Below, in pieces: positions 1 to 47,171 of a stretch of DNA of 47,171 nt. This DNA is from a virus. The stretch spans positions 1 to 47,171 of IMG/VR virus record IMGVR_UViG_3300025012_000145. One strand, written 5' to 3'. How positions within the stretch are numbered: position 1 is the stretch's first letter; every line of letters starts with the position of its first letter. The position numbers were made by a program, and so were the translations under genes. Under the pieces are notes generated by a model. It saw only the letters and a list, made by a program, of their open reading frames with translations, was not told the origin of the DNA and ran no database searches.

Positions 1-741
1 CGCAATGCGGGTCAACATGACAGGACCCTGCATGGTCATGATGGTCTTCAGGGTATGCTTGCAGCATGCCCCTTTGAGCTTCGGGTTGCGGATTTTCGGG
101 AATACCAGCTCTTCAGGCATCAGGTTAAAGCCGCCGATAGTGGCGAGGTAGCGGTACCAGTATTGATGCCGCCCACACGAGCAGTCGAAGGAGATGTTCC
201 CCATGGCGGCCTTGATCGCCGCAGGGTAGTAGTTCTTCCCCTCCCCTCGCCTGATCGCGGTGCCCCAGTCTTCGAGGCGAATCCTGACAACGTAATGAGA
301 GGGTGCCCCTGGCGTTTCACCGCTGGATGCCGTCTGGAAGAACAGGGTGTTGCCTGCCACCTTGTAAAGGGCTGCGCTCCTGATCTTCTTTGACCGCGCC
401 TTGTCGATTGTCAGAGAAGACCTCAACAAGTCGCCGACTTTCACACCCCGGACGTTGGTGCCGAACTTGTCTTCAGCGGCGAAGAGTTTCTTCGCCATGG
501 CGTTCAGCTCGGCAAGGGTGTACTCCACTTGGCCGGAAGAGCCGTACTGAAGCACAAGGTTCTGCCTGCCGTTCTTGGTGAGGGATTTGCGGTCCCGGAG
601 AAGTTCTTCGGTGAGGAACTTCTGGACGGGTTCCGTTTCGCGGGATTTGACGGTGCGGCTGTTCGCGGCCTTCCATCGCCGTTCGAACAAGCGAAGCTGC
701 TTGTCATCTTCTGCCATCCGGGTAATCTGCTTTACGGGCAT
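1..741 (-). CDS. SWIM-type zinc-finger-like protein, 3' end missing
   Basis: The gene starts at ATG 741, one base after the stop of the gp53-like gene, and runs off the left edge; about 247 codons are visible. The N-terminal part is basic and probably helical. Near residues 190-235 there is a C-x-C (FDCSCGRHQYWYRY) and, about 35 residues later, C-K-H within KGACCKH. This CxC...CxH arrangement is what SWIM zinc fingers use. Position directly downstream of a baseplate gene suggests a virion or assembly protein, but that is inference. The family is not otherwise recognised. Confidence 0.6.
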   Translation of the reverse strand, partial: MPVKQITRMAEDDKQLRLFERRWKAANSRTVKSRETEPVQKFLTEELLRDRKSLTKNGRQNLVLQYGSSGQVEYTLAELNAMAKKLFAAEDKFGTNVRGVKVGDLLRSSLTIDKARSKKIRSAALYKVAGNTLFFQTASSGETPGAPSHYVVRIRLEDWGTAIRRGEGKNYYPAAIKAAMGNISFDCSCGRHQYWYRYLATIGGFNLMPEELVFPKIRNPKLKGACCKHTLKTIMTMQGPVMLTRIA

Positions 742-1053
742 CTACTCGGTCTCCCCGGCATAGAACTTGATCCTCTCCCTGATCCAGACGACCGGGGGGA
801 GCTTTATCGTGCTGCCGGACTCCATGGCCTCGCGCATGTCGTCCAGTCCTGCGGCCACGAGGATGATCCACTTTGTCTCTACCGTCTGGTAGCGGCGGTA
901 TGCTATCAACTCCGGCATCAGTATTTCGTCGGGCTGTATCTCGTGCAGGAACCAGTCGTTATCCGCCGTCTGGCCGATGCGGATTTCCCGGTACAGGTCG
1001 GAACGAACAAGGTCATCGGGGATGTTGTAGGGGGAGAGGCGGGAAATGGTCAT
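742..1053 (-). CDS. Baseplate wedge gp53-like protein
   Basis: This is a 103-residue protein. The start at 1053 overlaps the upstream stop as ATGA, which favours it over the longer reading. The centre reads LIAYRRYQTVETKWIILVAA followed by a GLDD motif. This is the hallmark of the T4 gp53/LysM-like baseplate wedge family (aromatic YR-Y-T-WWIIL core, then a short acidic turn). In that family the protein joins baseplate wedges around the tail hub. Its presence points to a contractile-tailed phage. It lies between a metallopeptidase and the SWIM-motif gene, so the structural module probably continues beyond the left edge. Confidence 0.65.
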   Translation of the reverse strand: MTISRLSPYNIPDDLVRSDLYREIRIGQTADNDWFLHEIQPDEILMPELIAYRRYQTVETKWIILVAAGLDDMREAMESGSTIKLPPVVWIRERIKFYAGETE

Positions 1054-1649
1054 GTGAGTTTGCCTAATGCTTTCTTTAGAGCCTGTTGGTAGGTACGCTC
1101 CGGGGCATCTTTGAGCACTTCCGTCCAGCATCTCTCTTCCACTGTCTGCAAACCCTCGCGCAAAAGGATGTCGAAAGTTTTAGGGCGGATCTCCCGGAGC
1201 AGGTTGGGGTTGGTTATAAAGAGGCGCATCATCTCAGCAAACCATTCCGCATCATTGGGGGCATAGCTGGTAATCGGCTTTTCTCCGCTTTCCGCCTTTA
1301 TGCGTTTGCTGAAGTCAGAAAAATAGGTATGTCCCCTTTCTTCCCCCATGAGACAGTCAACATGGTGCCCAATCTCGTGGGCGATGACTCCGAAGGGAGT
1401 CCTATCGGCAATGTATCCGGGGTAAGACCATGCCGCCGCCGCAACTCCAACATGAGCCATCTTTTTCACGCAGCCGACAACCTTGCCTTTTCCATCAGGG
1501 GTCATGCGGTAGTAGGCGCAGGTCCCGAAGGGCCAATCCTTCTCTTCCTTACGGACAAAATGCGGCACCACTAGGCCGTTGGCGTTGCAGAACTGCTCGG
1601 CGCGGGCAATGCCAGTAAACCACATTTCGTCTTTCTTGGGGTAAGTCAT
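1050..1649 (-). CDS. HExxH zinc metallopeptidase-like protein
   Basis: This is a 199-residue protein with HEIGHHVD at residues 91-98. His91, Glu92 and His95 form a classic HExxH zincin site, and DAEWFAEMMRLF (about 133-144) supplies Glu residues that could be the third zinc ligand. The C-terminal ITNPNLLREIRPKTFDIL resembles the end of phage-encoded metallopeptidase domains attached to minor head or effector proteins. There is no signal peptide. A GAGG-like ribosome site precedes ATG 1649, and a sigma70-like promoter lies just upstream. Substrate unknown; it could act in virion maturation or on a host protein. Confidence 0.6.
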   Translation of the reverse strand: MTYPKKDEMWFTGIARAEQFCNANGLVVPHFVRKEEKDWPFGTCAYYRMTPDGKGKVVGCVKKMAHVGVAAAAWSYPGYIADRTPFGVIAHEIGHHVDCLMGEERGHTYFSDFSKRIKAESGEKPITSYAPNDAEWFAEMMRLFITNPNLLREIRPKTFDILLREGLQTVEERCWTEVLKDAPERTYQQALKKALGKLT

Positions 1650-1671
1650 AGCATGACCTCATGTTTGCGGC

Positions 1672-1700
1672 ACTCTAACGCTTTTATTTTTGCTTGACAA
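1672..1700 (-). promoter_or_regulatory. Sigma70-like promoter upstream of the metallopeptidase gene
   Basis: Read on the minus strand, TTGTCA (1695-1700) is followed after exactly 17 bp by TAGAGT (1672-1677). It would start transcription about 15-25 bases before the metallopeptidase start codon. The -10 box is imperfect, so this is moderate evidence. Confidence 0.4.
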
Positions 1701-1707
1701 GACAATT

Positions 1708-1881
1708 TTAAGCCCTGCCAACGAGTCTTACTGTCACATCCCTATGACAGCCAGGACACTCAAGCAGCTTTGAACCGTGAATGAAGACTGTTACCCATAC
1801 TGACGCGCAGAACGGGCACCACACTGTTTCGGTTTTCCATGGCATTGCCACGGCCACGCTTTCGGGTGCTCCGTAACTCAA
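1708..1881 (-). CDS. Small zinc-ribbon protein, TTG start
   Basis: This is a 57-codon gene. GGGAGG lies 5-6 bases before TTG 1881. Two CPxC knuckles (WCPFC at 21-25 and ECPGC at 41-45) about 20 residues apart form a typical zinc ribbon. An internal ATG would remove only 12 residues, but the ribosome site favours TTG. Function unknown; a nucleic-acid-binding or chaperone-like role is common for such mini-proteins. Confidence 0.55.
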   Translation of the reverse strand: MSYGAPESVAVAMPWKTETVWCPFCASVWVTVFIHGSKLLECPGCHRDVTVRLVGRA

Positions 1882-1891
1882 TTTTGCCTCC

Positions 1892-2065
1892 CTATCCTGC
1901 CTTGGTTGCCGTTCGCTTGTCCCAAAGGGCCTTCAACCGCTTGTTCTCGTTGTCTACTCGGTCCAAACGGCGCTGCAACCTCACGAGAGGGTTGCGCTCT
2001 CCAAAGTAGCAGCATCGGTCAAGGCAAATGATGTTGATGGGGTGATCCTTAGAGCAAGTCGGCAT
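1892..2065 (-). CDS. Small Cys-containing coiled-coil protein
   Basis: This is a 57-residue protein. ATG 2065 sits immediately after the upstream stop (2067-2069) and is preferred over an upstream in-frame start inside the neighbouring gene. The N-terminus has CSKDH and CLDRCC, a possible metal site. The C-terminus (LVRLQRRLDRVDNENKRLKALW) is a short basic coiled coil with a C-terminal Lys/Arg-rich tail. Not recognised. Confidence 0.5.
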   Translation of the reverse strand: MPTCSKDHPINIICLDRCCYFGERNPLVRLQRRLDRVDNENKRLKALWDKRTATKAG

Positions 2066-2066
2066 A

Positions 2067-2381
2067 CTACCCCCTGTCGTCTTCTCCAAGATCGGGCGCG
2101 GGGGTCGGCTCGAATGCTATCTGTTCCAACTCCCAGTAAGCAGAACATCCTTCGTCGGCAGGCTCGTGAACCGCCTTGAACAGGTAGGTCCCCTCTCCTT
2201 TCTCGAAAGTGGTGTATTCGGCGAGATCGGCTTCATCCACTAGCATGGTTTCGATCTCTTCGAGCACATTCGTAGTCGCGTGGCCGTCTACCCCGCAAAT
2301 AAACGGGGGAGTGCCTGCGCCTATAAAAAACACCTCTACCAGTAAATCCTTTTTTCTGCTTGGGAATTGAGCGCCCGTCAT
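2067..2381 (-). CDS. Hypothetical acidic protein
   Basis: This is a 104-residue protein whose ATG overlaps the upstream stop (ATGA). It has a hydrophobic N-terminal stretch (LLVEVFFIGAGTPPFICGV) too short for a confident membrane segment, and an acidic C-terminus ending in DLGEDDRG. No family recognised; it is part of a close-packed operon of unknown genes. Confidence 0.55.
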   Translation of the reverse strand: MTGAQFPSRKKDLLVEVFFIGAGTPPFICGVDGHATTNVLEEIETMLVDEADLAEYTTFEKGEGTYLFKAVHEPADEGCSAYWELEQIAFEPTPAPDLGEDDRG

Positions 2382-3037
2382 GACATCCCCTCCCTGATCT
2401 TCTCCAGTTCCTTTCCTTTCGACACGTTCATATCATGGATCAGCGCCCGCATCTTCAGCGCGGGGTTCGCTATGACGTGCGCCCGCTCGTCGGCCTGGAA
2501 CATCACGTCAAGGAACCGCTCGGAAAGGGGTTCGTAGAGGGCAGCCACGACGCACAGCAGAACTGCGCGGAAACCACCGTTGAACCGCTTCCAGTCCACC
2601 TTATAGACGCTCCGGCCCTTGTCGTCATTCTGCCGGTCAACCATGCCGCCCTCGCTGACGGCGTTAATGTTGAATTGAGCGCAGTCGGAATGGAACACAA
2701 TGTTGCCGGTGTCGGCAAGCGCAAAGAACCAGTCGAGTGCATCGAAATAGTTGGACCGCCTGGAGCCTTCGTGATCGTCGTTCAACTCCTCAAGGAGGTA
2801 CTGCGTTGCGTACTGAGATATGTAGTCCGTCTTTTCCTCGACAAGAACGATGTACCCGTCTGCCTTCCTCTCTTCGATCTCCTTAATCAGGGGAGCCTTC
2901 CATTTGCCGAAGATGCCGGTCGCTTCAATCTGCTGGACCATCCCGATTACCAAGGTCTCGCCGTTATAGACCGCATGCGCCCGGAACTTCTTGAGGGATG
3001 CGAGGCAAACCACAAAAATCTTGACGTTCTCGGCCAT
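2378..3037 (-). CDS. Hypothetical protein
   Basis: This is a 219-residue protein. Of two in-frame ATGs (3043 and 3037), the second has GGAGG 7 bases upstream and forms a TGATG junction with the preceding stop, so it is chosen. It looks like a mixed alpha/beta cytoplasmic protein with a mid-region DALDWFFALADTGNIVFHSDC. No catalytic motif recognised. Confidence 0.6.
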   Translation of the reverse strand: MAENVKIFVVCLASLKKFRAHAVYNGETLVIGMVQQIEATGIFGKWKAPLIKEIEERKADGYIVLVEEKTDYISQYATQYLLEELNDDHEGSRRSNYFDALDWFFALADTGNIVFHSDCAQFNINAVSEGGMVDRQNDDKGRSVYKVDWKRFNGGFRAVLLCVVAALYEPLSERFLDVMFQADERAHVIANPALKMRALIHDMNVSKGKELEKIREGMS

Positions 3038-3522
3038 CAGCATACCTCCACTGTCTTACTGCCGTCTCCGTGGGTGATGGTGATGGATGCCATGGGGCTG
3101 TTGTCCGGCTCCGGGCCGTTATTGTTGGGCTCGATGATCGCCCCGGTCTCCGGGTACTCCCCGTTGCCCAGCGTGTAGGGCTGGGTGTAGTCTTCCATCT
3201 CCGGGGTGATTCCCTCGTTAAAGAGCGCCTTGGCCTTCTCTTCCCAGTCCGGGCGCATCCGGTAGAAGGATTGGTTCTCGTGGCGCATCAGGGTGCCGTC
3301 CGGGTGCCGGAGCAGGATCATGTCGCTGCCAAAAGCCCCTGCCTGCTTACGGACCTGCACGACGTAGCCGATGTAGAAGCCCCAGCCGCGCTCCCCGCGA
3401 AGGTTCCCGGCTTGGATGCTGGTGATGACGTACTCTCCGGGGAGGGGATGACTGCTCAAGGAAACCATTTTGCCGTCGCCCCGCGCCTCTACTATCTCTT
3501 TGAACTGAGTCTCTTTATCCAT
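3037..3522 (-). CDS. Hypothetical protein
   Basis: This is a 161-residue protein. The start (MDKETQFKEIVEARGDG) lies just after the upstream stop at 3525 (TAG-CC-ATG); the upstream in-frame extension is Arg-rich out-of-frame-type sequence and is rejected. The middle contains GEYVITSIQAGNLRGERGWG and LLRHPDGTLMRHENQSF, suggesting a small beta-rich fold. The C-terminus is rich in Asn/Pro/Thr. Not recognised. Confidence 0.6.
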   Translation of the reverse strand: MDKETQFKEIVEARGDGKMVSLSSHPLPGEYVITSIQAGNLRGERGWGFYIGYVVQVRKQAGAFGSDMILLRHPDGTLMRHENQSFYRMRPDWEEKAKALFNEGITPEMEDYTQPYTLGNGEYPETGAIIEPNNNGPEPDNSPMASITITHGDGSKTVEVC

Positions 3523-3524
3523 GG

Positions 3525-4475
3525 CTATTCGCTCCAAACGTTTCTGCACGGCAGGCAGAGATAGGTTGTGACTCCAACTTCTTGGCCGTCGCCCTGGACC
3601 CCGCTGGCGGTCTCGGTTGTGATGGTGCTGTCGGATCTGCATTCAGGGCAAATGCCGCCATCCTCAACCCCAAACTCTTCCCTGATCGCTGCCGCTATCC
3701 GGGCTTGCATCCCAAGGGGATAATGGCCGTCGTTAAAGGTCGCGGCAATCTCCACGCACCGGACGGCGGTCTTCTCCTGCACGGCATGGCAGTCCTCGTG
3801 GAAGTTGATCTGCTGGCAGTCCTTGCACTCCAGTTCACGGGCCTTGGCGAGCGCCACGTCGGAAGCTGCCTCTCTTATGGCATCGCCTACCTGATCCGGG
3901 CGCAGCGACTCCTTCAGACGCAGGTTCTCCGCGTAGATGAGGTCAAACTGTTCCTTTTTACTGCGAATCACCTGAAAGGCTTTGTGCAGGGTGTCCTGAG
4001 ACTGATTCGCCCTTGCCTCAACCCCTCTTATGATGGAGCCTAGCACTGTCCCGGCGCAGTTCAGCAGGGTCTCGTCGGACTCGGGGATTGATACCCCGCA
4101 AAGCGTAGCGAGACGGCGCAGGCGCTTGGCGTCAAAGTCATTCTGTGACTCCAACCACGCCACGCGCTCCTTCAGTTTCTCGATCTCCGCGTCGCGGTCG
4201 GAGCAGCCGGAGCAGTCCTCTTGCCCGTAGCGATGGAGCTTATAGTCCAGCAACTCCATGGCAAAGTTCCGGGCCATCGCCATCAGGATGCCATTCGCCC
4301 TGGCGTGGTCGCTGGGGGCGATACCGTCGTCCCCTTTCACCTGTGCCATCAGCACGCTTTGGGTCCGGTTGAACGATGACGACCTGAAGACGGTCGCTAT
4401 ACGGCCCTCGCTCCAAATGCCTTCTGTGGTGCCCTTCAGCAGGGTCTCCAGTTCTACCGCGCTATACCGTTTCAT
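3525..4475 (-). CDS. Coiled-coil protein with C-terminal zinc ribbon (Ea22-like organisation)
   Basis: This is a 316-residue protein starting at ATG 4475 (ATGA overlap with the HNH gene). A heptad-rich coiled coil occupies about residues 95-125 (DAEIEKLKERVAWLESQ), preceded by CSGC. The last 50 residues hold CPEC and CLPC, 26 residues apart, a zinc ribbon. The alternating helix/cysteine layout resembles Ead/Ea22-type early phage proteins, but I cannot confirm membership. Probably a nucleic-acid-binding accessory protein. Confidence 0.6.
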   Translation of the reverse strand: MKRYSAVELETLLKGTTEGIWSEGRIATVFRSSSFNRTQSVLMAQVKGDDGIAPSDHARANGILMAMARNFAMELLDYKLHRYGQEDCSGCSDRDAEIEKLKERVAWLESQNDFDAKRLRRLATLCGVSIPESDETLLNCAGTVLGSIIRGVEARANQSQDTLHKAFQVIRSKKEQFDLIYAENLRLKESLRPDQVGDAIREAASDVALAKARELECKDCQQINFHEDCHAVQEKTAVRCVEIAATFNDGHYPLGMQARIAAAIREEFGVEDGGICPECRSDSTITTETASGVQGDGQEVGVTTYLCLPCRNVWSE

Positions 4476-4999
4476 GATTTTATAACCCCTCCTTGTCTCA
4501 TCCAAAGCTCGTTGAAGTGCAGAATCATCTGTTCCGGGTCGATCTTCCATTTACGCCAAATGGAACGCCCGTAGTGGTGCCTGATCGGTACATGACACAA
4601 GGGGCACAGGGGGAGGGTCCGGGAGTCGTCGCAGAGAGTCGCCTTGCCGCCGTGCCCCACTTCCTGCTCGTGGTGTGCCTCAGACTGCATACCTGAACGA
4701 CAATCCGGGTTGAGGCATATCTGCGTGCGTATGAAGTCTCTGTAGGACTCAGAACGCCAAGGTTGCTCCTTTGGCTGCGGCCTCAGAACAATACCCTCCC
4801 CCACCAATGACGAAATGGGGATGGAATCGGGCAGGCTAGGCTTCCCGCGCTCCGCTTTGCCAGCCGGGAAAAGCCGCTTACACTTTGCTCGGCATCGCCC
4901 TGACTCCAGGCGCTCGGCATGCTGCGCCGGGGTTTCTACGGCCCACTGGTCTTTGGTTATTTCTCGCCCGCAAGGGCACACCTTGGCCGCCGCGCTCAC
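4472..4999 (-). CDS. DUF968/HNH-like nuclease candidate, GTG start
   Basis: This is a 175-residue protein. The start is GTG 4999, overlapping the upstream TAG (TAGTG); the longer ATG reading invades the preceding small gene. The N-terminus has CPCG and a second Cys pair (CRAKC). The C-terminal half reads SEAHHEQEVGHGG then LCDDSRTLPLCPLCHVPIRH. This matches the HNH/DUF968 pattern of His-His, Gly-rich turn, CxxCH and a terminal His. Phage DUF968 proteins are often placed near recombination genes. A nuclease role is inferred. Confidence 0.6.
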   Translation of the reverse strand: MSAAAKVCPCGREITKDQWAVETPAQHAERLESGRCRAKCKRLFPAGKAERGKPSLPDSIPISSLVGEGIVLRPQPKEQPWRSESYRDFIRTQICLNPDCRSGMQSEAHHEQEVGHGGKATLCDDSRTLPLCPLCHVPIRHHYGRSIWRKWKIDPEQMILHFNELWMRQGGVIKS

Positions 5000-5154
5000 T
5001 ATGCGGCCTCCGCTGCCATGCTCTCCCGCGTCGGGCAAGGCTTACCCTTCAGCTTGTGCTTGCAAGGGACATCCTTTACGCTGAATAGCGGGCACTGGCA
5101 ACAGTGGACTTCGCCTCTCTCGTTAAACTGGTACGATTCCGCTTTCTCGCTCAT
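4999..5154 (-). CDS. Small Cys-rich protein
   Basis: This is a 51-residue protein from ATG 5154 to a TAG that overlaps the GTG of the HNH-like gene. It carries HCCQC, then CKHKLKGKPC, giving C-x2-C...C-x-H...C, probably one zinc site. Codon pattern and junctions support a real gene although it is short. Confidence 0.5.
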   Translation of the reverse strand: MSEKAESYQFNERGEVHCCQCPLFSVKDVPCKHKLKGKPCPTRESMAAEAA

Positions 5155-5157
5155 GGC

Positions 5158-5409
5158 CTAACCCTCTCTGTGGCTGGCTGTTGCCAACCGCGTAGCTATC
5201 GACTCGATTAATTCCGGGAGAGCTGCCGTTACGGCCTCGGCTATGCGCTCGCGGGGGATGGTACCGTCAAGGGTGAGCAGTTCCGCTTCAAACAGTTCCC
5301 ATGTGGTGAACCTGTGCCCGTTCCCGCACTCGTGCCGCCGATACCGGCGCGTGGCGTGCTGTCGCGTATTGATGACCTTGGTTGTCGTGCCGCAGTCCGG
5401 GCAATTCAT
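5158..5409 (-). CDS. NrdR-like zinc-ribbon protein (no ATP cone)
   Basis: This is an 83-residue protein with an ATGA overlap start at 5409. Residues 1-40 (MNCPDCGTTTKVINTR... HECGNGHRFTTWE) closely follow the N-terminal zinc ribbon of NrdR regulators: CPxC, a basic VI-TR segment, C-x-x-x-H-x-FTTxE. The ATP-cone that follows in real NrdR is missing and is replaced by an acidic helix pair. It may therefore bind DNA or RNA without nucleotide sensing. Role unknown. Confidence 0.6.
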   Translation of the reverse strand: MNCPDCGTTTKVINTRQHATRRYRRHECGNGHRFTTWELFEAELLTLDGTIPRERIAEAVTAALPELIESIATRLATASHREG

Positions 5410-5798
5410 TGGGGTTTCACGGTGAAGACGGCCAACTGCTCGCCAATCCTGATTGCTACTGCTGCATGGTCGCCCTTCATCGGAGGGTCGAACCCGACAG
5501 TGAACACGGGGGGCTGCACCGGGGCGGTGATCCCGCTCGCGGCCACGTTCGCCATCATCTTGTAGATGTCCTTCATGGTGTCCCATGGGACGTCGATCTT
5601 TTCGGTATAGGTAAGGGTCCCGCCGCAGATGGTGCATCCCTGTTCTGGCACCTCGCCCTCAAAGTAGCAGGAAGGGCATGCCGCTTCCCGCTCAACGCTG
5701 AATTCACCAATGCAAGCTGCTTTCATGGCTGAGGTGACAAGCGGCTTCCCGTTGCGCGGGTCGGCGGGGATCATCATTACGGTTTTGACGGTTTCCAT
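5406..5798 (-). CDS. Hypothetical zinc-knuckle protein
   Basis: This is a 130-residue protein. ATG 5798 has AAGGAG 7 bases upstream. A CPSCYFEGEVPEQGCTICGG stretch (C-x2-C...C-x2-C-G-G) forms a compact zinc knuckle near residues 40-60, followed by an alpha/beta C-terminus ending AVFTVKPQ. Family not recognised. Confidence 0.6.
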   Translation of the reverse strand: METVKTVMMIPADPRNGKPLVTSAMKAACIGEFSVEREAACPSCYFEGEVPEQGCTICGGTLTYTEKIDVPWDTMKDIYKMMANVAASGITAPVQPPVFTVGFDPPMKGDHAAVAIRIGEQLAVFTVKPQ

Positions 5799-6069
5799 GT
5801 TGGGCTCCTTGCTGCATGTATTTCCTGTTGTCGTTGCCAGTGAACCAGTTCTGGAAGGCGTGGAACAGTACGTGGCGTTCCGCTCCAGGGTGTGCGAAGT
5901 TGCCCTTGCCCCCATAGCGCGGGTCCGGGGTGACGACCTCGTAGGTGACGTGCTTCTTGCCCCTGCGGGTGTAGATCGAAAGCAGCTTTCGCTTTGCTCC
6001 AGTCTCCGGTTGCTCGTAGACTGCGCCAACTTCAAACTTGACCCGTGGGATTTCCTCGAAAAGTCGCAT
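5704..6069 (-). CDS. Hypothetical protein with long 3' overlap
   Basis: This is a 121-codon reading frame whose ATG overlaps the upstream stop (TAATG). The first ~85 residues (MRLFEEIPRVKFEVGAVYEQ... FHAFQNWFTG) look like a normal small beta-rich phage protein. The last ~32 residues run 95 bases into the next gene in another frame and are Gln/Arg/His-rich. The C-terminus may therefore be an extension left by a lost stop or an indel. Confidence 0.5.
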   Translation of the reverse strand: MRLFEEIPRVKFEVGAVYEQPETGAKRKLLSIYTRRGKKHVTYEVVTPDPRYGGKGNFAHPGAERHVLFHAFQNWFTGNDNRKYMQQGAQHGNRQNRNDDPRRPAQREAACHLSHESSLHW

Positions 6070-6284
6070 TATTCCTCATCCCCTCTAAATATCAGCCTGC
6101 CGCCGCCGAACACATGAAGATGTTTAGCCTTCGAATAGGGAAGCCAATACGTTTTCAGGCCGCCAGGAAAGATGACTCGCCATTTGCCCCGCTCATCGGA
6201 GAGCACGGACAAGAAAGCCCTGATGGTGCGGAGTACGCGGCAGGCAAAACATCTCATCATCAGCAATCCCTCTGGTATTCTCAT
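6069..6284 (-). CDS. Hypothetical basic protein
   Basis: This is a 71-residue protein. ATG 6284 overlaps the upstream stop (ATGA) and has AAGGA 6 bases away. It is basic, with CFAC near residue 12-15, and ends at a TAATG junction with the next gene. Not recognised. Confidence 0.5.
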   Translation of the reverse strand: MRIPEGLLMMRCFACRVLRTIRAFLSVLSDERGKWRVIFPGGLKTYWLPYSKAKHLHVFGGGRLIFRGDEE

Positions 6285-6505
6285 TCGTCATCCTTACCAT
6301 ACTGACCGACTCCCCGCCCACCGTCTACGGGGTCCATAGTCTCTTTTGGGGCTTTGCGGTCAAGCCATGCGTCAAGGGTCTCGTACTCGTTACCTGCATC
6401 GTCATAGCCTTCGCACTGCAAGAATGCCATGCTTTCGGTTCTGAGCTGTTCCAGCGTAATGCCTTTAGACGCTGCATACTCTGAGTTCGTCATCTTCTTG
6501 CTCAT
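6281..6505 (-). CDS. Hypothetical acidic protein
   Basis: This is a 74-residue protein. The N-terminal MSKKMTNSEYAASKGITLEQLRTESM has the look of a short helix-turn-helix-like segment, and the remainder is acidic. It sits in an operon with the preceding 276-residue gene. No function assigned. Confidence 0.5.
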   Translation of the reverse strand: MSKKMTNSEYAASKGITLEQLRTESMAFLQCEGYDDAGNEYETLDAWLDRKAPKETMDPVDGGRGVGQYGKDDE

Positions 6506-6507
6506 GG

Positions 6508-7338
6508 CTACTTCCTCCAGTCTGCCAGCAGGCAGGATGCAATCGGGTTGCTTTTGGCGTCGGTCCCTATTCCGATAGTGAGCGTGTGACCGTTAGAGAA
6601 CCATGCAAGGAACCCGTGCCGCCCGCTGGTCTCGCGCATGAAGTCGGCATGCCTTGATCCTTCGCAGGAAGCAACGATGCCTTTATGATTGAGCAGGGCG
6701 AGGGCTTCTTGCGGGGTGCATTCCACCTTTACGCACTTGTCCACGTACTCGCCGGAAAAGCCTACCTGCATGATGCAGGTTATGGGGTCGCCGTCATTGG
6801 CGGGCCTGTCGAAGATCAGTTCAGGGAGACCCGCTTCGCGTACTGCTTCCAGAACCCGCTCCCCGTACTCTTCGGCGCTCTTCATGGCCGTGGCGTACTC
6901 GGTGAGGAAGAACTCCATTGCAGCGGTCTCGCTTGAGAAGGTGAGCATGTCTTCGGGGAGGCTCACGAGGTTAAACCTGATGTCGCGCCTGCCGCAGCAG
7001 TAAATCAAAGCGCGGCCATCGTCCCACTTTTTGAGATAACCGACGCTGTAGCCCCACACGTTGTCAAAGAGGGTCGCGTGGGTCGTGTCGGTCTCGATGG
7101 TGCAACGGCGCTCTTCCAGTTTCACCACGTCGGCCCGCCTATTGGGGTAGAAGCTCTTGATGACGATCTGGGACTTCATCTCCTTCAGCTTGGACTTGGC
7201 TTCCCCCAACTGGTTCGAGTAGTAGAGCTTATCGTTCAGCGCACCCGCGTCGTTGGGCGCATCCTGCTCCAGTTCTTCGAGTTCCGCTATCCTCGTGGTC
7301 AATGCTCCGATTTCTTCCCGCAGTTCTTTCTGGCTCAT
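6508..7338 (-). CDS. Hypothetical protein with N-terminal coiled coil
   Basis: This is a 276-residue protein; ATG 7338 has GGAGACAGCC upstream. Residues 1-55 form a coiled coil (LREEIGALTTRIAELEELEQ), and the rest looks globular alpha/beta (FYPNRRADVVKLEERRC... IYCCGRRDIRF). No catalytic signature seen. It is the largest gene of the left accessory cluster. Confidence 0.6.
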   Translation of the reverse strand: MSQKELREEIGALTTRIAELEELEQDAPNDAGALNDKLYYSNQLGEAKSKLKEMKSQIVIKSFYPNRRADVVKLEERRCTIETDTTHATLFDNVWGYSVGYLKKWDDGRALIYCCGRRDIRFNLVSLPEDMLTFSSETAAMEFFLTEYATAMKSAEEYGERVLEAVREAGLPELIFDRPANDGDPITCIMQVGFSGEYVDKCVKVECTPQEALALLNHKGIVASCEGSRHADFMRETSGRHGFLAWFSNGHTLTIGIGTDAKSNPIASCLLADWRK

Positions 7339-7362
7339 GGCTGTCTCCTTATGGGTGAATGT

Positions 7363-7542
7363 TTAACCGATCATGTTGACGGAACGGACCTTATAGCCAG
7401 CCTTCCGGGCAATACTTCCCGCCTGGGAGCTGTGATCTGCGTCGACCTCGATTCTGATTATGCAGGCACCTTGATAGGGGTTTGGGTTCTGAACTTCTAC
7501 CTCATACAGGTGTTTCGCTTTGGGACCGCCGATTCTGGTCAT
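7363..7542 (-). CDS. Small hypothetical protein
   Basis: This is a 59-residue protein. A strong AAAGGAGG lies 6 bases before ATG 7542. The sequence MTRIGGPKAKHLYEVEVQNP followed by CIIRIEVDADHSSQ looks like a small beta-alpha unit. No family recognised. It fills the otherwise empty stretch between its neighbours. Confidence 0.6.
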   Translation of the reverse strand: MTRIGGPKAKHLYEVEVQNPNPYQGACIIRIEVDADHSSQAGSIARKAGYKVRSVNMIG

Positions 7543-7573
7543 TTAGTGCCTCCTTTGGAACGAATTGTCGGGC

Positions 7574-7819
7574 TTATTCTATCTCTGCTAGCACTCTTTC
7601 GGCTTCCTCGCGGGAAACCATCTTGCCTGCATTCCGGTACTCGCTGAAGAAGAAGTCGGTAGCCGTCTCGGGTAACTTTTCCCCGGTCGTTCTGTCGCAA
7701 TCCCGCTGCGATGCCGCTATGCTGGTAGGGGTGAGAGTGCCGTTCACCATGCGCGGACCGGTGAACTTGAAGTAACCGCCCGTCTTATTCGCCTTTTTTA
7801 TCATTTCCATTGTGGTCAT
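7574..7819 (-). CDS. Hypothetical small protein, first gene after a promoter
   Basis: This is an 81-residue basic protein (MTTMEMIKKANKTGGYFKFTGPRM). It is the first gene behind the TTGACA promoter at 7850-7878 that carries the shared dyad, so it heads a transcription unit. Not recognised. Its position suggests it, or the genes after it, are under repressor control. Confidence 0.55.
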   Translation of the reverse strand: MTTMEMIKKANKTGGYFKFTGPRMVNGTLTPTSIAASQRDCDRTTGEKLPETATDFFFSEYRNAGKMVSREEAERVLAEIE

Positions 7820-7849
7820 CTGGCCGCCCCCCTTTTTGAAGCATGAGTA

Positions 7850-7888
7850 ACCATAGAACCTTTTAGATTATCTGTCAAACAAATAATT
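7850..7888 (-). promoter_or_regulatory. TTGACA promoter with dyad operator, copy 1
   Basis: On the minus strand TTGACA (7873-7878) is followed after 17 bp by TATGGT (7850-7855). Overlapping the -35 box on the plus strand is TTATCTGT-CAA-ACAAATAA (7868-7886), 8-bp arms around a 3-bp centre. The 23 bp at 7866-7888 match 25536-25558 at 22 positions. A repressor operator is inferred. Confidence 0.65.
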
Positions 7889-9867
7889 TAAGCCGCTGCT
7901 CTTTTTTTCTCCATGTCTTCCCCGTTCAGGATTCGCATAGCCGCCTGTATCAGGTCGTTCTGCCCTTCTTGCTCTACGTCGCCCACCGGCACGTAGTCGC
8001 AAAGCTCGACAAAGCACACCGTATCGAAGAGGTCGGGGGACTTGATCCCTTCCCCCTTCATCTGGTCCTTTGGCATGATGACGTAGCGGCCCGCCTCGTC
8101 AATCTTGTACGGTATCCGGGAGCCCTGCTCCACGACCTTCTTGCCGGGGGGGAGCCTGCGCCTGCGGGTGAAGATCGCCTCGCGGGTTTTGACACTAGAG
8201 AACGCACGCCGGTTCTTGTACCGCTTCTTATCGGCATCGGTATGAGGGGGGAGCCCCCAGTTGATGCGCTCAACCAGACAGTTCAGCTCTTCGAGGTGAA
8301 GGATGACGGTTCTGCCAGGGCCGTCGCCGTCGACCGCAAAGGTGATGTTGGGGTAGTGCCCTATGTCGGCGTACATCTCGCGGGCGAACTTCAGTTCATC
8401 CAGTTCCAGGTACTCAACCTGCTTTATCGCCTCGGCCAGCCTCTCCGGGCCGTACCCTGAGACCTTCCAAAGGGTGTAGACGGAACTGTCGCGGTGAACG
8501 CCCTCGGCGACGTCGACGGTTGCCACCCAGCCCCACGCCTCTTTATGGACTATGACATCCGTCTGCGACTGCTCCAGCCACGTCTTAGGGATCAGGAACC
8601 CCGAGAGGTTATCCGGGAGTCGCCCCAGCACCTTGATCTGGTATTCCGGGGAGTGGTGCCCGCCGTACTTGACAAGGTGAGCCTCGATCCAAGGACGATC
8701 CACAAGGGGGGATTCTTCGGCGTTCAGGTTAAAGGTCTGGTAGATGGACTTCAGGGTGCCAAAGGCTTCAGCAAACCGCCCTACGCTGCGCGTCGGCTGA
8801 CTTATCATTATGTGCCGGTTGCCGTCCTGAGTGAGCGCCCCTTCGAGGATGTCGTGGATGACATCCTCAACCCCGGATGCTTCGTCTATCAGGACGGTGT
8901 ACTGCTTCGCGTGCTGACCTGCCACACCCTCCGGCTTGTGCTTGCTGGCTGTCTTCGCCATGACATACCAGAGGTCCTTGAAGCTCTTGTTGTAAAACCG
9001 CTTGGTGTCCTTGACGAAATGGCCCTGCAACCACGGGAAGTTATTCTCGACCTGCGCTATGGCAGAGTCGATGTACTTCCATACGCCTATCCGGCACTGA
9101 TCGACGTTGTTGGCAGTGAGAAGCATCTGGGAGAAGATGTCGGGATGGACTTCGCCATGGAGCGCCTTGAGGGCGAGGTAGGGATCGACTACGGTGGCGT
9201 GCCAACAGCAATACCAGCCCATAAGGAACGATTTTCCTGTGTTGGAAAAAACCGTACCGTCTTCGGCCTGAAAACGGTGATTGCCGTCCACCTCAAAGCC
9301 GTAGTAGTCGCCGACGACATCGACCAGCACGGCGCTGACAATGTTGATCTGCATCTCGACGCCGGGGGCGATGGCCCGATAAGCCGCATACTTTTCCCGC
9401 TCCGCAGCCTCCATCCAGCGCCAAGTGCTGACTGGTAGCTGCACCCGCTCCCTTGTCGCCTTGATAATCAGGCACAGGTAGTGGCTGTCGTTGAAGACGT
9501 GGCTCCTGCCGTTGTCATAGGTGAAGCGGTACATCGCTTCCCTGCCGCGCACCACATCAATGACGTTCCGGGGGGTCCAGTCGTCCCCCATGAGAACGTC
9601 GCCTTCGATAACATCCTCGACGGCCTTTGCGGTGCCATCGAACATGCGAACGCCGGTTCCCTTGCCGAAACAGCCATGGCCGGAAGCGATGGCAACCTTG
9701 CACCCTGGCTTGCTCACTGCGTCCATGATAAGGTGCTGCTGCCAGCTCGGCTGCTGTACGGAGTTTTCGCAGACAAAGCGGGTGAAATCGTTGTGGTATC
9801 TGAGGCAGTATTCCCAATAGCGGGGATCGTTGAGGATGCTCTTCTTCTGCTTCTTCGGTTTAGCCAA
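7888..9867 (-). CDS. terL: Terminase large subunit with in-frame mini-intein
   Basis: This is a 659-residue precursor (515 after intein removal), the ATPase-nuclease motor that packages DNA. The Walker A motif is split: SGHG at residues 62-65, the intein at 66-209, then TGKS at 210-213, which rejoins to SGHGTGKS. Walker B is LIDEAS (Asp328/Glu329). The RuvC-like nuclease shows VDVAEG (Asp452), FAVDGDGPG and a C-terminal DLFDTV. The start is TTG 9867 with AAGGAG 7 bases upstream. The upstream methylase frame overlaps it by 154 bases. The small subunit is about 16 kb away, unusual for terminases. Confidence 0.92.
   Translation of the reverse strand: MAKPKKQKKSILNDPRYWEYCLRYHNDFTRFVCENSVQQPSWQQHLIMDAVSKPGCKVAIASGHGCFGKGTGVRMFDGTAKAVEDVIEGDVLMGDDWTPRNVIDVVRGREAMYRFTYDNGRSHVFNDSHYLCLIIKATRERVQLPVSTWRWMEAAEREKYAAYRAIAPGVEMQINIVSAVLVDVVGDYYGFEVDGNHRFQAEDGTVFSNTGKSFLMGWYCCWHATVVDPYLALKALHGEVHPDIFSQMLLTANNVDQCRIGVWKYIDSAIAQVENNFPWLQGHFVKDTKRFYNKSFKDLWYVMAKTASKHKPEGVAGQHAKQYTVLIDEASGVEDVIHDILEGALTQDGNRHIMISQPTRSVGRFAEAFGTLKSIYQTFNLNAEESPLVDRPWIEAHLVKYGGHHSPEYQIKVLGRLPDNLSGFLIPKTWLEQSQTDVIVHKEAWGWVATVDVAEGVHRDSSVYTLWKVSGYGPERLAEAIKQVEYLELDELKFAREMYADIGHYPNITFAVDGDGPGRTVILHLEELNCLVERINWGLPPHTDADKKRYKNRRAFSSVKTREAIFTRRRRLPPGKKVVEQGSRIPYKIDEAGRYVIMPKDQMKGEGIKSPDLFDTVCFVELCDYVPVGDVEQEGQNDLIQAAMRILNGEDMEKKRAAA
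9241..9672 (-). mobile_element. Mini-intein in the terminase P-loop
   Basis: This 144-codon insertion begins with Cys66 (CFGKGTGVRMFDG, block A). It has an NDSH in the block B position (residues 126-129, Asn where Thr is usual) and YYGFEVDGNHRF as block F, and ends VFSN followed by Thr210 as the +1 nucleophile. The penultimate residue is Ser instead of the usual His. There is no homing endonuclease domain; only about 40 residues separate the splicing blocks. Confidence 0.88.
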
Positions 9868-10364
9868 AGGTAACTCCTTAACTGCACAAGTTGACCTTCA
9901 ATACCACAGTTCGCAAGGGTTTGGTAGTTATTGCCCCCATAGGCGACTAGACATGAAGGTGCCCCGGAGTTGGCGGGTGCTCTCTCTCCTGTTACGTGGT
10001 GGAAATGGAGTCTTCCTCTGATAAAAAGCATCCCGGTTGCGCGTTCCCATACCTGTCGGAAAAACATATCGGTCTCAGTCCTGGCAAAGATCAGCGCAAC
10101 CCCATCCCCATGGTCAGCAAGCCTGCCCAACCACACAGCCGCTTCTGCCCCATAAGGAGGATTGCACCATACCCTGCCTTCCCACGGCTTTTTTAACCCG
10201 TTATCGATTATGGTATAGTGGTTTTTCGCAGTGGGCCACGGTCGGTTTATCGGGCTACACGGGTCAAGGTCAAAATCTCCCAGTGCCTGGACGATGGCGG
10301 GCGGGGTCAACCATTCGTCTTTACCCATTTTATGGGAATGGTGCCCCCCTATTCCTTTACTCAT
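9714..10364 (-). CDS. dam: Dam-type DNA N6-adenine methyltransferase
   Basis: This is a 216-codon frame; ATG 10364 overlaps the upstream stop (ATGA). DEWLTPPAIVQALGDFDLDP (16-35) and WCNPPYG (67-73, the NPPY catalytic motif) define the phage Dam family (PF05869). RLHFHH and a C-terminal LVAYG also fit. These enzymes methylate adenine, usually to protect phage DNA. The family normally ends about where GIEGQLVQL is seen. The remaining ~55 residues read into terL in another frame, and a TAA lies right there in the +1 frame, so a lost stop or indel is likely. Confidence 0.85.
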   Translation of the reverse strand: MSKGIGGHHSHKMGKDEWLTPPAIVQALGDFDLDPCSPINRPWPTAKNHYTIIDNGLKKPWEGRVWCNPPYGAEAAVWLGRLADHGDGVALIFARTETDMFFRQVWERATGMLFIRGRLHFHHVTGERAPANSGAPSCLVAYGGNNYQTLANCGIEGQLVQLRSYLWLNRRSRRRASSTIPAIGNTASDTTTISPALSAKTPYSSRAGSSTLSWTQ

Positions 10365-10762
10365 AGGGGCACCGCCGCAGGAGAGGGTTTGCTGGCTTCT
10401 GCTACCAGTTCGACCATGCGCTTACATTCTTCCAACGACATAAAGCCGACATGGGGCTGCGTGTCCATGCCCAGTAGAACCTTCAGGCGGCGGTACGCCT
10501 CTTTCCTGTTCATCTCCCCGGACTTCCACCACGGGTCAAAGACGGCGTGCGCCTTGATCTTCCACGCCCTCAGTTCCTTGTTTGCCAAGCGGCCAAGGGG
10601 CGCATGGTCCTTGCTGTCCTTGTGAGTCCCTACGTGTGCGTCACACGACAGGCAGGCCCATATCTTCAGTTTGGCAAGAGCGGGGCTCCGGGGGTAAATC
10701 TTCTTCCCAGTTACCAGCTTGGCGGATTTCCCGCAGTAGTCGCAAATTACCTGTCGCTTCAT
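10361..10762 (-). CDS. DUF3268-type zinc-finger protein
   Basis: This is a 133-residue protein. CDYCGKSAKLVTGKKIYP at 7-24, then CLSCDAHVG, then PLGRLANKELRAWKIKAHAVFDPWW follow the zinc-finger-containing DUF3268 family found in many phages. The two CxxC pairs would hold one zinc. It starts within a tight operon between a small gene and the methylase. Role unknown; nucleic-acid binding is likely. Confidence 0.75.
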   Translation of the reverse strand: MKRQVICDYCGKSAKLVTGKKIYPRSPALAKLKIWACLSCDAHVGTHKDSKDHAPLGRLANKELRAWKIKAHAVFDPWWKSGEMNRKEAYRRLKVLLGMDTQPHVGFMSLEECKRMVELVAEASKPSPAAVPL

Positions 10763-11094
10763 GCCGCCCTCCGCTGTGCCTTAAAGTTTTCAATCCATTC
10801 AATGTACCGATCCAGGCCGCCACACTCCGCAAGGACACGGTGCCACATTTCTAACTTAATTTCCCTCCATTTGCCAAGGATAGAATGGCGACGGGTGCCA
10901 ACTTTCTTCTTGGTATTGGGCCGCGTCCCTTCAGTCAGTTTGCCGACTGCATTGGCCTTGTGCCATGTGGACGGGTCATCGTCATAGGACCAAAGCATGT
11001 CGGAGACTTCCTTATACGTGAAGCCCGTCCTAAACTTGCGGTAGTATTTCCGTTCCAGTTCTTCTGGCGTTAGCTCTTGCTCCAGTCTTCCCAT
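10759..11094 (-). CDS. Hypothetical phage protein
   Basis: This is a 111-residue basic, helical protein. GFTYKEVSDMLWSYDDDPSTW followed by RHSILGKWREIKLEMWHRVL is a pattern I associate with conserved but unnamed phage proteins. The first residues overlap the ASCH gene by 25 bases. No function assigned. Confidence 0.6.
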   Translation of the reverse strand: MGRLEQELTPEELERKYYRKFRTGFTYKEVSDMLWSYDDDPSTWHKANAVGKLTEGTRPNTKKKVGTRRHSILGKWREIKLEMWHRVLAECGGLDRYIEWIENFKAQRRAA

Positions 11095-11519
11095 CGCTTC
11101 ACAGTCTCCATAGACAGCGGGTGAGGATATACCACGTCAAAGAACCCCAGTTGGCCCTTGCACTCGAAGAACTTCAGCGGCTTGCCGTTCTTCATTACCA
11201 GCCCCAAGGGGCCGAAGAAAAAAGGATCGGCTACCCTACCCGCGCAGCCGCGCATGCAACCCGTGAGATTGACGATGCCGACGATGCCGCCCGTCTCCAG
11301 TTCCTTCAGGCCGGGGAGGGGGATGTCGGGGAAGGTCTCCCGGACCCAGTTGTAGCCGTCGCGGTCGATCTTCTTCCCGGCGTGGATCAGGATCGGGCCT
11401 CGTATCTTGGGATCGTAGCGCCAGTCCCGGTTCTCCACGGTTTTCCATGGCTGCCCCGTAGCAGGGTTGACGGTAGTGAGCAACATCGCCCAAGGTTGCA
11501 TAACGCTAAGGGTCCTCAT
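11070..11519 (-). CDS. ASCH-domain protein
   Basis: This is a 149-residue protein. The start LSVMQPWAMLL, then KTVENRDW and GPILIHAGKK, are the core of the ASCH fold (PUA-like, RNA-binding or base-modified nucleotide handling). Phage ASCH proteins are usually of this length. GGTGGAGG sits 4-5 bases before ATG 11519, which overlaps the upstream TGA. The substrate is not predictable. Confidence 0.75.
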   Translation of the reverse strand: MRTLSVMQPWAMLLTTVNPATGQPWKTVENRDWRYDPKIRGPILIHAGKKIDRDGYNWVRETFPDIPLPGLKELETGGIVGIVNLTGCMRGCAGRVADPFFFGPLGLVMKNGKPLKFFECKGQLGFFDVVYPHPLSMETVKRWEDWSKS

Positions 11520-11659
11520 TTCACCTCCACCGGTCTATCGCAGCACGGGCACTCTTCGCCGTCTTCGGGCGGCTCCGACAACACCATGACCTTGCCGCAA
11601 GACGTGTTATAGGTCGCCTTCTTCCCTGGCACTAGCTTCCATTCGCATACGTTTTTCAC
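11516..11659 (-). CDS. Small Cys-rich protein, GTG start
   Basis: This is a 47-residue protein. GTG 11659 overlaps the upstream stop (GTGA) and has GGGGAGG 7 bases before it. It carries C5, C21 and a C-terminal CPCC (residues 37-40), one likely zinc site. It ends with an ATGA overlap to the ASCH gene, supporting translational coupling. Confidence 0.55.
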   Translation of the reverse strand: MKNVCEWKLVPGKKATYNTSCGKVMVLSEPPEDGEECPCCDRPVEVK

Positions 11660-11838
11660 GGCATCACCTCCCCACGGATGAAATCCCACGAGATGACCTG
11701 CCGCTCACCGCCGTCTTCGTCCACGTTGGTCTTCAGATTTTCGTCATCGTCAAGCAGCTCTCTCACCTCATCGTCTGGTACTTCGATGTAGGTGACGAAC
11801 CTCACGGTAGCCTCTCCGGTAATCCTGATCCGCTTCAT
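11656..11838 (-). CDS. Hypothetical small acidic protein
   Basis: This is a 60-residue protein. The first strand-like segment (MKRIRITGEATVRFVTYIEV) is followed by a highly acidic patch (PDDEVRELLDDDENLKTNVDED). The pattern suggests a small beta-alpha fold or a protein that mimics nucleic-acid charge. Overlaps both neighbours by 4 bases. Not recognised. Confidence 0.55.
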   Translation of the reverse strand: MKRIRITGEATVRFVTYIEVPDDEVRELLDDDENLKTNVDEDGGERQVISWDFIRGEVMP

Positions 11839-12419
11839 GCTGCCATCTCCTTCAGGAACTCGCGCACGTTGCGGAATTCCTCGTTACGAAAGCTACCGTC
11901 TGCATAAATGCGGGTCTCTCTTAGGTTGTGACCATTGCGCTTCAGGTAGTCGATGCAGCCCTGTTCCGTGAAGCAGGCCGTCACGAACTCCCACAATTCG
12001 ACGTAGCAGATCTTCGCCCACTTGCCCGTGCTTTTGCCCTGCCGATCTTTTGCTTCCAGCCGCGCAGCAAGGGTCTCGTCGGCGGTCCCTTCCCCGTCTT
12101 TATGGCACCAGTCGTAAAGGTCCGTGTAGTCTTCGCTCACGCCGTAGGTCTTTTGCTTCTGCTGCACGATGAAGATAGGCGCGTCCGTGATCCGGTTGTC
12201 TTGCGTCGCTATCAAGTGGCCGATCTTGCACATTTCGGGTTCGACGGCCTGAACCGCCCGCGCCTTCCATGCGTACCACGCCAGATAGGTCCGGTGATCC
12301 ACGTAGCCGTCGTCTTCAATGTGTCGCACCAAGGGGAGCTTGTCGGCCCTGATCGGCTCGGACGCCCACGCCTCGAACCGCTCCCGCTCTTTTGCTTCGC
12401 CTGCCTCGCTGAGTTTCAT
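11835..12419 (-). CDS. Hypothetical protein
   Basis: This is a 194-residue protein. ATG 12419 has AAGGGGG 5 bases away and is preferred over an in-frame GTG at 12533, which lacks a clear ribosome site. The N-terminus (ERERFEAWASE... YVDHRTYLAWYAWKARA) is the common phage small-protein signature seen in accessory operons. The rest includes a YVELWEF segment. The ~120 bases upstream to 12542 show no other convincing gene. Confidence 0.6.
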   Translation of the reverse strand: MKLSEAGEAKERERFEAWASEPIRADKLPLVRHIEDDGYVDHRTYLAWYAWKARAVQAVEPEMCKIGHLIATQDNRITDAPIFIVQQKQKTYGVSEDYTDLYDWCHKDGEGTADETLAARLEAKDRQGKSTGKWAKICYVELWEFVTACFTEQGCIDYLKRNGHNLRETRIYADGSFRNEEFRNVREFLKEMAA

Positions 12420-12542
12420 GCTACCCCCTTGTTTAAGGACGCGCCCGCTTCCTGCGAACTGTACCCATCGGCTTCGTATGGGATATTCCGGTTTTACCCT
12501 GTCTGCCGGGGCCTTGATTGTTTCCACGGGCACGTCCAGCCC

Positions 12543-12704
12543 TTAGCTTGTCACGGGACGCCTGTAGTAAGGTGTGTTGCATTCGAGCAACGCCTGCCCG
12601 ATGGTGCATTCCTGCACAGGGCCGAACACGCCCGGAGTGTGGTAGCTCATGTACTCGTCGCCCTTTTGGACAATCTCCCCGGCCTTCAATGCTCGATACT
12701 TCAC
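12543..12704 (-). CDS. Small hypothetical protein, GTG start
   Basis: This is a 53-residue protein. GTG 12704 follows the upstream TAG by one base, with AGGGGG nearby; a longer in-frame start would run through the neighbouring gene. The sequence VKYRALKAGEIVQKGDEYMS looks like the ends of a small SH3-like beta barrel common in phages. Function unknown. Confidence 0.55.
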   Translation of the reverse strand: MKYRALKAGEIVQKGDEYMSYHTPGVFGPVQECTIGQALLECNTPYYRRPVTS

Positions 12705-12705
12705 C

Positions 12706-13074
12706 CTACCCCCTTGCCGACTTGCTCGGTCCCGATCTTGTAAAGCCGTCTTCGCCATCCGAAAGCAGCTTTAGCCTGCTGTCGTCAACCTCTTCCCATG
12801 GCCCGTAGACTCCGGTTTTCAACGCCTGCTCACATACCTGCTTCGGGGTGTAGAGGACGACATCCTCCGCTTGGAACATCCCGTAGTAGGCTTCTTTTGG
12901 GAACTCAGCGTCGAAGACAGGATCATAGACGGCCCCGGACCTTTCCAGCCACGCATGATGGATGCAGGCCCCTTGGAAGTGAAGGTAGCCCTGCGCCAAG
13001 TGGTCCCACGCGCCCCGGCGCATTGCCCTGAAGGAAAGCTCGTAGCATCGGCCTACTCGGTCTTTGAACTGCAT
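12706..13074 (-). CDS. Hypothetical protein with Cys-His-Asp pattern
   Basis: This is a 122-residue protein. GGAGGGGG sits right before ATG 13074; the start overlaps the upstream gene by 22 bases. The sequence shows GRCYELSFRAM, then GACIHHAWLER, then GAVYDPVFDAEFPKEAYY. A Cys, a His and an Asp in that order is the layout of transglutaminase-like/papain-like folds, and similar small phage proteins share it. Catalytic activity is inference only. Confidence 0.6.
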   Translation of the reverse strand: MQFKDRVGRCYELSFRAMRRGAWDHLAQGYLHFQGACIHHAWLERSGAVYDPVFDAEFPKEAYYGMFQAEDVVLYTPKQVCEQALKTGVYGPWEEVDDSRLKLLSDGEDGFTRSGPSKSARG

Positions 13075-13295
13075 TCCCCCTCCTGAAACAACGGCAGTTC
13101 TTCCTGCTGCCACACCTTCACGTCGTTGCGCTTCTTCCGCCCCTTGGTCAAGAGTCGCCGCTTGTTCTTGGACGCCCGGACGGATTGCAGCAGGTTCCAG
13201 CAGCCGGTACCGATCCGCCTCTTGATGGATTCTTCACCGGTCAATTTGCGCCCGCACACGAGGCACCGAACGACTGCTTTAGGCGTCTCACTCAT
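13053..13295 (-). CDS. DUF6011-like zinc-binding protein
   Basis: This is an 80-residue protein. RCLVCGRKLTGEESIKRRIGTGCW at 10-33 matches the DUF6011 pattern (CxxCGRxLT, basic linker, GIGxxC). A strongly basic tail (KNKRRLLTKGRKKRN) suggests nucleic-acid contact. No enzyme motif. Confidence 0.65.
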   Translation of the reverse strand: MSETPKAVVRCLVCGRKLTGEESIKRRIGTGCWNLLQSVRASKNKRRLLTKGRKKRNDVKVWQQEELPLFQEGECSSKTE

Positions 13296-13679
13296 CTAGC
13301 CCTCCGGCCTGATCCGGCTTTTCGCTATGGGGCCCACGACTGGCTTTCTCGTGAAAATCTCCCCGTCGAGGAACATCTCCAGCAGCTCCCCGGCCTGCTC
13401 CGGGCCGACTCCCCGGCTTTCCAGCGCCTTGATTCGCTCTTCCCTCATAGGGATGACGAACCCCGGCAAGGTCTTGACCATGGCGGGCATCGGAAGGATG
13501 GACCCGGACGCTATCACGAGCAGCTTCTCCAGCAGCCCCTTGGCTTCATCGGCGTAATCCTTCACGCCGGGGCACGAGTCGCAGGACCCGTGCTTCAGCT
13601 TGTTCAGCAGGCAGCCCAGTTGGGTGATCTTGGGCACCATGGGACACTTGAAGGGCTTGTCGCCGATGGCTTTGGTCAT
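13296..13679 (-). CDS. Hypothetical Cys-containing protein
   Basis: This is a 127-residue protein whose ATG overlaps the upstream stop (ATGA). It has four N-terminal cysteines (C11, C22, C32, C35) arranged as C...C...CDSC, a possible metal site, then helices. The C-terminus is MFLDGEIFTRKPVVGPIAKSR. Not recognised. Confidence 0.55.
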   Translation of the reverse strand: MTKAIGDKPFKCPMVPKITQLGCLLNKLKHGSCDSCPGVKDYADEAKGLLEKLLVIASGSILPMPAMVKTLPGFVIPMREERIKALESRGVGPEQAGELLEMFLDGEIFTRKPVVGPIAKSRIRPEG

Positions 13680-14026
13680 TGCCCATGCTCCAGCTCTTCC
13701 ACCCACGCCACGAAACCCTCAAGGATCGGCTGCACGTTGGTGTCGTCGGACCATCCCGCAAAGCCAATAAAGCCGTCCTGGTTGAAGCTCACGGCCTCCC
13801 GCTTGTCGAAGTAGAAGGCATGGCACTCGATACCGGCGAAGAACTGAGCCTTGCCCTGGCCTTGCAGCTTCACCTTGTCGTTACACCTGTAGGAGCCCTT
13901 CATCAGGCCGCTGGCTACCATCTTCTCGTCTATCAGTTCCTTCAGACGCTGGAGGCTTGCGGCGTCCACGTTGCCGTAGGTGAGCCCCGCGTCTTTGAAC
14001 CGTGCCCGTGCTTCGTCCCTGTTCAT
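13676..14026 (-). CDS. Hypothetical protein
   Basis: This is a 116-residue protein starting MNRDEARARFKDAGLTYGNV. The start at 14026 overlaps the DUF5131 stop (ATGA). It has an N-terminal helical part and a beta-rich C-terminus (QFFAGIECHAFYFDKREAVSFN). No family recognised. Confidence 0.55.
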   Translation of the reverse strand: MNRDEARARFKDAGLTYGNVDAASLQRLKELIDEKMVASGLMKGSYRCNDKVKLQGQGKAQFFAGIECHAFYFDKREAVSFNQDGFIGFAGWSDDTNVQPILEGFVAWVEELEHGQ

Positions 14027-14877
14027 TTGAGCCCCCATGCAAGTTCAGTGTGGATCTCCCCGTCGAGGACCGGGAACCCATTACGCTTCTCGCTCCAGTG
14101 CCCCGGTGTCCGGTTGCCGTTCTCGCCTGATCCCTGTTTGAACATAAAAGGGATATCGTTGGCCTCGGCGCACTGGTTACGGACGGCCTTGACCCATGCC
14201 GAATTGAGACGGCGGGCATTACCACCAGACTCCCCTCCGAGGATTACACCATCAAGCGGCACAAAGGGGGACCCGTCACAAGTGGGGCAGCTACAGAACC
14301 CCAGGGATGCCCCGACATAGCCGCCCACTCCTTTACATTCAGGGCAGCCAGGGAGAACTATCGGCCCCACCATCGGCTCCAAAGAAACGAACCGCTTGGC
14401 CGCTGGGGTCTGGAGTAGCAGCGGTATGCGTTCATCTGCCATCTGCTGGTTCTCGGCAGAGACGCCAAGGATAAGGTTATGAAGGGGTTTATCTATGGTC
14501 CGGAGCATATACTCCTGCATCCATTTGGCCCTTTTGGTGAGCAGGATGAAAGTGTGATGACCGTTCAGTGCGATCATCTTCATGATGGCATCGAGCCAAT
14601 GGACCTTCACCGACTCATGGAACACGTCGCCCATGGACCCGATGAAGATGGAACGCGGTTGCCGCCAGTGGTACGGCTTGTCCAGCGCGGAAGGGACAAA
14701 GGCTGTCGTGCCGTTCCACTTGTTATCAGTGACGACTTCCTTGTACCCTTCCTTGCCCATTGCAGCCAAACGGCGGGCCATCCCCTCGGCGTAGCACGAA
14801 TTGCAGCCGGGGCTTGCCTTAGAGCACCCGATGATGGGGTTTATCGTCTCGTCGACCCAAGGAATACCCGTAGACAT
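14023..14877 (-). CDS. DUF5131 (phage Gp37/Gp68) family protein
   Basis: This is a 284-residue protein. WVDETINPIIGCSKASPGCNSCYAE at 7-31, then IFIGSMGDVFHE, ILLTKRAKW and GGESGG define the Gp37/Gp68 family (PF07505). The N-terminal C-x6-C-x2-C clusters are like those of radical-SAM proteins, and the family is thought to be related, but its reaction is unknown. An extra CPEC...CSCPTC insertion lies near residues 178-200. TGGAGG precedes ATG 14877. Confidence 0.85.
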   Translation of the reverse strand: MSTGIPWVDETINPIIGCSKASPGCNSCYAEGMARRLAAMGKEGYKEVVTDNKWNGTTAFVPSALDKPYHWRQPRSIFIGSMGDVFHESVKVHWLDAIMKMIALNGHHTFILLTKRAKWMQEYMLRTIDKPLHNLILGVSAENQQMADERIPLLLQTPAAKRFVSLEPMVGPIVLPGCPECKGVGGYVGASLGFCSCPTCDGSPFVPLDGVILGGESGGNARRLNSAWVKAVRNQCAEANDIPFMFKQGSGENGNRTPGHWSEKRNGFPVLDGEIHTELAWGLK

Positions 14878-15096
14878 TTACACCTCCAGTTCTTTACGGT
14901 AATTTGCTTCCAATGTGCCAGACCACGAACGCCGCCCATGCTCCAGATCGCTTATGTACGCAGGGGAAAGCTTCAATCCAGCAGCGACAGAGCGCAAACT
15001 CCTGTCTTTGGCCTCCCGCAACTGTCTGAGTTCGGCCCCTAAGATTGTATCGTCTACCACCCTGCCAGTACCACCACATTTAGGACACTCTTTCAC
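14878..15096 (-). CDS. XRE-family regulator with N-terminal zinc knuckle
   Basis: This is a 72-residue protein. GTG 15096 has AAAGGAG 5-6 bases upstream. Residues 4-14 (CPKCGGTGRVV) form a knuckle; residues 20-58 are a Cro/XRE helix-turn-helix (LRQLREAKDRSLRSVAAGLK then SPAYISDLEHGRR). The regulator is likely to bind its own promoter region, which carries repeated GCTTG motifs. It sits at the head of the operon that includes DUF5131 and ASCH genes. Confidence 0.75.
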   Translation of the reverse strand: MKECPKCGGTGRVVDDTILGAELRQLREAKDRSLRSVAAGLKLSPAYISDLEHGRRSWSGTLEANYRKELEV

Positions 15097-15129
15097 GGTT
15101 GCTCCTTTGTAAGCGTTGCTTGCTGACGG

Positions 15130-15158
15130 ACATTACAGGAAGGCGTTTATCTGTGCAA
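15130..15158 (-). promoter_or_regulatory. Promoter of the XRE gene
   Basis: TTGCAC (15153-15158) and TAATGT (15130-15135) on the minus strand are separated by 17 bp. Three GCTTG motifs flank it: two direct copies 17 bp apart (15173-15177 and 15156-15160) and one inverted (15118-15122), suggesting autoregulation by the XRE protein. Confidence 0.55.
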
Positions 15159-15177
15159 GCATTATTTGCGAACAAGC

Positions 15178-15212
15178 ATAAAAAAAGGCCCACGACCTAA
15201 GTCATGGACCTT
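15178..15212 (-). terminator. Intrinsic terminator
   Basis: A 12-bp stem (arms 15185-15196 and 15201-15212, two G-U pairs) with a 4-nt loop is followed, on the minus strand, by about seven T residues. It can also act weakly on the plus strand. It separates the NinB/ncRNA unit from the XRE operon. Confidence 0.75.
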
Positions 15213-15346
15213 TTATTCTTGTACGGCAGTAGTGGAAGGGTAGTCGGCGACGTTTCACTGTACCGGGGCCAACTCTATCTACCGTGGGTGCCCTTTACCG
15301 GCGAACAGCTCGAAGCTGAAACGGTTCAGGGCGGGACGGTGAGCAA
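15180..15346 (-). ncRNA. Candidate phage small RNA (~165 nt)
   Basis: A strong promoter (TTGACA 15376-15381, 17 bp, TAATTT 15353-15358) and the terminator at 15178-15212 bracket about 165 bases with no convincing gene on the minus strand. The expected start is near 15346. Short frames exist (an 18-codon GTG frame, and a 51-codon plus-strand frame from 15204 without a ribosome site), so a tiny protein cannot be excluded. Confidence 0.45.
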
Positions 15347-15352
15347 GATGCG

Positions 15353-15381
15353 AAATTAGCTTAAGTCTGTCAGTGTGTCAA
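15353..15381 (-). promoter_or_regulatory. Strong sigma70-like promoter of the ncRNA candidate
   Basis: A perfect -35 TTGACA (15376-15381), exactly 17 bp, and -10 TAATTT (15353-15358) on the minus strand, just after the NinB gene stop. Confidence 0.65.
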
Positions 15382-15388
15382 CTTAATT

Positions 15389-15886
15389 CTATGGATTGGG
15401 ATCTTTCGCTGTCTTAATCCCCATCGCCTCATAGTATTGATCGTCTGGATGAGGCAGACAGATATTCAGACTCACGGCATCATGCTCGATTGATGTCAGG
15501 AACTCAGCCATCTGCTTAACCGTGGCCGTGGTTGTCGAGGTCAATGCGACGATCTTTTTTCGCAGACTGACAGCTTCGGCTTTCATCCCTTGTTGCCAGA
15601 TCGACCGGAGCGACTGGATCATCTCTGCATAGTCCGAGTTGTCACGCTCGTAGATGTTGACAAGGAACTTGTCCTTGTACCGCTCGGCGACCTCCTCTTT
15701 AGGCTCCCCCAGTTCATCGCCTACAACAGTAAGCCACTGCCAATAGAGACGGTTCTGGCTCACTGATCGGTCCTTCTTGTACTCACGGATGCTGATTTTG
15801 TGTGCCGGGATCAGCGTTAGAGATTCGATCAGTGCCAGCGCCCGCTGCCTTTGCTCTTCAGATGCAATGATGATGTCTTGCTTCAT
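15389..15886 (-). CDS. ninB: NinB-like recombination protein
   Basis: This is a 165-residue protein. KDRSVSQNRLYWQWLTVVGD (38-57), KEEVAERYKDKFL and SLRKKIVALTSTTTATVKQM, plus the HPDD C-terminus, follow NinB/YbcN (PF05772). Lambda NinB (Orf) binds single-stranded DNA and mediates RecBCD-independent recombination by replacing RecFOR. The start is ATG 15886. It belongs with the exonuclease/annealing genes at 31-38 kb functionally, though encoded far away. Confidence 0.75.
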   Translation of the reverse strand: MKQDIIIASEEQRQRALALIESLTLIPAHKISIREYKKDRSVSQNRLYWQWLTVVGDELGEPKEEVAERYKDKFLVNIYERDNSDYAEMIQSLRSIWQQGMKAEAVSLRKKIVALTSTTTATVKQMAEFLTSIEHDAVSLNICLPHPDDQYYEAMGIKTAKDPNP

Positions 15887-15898
15887 GGCGCTCTCCAG

Positions 15899-16042
15899 TT
15901 ATTTAGCCTCTCGGCAACCGATAGTAGCCCCGGTGCAGGTCCCGGCCTTGCACGACAACCGGCCAAGGCACTTCGGGTGTTGGCAGTAGCGACATAGGCA
16001 CTCATTGCACTTCCGTCCACGGGTGAAGGTCTTAGTCTCCAT
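15899..16042 (-). CDS. Eight-cysteine mini-protein
   Basis: This is a 47-residue protein starting at ATG 16042, overlapping the previous gene by 11 bases. It is mainly one Cys cluster: CNECLCRYCQHPKC followed by CKAGTC and a terminal C (eight Cys). It probably folds around two metals. Highly basic otherwise. Function unknown. Confidence 0.55.
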   Translation of the reverse strand: METKTFTRGRKCNECLCRYCQHPKCLGRLSCKAGTCTGATIGCREAK

Positions 16043-16526
16043 TGAGCGCGGCCTCCCCGCACTCATCGCAGACGACGTTACGGCCCATGCAGGCGGAACA
16101 GGGGGCGTTCTGGAAGCAGGTGCAGTTGTAAGGCGGCTCCAGCACCATGGTTCCTTGGCAGCCGTCCCGGTTGCAGGTCTCCCCCTCGGCGCAGCCCTCC
16201 TTTTTCGCTCCCGGCAATCCGCGCTCCAGTTCATGGTGCGCTTTGCTCATGGCGACGATGCTCTCCGGGGTCGGTATCTCCGGCTCCGGCCTCCTGATCC
16301 AACCCGCCGCGTTCAAGGTCTCTTCGGTGATATTGATGATGTCCACCCCCGGCATGGTCAAGAGGATGGCAATCTCCTTGCCGGGGTTGGCCTTCCTGAT
16401 CTGCTGCGCCATGCGCTCGATGGCGGGCATGTGCAGCTTGGGGTGCGGGGTTTCCACGATAAGGATGTCTCCGCTTTTAAGCCGCAGGTTCCTTACCTTC
16501 TTTAAAATCGGATGTTTTTTCACCAT
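16032..16526 (-). CDS. Hypothetical protein with C-terminal Cys-rich domain
   Basis: This is a 164-residue protein. ATG 16526 overlaps the upstream TAA (TAATG). Residues 1-90 look alpha/beta (SGDILIVETP... EIAILLTMPGVDIINI). Residues 108-158 contain ten cysteines in CxEGxxC, CxCF, CSAC and CDEC groups, likely two zinc sites. Not recognised. Confidence 0.6.
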   Translation of the reverse strand: MVKKHPILKKVRNLRLKSGDILIVETPHPKLHMPAIERMAQQIRKANPGKEIAILLTMPGVDIINITEETLNAAGWIRRPEPEIPTPESIVAMSKAHHELERGLPGAKKEGCAEGETCNRDGCQGTMVLEPPYNCTCFQNAPCSACMGRNVVCDECGEAALNGD

Positions 16527-17236
16527 TAGAGTAACCCCTTATCCCGTAAATAGTCGGACCATGCCGCCATGACGCAGTTGGCAAGCTCCTTATCCGTGGC
16601 GTCCTCGAACTCGGCCCGCCTGTACCCTTCGACGCTCGCTATTTCTTCGAGGCACCACTCGCGCTGCTCCGGGGTCATCGGGGGGAGGGTGATCTCGTAG
16701 GTGTAGTGACGCAAGGCCATCTCCGTGCCGTAGCAGACAGCCATGTGTTCGCACTGGTCGATCTCGCATACCCTGCGCTCGAATCCGTCGAACGGCGTCC
16801 CGCCTGCCGGGGAGCTGCCTCTGGGTCCGGGTCCCGGTTCGATCTTCATTGCCAGCTCCACGGAAGGACCCGCGACGGCGACTTGAGCGCCCCCGGAGCG
16901 GTGCGGTTTGACCTGTCTGCCGGGGTCCGACATCAGCTCCAGAGCTTTCTGCGCTACGGGGTCTGCCGCGATGCTCCGCTTGAAGCGTTTCAAGGCTTTC
17001 TTCTCGCCCTTGGAGAGCTTCTTCTCTCCCAGCCGGACATGCGCTCCGCTCTCAGTCACACGGTACGCCGTCCCGTTCCGTCGTGCCCTTAGCGTAGGGT
17101 CCTCGTTCCCGGTCCTCAGTGAAGAGCAAAGCCTGCTCCGGGGGATTATCTCCCCGTCGTCCAATTTCACGAACCCTTCCGGTACTTCCCCCGTCTTTTT
17201 GTGGTGATCCCTCGCCTGCTTGTTCGACATCGACAT
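16526..17236 (-). CDS. Hypothetical protein
   Basis: This is a 236-residue protein starting MSMSNKQARDHHKKTGEVPE. The start at 17236 has GGGGAGAGGG upstream. A basic lysine-rich part (LSKGEKKALKRFKRS) is followed by a Pro/Gly-rich linker, then a helical C-terminus (MTPEQREWCLEEIASVEGY). Its first 185 bases overlap the tail of the SNF2 helicase frame. Function unknown. Confidence 0.55.
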   Translation of the reverse strand: MSMSNKQARDHHKKTGEVPEGFVKLDDGEIIPRSRLCSSLRTGNEDPTLRARRNGTAYRVTESGAHVRLGEKKLSKGEKKALKRFKRSIAADPVAQKALELMSDPGRQVKPHRSGGAQVAVAGPSVELAMKIEPGPGPRGSSPAGGTPFDGFERRVCEIDQCEHMAVCYGTEMALRHYTYEITLPPMTPEQREWCLEEIASVEGYRRAEFEDATDKELANCVMAAWSDYLRDKGLL

Positions 17237-18644
17237 GGTGCCCTCTCCCCTTGAGATATTTTTTGACCAACATTTGAAGCCGTGTCTGGTCGGAATGGAC
17301 CTGCTGAACGCCAAGGTGAGGGTCTACTATGCCCTGCGCCTGTGATGCCTTGAGACCCAGCAGGTCGATGATGAGCGGGTCGGACCCGGAGTCGGAGACA
17401 AGGAAGATCGCCATGACCTGCTTTGTCTGCCCCTCGCGGTCCAGCCGCCCTATAAGTTGATGATGAACAGCCGGAGACCAATCAAGCTCGCCTATGACCA
17501 TGATGGAGCCCCGCGCCTGTAGACCGTCCAGCCCCACGCCGGAACGCAGGGAGATGATGAACAGGTTGCTCGCCCCGGTGATGAACGCCTGCTCCGCTGC
17601 CTTCTTCTGTGCGGGCGACTCGGAGCCGGTATACATGACGGGCTTGTACTCTGCCAGCTCCTTGAGCCAGATTTCGTAGACCTCCCGGTGCCAGCCTGCC
17701 AGCACGACGGGCTCCCCGTTGTCCAGCAGAATCTTGACGAACTCGGCGACGTGGCGGGCCTTGGAAACGCCGGTCATCTGCCGTACCATCATGTCCAACT
17801 CGCGGGCCGCTTGGCCGCGCTCCATAAAGGTCCCGCTTGATGCCCGAACGGCGAGCTGCCGCGCCAGCTCTTCCGCCGACTTCACCACTGTCTCGTCGTA
17901 GCCTACCGTCTCGATGATCCGGTTGACGGGCGGCAGTTCCCTGTCCACTTCGGCGCGGGTCCGGCGCAGGAACAGGTACTGCTCCCGAAGATAGGAGCCC
18001 AGCGCCTTCGGGTCCTTGATCTCGATCTTGGACGCACCGTTGCCGTTGGTTGCGCCCCACTCCCGCAGGAACTCGTCATAGCTGCCAAGGCAATGACTCT
18101 TCAGCAGATTGAAGATGTTCCACATCTCGTCGCCATAGTTGTAGACCGGCGTGGCGGTGAGACCCAAGGACCATTTCACGTTCTGGCAAAGGTAGTTTGC
18201 CCCCTGCCCCTTGCTGGTCCGGGTCCCGTGCCGCAGCTCCTGTATCTCGTCGTAGATGACGGTCTTGAAGTAGCCGGTAGTGAAGGTCTCGATCCATCCG
18301 GCAAGGCAGGTATAGCGGAAGATGTAGACATCTGCCGGGGGAAGGGGATAGCTCCGCGTCTTCTTGATGACGTGAACCTTCAGGTGCGTCATCTGCTCGA
18401 ACTTCTCTTTCCATTGCCGGGGAAGGTGAGATTGGACCACGATGGCAGCGGGAAGGTGTTGAGGGTCAAGGCATGCCCCTATGCCCACGTAGGTCTTGCC
18501 AAGGCCCACGTCGTCACCGCAAAGCAGGACGCCGTTCTTGTGCAGCAGTTCCACGGCCTGAGACTGGTAATGCCGAATGCCCTCACCTTCGCGCAGCGCA
18601 CTGTAAAGCGGCGGGGTGTACTCCGGGGTGAGTATGGCCTCCAT
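17052..18644 (-). CDS. SNF2-family helicase, ATPase core (frameshifted from its N-terminus)
   Basis: This is a 530-codon frame carrying the superfamily 2 motor. Motif I is GDDVGLGKT (43-51), motif II YDEIQE (131-136), motif III GLTATP (161-166), and near the end FIISLRSGVGLDG (motif V) and HQLIGRLDREGQ (motif VI). It begins in mid-protein; the missing N-terminal domain is in the adjacent frame at 18583-18912. Removing one G from the GGGG run at 18673-18676 joins them as ...VAGRIGSINQLAMEAIL. Phage SNF2 proteins act in DNA remodelling or recombination. The last ~60 residues overlap the next gene. Confidence 0.85.
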   Translation of the reverse strand: MEAILTPEYTPPLYSALREGEGIRHYQSQAVELLHKNGVLLCGDDVGLGKTYVGIGACLDPQHLPAAIVVQSHLPRQWKEKFEQMTHLKVHVIKKTRSYPLPPADVYIFRYTCLAGWIETFTTGYFKTVIYDEIQELRHGTRTSKGQGANYLCQNVKWSLGLTATPVYNYGDEMWNIFNLLKSHCLGSYDEFLREWGATNGNGASKIEIKDPKALGSYLREQYLFLRRTRAEVDRELPPVNRIIETVGYDETVVKSAEELARQLAVRASSGTFMERGQAARELDMMVRQMTGVSKARHVAEFVKILLDNGEPVVLAGWHREVYEIWLKELAEYKPVMYTGSESPAQKKAAEQAFITGASNLFIISLRSGVGLDGLQARGSIMVIGELDWSPAVHHQLIGRLDREGQTKQVMAIFLVSDSGSDPLIIDLLGLKASQAQGIVDPHLGVQQVHSDQTRLQMLVKKYLKGRGHHVDVEQAGEGSPQKDGGSTGRVREIGRRGDNPPEQALLFTEDRERGPYAKGTTERDGVPCD

Positions 18645-18912
18645 GGCAAGCTGGTTGATAGAACCGATCCTTCCCCGCCACGAGGGCCTGCTCGTCGTCG
18701 TCGGTGATCCTGAGTGCGTACCGCTGGGAGAACCAATAGAGGTCGGCGCAGTTCTCCTTGGAGTTCTCGAAGCAGAAGGGCGGAACCATCATCTTGGCAA
18801 TCTTCGGGAAAATGCTCTTGAGCTTGATGTTGATATGGGGCTCGGTATCGGCCATGTACCAGTATTGCCCCGTGGCGTGAAGGAACAGGGTGCCGTAGGT
18901 CCTACCCTTCAT
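18583..18912 (-). pseudogene. N-terminal part of the SNF2 helicase, out of frame
   Basis: This is a 109-codon frame from ATG 18912 (GGAGG upstream). Residues 1-80 (MKGRTYGTLFLHATGQYWYM... CADLYWFSQRYALRITDDDE) resemble the accessory N-terminal domain of phage SNF2 helicases. The rest is out-of-frame tail. The continuation lies in the +1 frame at 18644. It is a frameshifted or mis-sequenced single gene with the core ORF; a programmed frameshift is less likely since no slippery heptamer is evident. Confidence 0.7.
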
Positions 18913-19111
18913 AAGGGTCCTCCAAACGCTCCGGCTCCGTCATGATCGGGTGAAGGCATGCCGCCTGCTCGCTCTTGTAGCGGCAGGAAAGGCAGCCGCC
19001 CTCTGCCATCGCCCGGAAGGCAGCGTTTACCGCCGCATCCCACACTTCTGAAAAGGTGAGCTGCTGCTTTTCCTCTTCGTCTTTACCTGAAAGAAAGTCA
19101 TCCACCTTCAT
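18902..19111 (-). CDS. Small Cys-containing protein
   Basis: This is a 69-residue protein. ATG 19111 has GGAGG 8 bases upstream and overlaps the previous stop as ATGA. The motif CLSCRYKSEQAACLHP at 40-55 gives C-x2-C-x8-C-x-H, a zinc knuckle. Otherwise helical and acidic. Unknown function. Confidence 0.55.
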   Translation of the reverse strand: MKVDDFLSGKDEEEKQQLTFSEVWDAAVNAAFRAMAEGGCLSCRYKSEQAACLHPIMTEPERLEDPYEG

Positions 19112-19575
19112 AGCCATTGCCTCCCCAGCGCGAAGTAGTAGGCCGGGACCCCGGCTATCTCCTTGGGGAGCCCCATGGCGCGATTCGTCACCAGCAGGAT
19201 CGCGGCGAGCTTCCCAGTCTTGCAGTACCGCTCCAGTTGCCGGTAGATGTCATGTGCCCCTCCGTCGATCTTCACTTCGATACCGATGCCCTGCTCCATC
19301 CCCACCGTGGCACCCTGAAGCCGACGCTCTCGGATGAAGAAGTCGATCAGGCTACCCCGGCCATCGTCAAGAATGTACTCCCGCTCGTGGGCGAGGTTGC
19401 TCTCAAGCAGGACCTGAGAGATGGCCGCCTGAGTCGCTTTCTCGGTCGAAACGTCAATCCGGTACTTCCCCAAGGTCTCCACAATCTTTTTCACCATGAT
19501 GCTGCTCTTGTTGCAGGTGCAACGGTCGGGTGCGTACTGGTTACAGACAGGGCACCGCAGTTTCCCACCAAACAT
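19108..19575 (-). CDS. PD-(D/E)XK nuclease-like protein with N-terminal zinc knuckle
   Basis: This is a 155-residue protein. CPVCNQYAPDRCTC at 8-21 is a zinc knuckle. Residues 73-78 (GSLIDF) and IEVKID near 98-103 supply D...ExK of a restriction-like fold, and the C-terminus (AAILLVTNRAMGLPKEIAGV) fits the same fold. A nuclease role is inferred, possibly with the neighbouring SNF2 helicase. The start at 19575 is kept to include the cysteines. Confidence 0.6.
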   Translation of the reverse strand: MFGGKLRCPVCNQYAPDRCTCNKSSIMVKKIVETLGKYRIDVSTEKATQAAISQVLLESNLAHEREYILDDGRGSLIDFFIRERRLQGATVGMEQGIGIEVKIDGGAHDIYRQLERYCKTGKLAAILLVTNRAMGLPKEIAGVPAYYFALGRQWL

Positions 19576-19627
19576 AGCAAAACTCCTAATCCCTTGATAA
19601 TGACCGTGGCTATGCTTCTACCACCGC

Positions 19628-19897
19628 TTACTCCAATCTGTCAACCTGCTTTTCGTCTTCGAGTCTTTTGCCCGCCATCTCCAAATCATGAAGCGCCCGC
19701 TCGAACACGGCCCGTGCCTCGTCGTAGGCCAGCGACACGTACTCGCAGGCGTTCGACATTGGGGGCTTGGTGTAGGCCATCCGTAGTTTCCGGGTCTGCA
19801 ACTGGAAGGCCGTTATCATCTCTTTCAGGCTTCGCACAGACAAGTCCCGTCCGATCTTCGACTCGGCAACCCGCATTACAAGAAGTTTCTCGCTCAT
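19628..19897 (-). CDS. Hypothetical helical protein
   Basis: This is an 89-residue protein starting MSEKLLVMRVAESKIGRDLS; AGGAG lies close to ATG 19897. It is predicted almost entirely helical (MITAFQLQTRKLRM... ARAVFERALHDLEMAGKRLE) with charged ends. Family unknown. Confidence 0.55.
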   Translation of the reverse strand: MSEKLLVMRVAESKIGRDLSVRSLKEMITAFQLQTRKLRMAYTKPPMSNACEYVSLAYDEARAVFERALHDLEMAGKRLEDEKQVDRLE

Positions 19898-19906
19898 ACA
19901 TTTCTC

Positions 19907-20056
19907 CTAAAGAGGGAAATCCCCCGGATTTTTGCGCTGATCGTTATATTCTTCGTCAAGGAACTGCGCCCATCGGTCGTAAAAGTTGGAGTCTTCTACG
20001 CTTAGGCTCTTGGACTTGGCCCACGTATCAAATTCAATGGTGATGTCAGGCTCCAT
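19907..20056 (-). CDS. Small protein, paralogue of the 20890-21048 gene
   Basis: This is a 49-residue protein from ATG 20056 (GGGGGA 5 bases upstream). It shares the pattern EPDIT-EF--WA... Y-WA-FLD-EYNDQRK-P with the 52-residue gene about 1 kb upstream, over nearly its full length. The pair looks like a local duplication. Role unknown. Confidence 0.6.
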   Translation of the reverse strand: MEPDITIEFDTWAKSKSLSVEDSNFYDRWAQFLDEEYNDQRKNPGDFPL

Positions 20057-20071
20057 CAGGTCCCCCGCTAG

Positions 20072-20566
20072 TTAATCGGAGCCACTCCCCGGCACGTTGG
20101 TCCCGCAAGTGAGCCCGTGCCCGCAGCACTCGCTTTCCGCCTGCTTCGCGTCGCTGTAAAGGCACTCCTTGAACATGGTAGAGCATGGCACCGTAGGCGA
20201 GGCCGCAGGCTTGATCTTGACGATCCGGTATCCGCACTTTGCCAGCGCGGCGTGAAGGAAGCTCATGCCCACATTGGAACCCAGCCACTGAATGACCGTG
20301 GCGACAATGAAGCGGTCTCGCTTGGTGATCCGTGCGCGGCACTTCCGGTCCCACCTGATATTGAGCCCCCCGGACGGCGATTGAATGAACAGGTCTTGCA
20401 GGATGCCGAAGCCGTAGTCCACGCCGCGCCGATCTACGTTCTGGCGTTCCCACTCTTCGGCAAAGGCTATCTCCCGTGGGTTGTTGTGGCTGGGGATGAG
20501 CCGGGAGGTATCGAGCCCCCGGTTCACTTTGACGTTCCCCTCATACTTGATCCGCTTCTTGTTCAT
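20072..20566 (-). CDS. Hypothetical protein with C-terminal cysteines
   Basis: This is a 164-residue basic protein starting MNKKRIKYEGNVKVNRGLD. ATG 20566 overlaps the upstream stop by 4 bases. The C-terminus carries CSTMFKEC, then ECCGHGLTC, a possible metal site. No family recognised. Confidence 0.55.
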   Translation of the reverse strand: MNKKRIKYEGNVKVNRGLDTSRLIPSHNNPREIAFAEEWERQNVDRRGVDYGFGILQDLFIQSPSGGLNIRWDRKCRARITKRDRFIVATVIQWLGSNVGMSFLHAALAKCGYRIVKIKPAASPTVPCSTMFKECLYSDAKQAESECCGHGLTCGTNVPGSGSD

Positions 20567-20880
20567 GCCTTACCTCGTTTTAAGAGCTGGAATTTAGCCT
20601 TGCAGGCCGTGCATGCGGCCCTCATGGACCCCTTCTTCGTCTGCTTCAGGTCTCCCCCGCACTTGGGGCACTTGAACACGGCGACGCGCTCGGACATCCT
20701 CTTGTCGATGGCTTCAGTGTTGGCGGGGTTGCGCTTGCGTTTAGGCAGGATGCCAAGGGCCTTGAGGGTTGCCTTGTACTCCCGGCTGATCCACGCACCG
20801 CCCTTCTCGTGGTGTTCGCCGTCGCCCATCATGTCGCCCAGCCTTATGAGCTGCCTATGCAAAGCATCCTTGTCGTTCAT
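20563..20880 (-). CDS. Zinc-ribbon protein
   Basis: This is a 105-residue protein. The N-terminal half is helical (HRQLIRLGDMMGDGEHH). The C-terminal CPKCGGDLKQTKKGSMRAAC with a following CKAKF forms a treble-clef/zinc ribbon, with basic residues around it, so nucleic-acid binding is likely. Unknown role. Confidence 0.55.
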   Translation of the reverse strand: MNDKDALHRQLIRLGDMMGDGEHHEKGGAWISREYKATLKALGILPKRKRNPANTEAIDKRMSERVAVFKCPKCGGDLKQTKKGSMRAACTACKAKFQLLKRGKA

Positions 20881-20889
20881 GATCGGCCT

Positions 20890-21048
20890 CTACGCTGGGT
20901 ATCGTTCCGGGCGTTTGCGCTGGTCGTTGTACTCATCGTCAAGGAACCGCGCCCATAGGTCATAGTAGTTACCGTCGTTCACTTTATGCCCGTTACATCT
21001 CGCCCATTCGGCGAATTCTGTTGTTATGTCGGGTTCACCTTCAGCCAC
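20890..21048 (-). CDS. Small protein, paralogue of the 19907-20056 gene, GTG start
   Basis: This is a 52-residue protein (VAEGEPDITTEFAEWARCNG...). GTG 21048 lies inside the end of the upstream gene with GGTGGG nearby; a longer in-frame start would run through that gene. The second half (YYDLWARFLDDEYNDQRKRP) closely matches its paralogue, differing in 1 of the 5 residues of the LDDEY/LDEEY segment. Confidence 0.6.
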   Translation of the reverse strand: MAEGEPDITTEFAEWARCNGHKVNDGNYYDLWARFLDDEYNDQRKRPERYPA

Positions 21049-22327
21049 GGGACGCCCACCACTGGTCAAAGCCTTCTTCGGTGTTGCTCCCCGGCTGGTT
21101 GTGCCACCAATAGAAGAACTCAACGGCAACCTTCTTGAGGGCCTCTTTGTCCGGGGCCGGAGCCGGGGAGACGGCGGCCTTGAGTACCGCATCAGCTATC
21201 TCTTCCACGCGGTCATCGTCCTCGGCTACCAGTGAGAAGTCATCCGGCCCCATGGTATTGCAGCCCCATGCGCTCCAGACGCGGGTGCAGTCGTAGGCGC
21301 TCCCCAGTGCTTCCCGGATGGCTTCAATGATCGCGGCCTTGTCCATTTCCTTCCGGGACTTCTCGGCTTCGAGCAGGCGGTCGATCTCCTGAAGCGCGGC
21401 GTCGCCGTGGGCCTTCAGCAGCCCTTGAAGCCTCGCAAGGTGATCTGACCACTTCACGTACTCCCCGTCTGCCGCTTCGCGGGTGTAGGCCCCGTCTGCT
21501 TTGGCGACAAGGGCGTAGCGCGGCACCCTTGCTGTCCACTCCGTCACCCACGGGTTGGAGTCACTAAGCAGGTACTCGATCATCTGTTTGGCTTCAGTCG
21601 CCGTCAAGAGATTCGTCCCGACACGGTTGGGATACCCGTGCATTGAGGCGCAGGGGTCGCTACAGACAGACTCCGGCAGCGGCCATCTGAGGAATTTATC
21701 TACGAGGCCGTCTATCTGGCCCGTATGGAGACAGGCTTTCTCACCTTCTACCCTTAGCGGGGAGCCTTGTAGCCCCTTCCTCTGGAGGTAGTCCATGGCC
21801 TTGTCGGCAAGGGTCTTGCCATGCTCAGTGACGCGGGTCGGATGGTTGAGGATGGCACGGCAAAGCTGCTTTACCAACATGGAGAGGTCCAGCATGGTCT
21901 GCATCCCCGGCTGGCGGGATGACAGCAAAGCCTCTACCGTGCCGGTTGTGCTGTTTTGGACAAGGATGCCGTCAGTCTCGCTGCCGTCTCCATTCACGAC
22001 ACTCACTTTAGATGCCCGTTTATTGGCGTTGGCTAAAGCCTCGTTAGCGATGTTGAAAGCTGCCTTGTACTCCCTGATCTTGTCAATCAGTTCTGCCTCC
22101 CGCGTCGGCAGTCCTTCCATGCGACGGCGCACCATGTCCACGGCGATGTCGAACTCCGGCCAGTCCCTTTCCAGCACGAACACGTCAAGGGGAATCTTGC
22201 CGTTCCGCTCGCGCCATGCGTCGAGCATGCGCGATTGGTGAACAAGCCGGTTCTGCTCGTCCTCAGTCAAAACTTCGGCCATGTCGGAGCCCTTCATCAC
22301 AAGGTAACGACGCTCACGCTTGAACAT
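21041..22327 (-). CDS. Hypothetical large helical protein
   Basis: This is a 428-residue protein. ATG 22327 has AAGGGGG upstream; the longer start adds only 11 residues read from the neighbour. It is helical with a basic first part (RERRYLVMKGSDMAE) and a C-terminal EFFYWWHNQPGSN... DQWW segment. Cysteines at about 225-230 (CSDPC) may bind metal. No family recognised. Confidence 0.6.
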   Translation of the reverse strand: MFKRERRYLVMKGSDMAEVLTEDEQNRLVHQSRMLDAWRERNGKIPLDVFVLERDWPEFDIAVDMVRRRMEGLPTREAELIDKIREYKAAFNIANEALANANKRASKVSVVNGDGSETDGILVQNSTTGTVEALLSSRQPGMQTMLDLSMLVKQLCRAILNHPTRVTEHGKTLADKAMDYLQRKGLQGSPLRVEGEKACLHTGQIDGLVDKFLRWPLPESVCSDPCASMHGYPNRVGTNLLTATEAKQMIEYLLSDSNPWVTEWTARVPRYALVAKADGAYTREAADGEYVKWSDHLARLQGLLKAHGDAALQEIDRLLEAEKSRKEMDKAAIIEAIREALGSAYDCTRVWSAWGCNTMGPDDFSLVAEDDDRVEEIADAVLKAAVSPAPAPDKEALKKVAVEFFYWWHNQPGSNTEEGFDQWWASRG

Positions 22328-22871
22328 GCTTTCCCCCTTTGGCGGCTTCTTTGGCGACATCCACGACGCTCCAGATGACCATAGCCAGCCACACTAAAGC
22401 CATGCCGTAGTTGGCCGTGGCAAGGTTGTGGCCGAAGAGATACAGGAACAGGGCGTACAGCGCATAGTCGGATACCACGCTGAACGGCTTCCGGCGCTTC
22501 GGTGCCAGCAGCCTCTTCTTAACGGCGGCCTTCATGTCTTCCGGGCCGCGTACCAGCAGGCAGTTCTGAAGCAGGCGCTTTGCGTGCGTGGCGTCGTCGG
22601 CATCGTTGGTGTACTTCCCCAAGTAGCTCCACGTCTGGAAGATCGTGCGGAGAAGGGAGTCCTCGCGTTCCTTCGCGTCCATGGCCGCCAGCTTAAGCTC
22701 GCAAATCATGACGCCCGTCTTCTTGAGCAGCATGATAGCCTCATCGTACTGTTTGCCGTGCAGTTCCAGCTCTTCTACGGTGTTTGCTGCCAGCATCTCG
22801 AAAGCTGCTTTCGGGTCCATCCGGCCCGCTGCTACTTCTTCGTCCATAAATCCGATCAGTGCGATACTCAT
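22314..22871 (-). CDS. Membrane-associated helical protein
   Basis: This is a 185-residue protein. The cytoplasmic helical part (about 1-130) is followed by two likely membrane segments: YALYALFLYLFGHNL and YGMALVWLAMVIWSVVDV (about 135-172), ending in KEAAKGGK. Unknown; such proteins may interfere with the host envelope or signal from it. ATG 22871 is the first in-frame start. Confidence 0.55.
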   Translation of the reverse strand: MSIALIGFMDEEVAAGRMDPKAAFEMLAANTVEELELHGKQYDEAIMLLKKTGVMICELKLAAMDAKEREDSLLRTIFQTWSYLGKYTNDADDATHAKRLLQNCLLVRGPEDMKAAVKKRLLAPKRRKPFSVVSDYALYALFLYLFGHNLATANYGMALVWLAMVIWSVVDVAKEAAKGGKHVQA

Positions 22872-22889
22872 TTAGTCCTTTCCCCCTTG

Positions 22890-23669
22890 TTAACTATTTT
22901 GCTGCAACCTACTTCCCGGCAAAGCCAGCGGGGATTTACCCTGCGCGATGGCATTAATGACGTTTTCGGTATTACCGAAGAACTGCTCTACTCTATCTGC
23001 GAGCGCACAAATACCAGCCATCATCTCATAGAAGAACTTGGCGGCCTCTTCGGTGTAGGGCATCTCTTGCATGTAGCGAGGATCGCCTATGGAAAGACAG
23101 TTGAACCCGTTGAGCTTATCGTGGTAGGTCTCCGGGAAGTCCAGATGGTGAGGCGTCTTGTGGGGAGACTGTTTATACTCAATCTTGCTGCTACTGGCAC
23201 GGACATACGTGATCTTCAGCATACACTTAGCTGCGAAACCCACGGTATAGAACTTGGCTCTATTGGTCGCGTGTAGTTCCCCGCCCCTACGATACCCATG
23301 GAGCCCGCAGCCATTGCCGTAAATAGCACCGTCCGTGTCAATACAGTAGGCCACTTTTATGTCACGAGCATAGACGATGACCGCCTCTTCAGTGATCTGA
23401 CAGGCAGCCCACTCTTCCCCAGCTTTGCCAATGAGGTCCTTACACTGTTGGAGTGACGGCGCGTAGACCCGGATGCTCTTAGGCGTATCGTAAACCCCGG
23501 AGCCATCGTCACGGAGCCCTTTGCACACACCGCGCAAGGCATCCTCCAGTTCAACTGGAATGGTCATGGTGAAGAGGCCATCGGCCCCCACAGTAACAGC
23601 CGATTTGAAATCCAGTTCATCCCCGGCCTTGGACTTGAACCCAAACCGGATGCTAGGCAATGATGCCAT
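22890..23669 (-). CDS. Hypothetical protein
   Basis: This is a 259-residue protein starting MASLPSIRFGFKSKAGDELD. Of two adjacent ATGs, 23669 has the better distance from AAAGGAG. It overlaps the end of the DUF2786 gene by 17 bases. It is beta-rich in the first third, with several Cys residues (YCIDTDGAIYGNGCG). Not recognised. Confidence 0.6.
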   Translation of the reverse strand: MASLPSIRFGFKSKAGDELDFKSAVTVGADGLFTMTIPVELEDALRGVCKGLRDDGSGVYDTPKSIRVYAPSLQQCKDLIGKAGEEWAACQITEEAVIVYARDIKVAYCIDTDGAIYGNGCGLHGYRRGGELHATNRAKFYTVGFAAKCMLKITYVRASSSKIEYKQSPHKTPHHLDFPETYHDKLNGFNCLSIGDPRYMQEMPYTEEAAKFFYEMMAGICALADRVEQFFGNTENVINAIAQGKSPLALPGSRLQQNS

Positions 23670-24231
23670 CATGCTCTCCTTTACTCTCGATCTGCAATGC
23701 CGGTTTCTGGTAGGACTTCTCCCGTAGTGCGCCCATCATCTGGATTATGAGCATGGCTTCCGCCATATCCACCTTGTCGCTGTTAGTCCCTGCCTTTCCT
23801 TCGCGGGAGAACAGGTCATGCTTATGGATAAAAGCCGTGTAGAACCTGTCCTGCTCCTTGGCAAGAGCTTTGCGGTAGTAGTCGAGCAGCCCGCAGAAGT
23901 CGATGTACTCGGAAGGGGTGAGCTTCAGCCCCACGAGGTTCCGGCACTTCCGGCCCCGGCGCGTGAAAACGTAGATGCCTTTCTCCTGCGGCTCAATGCT
24001 CGCGTAGCACTGGGACACGAGCATTTCGTCGTACTTGCCGTTGAATTTGAACTCGTAGGTCTTCGGCTGGTCCCGCACGATGTCGTCAAGGGTGACGCCA
24101 TGCTTTCCAAGGAGCATGTCCAGCTTCCGCTGCGCCGTCTCGGCTTCCCCGCCTACTCCCCGCACTGCCAGCGCGTGAACCTTCTGGATGAGTTCCCTGA
24201 CTGACTCTGGTATCCCGTTCTTACTGCTCAT
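23653..24231 (-). CDS. DUF2786-like protein
   Basis: This is a 192-residue protein. Residues 8-50 (ESVRELIQKVHALAVRGVGG... KLDMLLGKHGVTLDDI) follow the DUF2786 helical domain seen in phage accessory proteins. The second half is alpha/beta (YVFTRRGRKCRNLVGLKLT). Function unknown. ATG 24231 overlaps the stop of a short upstream frame. Confidence 0.65.
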   Translation of the reverse strand: MSSKNGIPESVRELIQKVHALAVRGVGGEAETAQRKLDMLLGKHGVTLDDIVRDQPKTYEFKFNGKYDEMLVSQCYASIEPQEKGIYVFTRRGRKCRNLVGLKLTPSEYIDFCGLLDYYRKALAKEQDRFYTAFIHKHDLFSREGKAGTNSDKVDMAEAMLIIQMMGALREKSYQKPALQIESKGEHDGIIA

Positions 24232-24338
24232 GGCCTTATCCTTTTAGGTGAAACGAGAGAGGAAGGGAGCCCGTTGCCCGGAGAAATCCCCCGCAGGCCG
24301 TTCCCGCGAGGTCTCCATTCAAGTAGGGTTGCATTCAC
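24228..24338 (-). CDS. Possible 36-residue peptide
   Basis: GTG 24338 has GGGGGAGGGGG about 6-16 bases upstream and the frame ends TGA overlapping the next ATG (ATGA). Sequence VNATLLEWRPRGNGLRGISP is basic and simple. The remaining bases of the gap (24339-24386) hold nothing else I can support. Confidence 0.35.
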   Translation of the reverse strand: MNATLLEWRPRGNGLRGISPGNGLPSSLVSPKRIRP

Positions 24339-24386
24339 GTTATGCCCCCTCCCCCTCTCAACCGTTACGACATCTACTACCGGCAG

Positions 24387-24800
24387 CTACCCTTTCCCCT
24401 TCTTAGTTTCCTTCTCCTTCTTCAGGCGGGTAATGGCAGCCTTGATGGCACGTTCAGCCTTGAGCTTGATCTCCGCGTCTTCTGGCTCATCGAGGTACTT
24501 CAGGTTCCGGGGGTCCTTCCACGCGGCGAGCTTGGTTGTGTGAAAGCCCCTGCTCTTGAGGTCCTCTTCGTCCCGGCAATGGTTCTTCCAGCAGGTCCAG
24601 ATGTCAGGTAGCCACCCCACGACCTTCTCTTTCGAGAACCGCTTCCCTGCCGCCTTCTTGTTACCCCAAGTGAATTCATTGACTTCGGTGAGATAGATGC
24701 CGTTCTTGTTGATCGTGCTGATCCGGTGAGTCTCCAGCTCGCACTTGCCCTCGTCATTCACGGATACCCTGTAGAAGTCCTGCCCTTTCTTTACTGCCAT
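24387..24800 (-). CDS. Hypothetical basic protein
   Basis: This is a 137-residue protein starting MAVKKGQDFYRVSVNDEGKC; the C-terminus is a lysine-rich helix (ERAIKAAITRLKKEKETKKG). Two tryptophan-rich stretches (TWGNKKAAGKRF, CWKNHC). It is likely DNA- or RNA-binding. Unknown family. Confidence 0.55.
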   Translation of the reverse strand: MAVKKGQDFYRVSVNDEGKCELETHRISTINKNGIYLTEVNEFTWGNKKAAGKRFSKEKVVGWLPDIWTCWKNHCRDEEDLKSRGFHTTKLAAWKDPRNLKYLDEPEDAEIKLKAERAIKAAITRLKKEKETKKGKG

Positions 24801-24803
24801 GAT

Positions 24804-25046
24804 CTACCCCCTCCCCTTTCTGGCTTCCTTTACCTTCCACGAGTGCCGGTGAGCCCCCGACTTCAACGCGGCCCGGACCATTACCCTATACAAGGGCGCT
24901 CCAGCCCGGACCCTCGTGACGCGATACCCTGCCAGCTTGCAGAGAAAGAACCGCAGCACGGACACCTTGAAGGGTACGCCGACGCCTCCAAAATAGTCAA
25001 AGGCTCGTCCACCGCTCTGATGGAGATAGTAATCGTACTGCCTCAT
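24804..25046 (-). CDS. Hypothetical basic protein
   Basis: This is an 80-residue protein starting MRQYDYYLHQSGGRAFDYFG. ATG 25046 overlaps the stop of the upstream gene (ATGA). The C-terminal half is strongly basic (KSGAHRHSWKVKEARKGRG). No recognised domain. Confidence 0.5.
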   Translation of the reverse strand: MRQYDYYLHQSGGRAFDYFGGVGVPFKVSVLRFFLCKLAGYRVTRVRAGAPLYRVMVRAALKSGAHRHSWKVKEARKGRG

Positions 25047-25243
25047 GACCGGCTCCTAGCCCGAAGCATGACCGCGTTGCCGTTCATGGCGTCGTAGACT
25101 GCCTCAAGGGCATCAACTGCGCCCTGCGCCTTCAGGTAGCACTCGCGCACTTGCGGATGATCCACGCCCTTGAACGATGTCATATCCTGCCTGGATGCCT
25201 CCAGCGCCTTAGCAACCAATAGTTCCAGATCCTTTTTTTTCAT
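25043..25243 (-). CDS. Hypothetical helical protein
   Basis: This is a 66-residue protein starting MKKKDLELLVAKALEASRQD. It is all-helical, with a short central HPQ segment and an Arg-rich end. It follows a zinc-ribbon gene in the operon read from the promoter at 25521-25548. Unknown. Confidence 0.5.
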   Translation of the reverse strand: MKKKDLELLVAKALEASRQDMTSFKGVDHPQVRECYLKAQGAVDALEAVYDAMNGNAVMLRARSRS

Positions 25244-25279
25244 CGGGTCCCTCGCGTAACTCCTTGATGATGTGCCCCG

Positions 25280-25462
25280 CTATACCTGCAACGCCAGTAT
25301 AGAGATACGCATCCTTGACGCCAGAACCGCAACCATGGAGGGCTGAAAGAGCGCCTTTGTGTACTTCCCGCACCCCGAACACTCCAAAAAGGCCAGTTCA
25401 CCATCAAAAGGGTCGTTTATCACCTTGGCTTTCATCTCTGCGGTGCATTTCGGGCAATTCAT
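25280..25462 (-). CDS. Small zinc-ribbon protein, first gene after a promoter
   Basis: This is a 60-residue protein starting MNCPKCTAEMKAKVIND. Two CPxC/CSGC knuckles (3-6 and 28-31) form a zinc ribbon. It is the first gene behind the promoter carrying the second copy of the shared dyad. The longer upstream in-frame start (25522) lies in the promoter and is rejected. Confidence 0.6.
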   Translation of the reverse strand: MNCPKCTAEMKAKVINDPFDGELAFLECSGCGKYTKALFQPSMVAVLASRMRISILALQV

Positions 25463-25520
25463 TTTTATCCCCTTGGTCTGCGTAACCGCCTGATGATGAG
25501 GCGTGCTATACTTGCACCCC

Positions 25521-25558
25521 AATTTACACTTTCCCGATTATATGTCAAACAAATAATT
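25521..25558 (-). promoter_or_regulatory. TTGACA promoter with dyad operator, copy 2
   Basis: TTGACA (25543-25548), 16 bp, TAAATT (25521-25526) on the minus strand. The plus strand carries TTATATGT-CAA-ACAAATAA (25538-25556), the same dyad as at 7868-7886. The 23 bp at 25536-25558 differ from copy 1 at one base. Confidence 0.6.
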
Positions 25559-25567
25559 CATGTTGCA

Positions 25568-26584
25568 CTAAAAACTTTCTGGGGCACCGTCGACGGACCC
25601 AACCGTAGGCGCGAAGCTTTCGCTGCTCTTGAGGTCGTGCTTGATCTGAAGGACCTGCTGCTGCCGCTCGGGGAGGAACTGCTCCATCTGTTTGTCGCGG
25701 CTCGCCAGGGCTTCACGGTACAGCCGATCCAGGTCGGCAGGGGTGACGGGTGTGACGACAGGCCCGTCGCCTTCATCTTCCTCCCGCCTGGAGAGCTGGA
25801 TCTTGATGATCTCCGGCAGAGGTAGGCCCAGGCGCGTGAAGCGATACCCTGCTTCTACCAGCGTCAGTTTGCCGTCCTCCAGATCCTGGATGATCTGCGC
25901 CGTCTCCGCACGGGGGGAGAAGTTGTCACTGAACATCTTCTGGAGCTTGGCAAGGTCCATCAGCACGGCCCGCTTGCTTACCAGCTTGATCCGGGTCCGG
26001 CGTACCGTGTTGGGGGTCTCCCCCTTTACTCCGGTCGGCTCGGAGACCTCTTCGGTATGGTACTCTTCGATCCCGGCAAGCATGTCCCTACTGGCAAGGC
26101 CAAGGTCCGGTATGGCGGTCCCGTCGTCCTGTATCTCGATGAAGTCGCCAAGGTTCACATGGGCCATCTTTGCCAGTTCATTGAGGATGAATTCGGGGTC
26201 GGAATTGTACCTTTTGACGATAGAATCGGAGATGGTTCTGATGCAAGCGCGTATTTTAGCCGTTTTAAGTAGCTTGTGGGCGCTGGTCCCACACGTCCCG
26301 TAACTCAAATGTGCCCCGTAGGCAGCACGGTACGACGCCACCCCGTTGCGGGTCTTGACCCACTCCATGACAAAGTGAGCCTGCTGGGGGTTCAACTCTT
26401 CAAGACACTCCATGAAATCATGGCCCCAGTCATCATCAAGACTTTGTGTGGCTCCCTTTATCGGCTCTTTCGCCTTCGCGGGGGCCTTGCTCCCCCCTTG
26501 GGCCTTCGGCTTGGCGGCGGGTTTCGTCTTGTTGGCAGCGGGTTTCTTCTTTGCCTCTTTTCCCGGTTTTTCGCCCTTAGCCAT
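25568..26584 (-). CDS. terS: Terminase small subunit
   Basis: This is a 338-residue protein. The first ~45 residues are a lysine/alanine-rich basic tail. LNPQQAHFVMEWVKTRNGVASYRAAYG followed by GTSAHKLLKTAKIRACI (about 63-115) is the Terminase_2 helix-turn-helix. FILNELAKMAHVNLGDFIE and IPDLGLASRDMLAGIEEY match the central region of such subunits. It recognises the packaging site and stimulates the large subunit. It is separated from terL by about 16 kb and lies beside a tandem-repeat DNA-binding candidate. Confidence 0.85.
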   Translation of the reverse strand: MAKGEKPGKEAKKKPAANKTKPAAKPKAQGGSKAPAKAKEPIKGATQSLDDDWGHDFMECLEELNPQQAHFVMEWVKTRNGVASYRAAYGAHLSYGTCGTSAHKLLKTAKIRACIRTISDSIVKRYNSDPEFILNELAKMAHVNLGDFIEIQDDGTAIPDLGLASRDMLAGIEEYHTEEVSEPTGVKGETPNTVRRTRIKLVSKRAVLMDLAKLQKMFSDNFSPRAETAQIIQDLEDGKLTLVEAGYRFTRLGLPLPEIIKIQLSRREEDEGDGPVVTPVTPADLDRLYREALASRDKQMEQFLPERQQQVLQIKHDLKSSESFAPTVGSVDGAPESF

Positions 26585-27074
26585 TTTGCATCATGATGTC
26601 AGTCAACCACCGGTCGAGAAGAGACCGCCTCGTCATCCATCTGCCACGCTTTGCACCCTCGGGTATCACTTGAGTGATAGGGCACCTTGGAAGGGCGAGA
26701 TAGGGGGCCATGTAGTCCCAATGGGAGAGCTTCATGACGTAAAGGATCTGATCCCTGCCGACGATGAGGTCGTCCCTTAACGCGGTGTCGTCTTCATGCA
26801 CAGGGATGCAGGGGACGCTTGCGCTCTGATACTCGGGGTTGGCCTGCCCCGGCCTTACGGTCCTCGCCCACTCGACCAGAGCACTTCTCCTTGCTACCCA
26901 GCGAGGGGCCAGCCTCGGCCCGCGCTTCTTCGTCTCGCCGGGGGATGAGTACACAGGGCACCCTGGCAGGGAGAGGTAGTGCTTCATGTCTTCCCAGTCG
27001 GTGAGTCCCATGACTCCCAGAATCTGCTCCTGTCCGGTTATGATGTCTTCTCTTATCGCAGTGTCACAGTCCAA
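26577..27074 (-). CDS. Tandem-domain DNA-binding candidate, TTG start
   Basis: This is a 165-residue protein made of two similar halves. Half 1 has IREDIITGQEQILGVMGLTDW and YLSLPGCPV; half 2 has LRDDLIVGRDQILYVMKLSHW and YLALPRCPI. Both end in a basic R-RW(M/V)-RR-L segment. The pattern (I-G---I----, short turn, W-, basic tail) looks like a duplicated excisionase- or MerR-like winged helix. TTG 27074 has GGGGGG nearby. It sits between a 25-bp dyad and terS, so a role in packaging-site recognition or control is plausible but inferred. Confidence 0.55.
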   Translation of the reverse strand: MDCDTAIREDIITGQEQILGVMGLTDWEDMKHYLSLPGCPVYSSPGETKKRGPRLAPRWVARRSALVEWARTVRPGQANPEYQSASVPCIPVHEDDTALRDDLIVGRDQILYVMKLSHWDYMAPYLALPRCPITQVIPEGAKRGRWMTRRSLLDRWLTDIMMQNG

Positions 27075-27098
27075 TGTTCAGCCCCCCGTGTTTTCTGA

Positions 27099-27123
27099 TT
27101 GCGTTTTCAAGTCAAAAATGCAA
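27099..27123. promoter_or_regulatory. 25-bp dyad, possible operator or packaging site
   Basis: TTGC-G-TTTT and AAAA-T-GCAA face each other across 7 bp (two 9-bp arms with one mismatch). It is 25 bases upstream of the tandem-domain gene and terS, in a stretch without a gene. Confidence 0.45.
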
Positions 27124-27177
27124 TAAAGTCAGCACACGGGTTCATGCGGGTACTCAGTAGTGTGTGGTGAGAATACA

Positions 27178-27210
27178 AAGGCTTGACGGCTGCCACCGTC
27201 TGGCCTTTTC
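27178..27210 (-). terminator. Possible intrinsic terminator
   Basis: GGC-CA-GACGG / CCGTC-AA-GCC stem with a 6-nt loop, followed on the minus strand by TTTGTATT and on the plus strand by TTTTC. It lies between two genes and could end the preceding operon. The T run is short. Confidence 0.4.
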
Positions 27211-27220
27211 TCGTTTTGGC

Positions 27221-27433
27221 CTATCCGGGTTTTGCCCCGCATACGCACTCGCCTTGCTGCCAGATGATCGAAAGCGCACACCGCGCCGAATGCCGCTCAT
27301 CCCATATCAACCGGTCGAACTCTGACAGCCGCTGATGAACCGCTTGGTCTTGTGGTGAGCATGGCAGTTCGAGTGCGCGACCTATCTCGGCACGAAGCTG
27401 CTGTTGGCGGTCGACACCCTGCGCTTGCTCCAC
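27221..27433 (-). CDS. Hypothetical small protein, GTG start
   Basis: This is a 70-residue protein starting MEQAQGVDRQQQLRAEIGRA (GTG 27433, TAGTG junction). Helical N-terminus, then a Cys-rich end with CALSII... CVCGAK, possibly metal-binding. Not recognised. Confidence 0.5.
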   Translation of the reverse strand: MEQAQGVDRQQQLRAEIGRALELPCSPQDQAVHQRLSEFDRLIWDERHSARCALSIIWQQGECVCGAKPG

Positions 27434-27732
27434 TATTTGCCCCCTTGCACAATGTGCAGGTCGCTTACCCTCGGCCAGTACAGCAGGGGCTTCGCTTTGG
27501 CGGTCTTCCCGGCCTTGACTGCGATGATGTAACTCTCCTGCGTGCGTTCCAAGTGCTTTGTGGTGAGCTTCGCCGTGTTGTACTGGGAAAGGTCCAGTCC
27601 CTTACTCCTGAAGAGGGATGCTACGTTCCCCCTGTAGCTGGGGGGCACCACGATGACCACGGCACCCTCTTTCCGCGTAAACCCACTCCCCTTTGACTGA
27701 CTGCACCATTCCACTGCCGTTCCGACCTGCAT
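27433..27732 (-). CDS. Hypothetical protein
   Basis: This is a 99-residue protein starting MQVGTAVEWCSQSKGSGFTRKEGAV. The strand-rich pattern and C-terminal YWPRVSDLHIV are seen in small conserved phage proteins of unknown role. No catalytic motif. Confidence 0.55.
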   Translation of the reverse strand: MQVGTAVEWCSQSKGSGFTRKEGAVVIVVPPSYRGNVASLFRSKGLDLSQYNTAKLTTKHLERTQESYIIAVKAGKTAKAKPLLYWPRVSDLHIVQGGK

Positions 27733-27775
27733 GAAACCTCCGTAAATCGTTGATAATGTCCGGCGCTACACCAAA

Positions 27776-27985
27776 TTACCGCACGTTCCCTATGAGGGCG
27801 GCCCGTACCCTCTGCTCTCGGAGGTAGTCGGCCACGGCTTCCATGTCCTTGACCTCAATCCGGGTCTGCGCCCTCGCCTTGTCCCAACGGTCCAGGCAGA
27901 ACGGAAGCGAGCACGCTACGCCTACCATGACAATGACGATGCCAACGGCCACCAAGGACCATGCCTTTATCGTTTCCCAGTTCAC
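27776..27985 (-). CDS. Small membrane protein, GTG start
   Basis: This is a 69-residue protein starting MNWETIKAWSLVAVGIVIVMVG; one membrane segment spans about 9-28 and ends near GVACSLP. The remaining soluble part is helical and charged (EVKDMEAVADYLREQRVR). GTG 27985 overlaps the HU stop (GTGA). Could be an anchor or a holin-like protein; uncertain. Confidence 0.5.
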   Translation of the reverse strand: MNWETIKAWSLVAVGIVIVMVGVACSLPFCLDRWDKARAQTRIEVKDMEAVADYLREQRVRAALIGNVR

Positions 27986-28242
27986 TTGCCGCCCCCTTTG
28001 AGCACAAGAACATCATGAGCTGCAATCGTCATATCCTCACCGGTTTGGGGGTTGCGGCCCTTCTTCTGCTTGCGCCGGACCATCTGGAAGGTCCCGAACC
28101 CTTTGATGATGATCTTCTCCCCCTTGCCGGTCCTGCGGGTGATCGAAGCCAGGGCCAGCCCCAGCATCTGCTCGATGTCCTTCTTCGTTGTGCCGTCCAT
28201 CTCCTTGGCGATGTCGGCTATCACTTCTTTCTTGCCTGCCAT
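27982..28242 (-). CDS. HU/IHF-family DNA-bending protein
   Basis: This is an 86-residue protein. KIIIKGFGTFQMVRRKQKKGRNPQTGE is the HU beta-arm signature with the conserved GFGTF and RNPQTGE; MAGKKEVIADIAKEMDGTTK is the dimer helix pair. HU proteins bend DNA, helping replication and packaging complexes. AGGAGG lies upstream of ATG 28242. Very confident family assignment. Confidence 0.92.
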   Translation of the reverse strand: MAGKKEVIADIAKEMDGTTKKDIEQMLGLALASITRRTGKGEKIIIKGFGTFQMVRRKQKKGRNPQTGEDMTIAAHDVLVLKGGGK

Positions 28243-28267
28243 GGCACTCTACCTCCTGTTTGCTCGG

Positions 28268-28852
28268 TTATGAAAGGCCGGGGTCGTTTCCCTGCGCCTC
28301 GTCAATCAGTTCCTGGATCTTGTCGGCGACGGCTTCCGTGTATTCGTCGGTCTCCAGCGAGTGCGCCCCACACTCCGGGCACGTCCCGTCTACGTCCTCG
28401 CTCGTCCACTCGCAGCCCTCGGCGCTACACTTCACCTTGGGGCCGTCGAAGTCGAGGGAGAACTCCATGCTCTCGATGGAGTCGGCCCACTCTCCCATGC
28501 CATCAGCGCGTTCCTGAAGGAGCTGACCCGTGTCGCCTTCCTGGAGCCCTTCAGGCATGTTCTCCTTGTTGCTCTCCTGCTCTTCCCCCAGTTCCCTAAT
28601 CTCCCCGGCAATCTCGTTCAGCTCGCTCTCAAGGTCTTCAAGGGTGTCGATGCTCAAGTCTTCCAGCCTCTCTTGAAGGGCGTAGTACCCGGAAAGGAAT
28701 GTGCTGCCGGTGAGCTGGCTGGGGCGCGGTCTGGTCTTGCTGTACTGCTTCGGGCTCTTGTAGAGCTGCCACCAGTAGTAGGAGTCGCCCTTCTTGATCC
28801 CCGCCTTCTCATTGTCCTTCGCCGCCTTCTGCACGAAATTAGCTCTTGCCAT
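28268..28852 (-). CDS. Hypothetical acidic protein with a zinc knuckle
   Basis: This is a 194-residue protein. The N-terminus FVQKAAKDNEKAGIKKGDSYYWW is a conserved phage pattern. A long acidic helix follows (LEDLESELNEIAGEIRELGEEQ). Then CSAEGCEWTSEDVDGTCPEC is a zinc finger. No enzyme motif. Confidence 0.6.
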   Translation of the reverse strand: MARANFVQKAAKDNEKAGIKKGDSYYWWQLYKSPKQYSKTRPRPSQLTGSTFLSGYYALQERLEDLSIDTLEDLESELNEIAGEIRELGEEQESNKENMPEGLQEGDTGQLLQERADGMGEWADSIESMEFSLDFDGPKVKCSAEGCEWTSEDVDGTCPECGAHSLETDEYTEAVADKIQELIDEAQGNDPGLS

Positions 28853-28873
28853 GTCCTGCTCCTTTGTAGTTGT

Positions 28874-29092
28874 TTACGGGATCAGGGTATATTCGAACAG
28901 CCCCACCCCTTTATGCTCACACCTGACGTTGTAGCCATTGGTTCTTATCTCTGACACACAGGAGTTGACAGCACAAACCCGCGCAGCGGATATGATATCA
29001 AGAGTGGTGTGGGGTCTGCCATCGGAAAGTACAGCAAACACCCGTTGCAGCCGCTTACTGGTCTCTAAACTCGCTGAATGAATTGATCCCAC
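28874..29092 (-). CDS. Winged-helix-like protein, GTG start
   Basis: This is a 72-residue protein. Residues 10-55 (SKRLQRVFAVLSDGRPHTTL followed by IISAARVCAVNSCVSEIRTNGYNVRC) match the small phage winged helix-turn-helix family. GTG 29092 has GGGGGG upstream. It may regulate early genes. Confidence 0.6.
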   Translation of the reverse strand: MGSIHSASLETSKRLQRVFAVLSDGRPHTTLDIISAARVCAVNSCVSEIRTNGYNVRCEHKGVGLFEYTLIP

Positions 29093-29113
29093 TTTGCCCC
29101 CCCTGCTGGTTGA

Positions 29114-29614
29114 TTATTCAGTAACAGTCCATGTTGTGCCGCGCCTTTCCGCCCACCGCCACTTCCAAAACGGGAATTCGATGCGACTCTGATCGAACAT
29201 GCACCGCGCCCGCTGGTAGCTTGGATGCTTAAACCCGTTCTTGCCGACACCTTTAACCTCGATCAGTAGGATCTCCCCTGTCAACATGAACACCCCGATG
29301 TCCGGTGTGTAGGCGTGGCCGTTGTCGAGGTGCAGGGTGATGGGCTCGTATCGTACCTTGGCCCCAGGATACTCCAAGGCCACTCGGTGCATGTACTCCC
29401 TCTCGGTTTTGTTAGGCTGTTTCTTCTTTTTAGCCTTGGCCGGTTTCGCTTCCGGGCTCGAAATCTCGCTTTTAACGGGTGCGCCCCCTGGAAGGCAGGG
29501 AAAGGGGCACGTCACGGCTTGCGCTTGGCAGGAACGGCATGTCACGTTGCCGCTGGCCCTCTTTTCTTTCCCCATCAGGCAGACGTTCACCATCTTCTCC
29601 GGTAACTCGGCCAT
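29114..29614 (-). CDS. DUF1064-like nuclease candidate
   Basis: This is a 166-residue protein. NKTEREYMHR at 69-78, AYTPDIGVF, then LLIEVKG give the D...ExK layout of the DUF1064/VRR-like restriction fold. N-terminal CRSCQAQAVTCPFPC is a Cys cluster. It lies next to the helicase loader, so a recombination/replication role is plausible. Activity is inferred. Confidence 0.65.
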   Translation of the reverse strand: MAELPEKMVNVCLMGKEKRASGNVTCRSCQAQAVTCPFPCLPGGAPVKSEISSPEAKPAKAKKKKQPNKTEREYMHRVALEYPGAKVRYEPITLHLDNGHAYTPDIGVFMLTGEILLIEVKGVGKNGFKHPSYQRARCMFDQSRIEFPFWKWRWAERRGTTWTVTE

Positions 29615-30405
29615 GTGAACTTCAGCAGCGAAGACTTACCCTCGTGGAAACGGTCTATCAGGGTAGGTCCAAGGTAGTCTTCTACCCCAGCCTCATCAAG
29701 ATTGCTTATCAGGATAGTGGGGCGCTCATCCTCGTAACGTCCGTTGAGGGCCTCGAAGAGAAGAATCTCTTCCGCCTTAGTGCCGAACTGCTTCCCGATC
29801 TCGTCTACCACGAGGATGTCCGGCTTGGCGAACAGGTCGATCATCTCTTGCTCGTCAATATCGGGGTTGCCCCAGCTCGTCTTGATCTTCCGTACCAGCT
29901 TCATGGCGGTCGTATGCAGCGCCGTGTAGCCTTGCGCCACCGCCGCCTGACAGATACAGGCCGAAAGCATATTCTTCCCGGTTCCCGGCTCTCCCAGCAT
30001 CAGAAGGCTGTCGCCGCTATCGAGGCGGTTCTTGAAGGTCTGAGCGTACTTTATGCACTTCTCTTTCACTTCCACAGCCTCATCGGTCGGCGGGAAGTAG
30101 TCGTCAAAGGTCTTCCCGATGTACCGCTTGCCGATCAGGATGTCCTTGAACAGTTTGGATGTCAGTGCCTGCTTTCTCCGCAAGGCTTGGGCCTTCTCCC
30201 ACTCGCATGCCTCACAGGGAAGCTCTTCGCTCCGGTGTACCTCGCAGGCGTACTTTCTCACGGTCTCAGGTCCACTCATCGCTTTTATCTCTAAATCCGG
30301 CAGCAGCCCCATGACCTGCTCCGGTTGCGATGCCTTGCGCTGCCGCTCTTGTCCCTGCCGTTTCAGCAGGTTTGCGTTCGCTGCCTCCAGTTGTTCCTTT
30401 TCCAT
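29587..30405 (-). CDS. DnaC-like helicase loader
   Basis: This is a 272-residue AAA+ ATPase. Walker A GEPGTGKN (138-145) carries the Asn typical of DnaC rather than Ser/Thr. Walker B ILVVDEIG is at about 197-204. The N-terminal C-x2-H-x6-C-x2-C (54-67) is an extra zinc site. The protein would bring the host replicative helicase to DNA bound by the preceding O-like initiator. It overlaps that gene by 140 bases. Confidence 0.85.
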   Translation of the reverse strand: MEKEQLEAANANLLKRQGQERQRKASQPEQVMGLLPDLEIKAMSGPETVRKYACEVHRSEELPCEACEWEKAQALRRKQALTSKLFKDILIGKRYIGKTFDDYFPPTDEAVEVKEKCIKYAQTFKNRLDSGDSLLMLGEPGTGKNMLSACICQAAVAQGYTALHTTAMKLVRKIKTSWGNPDIDEQEMIDLFAKPDILVVDEIGKQFGTKAEEILLFEALNGRYEDERPTILISNLDEAGVEDYLGPTLIDRFHEGKSSLLKFTWPSYRRRW

Positions 30406-31384
30406 AGGCGGGTTCCTCCCAGTTAACCCAGTCCTTCCAGTTGTTGAACCACGTCGATCCGTTCTTAGGGGGCCGTGTCGGGTTCTTCTGAAGCATGTCG
30501 AGGTACTTGTCCAAAGCCGTGTGAATGTCCTTCAGGTCATCCCCGGTCTGCACCGTAGCCCTGAAGTGGCGTTCTGCTTCCTTCTTGCCGTCCTTCGACG
30601 GGTAGCGGTTCCAAATCCTCTCGAAGGTCTCCTTGCGGTCCTGCATCATCTTCAGGCAGCCGACGATGTGTTCCCTGATCCCTTCTTCGTCCTTGCGCTT
30701 GGCAGGGGTCGTGGTGCAGGTCTTTTGAATCTGCGCCAGTACCTCTATCACGTCCACGCTGGGGAAGAGCTTGACCCAATCGGAAACGTCGGCCTTGGTG
30801 ATGTGGAACAGGGCCTCGTTCTTGAGGATGATCTCAAGCGCAACGTCGGCGACAGCCGACAAGGGTTTAATCTTCTGCTCTTGTGCTTTCTCCTGCTCCT
30901 GCTCCTGCTCTTGGCTTGGGAGGGGCTTAGAAGGGGCTCCATAGGGGCTTTCACCACGGCACTCCTTCAGATGGAAAAGCTTCTGATACCTACCGTAAAA
31001 GTTGAATAAAAAAGGGTTGTTAGGCATGTTGCGGTATTCTTTGTTGATGCCTTTTATCCTGTTGTCCTTCGGGTCAAGCGGCTCCCCGTCCTGAAGCACT
31101 TGGAACCTCGCCATTTCAGCTATGAAAACCCACTCCGAAGGGGCATCGTAGAAACAGAAACCCACTTCGGAGAGCCTACCAAGGGCCTCCATAGCCCCTT
31201 CGGGGGAGATGCCAGTATCGGCGGAAATGTATGCGGCGGGGAGATAGTAGAGCCCTAACATTGTGGCGTGATGGCAGGTAATCAGGTAGAGAGCTAGAAT
31301 CTGGCAATGCGGTCCTAGATTCTTGAGCTTACGTCCTGTATCCCCTGTCCAAAATGCGGGGGATACTTTAGAATATTCCCTCAT
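30266..31384 (-). CDS. O-like replication initiation protein
   Basis: This is a 372-codon frame. The first half has a winged-helix-like start (YSKVSPAFWTGDTGRKLKNL... LYYLPAAYISADTGISPEGAM). A Gln/Glu-rich low-complexity linker (GAGCAG repeats, QEQEQEQEK) follows at about residues 160-170. The second half (IWNRYPSKDGKKEAERHF... FNNWKDWVNWEEP) is common in phage initiator proteins. Three 11-bp-phased GGGGCT repeats lie inside the gene, as origin iterons do in lambda O. The last ~45 residues overlap the loader gene and are low-complexity, so the natural end may be near WEEP. Confidence 0.75.
   Translation of the reverse strand: MREYSKVSPAFWTGDTGRKLKNLGPHCQILALYLITCHHATMLGLYYLPAAYISADTGISPEGAMEALGRLSEVGFCFYDAPSEWVFIAEMARFQVLQDGEPLDPKDNRIKGINKEYRNMPNNPFLFNFYGRYQKLFHLKECRGESPYGAPSKPLPSQEQEQEQEKAQEQKIKPLSAVADVALEIILKNEALFHITKADVSDWVKLFPSVDVIEVLAQIQKTCTTTPAKRKDEEGIREHIVGCLKMMQDRKETFERIWNRYPSKDGKKEAERHFRATVQTGDDLKDIHTALDKYLDMLQKNPTRPPKNGSTWFNNWKDWVNWEEPAYGKGTTGGSERKPAETAGTRAAAQGIATGAGHGAAAGFRDKSDEWT
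30922..31020. other. Candidate replication origin inside the initiator gene
   Basis: Plus-strand GGGGCT occurs at 30922, 30933 and 30944, exactly 11 bp apart, each preceded by A. They are followed by an A/T-rich stretch (30965-31020, including ATAAAAAA). This matches an iteron plus unwinding-element design. Function is inferred. Confidence 0.5.
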
Positions 31385-31386
31385 AT

Positions 31387-31415
31387 AGCCCCTCTATAGC
31401 CCCTTGGTAGGGGCT
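31387..31415. promoter_or_regulatory. Three phased GGGGCT-type repeats at the initiator start
   Basis: AGCCCCT at 31387-31393 and 31398-31404, and inverted AGGGGCT at 31409-31415, are again 11 bp apart. They lie between the promoter and ATG 31384, so the initiator could bind here and repress itself; the 31398/31409 pair also forms a hairpin. A further copy lies at 31193-31199. Confidence 0.5.
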
Positions 31416-31444
31416 TTGGATAACACAAAAAAATTAATAGCTGC

Positions 31445-31473
31445 AAACTACCCTTACCCTAAAACACTGTCAA
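31445..31473 (-). promoter_or_regulatory. Sigma70-like promoter of the replication genes
   Basis: TTGACA (31468-31473) and TAGTTT (31445-31450) are separated by 17 bp on the minus strand. The predicted start is near 31438, about 50 bases before the initiator ATG. It lies in the AT-rich 115-bp intergenic space. Confidence 0.65.
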
Positions 31474-31500
31474 GCACTTTTAAATACTATCGCCGACTTT

Positions 31501-31797
31501 TCAGCCGATGATTTTGTAAGTACCGGCCTTGAAGTCAATGATGCGCTGCTGTAATCGACGGGCCTTGATCTCCACCCATGCGTTTATCGCCTCTTCACCC
31601 AAGATCAGGTCCATCGCCCTACCGGTCAAACGGACGTCTGCGCCCTCTTCAAGAAGCCCGTCAAGCACATCCCTACCTCTGCCGTGCTGAAAGGCTTTAA
31701 CGGCAAATTCGGCGCATTCCTCGCCTGCCTGCCTGATCTGGTTGTCTGCACCCCAAAGGCTGATGGCCTGGAGAATGATCGGGTCGTATCGCTTCAT
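31501..31797 (-). CDS. MazG-like nucleotide pyrophosphohydrolase candidate
   Basis: This is a 98-residue protein. ATG 31797 has AGGAG 5 bases upstream. RQAGEECAEFAVKAFQHGRG (24-43) with a following EEGADVRLTG gives E-E-x-x-E ... E-x-A-D, the metal-binding helix pattern of MazG-like enzymes, which split nucleoside triphosphates. Proof of activity is lacking. Confidence 0.65.
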   Translation of the reverse strand: MKRYDPIILQAISLWGADNQIRQAGEECAEFAVKAFQHGRGRDVLDGLLEEGADVRLTGRAMDLILGEEAINAWVEIKARRLQQRIIDFKAGTYKIIG

Positions 31798-31806
31798 GGA
31801 CAACTC

Positions 31807-32082
31807 CTACAATAAAGACATTTGATCTGTTGTCGACGACTTGATCGTTCGGGGTTTCGGCTCGATCTTCTCTACGGACTCAAATGTAGCCCCAGGGAAG
31901 ATGTCTTTTGCCATCTGGAGGGCGAGTAGCCCCTCTTTGGATATGCCCCTCATCCTCTCCAACTCCCCCGCACTGTAAATGTCGCTGGCTGGAACGCCGT
32001 CAAAAATGAGTTGGCCCCTTTCCTCATCCGAGTTAACCGCCCAGATGGTCCGGCCAAGGGTCTGACTTTCGATAGGTCTCAT
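31807..32082 (-). CDS. Hypothetical protein
   Basis: This is a 91-residue protein (MRPIESQTLGRTIWAVNSDEERGQLIF...). ATG 32082 overlaps the upstream stop (ATGA). The middle (AGELERMRGISKEGLLALQM) is helical. No recognised domain. Confidence 0.5.
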   Translation of the reverse strand: MRPIESQTLGRTIWAVNSDEERGQLIFDGVPASDIYSAGELERMRGISKEGLLALQMAKDIFPGATFESVEKIEPKPRTIKSSTTDQMSLL

Positions 32083-32225
32083 CAGTCCTCTCTTCTCTCT
32101 GGGGCAACCGGATTGGAAATGAATTTCCGGTGATAAAGGATATGCTTCAACTTCTCGTTGCCCTCCGCAAGTATCTCGTTTTGCTTCTCCAAATCCATGG
32201 CTATTGCGATGTTATGAAGTTTCAT
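32082..32225 (-). CDS. Small helical protein
   Basis: This is a 47-residue protein. TGGAGG lies 5-6 bases before ATG 32225, and the stop overlaps the next ATG. Helical MKLHNIAIAMDLEKQNEILAE, basic middle (KLKHILYHRKF). Unknown. Confidence 0.55.
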   Translation of the reverse strand: MKLHNIAIAMDLEKQNEILAEGNEKLKHILYHRKFISNPVAPERRED

Positions 32226-32252
32226 CCGAGCCTCCAGAAAAGCGGGATAAGT

Positions 32253-32906
32253 TTAAACTGCTCTCAACGCCTGGACCAAGTACGGGTCAAGGTCGGACTG
32301 CTTAAGAAGCCAGACCACGTAGTCACGGGGTAGATCCTTGAGGGAGGAACCCTTGTGTTTGCCAAAAGAGATGATCGTGGGGACCCTAGCTATCTCGGAA
32401 GCGGCATAAACCCCGCCCCACGAGTTCACCGACATCCCCCGGTTCCGCATCTCTTCCACAAGGGAGGTGAAGACTATCAGGCAGTTCCTGACATCGGCAA
32501 GCGCACTATGAGCGCCCCTGCAAAGCTCGCGGGCATCTTCGGGCGGAAGGAAGTGGTATAGCATGGCCGACTGTGAATGGCTATCCAGTTCCGGGAACAA
32601 CCAGCGGCTGAGTGCCAGGGTGCAGATGCGCTTGATGTCGGGTTCCCCTGCGACCTTCCAGTCGAAGTCTATGTTATGCCCGATCAGGTACTCTACGTCA
32701 GGCAGTTTGAATTCCGCACTCGGTCTGCATCCCACTAGGTCGCCGGGAATGATGTGATGCGTCGCCATGGCCCCGAGGGAGATGGCCTTAGACGGCAGAA
32801 ATCTTTCGCAGTATTCGCCGGTCCCGTCCGGTTGGACCCATGCGGCCTCAACTACTTCGGGTTCGTTGATGTCGGTCGTTTCAGTATCGAAAATGATAGT
32901 TTTAAT
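32253..32906 (-). CDS. ExoX-like 3'-5' exonuclease, apparent ATT start
   Basis: This is a 217-residue protein when read from ATT 32906, which has AAGGAGG 5 bases upstream; no ATG, GTG or TTG start gives the complete fold. KTIIFDTETTDINEPEVVEA (Asp7 and Glu9 of the DEDDh set), GHNIDFDW and HSALADVRN (final His/Asp) fit the DnaQ/ExoX family. The last third (ISFGKHKGSSLKDLPRDYVVW) is the DUF3820 module often fused to such nucleases. Starting at ATG 32768 would remove the catalytic DxE. The enzyme trims 3' DNA ends in repair and recombination. Confidence 0.8.
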   Translation of the reverse strand: MKTIIFDTETTDINEPEVVEAAWVQPDGTGEYCERFLPSKAISLGAMATHHIIPGDLVGCRPSAEFKLPDVEYLIGHNIDFDWKVAGEPDIKRICTLALSRWLFPELDSHSQSAMLYHFLPPEDARELCRGAHSALADVRNCLIVFTSLVEEMRNRGMSVNSWGGVYAASEIARVPTIISFGKHKGSSLKDLPRDYVVWLLKQSDLDPYLVQALRAV

Positions 32907-32919
32907 GTGATCCTCCTTT

Positions 32920-32949
32920 GCCCGCCCCGGTTCAATGTCCGGGGCGGGC
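32920..32949 (+). terminator. Strong hairpin, possible plus-strand terminator
   Basis: A perfect 11-bp stem GCCCGCCCCGG/CCGGGGCGGGC with an 8-nt loop. On the plus strand it is followed by TTCGTCTTT. On the minus strand it sits directly in front of the exonuclease ribosome site with no T run, so it may instead stabilise or shield that mRNA start. Confidence 0.45.
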
Positions 32950-32956
32950 TTCGTCT

Positions 32957-33358
32957 TTACAGCCCTTCGCCCTTGAGACAGCGCGGCAGCTCTGCGCCTA
33001 CGGTATCCGGGACCCTGCCGCCGCCCATAGCCTGCTGGAAGTGAACTACCCGGAGCATCAGTAACTCTATACTCTCTAGGTGTTCCGGGTTTACCTCCAT
33101 ACGTTTGCAGCTTTGGTAGTAGCCCCAGAGACCATCAACGACGGCCTTGTCCTTGGCGCACAGCAGAAGGGCGTCATCTTCCGTGTAGACCTTGCCGTTA
33201 CTGGGGTTGAAGGCGAGGATGACGAACTTGCGGTCGATGACCTTCGAGGGGTCGCGGGGCTCCTGCGCGGGTACCCCTCCGTTGAAGATCAGTGCTTTGC
33301 CCACCAGTTCCAGAAGTTGGGCACCGGACGTGATGCCGATCAGTTCTTTTTCCTTCAT
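32957..33358 (-). CDS. Hypothetical protein
   Basis: This is a 133-residue protein starting MKEKELIGITSGAQLLELVG. Its ATG overlaps the RdgC-like stop (ATGA). The N-terminus looks like a Rossmann-type strand-helix, while the C-terminus includes IELLMLRVVHFQQAMGG. Not recognised; it is transcribed with recombination genes. Confidence 0.55.
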   Translation of the reverse strand: MKEKELIGITSGAQLLELVGKALIFNGGVPAQEPRDPSKVIDRKFVILAFNPSNGKVYTEDDALLLCAKDKAVVDGLWGYYQSCKRMEVNPEHLESIELLMLRVVHFQQAMGGGRVPDTVGAELPRCLKGEGL

Positions 33359-34515
33359 GCTTCACCCCGCTTCCATGCGTCGATGTCGGCTTCCTTGGCG
33401 GCCCACTCGATGGTGAGACGGTCGGCGAGGAAAGCCCTGAAGACATCGTTGAACAGTTCCCGGCCCTTGTCCACGAGGGCGACGCGCTCCAGAAAGACGG
33501 CCTGCCGCTCCATCAGTTCGTCCGTGGTGTTGTCCTTCTCCAGACGGACGGCGGGGCACTTGTATGCCGCGAACTCGAAGTTGGAGCCGCGCAGGGTGAA
33601 GGCCCACCCGTTCTCTTCCTGCTCGATGAAGATACGCGCCACAGTGATCTGCTTCCCGCTGGCGAGGGCGGCCTTGATGGCGGAAATCTTCGACTGCCCC
33701 CCGGTGAAGACGATCTTTTCCGGCCCGCTCTCCCCCGGCCCCACCAAAAGCAGCTTCTGGTCGATGTAGGCGGTCATCTCCGGGCGCACATAGCCGCCGT
33801 CCTGCTCGTGCCAAAGCAGCCAAAGCAGGAAGTCGTGGCCGATCCACTCGTTCTCCTTCAGGATGGAAAGCACGGAGTCGGAACCCGCTTTGTTGGCGGC
33901 TGCCAGTGCATCGATGAGCCCCACGTCTTTGGAGTCGGCTGCGAATTTGGAACACTCCACTTCGGCTCTGTCGTAGGGGGTGATGAGCCGGAGACCATGG
34001 CCGGAGAAGCTCTTCTTGAACATGTCGTGGAACAGGTCCATGGCCCGCACGGAGAGGTTGCAGAAGGTGACGACGTTGGTTTCGAGGTTCCACACCACGT
34101 CATAGATGGTCGGCACCGGGATGAGTTTGGCGAGCAGCGCGGCCCGCTGCGCTTCCTTTATCTCTTCGCGCTTATGCTTGGGTACCTTGGTGAAGCCGGG
34201 GTTTTCCTGGAGGAACAGCTCTTCAGCGAGTTTGATGCGCTCCCTCAGTACGGCAGCCGGAACCTTGCGCTGATCCAGGCGAAGGGAAAAGGCGGCATGG
34301 CCGCCAACAAACAGCGCCCCGGACGTGTCGAACTTGGTGAGGGAGGGGTCGAAGATGTTGGCCCAGCCCACGGACCTCTCGTCGGCGGTCTCGTCAATCG
34401 GCTTGAAGGCCATCAGTTCGAGTGCATGCGCGATGGATTCTGGGGCGAGCTTGGCTCCGGTCTCGGTCGTAATCTTAAACTGGCAACTGCTGAAGGTGTT
34501 TGCTAAAAATCCCAT
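33355..34515 (-). CDS. rdgC: RdgC-like recombination-associated protein
   Basis: This is a 386-residue protein starting MGFLANTFSSCQFKITTETG. The overall length and segments HAAFSLRLDQRKVPAAVLRE... KHKREEIKEAQRAALLAKLIP and the following IYDVVWNLETN match the RdgC family. RdgC forms a ring around DNA and modulates RecA. AAGGAG is about 10 bases before ATG 34515; an upstream in-frame GTG (34572) is possible. The 78 bases before it hold only a short 11-codon frame. Confidence 0.75.
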   Translation of the reverse strand: MGFLANTFSSCQFKITTETGAKLAPESIAHALELMAFKPIDETADERSVGWANIFDPSLTKFDTSGALFVGGHAAFSLRLDQRKVPAAVLRERIKLAEELFLQENPGFTKVPKHKREEIKEAQRAALLAKLIPVPTIYDVVWNLETNVVTFCNLSVRAMDLFHDMFKKSFSGHGLRLITPYDRAEVECSKFAADSKDVGLIDALAAANKAGSDSVLSILKENEWIGHDFLLWLLWHEQDGGYVRPEMTAYIDQKLLLVGPGESGPEKIVFTGGQSKISAIKAALASGKQITVARIFIEQEENGWAFTLRGSNFEFAAYKCPAVRLEKDNTTDELMERQAVFLERVALVDKGRELFNDVFRAFLADRLTIEWAAKEADIDAWKRGEA

Positions 34516-34593
34516 GTAGTTTACGCTCCTTGCTTGGTAGTGGGTGAATTGCCGAAGATGTTTAAGGTTCACACGGAACCCTCTTTAATCGCG

Positions 34594-34752
34594 TCAACGG
34601 GCATCATGTACCTTCTTGGTGTAGGGGTCATATTCGAGCCCGTGGAACGGGTCCCGCTTCTCATCGTAGGATGTGGCGTAGCGGGACGACATGATTGCCG
34701 GGGTGCCCGCTGGCTTTTCCAGGGGTTTCTCTTTTCCATCGGTCGCTGGCAT
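34594..34752 (-). CDS. Small hypothetical protein
   Basis: This is a 52-residue protein starting MPATDGKEKPLEKPAGTPAI. ATG 34752 has AAGGAG 6-7 bases upstream. It is hydrophilic with YDEKRDPFHGLEYDPYTKK at the end. The ~150 bases between it and the next gene upstream (34753-34905) contain no convincing gene or terminator. Confidence 0.55.
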   Translation of the reverse strand: MPATDGKEKPLEKPAGTPAIMSSRYATSYDEKRDPFHGLEYDPYTKKVHDAR

Positions 34753-34905
34753 GATTTACTCCTTGTTGAATTGCGGCGGACCGGGATTGATACCGGCTGC
34801 TTCTCATGTAGCTTGCATGGCTACCGGGGAGGCGAAGTGAGCGCCCTAGATATCTCCCCTTTCGGGTCTGCTCTGTGTGTCCGTCCACACCGCCGCCGCA
34901 AACTG

Positions 34906-35844
34906 TTAAGCCTCGTCAGGCGGTTCCGCCAACGGGCACGAATCGGAGTGGCCGCCGACCTGCTGGCATTCGGTGCAGGGCACTTCTTCGACCTTGGCAT
35001 CAATGACCACGCCTTCCCCTGTTTTCACTTCCCCTGCCTTCGCTGCCTCTTTGGCCTTATTGATCTTGTCCAGAGCTGCACCCTTTCTGCCAGTCGGACC
35101 ATTGGACGGCTCACCCTCTACAGTGAAAGCATTGTCGGGGTTGACGGCACCCTCCTTGATGGCATTGGCGATCCCCTTGAGGATGGCGATATCATCGAGG
35201 GTGATGTCGGCCTCGCACTTCACGTCAAGGAACTCGAAGATCCTATCCGTGGAAATTTGCAGCGCCATGAAGTATTTCAGGAGCCATGTGCGTTTCGCTG
35301 CGAGGCTTTTTTCATCCCCGATTGCCGTCTTTTTGGCAAGGTCGTAGTATGCCGACCAGAGGGCCTTGGGGATTCCTTGGAGGATGGCGTTGCGCCGTGC
35401 TATCGCGCATGCTGCATTGGCCGTGACGGTTATCATGTCCGAGTTGAACCGCTGCTTGTTCTTCGTCATGATGGAGCGGCGGATCTCCACGCGGGTTGCG
35501 ATGTTCTTCTCTAGGTCGTGGTAGAAGCCCTCGCACAGCACGTACTCTCTTTCCTCCGAAAGGAAACGAGCCCCGGCGCGGGCGTTGCCAAAGTTGTAAA
35601 CCAGCACCTCGGCAAAGCGGGCGCTCGGCCCCTCGATGAACTTCGCCTCGCCGTTGTCGTCCTTGCCACGAGGAAGGGCGAAGATGCACTCCGTGGCGAC
35701 TTCCTCGCTCATCGTCACCATAGCTTGCATCTCTTCGCGGAACACCTTCATGGACCGTGGGAAGGCCCGCGCCGTTGCTACCTGCTGGTCTATCTCCGCC
35801 TTGCTTATTACCGCAAGAGCGGTTGTCTCGACTGTCTCTGACAT
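34906..35844 (-). CDS. Candidate single-strand annealing protein
   Basis: This is a 312-residue protein. MSETVETTALAVISKAEIDQ is followed by a conserved-looking core (EGPSARFAEVLVYNFGNARA, MTKNKQRFNSDMITVTANAA, AIARRNAILQGIPKALWSAY). I have seen this core in phage proteins encoded beside exonucleases. The C-terminal CTECQQVGGHSDSC is a zinc knuckle. It sits 28 bases after the RecE-like gene, so an annealing-protein role (Red beta/RecT/Erf-like partner) is inferred from position rather than from a clear family match. Confidence 0.6.
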   Translation of the reverse strand: MSETVETTALAVISKAEIDQQVATARAFPRSMKVFREEMQAMVTMSEEVATECIFALPRGKDDNGEAKFIEGPSARFAEVLVYNFGNARAGARFLSEEREYVLCEGFYHDLEKNIATRVEIRRSIMTKNKQRFNSDMITVTANAACAIARRNAILQGIPKALWSAYYDLAKKTAIGDEKSLAAKRTWLLKYFMALQISTDRIFEFLDVKCEADITLDDIAILKGIANAIKEGAVNPDNAFTVEGEPSNGPTGRKGAALDKINKAKEAAKAGEVKTGEGVVIDAKVEEVPCTECQQVGGHSDSCPLAEPPDEA

Positions 35845-35872
35845 ATACTTCTCCTCTTCCCGATTATGGTTG

Positions 35873-36952
35873 TTAATACACGTTTACGGTGTCGTCGGGC
35901 TTCAGGTCGGCCCACGAGTAGATGTGTCCCGGTGGCCGGAAGTTGGGCCACTTGCCGGTGATCTGCGACTCCTTCACCAGCCCGATCAATCTGATAGCCT
36001 CATTGCTGTCCTCCATGAGCTTGTCGGGGTCGCGATAGCCGCAACCGACCTGATAGGGAGGGAACGCCTCGCAGGGGAGGAAACCAAAAGCCACAGGGCC
36101 AAGGCCGCAGGCGACCGCGCCGTTAAAATAATGCCCGCTCTGGACCCCGTAAAACAGCTCCTTTATCTGCCAAGGAAAGGCGTCGATGGCGCGGCACTTC
36201 TTGATGTCCCAAATGATATGTTCCGTGGCGTCCCATATGTCGAGACGCGCTTTGCAGGTGCAGCCACTATCTGCATCCACCCATACCAGCGACAATTCCT
36301 TTTCAGAGTTGGCGAGGATTAGACTGGTTTTAGGGTGAGCGCGGAACTCGCGGTCTACCCCCAGGATGACCTCCATTGCCGGTATCTTCTCTGTGCCGTA
36401 AAACGGCGGCAGAAGATTTTTATTCGGATACCGCGCAGCATAAATTTCGCGCTGCGCCAAGGCTGCCTTGCCTTTACCCCCACATGTCTCGGGGAGGAAA
36501 AAACATTCCTCATCCAGCCCCTTTTTACCCAGAAGCGTGTAGGCGTGGATACCGCTTCCCATGTTAGCATCGTCGCCGGGGACAAACGGTATCCGCGTGG
36601 TAGACGGCAGTTCGGCATATCCTTTGAGCAGAGTCGATGAAATGAACGGCAGCGAGTGGTAGAGCCATGAGGGCCAGTCCCTCAAGACACAACTGCCGTC
36701 CCGTTCAATGAGCGTCTCAACGTAGACGATAGCCTGCGCGACAAACTCCGCAACGGTATAAGCTTCGGGTATAGCCCCACCGTATATGGTGCCAAGGAGT
36801 TCTTCCGTCACCCCTGGAAGCTCGGCCTTCTTGGATGCAATGAGCAGGGGACTGTCCTCCACCGCCCCGATAACTGTAGCCAGTATCGGAATGGGAATGA
36901 CGGCTGGCAGAGCAGGCGCTCCAAGAAAATCGTCGTCAAGTTCCAGTGCCAT
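35873..36952 (-). CDS. RecE-like (exonuclease VIII, DUF3799) nuclease
   Basis: This is a 359-residue protein. The ~80-residue N-terminal extension has no clear motif. MGSGIHAYTLL is the conserved His segment. TCKARLDIWDATEHIIWDIKKC contains the Asp and D-x-K of the PD-(D/E)XK site. QIKELFYGVQSGHYFNGA matches the RecE-type C-terminal helix. Such 5'-3' exonucleases supply tails for strand annealing, with the next gene as probable partner. ATG 36952 overlaps the upstream stop (TAATG). Confidence 0.8.
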   Translation of the reverse strand: MALELDDDFLGAPALPAVIPIPILATVIGAVEDSPLLIASKKAELPGVTEELLGTIYGGAIPEAYTVAEFVAQAIVYVETLIERDGSCVLRDWPSWLYHSLPFISSTLLKGYAELPSTTRIPFVPGDDANMGSGIHAYTLLGKKGLDEECFFLPETCGGKGKAALAQREIYAARYPNKNLLPPFYGTEKIPAMEVILGVDREFRAHPKTSLILANSEKELSLVWVDADSGCTCKARLDIWDATEHIIWDIKKCRAIDAFPWQIKELFYGVQSGHYFNGAVACGLGPVAFGFLPCEAFPPYQVGCGYRDPDKLMEDSNEAIRLIGLVKESQITGKWPNFRPPGHIYSWADLKPDDTVNVY

Positions 36953-38472
36953 TACTTAGCCCCTCGCTCTACTCCGGCAGTGGCGAGGCTGATGATGCCC
37001 TTCCTTGCCGTGGCGTCCGTGATGCCCTTATCCTTCGCCATGTCCAGAATCGCCTGGAGTGTCGAAAGGTGCGTGGCGGTCAGTTTGTCCATGCGGTCGT
37101 CATGCTCTTTCTGGAGCTTGGCGGCTTCGGCCTTGCGCTTTTCTTCCGCTTCCGCTTCGTCCTTGGCGACGCGCTCCTTTTCGGCGAGGTCGGTCTTCTC
37201 CTTCTCTTTGGCCGCGAGGGCAACCCTGTCAGCTTCTGCTTTTTCGGCTGTTTCAGCGGCTTCGGCCATGGTGGTCATGGTAGACAAAGCAATAAGGCGT
37301 TCCGCTTCCGCCTCGGCAGTAAGCTCGGCGTAGTCCTTTTCGAGGCAGGGGATGTCCATCTCGGAACCTTCTATTTCAGAACGGATATAAAAGGCGCTCA
37401 AGTTGAGGCACTTGAGCGGCCACGCCTTGATGTCGGCAATCATCCGCCGGATGGTGTCAACCCGGTCCCGCTCCTTCTGATCCGCCTCGTCCTTTAGGCG
37501 CTTCATCTCGCGCAGGTCGTCCAGTTCCTTGCGCTCGGCGGCGAACTGCTGCTCTTTCTCCGCGTTGATGCGGTCCTGCTCTGCCTGCTGCTCTTTCAGA
37601 CGCTCGGCTTCGGCTTCCTGTGCGGATGCTGTAGCGATCATCTTGCGGATTTCCTCGCAAGCGTCGGCGTAGGCGGTAAGAGCCTCTTCGGTGAGTTCTT
37701 CGAATGATTCCAGATCGTGCAGATGGAATGCCTCCAACTCCACAGACATCTCGATAGAGGTTTTGCCGTAGCAGACACGGGGGCGGTCCTTGATGGCACG
37801 GATGCCGTCGTTGAGACGGGTAATCCTTGCCGCGTTCTCCTGCTCCTGTTTGACACGCAACGCCTCAGCTTCCCTGCCCAGCATGCCCGCGAGCATTTCC
37901 TTCAGTTTGGCAACAACCTCATCCTTTGCCGTCTGAGCTGTCTCGGCGAACTCCGCGTAACGGGCGTCAATCGCCATGGCCTCGACCTTTGCGATGAATG
38001 CCTCCAGTTCCAGCGCGTTCTCGGCATCCACAGCCTTGAGCGGCAGGTTCCTGATCTTGTCGATCTGCGCCGTGATGGCCGCCTTGCGCTCGGCCTCGAC
38101 CCGCTCCTTCTCTGCCTTGATGTCGGCCTTACGCTGTTCTTCAGCCTTGATCTGGTCGTCTATGGGGGTTTCCAGCCCCATGAGCAGTTCCGTGATGCGG
38201 TCGCCTTCCGCCTGGATGTCCTCACCGATTTTCTTCAGCTCCTGCTTCTTTTCCTTGACGATGTGCGGGATCTTGTAACGCTTTTCCCGGATGTCGGCCC
38301 TTGCAGCCTTGGCCGCGTCCATGCCGACAGTGGTAATGACATCGTAGGTCTTGCCACCGTACTGCTCGGTCAGAAGGGAGAGTCCCGCCCCCACCTTCCC
38401 GATCTCCTGTAGCGCCATATCCTTCAGGCTGAATTCTGCAACTGTTTTCCCAACCACTTCCGTCTTTGCCAT
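36952..38472 (-). CDS. Long coiled-coil protein with three internal repeats
   Basis: This is a 506-residue, highly charged helical protein, rich in Glu/Lys/Ala with long heptad stretches. Three related ~65-residue units are visible, starting ITAQIDKIRNLPLKAVDAEN, ITRLNDGIRAIKDRPRVCYG and VDTIRRMIADIKAWPLKCLN. Each then has a -E-F-E---A------ core, and they are separated by acidic/basic coiled coil. It is immediately upstream of the RecE-like gene, a common place for such proteins in recombination operons. Its role may be as a scaffold; this is inferred. Confidence 0.65.
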   Translation of the reverse strand: MAKTEVVGKTVAEFSLKDMALQEIGKVGAGLSLLTEQYGGKTYDVITTVGMDAAKAARADIREKRYKIPHIVKEKKQELKKIGEDIQAEGDRITELLMGLETPIDDQIKAEEQRKADIKAEKERVEAERKAAITAQIDKIRNLPLKAVDAENALELEAFIAKVEAMAIDARYAEFAETAQTAKDEVVAKLKEMLAGMLGREAEALRVKQEQENAARITRLNDGIRAIKDRPRVCYGKTSIEMSVELEAFHLHDLESFEELTEEALTAYADACEEIRKMIATASAQEAEAERLKEQQAEQDRINAEKEQQFAAERKELDDLREMKRLKDEADQKERDRVDTIRRMIADIKAWPLKCLNLSAFYIRSEIEGSEMDIPCLEKDYAELTAEAEAERLIALSTMTTMAEAAETAEKAEADRVALAAKEKEKTDLAEKERVAKDEAEAEEKRKAEAAKLQKEHDDRMDKLTATHLSTLQAILDMAKDKGITDATARKGIISLATAGVERGAK

Positions 38473-38486
38473 TACTGATTCCCCCC

Positions 38487-38515
38487 TTGACAGTTGTGGA
38501 AGTCCGTGCTATTGC
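38487..38515 (+). promoter_or_regulatory. Plus-strand promoter
   Basis: Perfect -35 TTGACA (38487-38492), 17 bp, TATTGC (38510-38515) with an upstream TG (extended -10, TGC-TATTGC). It points opposite to all genes, towards a terminator 30 bp further on. Confidence 0.45.
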
Positions 38516-38521
38516 TGGCAC

Positions 38522-38574
38522 ACCTTCCTTGCAGTACAGCAGTTTTGCCGCCTCCCCACCGGGGCGGCTTTTTT
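38522..38574 (+). ncRNA. Candidate ~53-nt plus-strand RNA
   Basis: Between the promoter at 38487-38515 and the hairpin-plus-T-run terminator (38547-38574) only about 53 bases would be transcribed. They are antisense to the leader of the minus-strand coiled-coil/recombination genes. Not proven to be expressed. Confidence 0.4.
38547..38574 (+). terminator. Plus-strand intrinsic terminator
   Basis: GCCGCC (38547-38552) and GGCGGC (38563-38568) pair with a 10-nt loop, followed by six T on the plus strand. The minus strand shows no T run. Confidence 0.55.
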
Positions 38575-38737
38575 ATTGTAACCCCAGCGCCGTCTTCACT
38601 ATCTCCCGCAAAAACCTATTCATGTTCTCCTTTTTTGGAAGTTTCTTGCCGATCAGGATCTTCTCTTCCGCCGTAACCCTGAAAACCAACGTCTCCGTCC
38701 TGGCCTCGCTGCTGTTGCGCTTGGCTCGCGGTCCCAT
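38573..38737 (-). CDS. Small ribbon-helix-helix-like protein
   Basis: This is a 54-residue protein starting MGPRAKRNSSEARTETLVFR. ATG 38737 overlaps the upstream TAA (TAATG). TLVFRVTAEEKILIGKKLPK and MNRFLREIVKTAL match the beta-strand then two helices of the ribbon-helix-helix (Arc/MobC-like) fold. A DNA-binding regulator role is likely. Confidence 0.55.
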   Translation of the reverse strand: MGPRAKRNSSEARTETLVFRVTAEEKILIGKKLPKKENMNRFLREIVKTALGLQ

Positions 38738-38967
38738 TACAGGCTCTCCAAAATCTGGAGCGCCGATTTGTACTCGGCCCGCTCCTGCTTGGCTTGGTCA
38801 ATCTGCGGGACGGGGGTCTGCATGTGCAGGTACAGTTTGCGCCCGAACTCCCCGGCCAGCAGCATAACGAGTATGGCCGCAACGAGGGCGATGACCCCAA
38901 CGGGCGTCAAAACCCGTGCCTTGCTTTTCTTGCCCCTGCTGAAGGGTTTCTTGAAGTCTCTCATCAT
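38737..38967 (-). CDS. Single-pass membrane protein
   Basis: This is a 76-residue protein starting MMRDFKKPFSRGKKSKARVL. A basic N-terminus precedes one membrane segment (VLTPVGVIALVAAILVMLLAGEFG, about 19-42); then a soluble helix. Either of two ATGs (38967, 38964) could be the start. No function assigned. Confidence 0.55.
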   Translation of the reverse strand: MMRDFKKPFSRGKKSKARVLTPVGVIALVAAILVMLLAGEFGRKLYLHMQTPVPQIDQAKQERAEYKSALQILESL

Positions 38968-39845
38968 ACCCCCCCCGGCTTGTTCACCATCCCCGTCAAG
39001 AAGGGGCCGACCTGTGCCTGTAGGCTCTGGAGTTCCGCGATGTTTTCGACATCCCGCAGCTTCTCAAGCAGCTTTTTCATTTTCGGACCCCAGTTCTCAT
39101 AGTTGATGCCGCTGGACGCCTTCGGCACGGCATGGGTTGCTGCGGGCTTTGTGTTGACAGGAGCGGGCGATACGGCGCTCTTCTCGGTCTTCGGCAGATG
39201 CTTTGCCGTGGCCTTGGCCTTGCCCGCTTCCTTAGCCGTCTCTACGGCCTTCTGGAGGGTCTTTGTGCCCTGTTCACCTCCTTCCTTGCGGATAACGTCG
39301 GTCGCGGTCCTGGCGGCAACCTCGCCGCGCTGCACCATGCCTTTTACTTCTTCCGGTGCATCCAGCAGCCTGATAAGGTCGGTGATGGCTGTGACGGAAC
39401 AGCCCCGCGCCTTGGCAATGTCTGCCGGGGTCCATTCGAATTTAAGCAGACGCTTCACCGCCGCCGCCTTTTCAAGAGGGGTGAGAGGCAACCCGTCGTT
39501 GCTGGCGAGAATGTCCAGTGCGCGTTCGGCATCATCCTGCTTTGGAGCTGCGATGACCCGTATGCCAAGGACTGGAGCACCCTCGTCCTTTGCCAGTTTG
39601 TGAGCACGCAGACGGCAATGACCGCGATGCACAAATACCCGATCCCCCTCTTGGAATACCGTGATCTCCGGGAAAGCTTCAGTGCCATTCGCCTTGATGG
39701 CATCTGCCATGCGGCGGATATGCGCCTGAACCTCCGGGCTCCCCATGTCTCTGGTATTGTAGCCCTCCTTCTCGTAGATCAGGGCCAGATCGAAAAGCAA
39801 TCGGTCGCCCGCCCCCTTTAACGCCAAATCCTTGAGCTTCGCCAT
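38964..39845 (-). CDS. ParB-like protein
   Basis: This is a 293-residue protein. FVHRGHCRLRAHKLA (71-85) is the ParB/Srx G-H-x-R-x-x-A box, and WTPADIAKARGCSVTAITDL (about 137-156) is the helix-turn-helix. The C-terminus is Ala/Lys-rich and low in complexity, then a helical tail. Phage ParB-like proteins act in DNA partition, nuclease functions or transcription control. GGAGG precedes ATG 39845, and a strong promoter lies just upstream. Confidence 0.75.
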   Translation of the reverse strand: MAKLKDLALKGAGDRLLFDLALIYEKEGYNTRDMGSPEVQAHIRRMADAIKANGTEAFPEITVFQEGDRVFVHRGHCRLRAHKLAKDEGAPVLGIRVIAAPKQDDAERALDILASNDGLPLTPLEKAAAVKRLLKFEWTPADIAKARGCSVTAITDLIRLLDAPEEVKGMVQRGEVAARTATDVIRKEGGEQGTKTLQKAVETAKEAGKAKATAKHLPKTEKSAVSPAPVNTKPAATHAVPKASSGINYENWGPKMKKLLEKLRDVENIAELQSLQAQVGPFLTGMVNKPGGV

Positions 39846-39892
39846 GTCTACCTCCGGTGATTATCAAGCGGTTGTGCTGCAAATTTTTGTGT

Positions 39893-39921
39893 ACATTACA
39901 GCTGGATTTCCCCTATGTCAA
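39893..39921 (-). promoter_or_regulatory. Strong promoter of the ParB/recombination operon
   Basis: TTGACA (39916-39921), 17 bp, TAATGT (39893-39898) on the minus strand. TGTGTAC occurs at its -10 side (39888-39894) and just upstream of its -35 (39929-39935) as direct repeats on the plus strand, so a regulator probably binds on both sides. Confidence 0.7.
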
Positions 39922-39946
39922 CAATAATGTGTACGCTACGTAAAAT

Positions 39947-39979
39947 AAAAAAGCCCCCCTTGAAATAGGAGGGCTTTTT
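39947..39979 (-). terminator. Bidirectional intrinsic terminator
   Basis: AAAAAGCCCCCCT / AGGAGGGCTTTTT arms (one mismatch) with a 6-nt loop; each side has a run of five or six T. It ends the lysis operon on the minus strand before the ParB promoter. Confidence 0.8.
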
Positions 39980-40002
39980 GTAACTTGCTTTATGGTTCGC
40001 TA

Positions 40003-40203
40003 TCAGACTTCTGTCGTTTTCCTGGCCGCCAACTTTCCCTTGGCGGCCTTCGCCATCTTTGGCACGTTAACGCCAAAGAGCGCACCGATGCCGCCGATAG
40101 CCGCCGATGCCGCAAGGACGCGCCAGTCTTTTATGCCATAGCTGGCGGGGATGGCCGCCGTCGACACCGCCCCTACGACGAAACTACCGATCTGCTTTTT
40201 CAC
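40003..40203 (-). CDS. Small two-segment membrane protein (holin-like candidate), GTG start
   Basis: This is a 66-residue protein starting MKKQIGSFVVGAVSTAAIPA. GTG 40203 has GGAGG 6-7 bases upstream. Two hydrophobic segments (about 5-20 and 28-46) are followed by a basic tail (KMAKAAKGKLAARK). Small size, membrane character and position next to the lysis genes suggest a holin, but no family match is clear. Confidence 0.45.
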   Translation of the reverse strand: MKKQIGSFVVGAVSTAAIPASYGIKDWRVLAASAAIGGIGALFGVNVPKMAKAAKGKLAARKTTEV

Positions 40204-40654
40204 GACGGGCCTCCAGTTCTTTCTTCAGGACTTTGTACAGCTTGTTCGGGCTCACGCTCGACGGGGTGTAGCCAACCATGAACCCTATCTGCTGAAGCAT
40301 CGCCACGCAAATCTCCGAACAAAACCAGCGGTCTTCAGACTGCAAGCCGATAGGGATCGGCAGGAAGGAGAACCCGATACCCCGCATATCGTACTTGGTG
40401 CCGTTCTCCTCGTTGCAGAACTCGATCAGCCGCTTTTCCTGCTCGGCGGTGCATGGCACTTCGAGGAAATCCCAATCATCAGGGGACATCACCCAGTCTT
40501 TCCACCGCGCCCCGTCGTCAGCCTCATCGGATGAAAAGGTTCGCCCGTTCGAAAAGACCATCTCGCTGTGCGAATATTTGCCAAACGTCCAAAGGCGAAT
40601 CAGCCTCGCATAGATCGTCGTGCCTTTTTTGCGGGACGCCAGTTTAATCGCCAT
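40184..40654 (-). CDS. NlpC/P60-superfamily (YiiX-like) peptidase candidate
   Basis: This is a 156-residue protein starting MAIKLASRKKGTTIYARLIR. AAGGAGGGG precedes ATG 40654. KYSHSEMVF has the His and RWFCSEICVAML the Cys of permuted papain-like NlpC/P60 enzymes, which cleave peptide bonds in cell wall or amide substrates. The frame stays open upstream to ATG 40771, adding a Cys-rich head (CVYGSRTC, CRAC) with its own AGGAG, so a longer form is possible. Confidence 0.65.
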   Translation of the reverse strand: MAIKLASRKKGTTIYARLIRLWTFGKYSHSEMVFSNGRTFSSDEADDGARWKDWVMSPDDWDFLEVPCTAEQEKRLIEFCNEENGTKYDMRGIGFSFLPIPIGLQSEDRWFCSEICVAMLQQIGFMVGYTPSSVSPNKLYKVLKKELEARREKADR

Positions 40655-40783
40655 CGTCTTCCCCTCCTTGTTTGCCTGCCTACAGGCTCGGCACTGAACC
40701 GGATTCCGGCTATTACATGTCCTACTTCCATACACGCACTGCCCCAAGATGTAGCTGGGATATGGTGCCATGTTCGGGTACTC

Positions 40784-41047
40784 CTATTTGGCTTCCGACC
40801 CTGGCCCCTTGACGGTCTCGTATACCTTGCCGAGTGAAGCGACACCCGCCGCCCAGACAGCTCCCAGCGGCCCCCTGTTGTCAACCTTGACCTTGATATC
40901 GCCTTGCGTGAAATCAACCACGCCGTCGCTCTGGCATCGTACCCTGATTATCCGGCCATCGGGGAGGGTGACAGATGATTCCCTGGAGCCAAGGCCGACG
41001 CAGCCGGGAATCAGCATGGCCACAAGGATGAAGCTAAAACGCTTCAT
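40784..41047 (-). CDS. Small outer-membrane lipoprotein candidate
   Basis: This is an 87-residue protein. The N-terminal MKRFSFILVAMLIPGC is a lipoprotein signal with lipobox IPGC; the mature part begins CVGLGSRESS. The rest is soluble (VTLPDGRIIRVRCQSDGVVD). Position in the lysis region suggests an o-spanin-like or accessory role, but the length and sequence are not diagnostic. Confidence 0.55.
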   Translation of the reverse strand: MKRFSFILVAMLIPGCVGLGSRESSVTLPDGRIIRVRCQSDGVVDFTQGDIKVKVDNRGPLGAVWAAGVASLGKVYETVKGPGSEAK

Positions 41048-41315
41048 TTATCGCTTCCTCTTGTCCCCTCTCGCAACTGTCATATGCCTCGTCTGCCCTT
41101 GCCCATATGCGCCGGTAATCCGGGTCGTCCAAGGGTAGCCCATTCAGCACGTCGCCGAAAAGACGGGCCTCTTGGCAGGCGATTGCGTCATCCGCCCTTT
41201 CCGCTGCACGGTCAACGGCGTCATCCATGACTTCCCGCAGGATAGACGCGGGGGCGTCGTGGCTCAGCGCGGGAGCCGCAATGAGGATGAGGGTAAGGAA
41301 GACGAGGCGCTTCAT
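41034..41315 (-). CDS. Secreted or periplasmic small protein
   Basis: This is a 93-residue protein starting MKRLVFLTLILIAAPALSHD. The first 20 residues are a signal peptide with probable cleavage after ALS. The mature part is acidic and helical (SILREVMDDAVDRAAERADD). Start 41315 overlaps the upstream stop (ATGA). It could be an i-spanin-like or lysis accessory protein; not recognised. Confidence 0.5.
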   Translation of the reverse strand: MKRLVFLTLILIAAPALSHDAPASILREVMDDAVDRAAERADDAIACQEARLFGDVLNGLPLDDPDYRRIWARADEAYDSCERGQEEAINEAF

Positions 41316-42001
41316 CGTTTCGACCTCGCCGCGTCGTGCCCATGAACGGTCATAATCCCGTTTTCTGCCCACCTGAAGGCCCATGTACGCATGTATTTCG
41401 CTTTTACTGGGTTGGCCCGTACTACCTTCTCATAAAGCCCATAGCCCACCCCGAAGAAATGGACTATGAAAAGCTTTTGGTTCACCTCGTTGATCCGCTG
41501 CACTGTCGCCGGACCAACCTTACCATCTACGGCGATAGGGGGCTTGGGCCATGCCGCACGTTTTGCCGCCTCCTGTACTACCTTGGCAGCGGCGAAGGGT
41601 CCCGCGTTGACGGCCAGTTCAAAGAATAGGTTTGCGGCGAGTTGGTTCTTCCATTCGCTGCAACGGCCAGCATCCCAGTACCACTGGTAGACCGGCACCG
41701 TGTCTTCGACGGTGATGTCCTTCATCTGCTTCCCGCGCTTGGCGAAGTAGTCAGCATGCTCCTTCCCAGCAAGCCCGTACTTAGTCCCAACGTTGACACC
41801 GTTGTACCAGTTGCCCGAATCGTCAGGGTCACTCTGGAACCCCCCCTCGTGCCCGAATGTGTTGGTGAGCGCGGGGGCGATAGCTGCCGCATGGCTTTGC
41901 GTGAATGCCACAGGAACCGGCACAGACATAGAGGGCATTCGCGGTGACAATGGAATCGCCAAGCCTAAAAGCACCCACAGTGCGACAAGAAATCTTTTCA
42001 T
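41312..42001 (-). CDS. GH108 endolysin (peptidoglycan lysozyme)
   Basis: This is a 229-residue protein starting MKRFLVALWVLLGLAIPLSP. The hydrophobic N-terminus is a signal or SAR anchor. FGHEGGFQSDPDDSGN (49-64) holds the catalytic Glu52 of glycoside hydrolase family 108, and NAGPFAAAKVVQEAA with GKVGPATVQRINEV is the PG-binding_3 domain. It cuts the peptidoglycan glycan strand during lysis. The ATG has GAAC-rich context, with an ATGA overlap to the upstream gene. Highly confident family assignment. Confidence 0.9.
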   Translation of the reverse strand: MKRFLVALWVLLGLAIPLSPRMPSMSVPVPVAFTQSHAAAIAPALTNTFGHEGGFQSDPDDSGNWYNGVNVGTKYGLAGKEHADYFAKRGKQMKDITVEDTVPVYQWYWDAGRCSEWKNQLAANLFFELAVNAGPFAAAKVVQEAAKRAAWPKPPIAVDGKVGPATVQRINEVNQKLFIVHFFGVGYGLYEKVVRANPVKAKYMRTWAFRWAENGIMTVHGHDAARSKR

Positions 42002-42198
42002 TTTGGTTCTCCTGTTCTGTTGGAAAGAACCGTTGCCCTCTCCATCTCTTGGTCTATGATGTGGTGCCCCGTGACGGTGATAGTTGCAGCCAAGGCCCTT
42101 GTTTTGGCCTGCACTTCCGAACTCAGGTTCTCGCCCTTGAGCGCCTGCAAAAGCCCCGCTACCTGCACAAAAGCATGTTTGCAAACCGTGCAGCTCAT
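41998..42198 (-). CDS. Small coiled-coil protein
   Basis: This is a 66-residue protein starting MSCTVCKHAFVQVAGLLQAL; a CTVC motif is followed by a helical, likely coiled-coil stretch (SSEVQAKTRALAATITVTGH). It sits upstream of the endolysin with an ATGA overlap. Unknown; a lysis regulator is one possibility. Confidence 0.5.
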   Translation of the reverse strand: MSCTVCKHAFVQVAGLLQALKGENLSSEVQAKTRALAATITVTGHHIIDQEMERATVLSNRTGEPK

Positions 42199-42209
42199 GG
42201 TCTCCCCCG

Positions 42210-42578
42210 CTACGGTTTCCCTGTCAGAACGTGCCAGAGATACACCCAGTTGATTTTCTCGAATATCCACTTGCCGAACCACCCCAGTATCGCCAGAGTC
42301 ATCAAACCCAAGGCATTCAGCGCCCATCTGCGCTCTTTCACCATGTCCTTCATATCCCGGAAGGTCCCAGGCGGAATGTCCCGGATCGCCGACATCTGCC
42401 TTTCTGTCAGGCCGATGGAACAGCCCTGGTTTGTCACCGCCACCTTTATCATGTTGGAGATGATTATCACATCGCTTCTGGTAAGCGCGTGTTTCCGCTT
42501 GGTCTGGCCGTCAGTTTCAGGCGGCAGTGAGTCAAGGATGATTTGCAGGCTGGCGTCGAGTTCAGGTGTCGTTGTCAT
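42210..42578 (-). CDS. C-terminally anchored membrane protein
   Basis: This is a 122-residue protein starting MTTTPELDASLQIILDSLPP. It is soluble and helical for about 85 residues, then one or two membrane segments (WALNALGLMTLAILGWFGKW and IFEKINWVYLWHVL). It lies between the head genes and the endolysin. Could be holin or antiholin, but no family match is clear. Confidence 0.5.
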   Translation of the reverse strand: MTTTPELDASLQIILDSLPPETDGQTKRKHALTRSDVIIISNMIKVAVTNQGCSIGLTERQMSAIRDIPPGTFRDMKDMVKERRWALNALGLMTLAILGWFGKWIFEKINWVYLWHVLTGKP

Positions 42579-42602
42579 GGTGGCTCCGGTGGACGTAGTT
42601 TT

Positions 42603-43619
42603 TTAGATGTAGGACTGCCCCTCGAATTCAGGCGCGGCGGCAGCATCTCCGTACCCCGGTTCCGCCCTGAAAGATGGCTTGTTGGCTATCACGGTTCTTT
42701 GGTGGGTTCCCAGGGGGAGCATGCTTATGTTCACACCCTTTGCTTTCTCGAAGAATGCCACCACGTTCTGGAACTGCTCACCGGTACTCATGTTGAGCAT
42801 GTCGTGGATGACGGCATCCGGGATAGCAATGATGGACTTCCCTGCTGCTTCGAGGATGGCCGTTCTTGCCATCACCCTTTCTGCCTCTTCGCGCTCGATC
42901 CGCGCCGTAGCCGATTCGAGCAGGGCGGTTTTGCCCTCCAGTTCCTCCCGGAGGGAATCGCCGAAAATGGCCGCTTCGATGATCTGTTCCTGAAGCTCGG
43001 CATTTTCAAGGATGGCCGAAGCGGTCCAGTGCTTCATCCACTTTTCCACGTCTTTGTCGTCCATGCCGGTTGCCCTGGCGACGCTTTCGAGGATCATGTC
43101 ACTGCTGCCTGCCGACTCAAGGATGTAGCCCCGGTTTGAGGCGAAGCCGGGGTTCATCACGTAGTCCATCCCGTGGAAATCGGCGATTTTGGTCGCCCCC
43201 ATCGGCCCGCCGTTCACCCCCCCGCAGGCCCACGAGAAGCCACCGACGCCAGAAGCGTTGAGGGCGGAAACGATCTTTCCCGGCGCGGTCTCCAGGATCT
43301 GCTGGGAATGGTTTACCTCGCCGTCCTTGCCGACCTCGAACGCCACCGTGATGTTGCTGGGGATGTTCTCAACGATCATACTGGAACCGTCCGGGAGTTT
43401 TATGGTGCCGACTTCCGGGATAGCGAGCTTGCCGTGTAGTTCGCGCCGTCCGTGGCCGAAATAACCCAAGGCTTCGCGGAGCTTCATGCGCTCGCGGGTC
43501 GCGGGGCTGTAGCAGGTTGCGATGGCCGACTCCAGGATGTAGTTCCGGTGATGGCCGGAGTATTTGCGACCCTCGTTGAACAGGTTGAAACTGCATTGAA
43601 CTATTTCGGGTGTTGCCAT
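42603..43619 (-). CDS. Prohead protease, possibly fused to scaffold
   Basis: This is a 338-residue protein. FNEGRKYSGHHRNYILESAI, GYFGHGRREL (His56), IPEVGTIKLPDGS and GVGGFSWACGG (Ser129) follow the T4 gp21-type serine protease layout. The segment at about 195-275 is helical and charged (EDSLREELEGKTALLESATA), resembling a scaffold core, so the protein may combine both roles. It follows the portal gene. Homology is moderately clear; catalytic residues are inferred. Confidence 0.7.
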   Translation of the reverse strand: MATPEIVQCSFNLFNEGRKYSGHHRNYILESAIATCYSPATRERMKLREALGYFGHGRRELHGKLAIPEVGTIKLPDGSSMIVENIPSNITVAFEVGKDGEVNHSQQILETAPGKIVSALNASGVGGFSWACGGVNGGPMGATKIADFHGMDYVMNPGFASNRGYILESAGSSDMILESVARATGMDDKDVEKWMKHWTASAILENAELQEQIIEAAIFGDSLREELEGKTALLESATARIEREEAERVMARTAILEAAGKSIIAIPDAVIHDMLNMSTGEQFQNVVAFFEKAKGVNISMLPLGTHQRTVIANKPSFRAEPGYGDAAAAPEFEGQSYI

Positions 43620-43633
43620 GGCTGGCTCTCCTT

Positions 43634-45328
43634 TTAACTGTAAAGGCTGGCGATGTAGCTCTCAATTGATCGCGCCGACTCCATCAAGGCTTCACCGCCG
43701 CCGCTCTTTTCCTTCTCCTTGGCGGCGGCTTCCTCGACAGCTTTCTTGGCGGCTTCTTCGGCGAGTTTCTTCGGGAACATGATCTTGAACTTTGCTTCGT
43801 CCACCTTCATGATGTCAGTGAACAGGAAATTCTCGAAGGCGTTCTTGTCGACTCCCAGCCATTCCTGATCCATCAGCCCCACGAGCTGCGCCATGCCGGT
43901 TGCGAGCTGGACACGTCCCTCGCGGTTCTCCATCTCTTCGCGCTCCATGGCGGTCGAGACGCTGTTGAACACGATGCGGTAGGGCTTCTCGCCGGGGAGG
44001 AACGCCTTCTTGAACTTGTAGGCGATATGGATATCACAAAGCTGTTCGACGCCCGTCTGTATGGCGTGCCGCAGCATCTGCGCCTTCATGGCCGCCATGA
44101 CGGAAACACGGAAGAACCCGCCATCGCCAAGCCCCCCGGAAAGGTTCTCGCCAAAACCCAGCAGGGAAGGGTCGACGCCCAAGGCCCCGCATAGACGGTT
44201 GATGTGAAAGGTGATGTCGTTGATCGCTTCGATGTTCGGCGTGCCCTCGATAGTCGAGATGTCCAGCCGCGCCCGCCCATCGCCGAAAATGGGGATCAGG
44301 TGATTGATGACGGTCTGAATGAACCCCTTCTTGAGGCTTCTTTTTGCGTTGGCGGTATCCACCCGCTGCATCTGGCCCGCGACGATGTTCAGGTACTGTG
44401 CCGCCTTCTGGGGCGAGAGCTTGCCGGTGTTGATGCCGATCATGCGCTCCATCCGGGAGGCGTTCTTTCTGGACATGTTCAGAGAGAGGATCGCGTTGTT
44501 AAGATCCATCCAGGGGCCATAGGATGTCTCCAGTAGGCTCGTCCCGTAATTCTGGGATTCCGTGATGGAGTCGTCCTCGAAGTTGTCAACGGATAGGTCG
44601 AAGATCGAAGCGTCGACGCGGATAGGCTCCAGCAGCGACGGCTTCCACATGGGGATGCGAAACGGCACCATCTTCCATGGCTCCATGAGCTGGATGCCGC
44701 CAGTTTCCGGCTGCTGGTGCGCCGACACGTAGCCCGCCACGCCCCCGGCCTGCTCGTACATGTTGACGAACTGGGGGTGAGTGTAGTAATCGGAACGGAC
44801 CTGCTTGATCCCTACGCCGTCCTCGCCGTAGACGCGGGCGAACCAGATACCGTTGATCCCGGCGTTGTAGGCCCAAAACTGGCACTGGTCGTTGGCGATT
44901 TTCTGAATGCTGTTGCGAAGGTCCAGAGTTATCGGGTCGGTTTCATCCCCGATACTCTCGATAGAGATGATCTCCCCGGTGTCGGCCTTGGGGGAGAGCG
45001 CGTGCGAGATGTGCATCTTGATGGCCGAATCAATCGTCGGGTCCGTCGCCATGGTCCGGTAGACGTTGTAGCGGGCGAGGCGGGCGAGGGGAAGGGCTGT
45101 GATTTCCAGTTCGCCATCTTCGCCGGACTCGGAGACCCCGCCAAGCTGAGACCCATCTTCGGCGAAATTCTCATAGATTGCGGAACCGGGAGGGAGCGCG
45201 AGCCCGCCCAAGTTCCTCGAATCAACCTGTTGGGAACTGGGGAAAAGCTGCTTCCAGAATGGCTTCTTCGAGCTTTTATCTTCGGATGCGGCCATATACA
45301 CGGGCTCCATGGTATAGTTTCGCGCCAC
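43634..45328 (-). CDS. Portal protein (T4 gp20-like)
   Basis: This is a 564-residue protein. Residues about 90-115 (TMATDPTIDSAIKMHISHAL), the central GPWMDLNNAILSLNMSRKNA and KGFIQTVINHLIPIFGDGRA, and the RLCGALGVDPSLLGFGENLSGG stretch match gp20-type portals. They form the dodecameric ring through which DNA enters the head. The C-terminus is Ala/Glu/Lys-rich. The start is GTG 45328, with an in-frame ATG six codons on; neither has an ideal ribosome site. Confidence 0.85.
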   Translation of the reverse strand: MARNYTMEPVYMAASEDKSSKKPFWKQLFPSSQQVDSRNLGGLALPPGSAIYENFAEDGSQLGGVSESGEDGELEITALPLARLARYNVYRTMATDPTIDSAIKMHISHALSPKADTGEIISIESIGDETDPITLDLRNSIQKIANDQCQFWAYNAGINGIWFARVYGEDGVGIKQVRSDYYTHPQFVNMYEQAGGVAGYVSAHQQPETGGIQLMEPWKMVPFRIPMWKPSLLEPIRVDASIFDLSVDNFEDDSITESQNYGTSLLETSYGPWMDLNNAILSLNMSRKNASRMERMIGINTGKLSPQKAAQYLNIVAGQMQRVDTANAKRSLKKGFIQTVINHLIPIFGDGRARLDISTIEGTPNIEAINDITFHINRLCGALGVDPSLLGFGENLSGGLGDGGFFRVSVMAAMKAQMLRHAIQTGVEQLCDIHIAYKFKKAFLPGEKPYRIVFNSVSTAMEREEMENREGRVQLATGMAQLVGLMDQEWLGVDKNAFENFLFTDIMKVDEAKFKIMFPKKLAEEAAKKAVEEAAAKEKEKSGGGEALMESARSIESYIASLYS

Positions 45329-45369
45329 AGCCTACGTGTACCGACCGAATTTTGGAAGGGTACTTTTAG

Positions 45370-45399
45370 GTATTATTGGGTGATGCTGATGAGTTGCAA
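45370..45399 (-). promoter_or_regulatory. Promoter of the head genes
   Basis: TTGCAA (45394-45399), 18 bp, TAATAC (45370-45375) on the minus strand, just after a terminator and about 40 bases before the portal start. Confidence 0.45.
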
Positions 45400-45407
45400 C
45401 AACCGTG

Positions 45408-45440
45408 AAAAGAAAAGCGCCCTCTCGTGAGAAAGGACGC
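45408..45440 (-). terminator. Intrinsic terminator after the tRNA-like unit
   Basis: GCGTCC / GGGCGC arms (45417-45440) with an inner TCTC/GAGA pairing and a TTTTCTTTT tail on the minus strand (45408-45416). The remaining bases up to 45557 hold no supportable gene. Confidence 0.6.
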
Positions 45441-45557
45441 AGTGTGGTATGGAACAGCTTTTACATTTTCATTATCTGGAATATGTCGCTGAGATGACAT
45501 GCGAATCCCGTTGATCGCCCTCGGCTGTTATACCGCCGGTTCTGGGATAATAAGTGG

Positions 45558-45830
45558 TTAGGCAGCCAGCGACGGCTCCAGTATCTCTACACATGCAGCG
45601 AAAGCTATGAGTGTAGGCATACCATCATGCCCGCCAGAATTGAGCAACTTGACGATCTCCATTGTCGCTCTCACCTCATCACAATCGTGCTTAGCCATGG
45701 CCGCTTGGATTATCGGGCGGAACTCCTCCACCTTAGCTTTGAACCGCTGAGGCCCAAGAACAAAAAGTGCTGTTCGACGGCAGTCGTACAACTTCTGTGC
45801 TATACCTATCGCCTGCTCGCTCATCTTCAT
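45558..45830 (-). CDS. Hypothetical helical protein
   Basis: This is a 90-residue protein starting MKMSEQAIGIAQKLYDCRRT. It is all-helical, with a hydrophobic C-terminus (MPTLIAFAACVEILEPSLAA). It lies between the tRNA-like RNA and the terminator. No recognised domain. Confidence 0.5.
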   Translation of the reverse strand: MKMSEQAIGIAQKLYDCRRTALFVLGPQRFKAKVEEFRPIIQAAMAKHDCDEVRATMEIVKLLNSGGHDGMPTLIAFAACVEILEPSLAA

Positions 45831-45850
45831 GGCTCCCTCTCCTTAATTGC

Positions 45851-45985
45851 TGGCGGTGGGGGGATTCGAACCCCGACCGGACTCCTCTCAGCTTGTGCGC
45901 TTGTAGCCTGTCCGTTTGCCTCGATACTTCCCGAGACTTTCAGCGTGTCTCCTGGGCCTTCGCACTGGCCCCACGCCTCACCGCC
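45851..45985 (-). tRNA. 135-nt tRNA-like RNA
   Basis: The 3' end is tRNA-like: T loop TTCGAAT, a T stem CGGGG/CCCCC (one mismatch) and acceptor CACCGCC plus A. The 5' end GGCGGTG pairs perfectly over 7 bp, and TGGCGGTG/CACCGCCA over 8. The interior is too long (about 95 nt). GCGTG/CACGC plus GGGCC/GGCCC, GTCTCG/CGAGGC and CGGAC/GTCCG make further arms. CCA is not encoded. No normal anticodon loop is evident. It could be a diverged tRNA (Ser-like alternative fold), a tRNA-like regulatory RNA, or an attachment-site copy of a host tRNA 3' end. Confidence 0.5.
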
Positions 45986-45994
45986 ATCTAGGTT

Positions 45995-46240
45995 TTACTC
46001 GGCCAGGGTGAAATCCACGTAGAACTGCTGGCCCTCTTTGATCTGCCCGACAAGAGCCGGGTTGGTGATGGACATCTTCATCTCAGCCGAGGGAGTCCAT
46101 TTGGCAAAGGTGTTGTTCTCGTCACTGCCGTCAGCCGGATAGCCGTCGTTCTTGCATACAGCTGCAAGCACCAGCTCGTCGTAGGTGGCCCCCTGATTTT
46201 TTACAGATACTACTTTCATCTTTGCTCTCATCTTCGGCAT
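45995..46240 (-). CDS. Conserved phage protein of unknown function
   Basis: This is an 81-residue protein starting MPKMRAKMKVVSVKNQGATY. The middle GYPADGSDENNTFAKWTPSA and C-terminal QQFYVDFTLAE form a small beta-rich protein of a kind common in phages. AGGAG precedes ATG 46240. Confidence 0.6.
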   Translation of the reverse strand: MPKMRAKMKVVSVKNQGATYDELVLAAVCKNDGYPADGSDENNTFAKWTPSAEMKMSITNPALVGQIKEGQQFYVDFTLAE

Positions 46241-46317
46241 GTCTTTCTCCTTTCAAGTTATGCGCCTAACTAGGCGCTCGTGTGGCCAAGCCCCACACAG
46301 CTTAAAGACCGTTAAAC

Positions 46318-46533
46318 CTACCACCCATGGCTTACGCGCTCGCACTTCAGCCCAACAAAGCACGGCCCCTCATTGCTGATCGACTCGACATACCGGATCG
46401 GGCCAGAATCCACGTCCGCACCAATCTGCGTATTCCCAAAATCATTGTCTTCCAATTCGGCGAAGAGTTGATCGGCGCGTTTGTCCTTTCCAGCCTCGCG
46501 CAGGAGATCCCGTATCAGTTCGCGCACAGTCAT
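46318..46533 (-). CDS. Hypothetical protein
   Basis: This is a 71-residue protein starting MTVRELIRDLLREAGKDKRA. The ATG overlaps the upstream stop (ATGA). Helical N-terminus, then a beta-rich end. Nothing recognised. Confidence 0.5.
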   Translation of the reverse strand: MTVRELIRDLLREAGKDKRADQLFAELEDNDFGNTQIGADVDSGPIRYVESISNEGPCFVGLKCERVSHGW

Positions 46534-46793
46534 CCCCTCACCGCCTCTGCCAGCCGCTTGTATTCCTCAACCGCCGCTTTGCCAGTGATAAGGTTGCCAG
46601 TCATGGGCCGCATCCAGTAAACCAGCTCCTCAACCTGCTTGCGGAGTTCAGCAACTTCCTCGGCTATGCTTGGCTCAACTGGGGCAACCATCTGCCTAGG
46701 CCAGTAGTCGCTGGCATCAGATGGCGGCTTGCTAGGGAAAAACGGCATCCCGAAGCTTGGCAGCCACCCGCATCCATTATTGTCTCCCATCAT
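46530..46793 (-). CDS. Hypothetical protein with C-terminal coiled coil
   Basis: This is an 87-residue protein starting MMGDNNGCGWLPSFGMPFFP. The Pro/Gly-rich N-terminus is followed by an amphipathic helix (AEEVAELRKQVEELVYWMRP). GGGAGGGG lies directly before the ATGs, so ATG 46790 has slightly better spacing. Unknown function. Confidence 0.5.
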   Translation of the reverse strand: MMGDNNGCGWLPSFGMPFFPSKPPSDASDYWPRQMVAPVEPSIAEEVAELRKQVEELVYWMRPMTGNLITGKAAVEEYKRLAEAVRG

Positions 46794-46876
46794 CCCCTCC
46801 CAGGGTTTAACCAGCGCATCGAGGCGGCTAAGCTATCAACAGCCTGCACCAGTTGGTAAAAGTTGGTGCGCCTCAT
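46790..46876 (-). CDS. Possible 28-residue peptide
   Basis: MRRTNFYQLVQAVDSLAASM runs from ATG 46876 to a TGA overlapping the next start. It has the coupling typical of this genome but only a weak ribosome site, so the call is tentative. Confidence 0.35.
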   Translation of the reverse strand: MRRTNFYQLVQAVDSLAASMRWLNPGRG

Positions 46877-46886
46877 GCGCCATCCG

Positions 46887-47171
46887 TTACGCCACTTCCT
46901 GAAACTCCCCCAGCTCATTCAGGCTATACCAGACTTCAGCCTTCAGCTTGCCATCGCTCCCATCACCACAGCCTGTTTCTGCACAGTGCATTTCACTGCG
47001 CTTTTCAGTTCCATTCCACCAGGCCAGCGCGATGCACCCGAACTTGCCGGCCATGGCCTTACCATTAAGGCCAGTGCAAACCGCCGCGCTACTGTCGCCG
47101 GTGGCGCTCGATGCCGAACTGTCGCCGGTGGCGCTCGATGCCGAACTGTCGCCGGTGGCGCTCGATGCCGA
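46887..47171 (-). CDS. Repeat protein, 5' end missing
   Basis: The last 94 codons of a gene entering from the right edge are visible. The visible N-terminal part is a 9-residue repeat (A-S-S-A-T-G-D-S-S). It then continues CTGLNGKAMAGKFGCIALAW and ends LNELGEFQEVA. This closely resembles repeat-rich phage proteins in which many SATGD-like units precede a fixed ~60-residue C-terminal domain. The function of that family is not known. The contig stops inside the repeat. Confidence 0.6.
   Translation of the reverse strand, partial: SASSATGDSSASSATGDSSASSATGDSSAAVCTGLNGKAMAGKFGCIALAWWNGTEKRSEMHCAETGCGDGSDGKLKAEVWYSLNELGEFQEVA
47092..47171. repeat. 27-bp tandem repeat
   Basis: Three copies (the last lacks one base) of a 27-bp unit at 47092-47118, 47119-47145 and 47146-47171, identical to each other. 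In frame it encodes the 9-residue repeat of the truncated protein. Confidence 0.9.

Follow-up and report, generated by a model that had tools for sequence, protein, structure and literature searches.

What occupies the 144 codons that split a phage terminase at its Walker A motif, and does the enzyme depend on their removal? The gene that raises this question, terL, lies at 7888..9867 on the minus strand (stop codon included) of the window, the whole 47,171-nucleotide stretch of viral DNA that we analyzed. It encodes a 659-residue precursor of a P1 PacB-type terminase large subunit. The product matches the PHROG family for this protein (phrog_2, E=1.2e-21), as the first-pass annotation had anticipated, and is 35-40% identical to P1 PacB and Vibrio plasmid homologues. 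Besides this homology, it has the Walker A, Walker B (DEA) and nuclease-domain motifs of a PacB-type host protein. Its start codon is TTG, preceded by AAGGAG. The record is a genome fragment and contains this one TerL copy; no second TerL was found in it or in the 96.5-kb record of L001, a phage 94% identical to the window.

Several features of the surrounding sequence are worth recording. The 5' end of terL is overlapped by about 150 bases, in a different frame, by an open reading frame for a Dam-type adenine methyltransferase (9714-10364, minus strand; PF05869, E=8e-12). A gene resembling the terminase small subunit (25568-26584, minus strand; phrog_51, E=9e-17) sits approximately 16 kb from terL, whereas pacA and pacB adjoin in P1. 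DnaC-like and DnaD-like helicase loaders and a ParB-like partition protein are encoded at 29587-31384 and 38964-39845 (minus strand), which, alongside a P1-type terminase, suggests a phage-plasmid lifestyle. We found no near-identical isolate phage for positions 1-24000 of the window.

The insert itself is 432 bp long (9241..9672, minus strand) and corresponds to precursor residues 66-209. Alignment with homologues that lack it places the N-extein at residues 1-65 (9673..9867), ending in SGHG, and the C-extein at residues 210-659 (7891..9240), starting with TGKS; both are on the minus strand. The translated junctions read VAIASGHG/CFGKGTGVRMF at the first boundary and GDYYGFEVDGNHRFQAEDGTVFSN/TGKSFLMG at the second, so that the extent given in the first-pass annotation, from Cys1 to a terminal Asn exactly between SGHG and TGKS, holds to the single base. 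The insert is missing from at least 14 distinct homologues, which read SGHGTGKS or SGTGTGKT. The uninterrupted SGHGTGKS occurs in P1, in Vibrio and Photobacterium plasmids, and in IMG/VR contigs L097-L101 and L103-L128; Xanthomonas phage Rb1, also intein-free, has SGTGTGKT. The closest of these homologues, L097-L101, are 53-60% identical to the window protein (tblastn best-segment identity). Because they run through the motif without a gap, as the earlier reading expected, the 144 residues are an insertion and not a domain of the terminase.

Profile searches bore out the proposal that the insert is an intein. In Pfam, the 144 residues match Hom_end_hint (PF05203, E=5.3e-14), with the match covering residues 1-77 only, and an NCBIfam search returned nothing above its cut-offs. 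No LAGLIDADG model in Pfam matched the insert, which agrees with the earlier view that the homing endonuclease is absent. Searching PDB sequences with the insert identified the PI-SceI and Prp8 inteins (E=1e-9), and a profile of the family described below matched Prp8 inteins end to end (E=2e-21). An AlphaFold2 model of the intein, built from a 22-sequence alignment of fetched loci, has a pLDDT of 97.1. It superimposes on the Prp8 intein 6mx6 with a Z score of 23.8 and an rmsd of 1.5 over 141 of 144 residues, and on PI-SceI, the yeast VMA intein, with a Z score of 22.8; Foldseek and VIA likewise match the model to the Prp8 and VMA inteins, the Prp8 structures being the best. The model of the whole 659-residue precursor is of moderate quality (pLDDT 81, pTM 0.54). 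Taken together, sequence and predicted structure place the insert in the Hint fold far beyond chance. By both measures, this phage family is nearer to the fungal nuclear inteins Prp8 and VMA than to the bacterial inteins with solved structures.

The arrangement of catalytic residues is that of a class 1 intein. The Cys1 nucleophile of block A (precursor Cys66; 9670..9672), block B Asn61-x-x-His64 (NDSH, within FNDSH, precursor Asn126/His129; 9481..9492) and the terminal Asn144 (precursor Asn209; 9241..9243), all on the minus strand, are followed by a threonine at +1 and set in a Hint fold that spans the whole insertion. The penultimate position differs: where most relatives have histidine, the window has Ser143 (precursor Ser208; codon TCC, 9244..9246, minus strand). 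This does not decide class membership, since a penultimate histidine is usual, not obligatory, and serine exceptions have been reported (PMC5050341). The +1 residue, Thr210, had been called the threonine of the P-loop; it does lie within SGHG-TGKS, two residues ahead of the P-loop lysine, but the residue that coordinates Mg is a different Ser/Thr, located after that lysine.

To place this intein among its relatives, we used the same-site alignment as the query against IMG/VR and 84,980 species genomes, and added annotated records. Inteins at the identical codon boundary were present in 104 fetched loci (103 including the window, plus L102), a few of which are repeat fetches of one contig; leaving L102 aside, they form 27 clusters at 90% identity. 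They come from contigs of Acinetobacter, Alkanindiges, Pseudomonas, Desulfovibrio/Desulfovibrionaceae, Sulfurimonas and Helicobacter, and from unassigned phages. Cys1, block B Asn61 and His64, and Asn144 are invariant in 27 of 27 distinct same-site inteins. The +1 residue is threonine in every clustered member and serine in L102, the sole further full-length case. The block B asparagine had been thought uncommon and likely to slow splicing; its invariance here contradicts this, and the yeast VMA intein, too, naturally has asparagine at this place (N76; PMC6805012).

Size divides the family. Five inteins are full length and carry a LAGLIDADG endonuclease (L019, L102, L020, L142 and L144; 321-343 residues), L143 (207 residues) and L004 (241 residues) are reduced intermediates, and the remainder are mini-inteins of 139-151 residues. 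Among the full-length inteins, identity is 60-71% in the splicing domain, whereas that between their terminases can drop to 28-37%; between Acinetobacter boissieri (L142) and Sulfurimonas (L144), the values are 71% for the intein and 31% for the extein. Intein identity so far above that of the terminases is the pattern of horizontal homing. The mini-inteins, conversely, have diverged beyond their own terminases (L020 versus L140: extein 73%, intein 48%; L142 versus L003: extein 75%, intein 38%). Intein-bearing and intein-free alleles are interleaved in the extein tree, with at least three gains or losses on well-supported branches, and intein-free, mini and full-length alleles co-occur inside the window's own terminase clade. 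From these sequence comparisons, we conclude that the window insert is a mini-intein descended from endonuclease-bearing inteins at the same site, its endonuclease having been lost. It is an ordinary member of a widespread family, notable mainly for its lost penultimate histidine.

Comparison with L001 reveals how selection has acted on the two parts of the gene. Synonymous divergence is equal in intein and exteins (dS 0.24 and 0.25), and dN/dS is 0.177 in the intein against 0.014 in the exteins. The intein shows a deficit of nonsynonymous against synonymous change (Fisher p=1.7e-6), although its nonsynonymous change still exceeds that of the exteins (p=2e-5). By this measure, the intein is under purifying selection, but loosely, while the exteins are very strongly constrained. 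Selection on both parts indicates that splicing is almost certainly still needed. The window intein is also among the fastest-evolving members of its family, and slow decay would fit that rate as well.

We then considered the penultimate position across the family. Histidine gives way to another residue in four lineages only, all of them mini-inteins: the window with L001 (Ser, TCC), the more distant L018 (Ser, AGC), L140 (Arg, CGC) and L138 (Arg, CGA). A sequencing error at Ser208 is ruled out by L001, an independent contig with the same residue and codon. The first-pass annotation had called a penultimate serine uncommon, and so it is: L001 and L018 are the two further contigs that have it. 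Pattern scans of IMG/VR DNA for serine-penultimate inteins before TGK, requiring Asp five residues before the serine and T as the second base of the two preceding codons, found only these two to be genuine, the other 59 stretches being chance matches. As the TCC and AGC codon families are not one synonymous step apart, serine likely arose twice. The mini-intein of L018 (L018:2690-3106) is the most diverged of the family.

In the intein tree, no terminal branches are longer than those leading to the four inteins that lack the penultimate histidine (Mann-Whitney p=5e-5, uncorrected for relatedness, on a tree whose inner branches are weak). One candidate stand-in for the missing residue is His132 of block F (DGNHRF; 9277..9279, minus strand), a position that is histidine in 12 of 28 distinct members: three of the four inteins without a penultimate histidine and nine of the 24 with one (Fisher p=0.28). 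This distribution is suggestive of compensation, and loss of the penultimate histidine is possibly tolerated through His132; L018 lacks both histidines. In some mycobacteriophage inteins, the penultimate histidine is replaced by Gly, Lys or Ser, and in the mycobacteriophage RDF intein, whose native residue is glycine, mutation to histidine slowed splicing (PMC5050341). Judged by sequence, Ser208 could make the window intein either slower or faster.

Given these results, the insert is very probably a class 1 mini-intein that splices to restore the P-loop and that descends from LAGLIDADG-bearing inteins at the same site. The Hint domain would activate the Gly65-Cys66 bond for an N-S acyl shift at Cys66, and transesterification would move the acyl group onto Thr210. 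Cyclization of Asn209 would then free the intein, and a final acyl shift would join the exteins as SGHG-TGKS, restoring the P-loop and with it the packaging ATPase. Because 144 residues part SGHG from TGKS in the precursor, ATP binding should need splicing; the dependence of ATPase activity on splicing, proposed in the first-pass annotation, is what we infer from this geometry. The ancestor would have been a larger intein with a homing endonuclease. Once that was lost, the mini-intein may have persisted because precise excision from an essential gene is difficult, leaving the splicing domain to drift under purifying selection.

Other explanations must be weighed against this one. That the insert is an ordinary terminase domain, or an intron removed from the RNA, deserves almost no credence: it is in frame and encodes 144 residues, but the uninterrupted homologues and the end-to-end intein match both contradict this reading, and no Rfam intron family matches anywhere in the window. 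It is highly improbable that the intein has lost its activity, or cuts without joining the exteins, with the phage relying on another terminase or the gene being non-functional. The absent penultimate histidine, the accelerated evolution and the loss of both histidines in L018 would all suit a failing intein. However, the core nucleophiles are intact, neither the window record nor that of L001 offers a replacement TerL, and exteins held at such a low dN/dS, around an intein itself under purifying selection, argue against an abandoned gene.

A regulatory switch is also very unlikely; in this scenario, the penultimate serine slows splicing and thereby delays the packaging ATPase or ties it to a particular condition. 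In its favor, an insertion in the P-loop makes ATPase activity contingent on splicing, the histidine has been lost in four lineages, and altering the penultimate residue changed how one phage intein splices (PMC5050341). Yet the long terminal branches of those lineages fit relaxed constraint equally well, the block B asparagine is the family norm, most same-site inteins keep the usual histidine, and in the mycobacteriophage intein tested, the non-histidine residue was the faster one, not the slower (PMC5050341). Nothing among the present findings supports a gate or favors a switch over drift. A broader version seems to us scarcely more plausible: that selection, and not drift, lies behind the repeated independent losses among TerL inteins without an endonuclease (four lineages, two residues, four codons), an altered splicing rate serving to time when the packaging motor assembles.

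Inteins in phage terminases are not new. In mycobacteriophages, no protein hosts inteins more often than TerL, whose Walker A has two insertion sites, and the TerL inteins tested there splice readily in a reporter; intein modulation of host proteins in general, TerL included, has also been proposed already (Kelley et al. 2016, PMC5050341). Like the window intein, mycobacteriophage TerL1-a and TerL1-b interrupt Walker A, and serine is among the penultimate variants of inteins in the same phages; TerL1-a, however, falls after the P-loop Lys and before the Thr, which puts it downstream of the window's site, and belongs to a different terminase family (PMC5050341). For the P1-type site we found no paper in the open literature, though such absence is not proof. 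Annotated relatives do exist, some labeled 'Hint domain-containing homing endonuclease' in RefSeq. Those of Acinetobacter phages and prophage-plasmids (vB_AbaM_ABMM1, WEU68022.1; WP_076033728.1) share the boundary SGHG/C..N/TGK, a length of 141-151 residues, the block B asparagine and the lack of an endonuclease. They differ from the window in their penultimate histidine, and their terminases are only about 35% identical to its own.

The five full-length inteins occupy the same site, and their splicing domains are 47-50% identical to that of the window; the terminases of L019, L102 and L020 fall in the window's clade. Unlike the window intein, all five retain both the endonuclease and the penultimate histidine. 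The closest solved structures, fungal Prp8 and yeast VMA, reside in other host proteins and have the penultimate histidine, VMA sharing the block B asparagine. The helicase intein of Jerseyvirus (SETP3/Ent2) is 59% identical to the window intein over the first 68 residues and lies in a P-loop, directly after GSGK, but its host is an SNF2-type helicase and its 348 residues include a LAGLIDADG endonuclease. Related inteins follow GSGK and GAGK in helicase P-loops of Salmonella and Vibrio phages (L015:2501-3544; L013:3001-3441), so one lineage seems to occupy the P-loops of different ATPases. The helicase-like open reading frame of Vibrio phage 13VV501A (L013, 2893-5394) has an apparent second Hint-like insert downstream (CFPAGTLIAMADGTQ...VVHN/C) and thus appears to hold two inteins in one protein. 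To these systems the window adds the P1-type terminase insertion site, common to phage and prophage elements of Pseudomonadota, Desulfovibrionaceae and Campylobacterota. Here, empty, endonuclease-bearing, degrading and mini stages of the homing cycle can be compared in one gene, and the window intein offers a natural case for how splicing proceeds when the penultimate histidine is gone.
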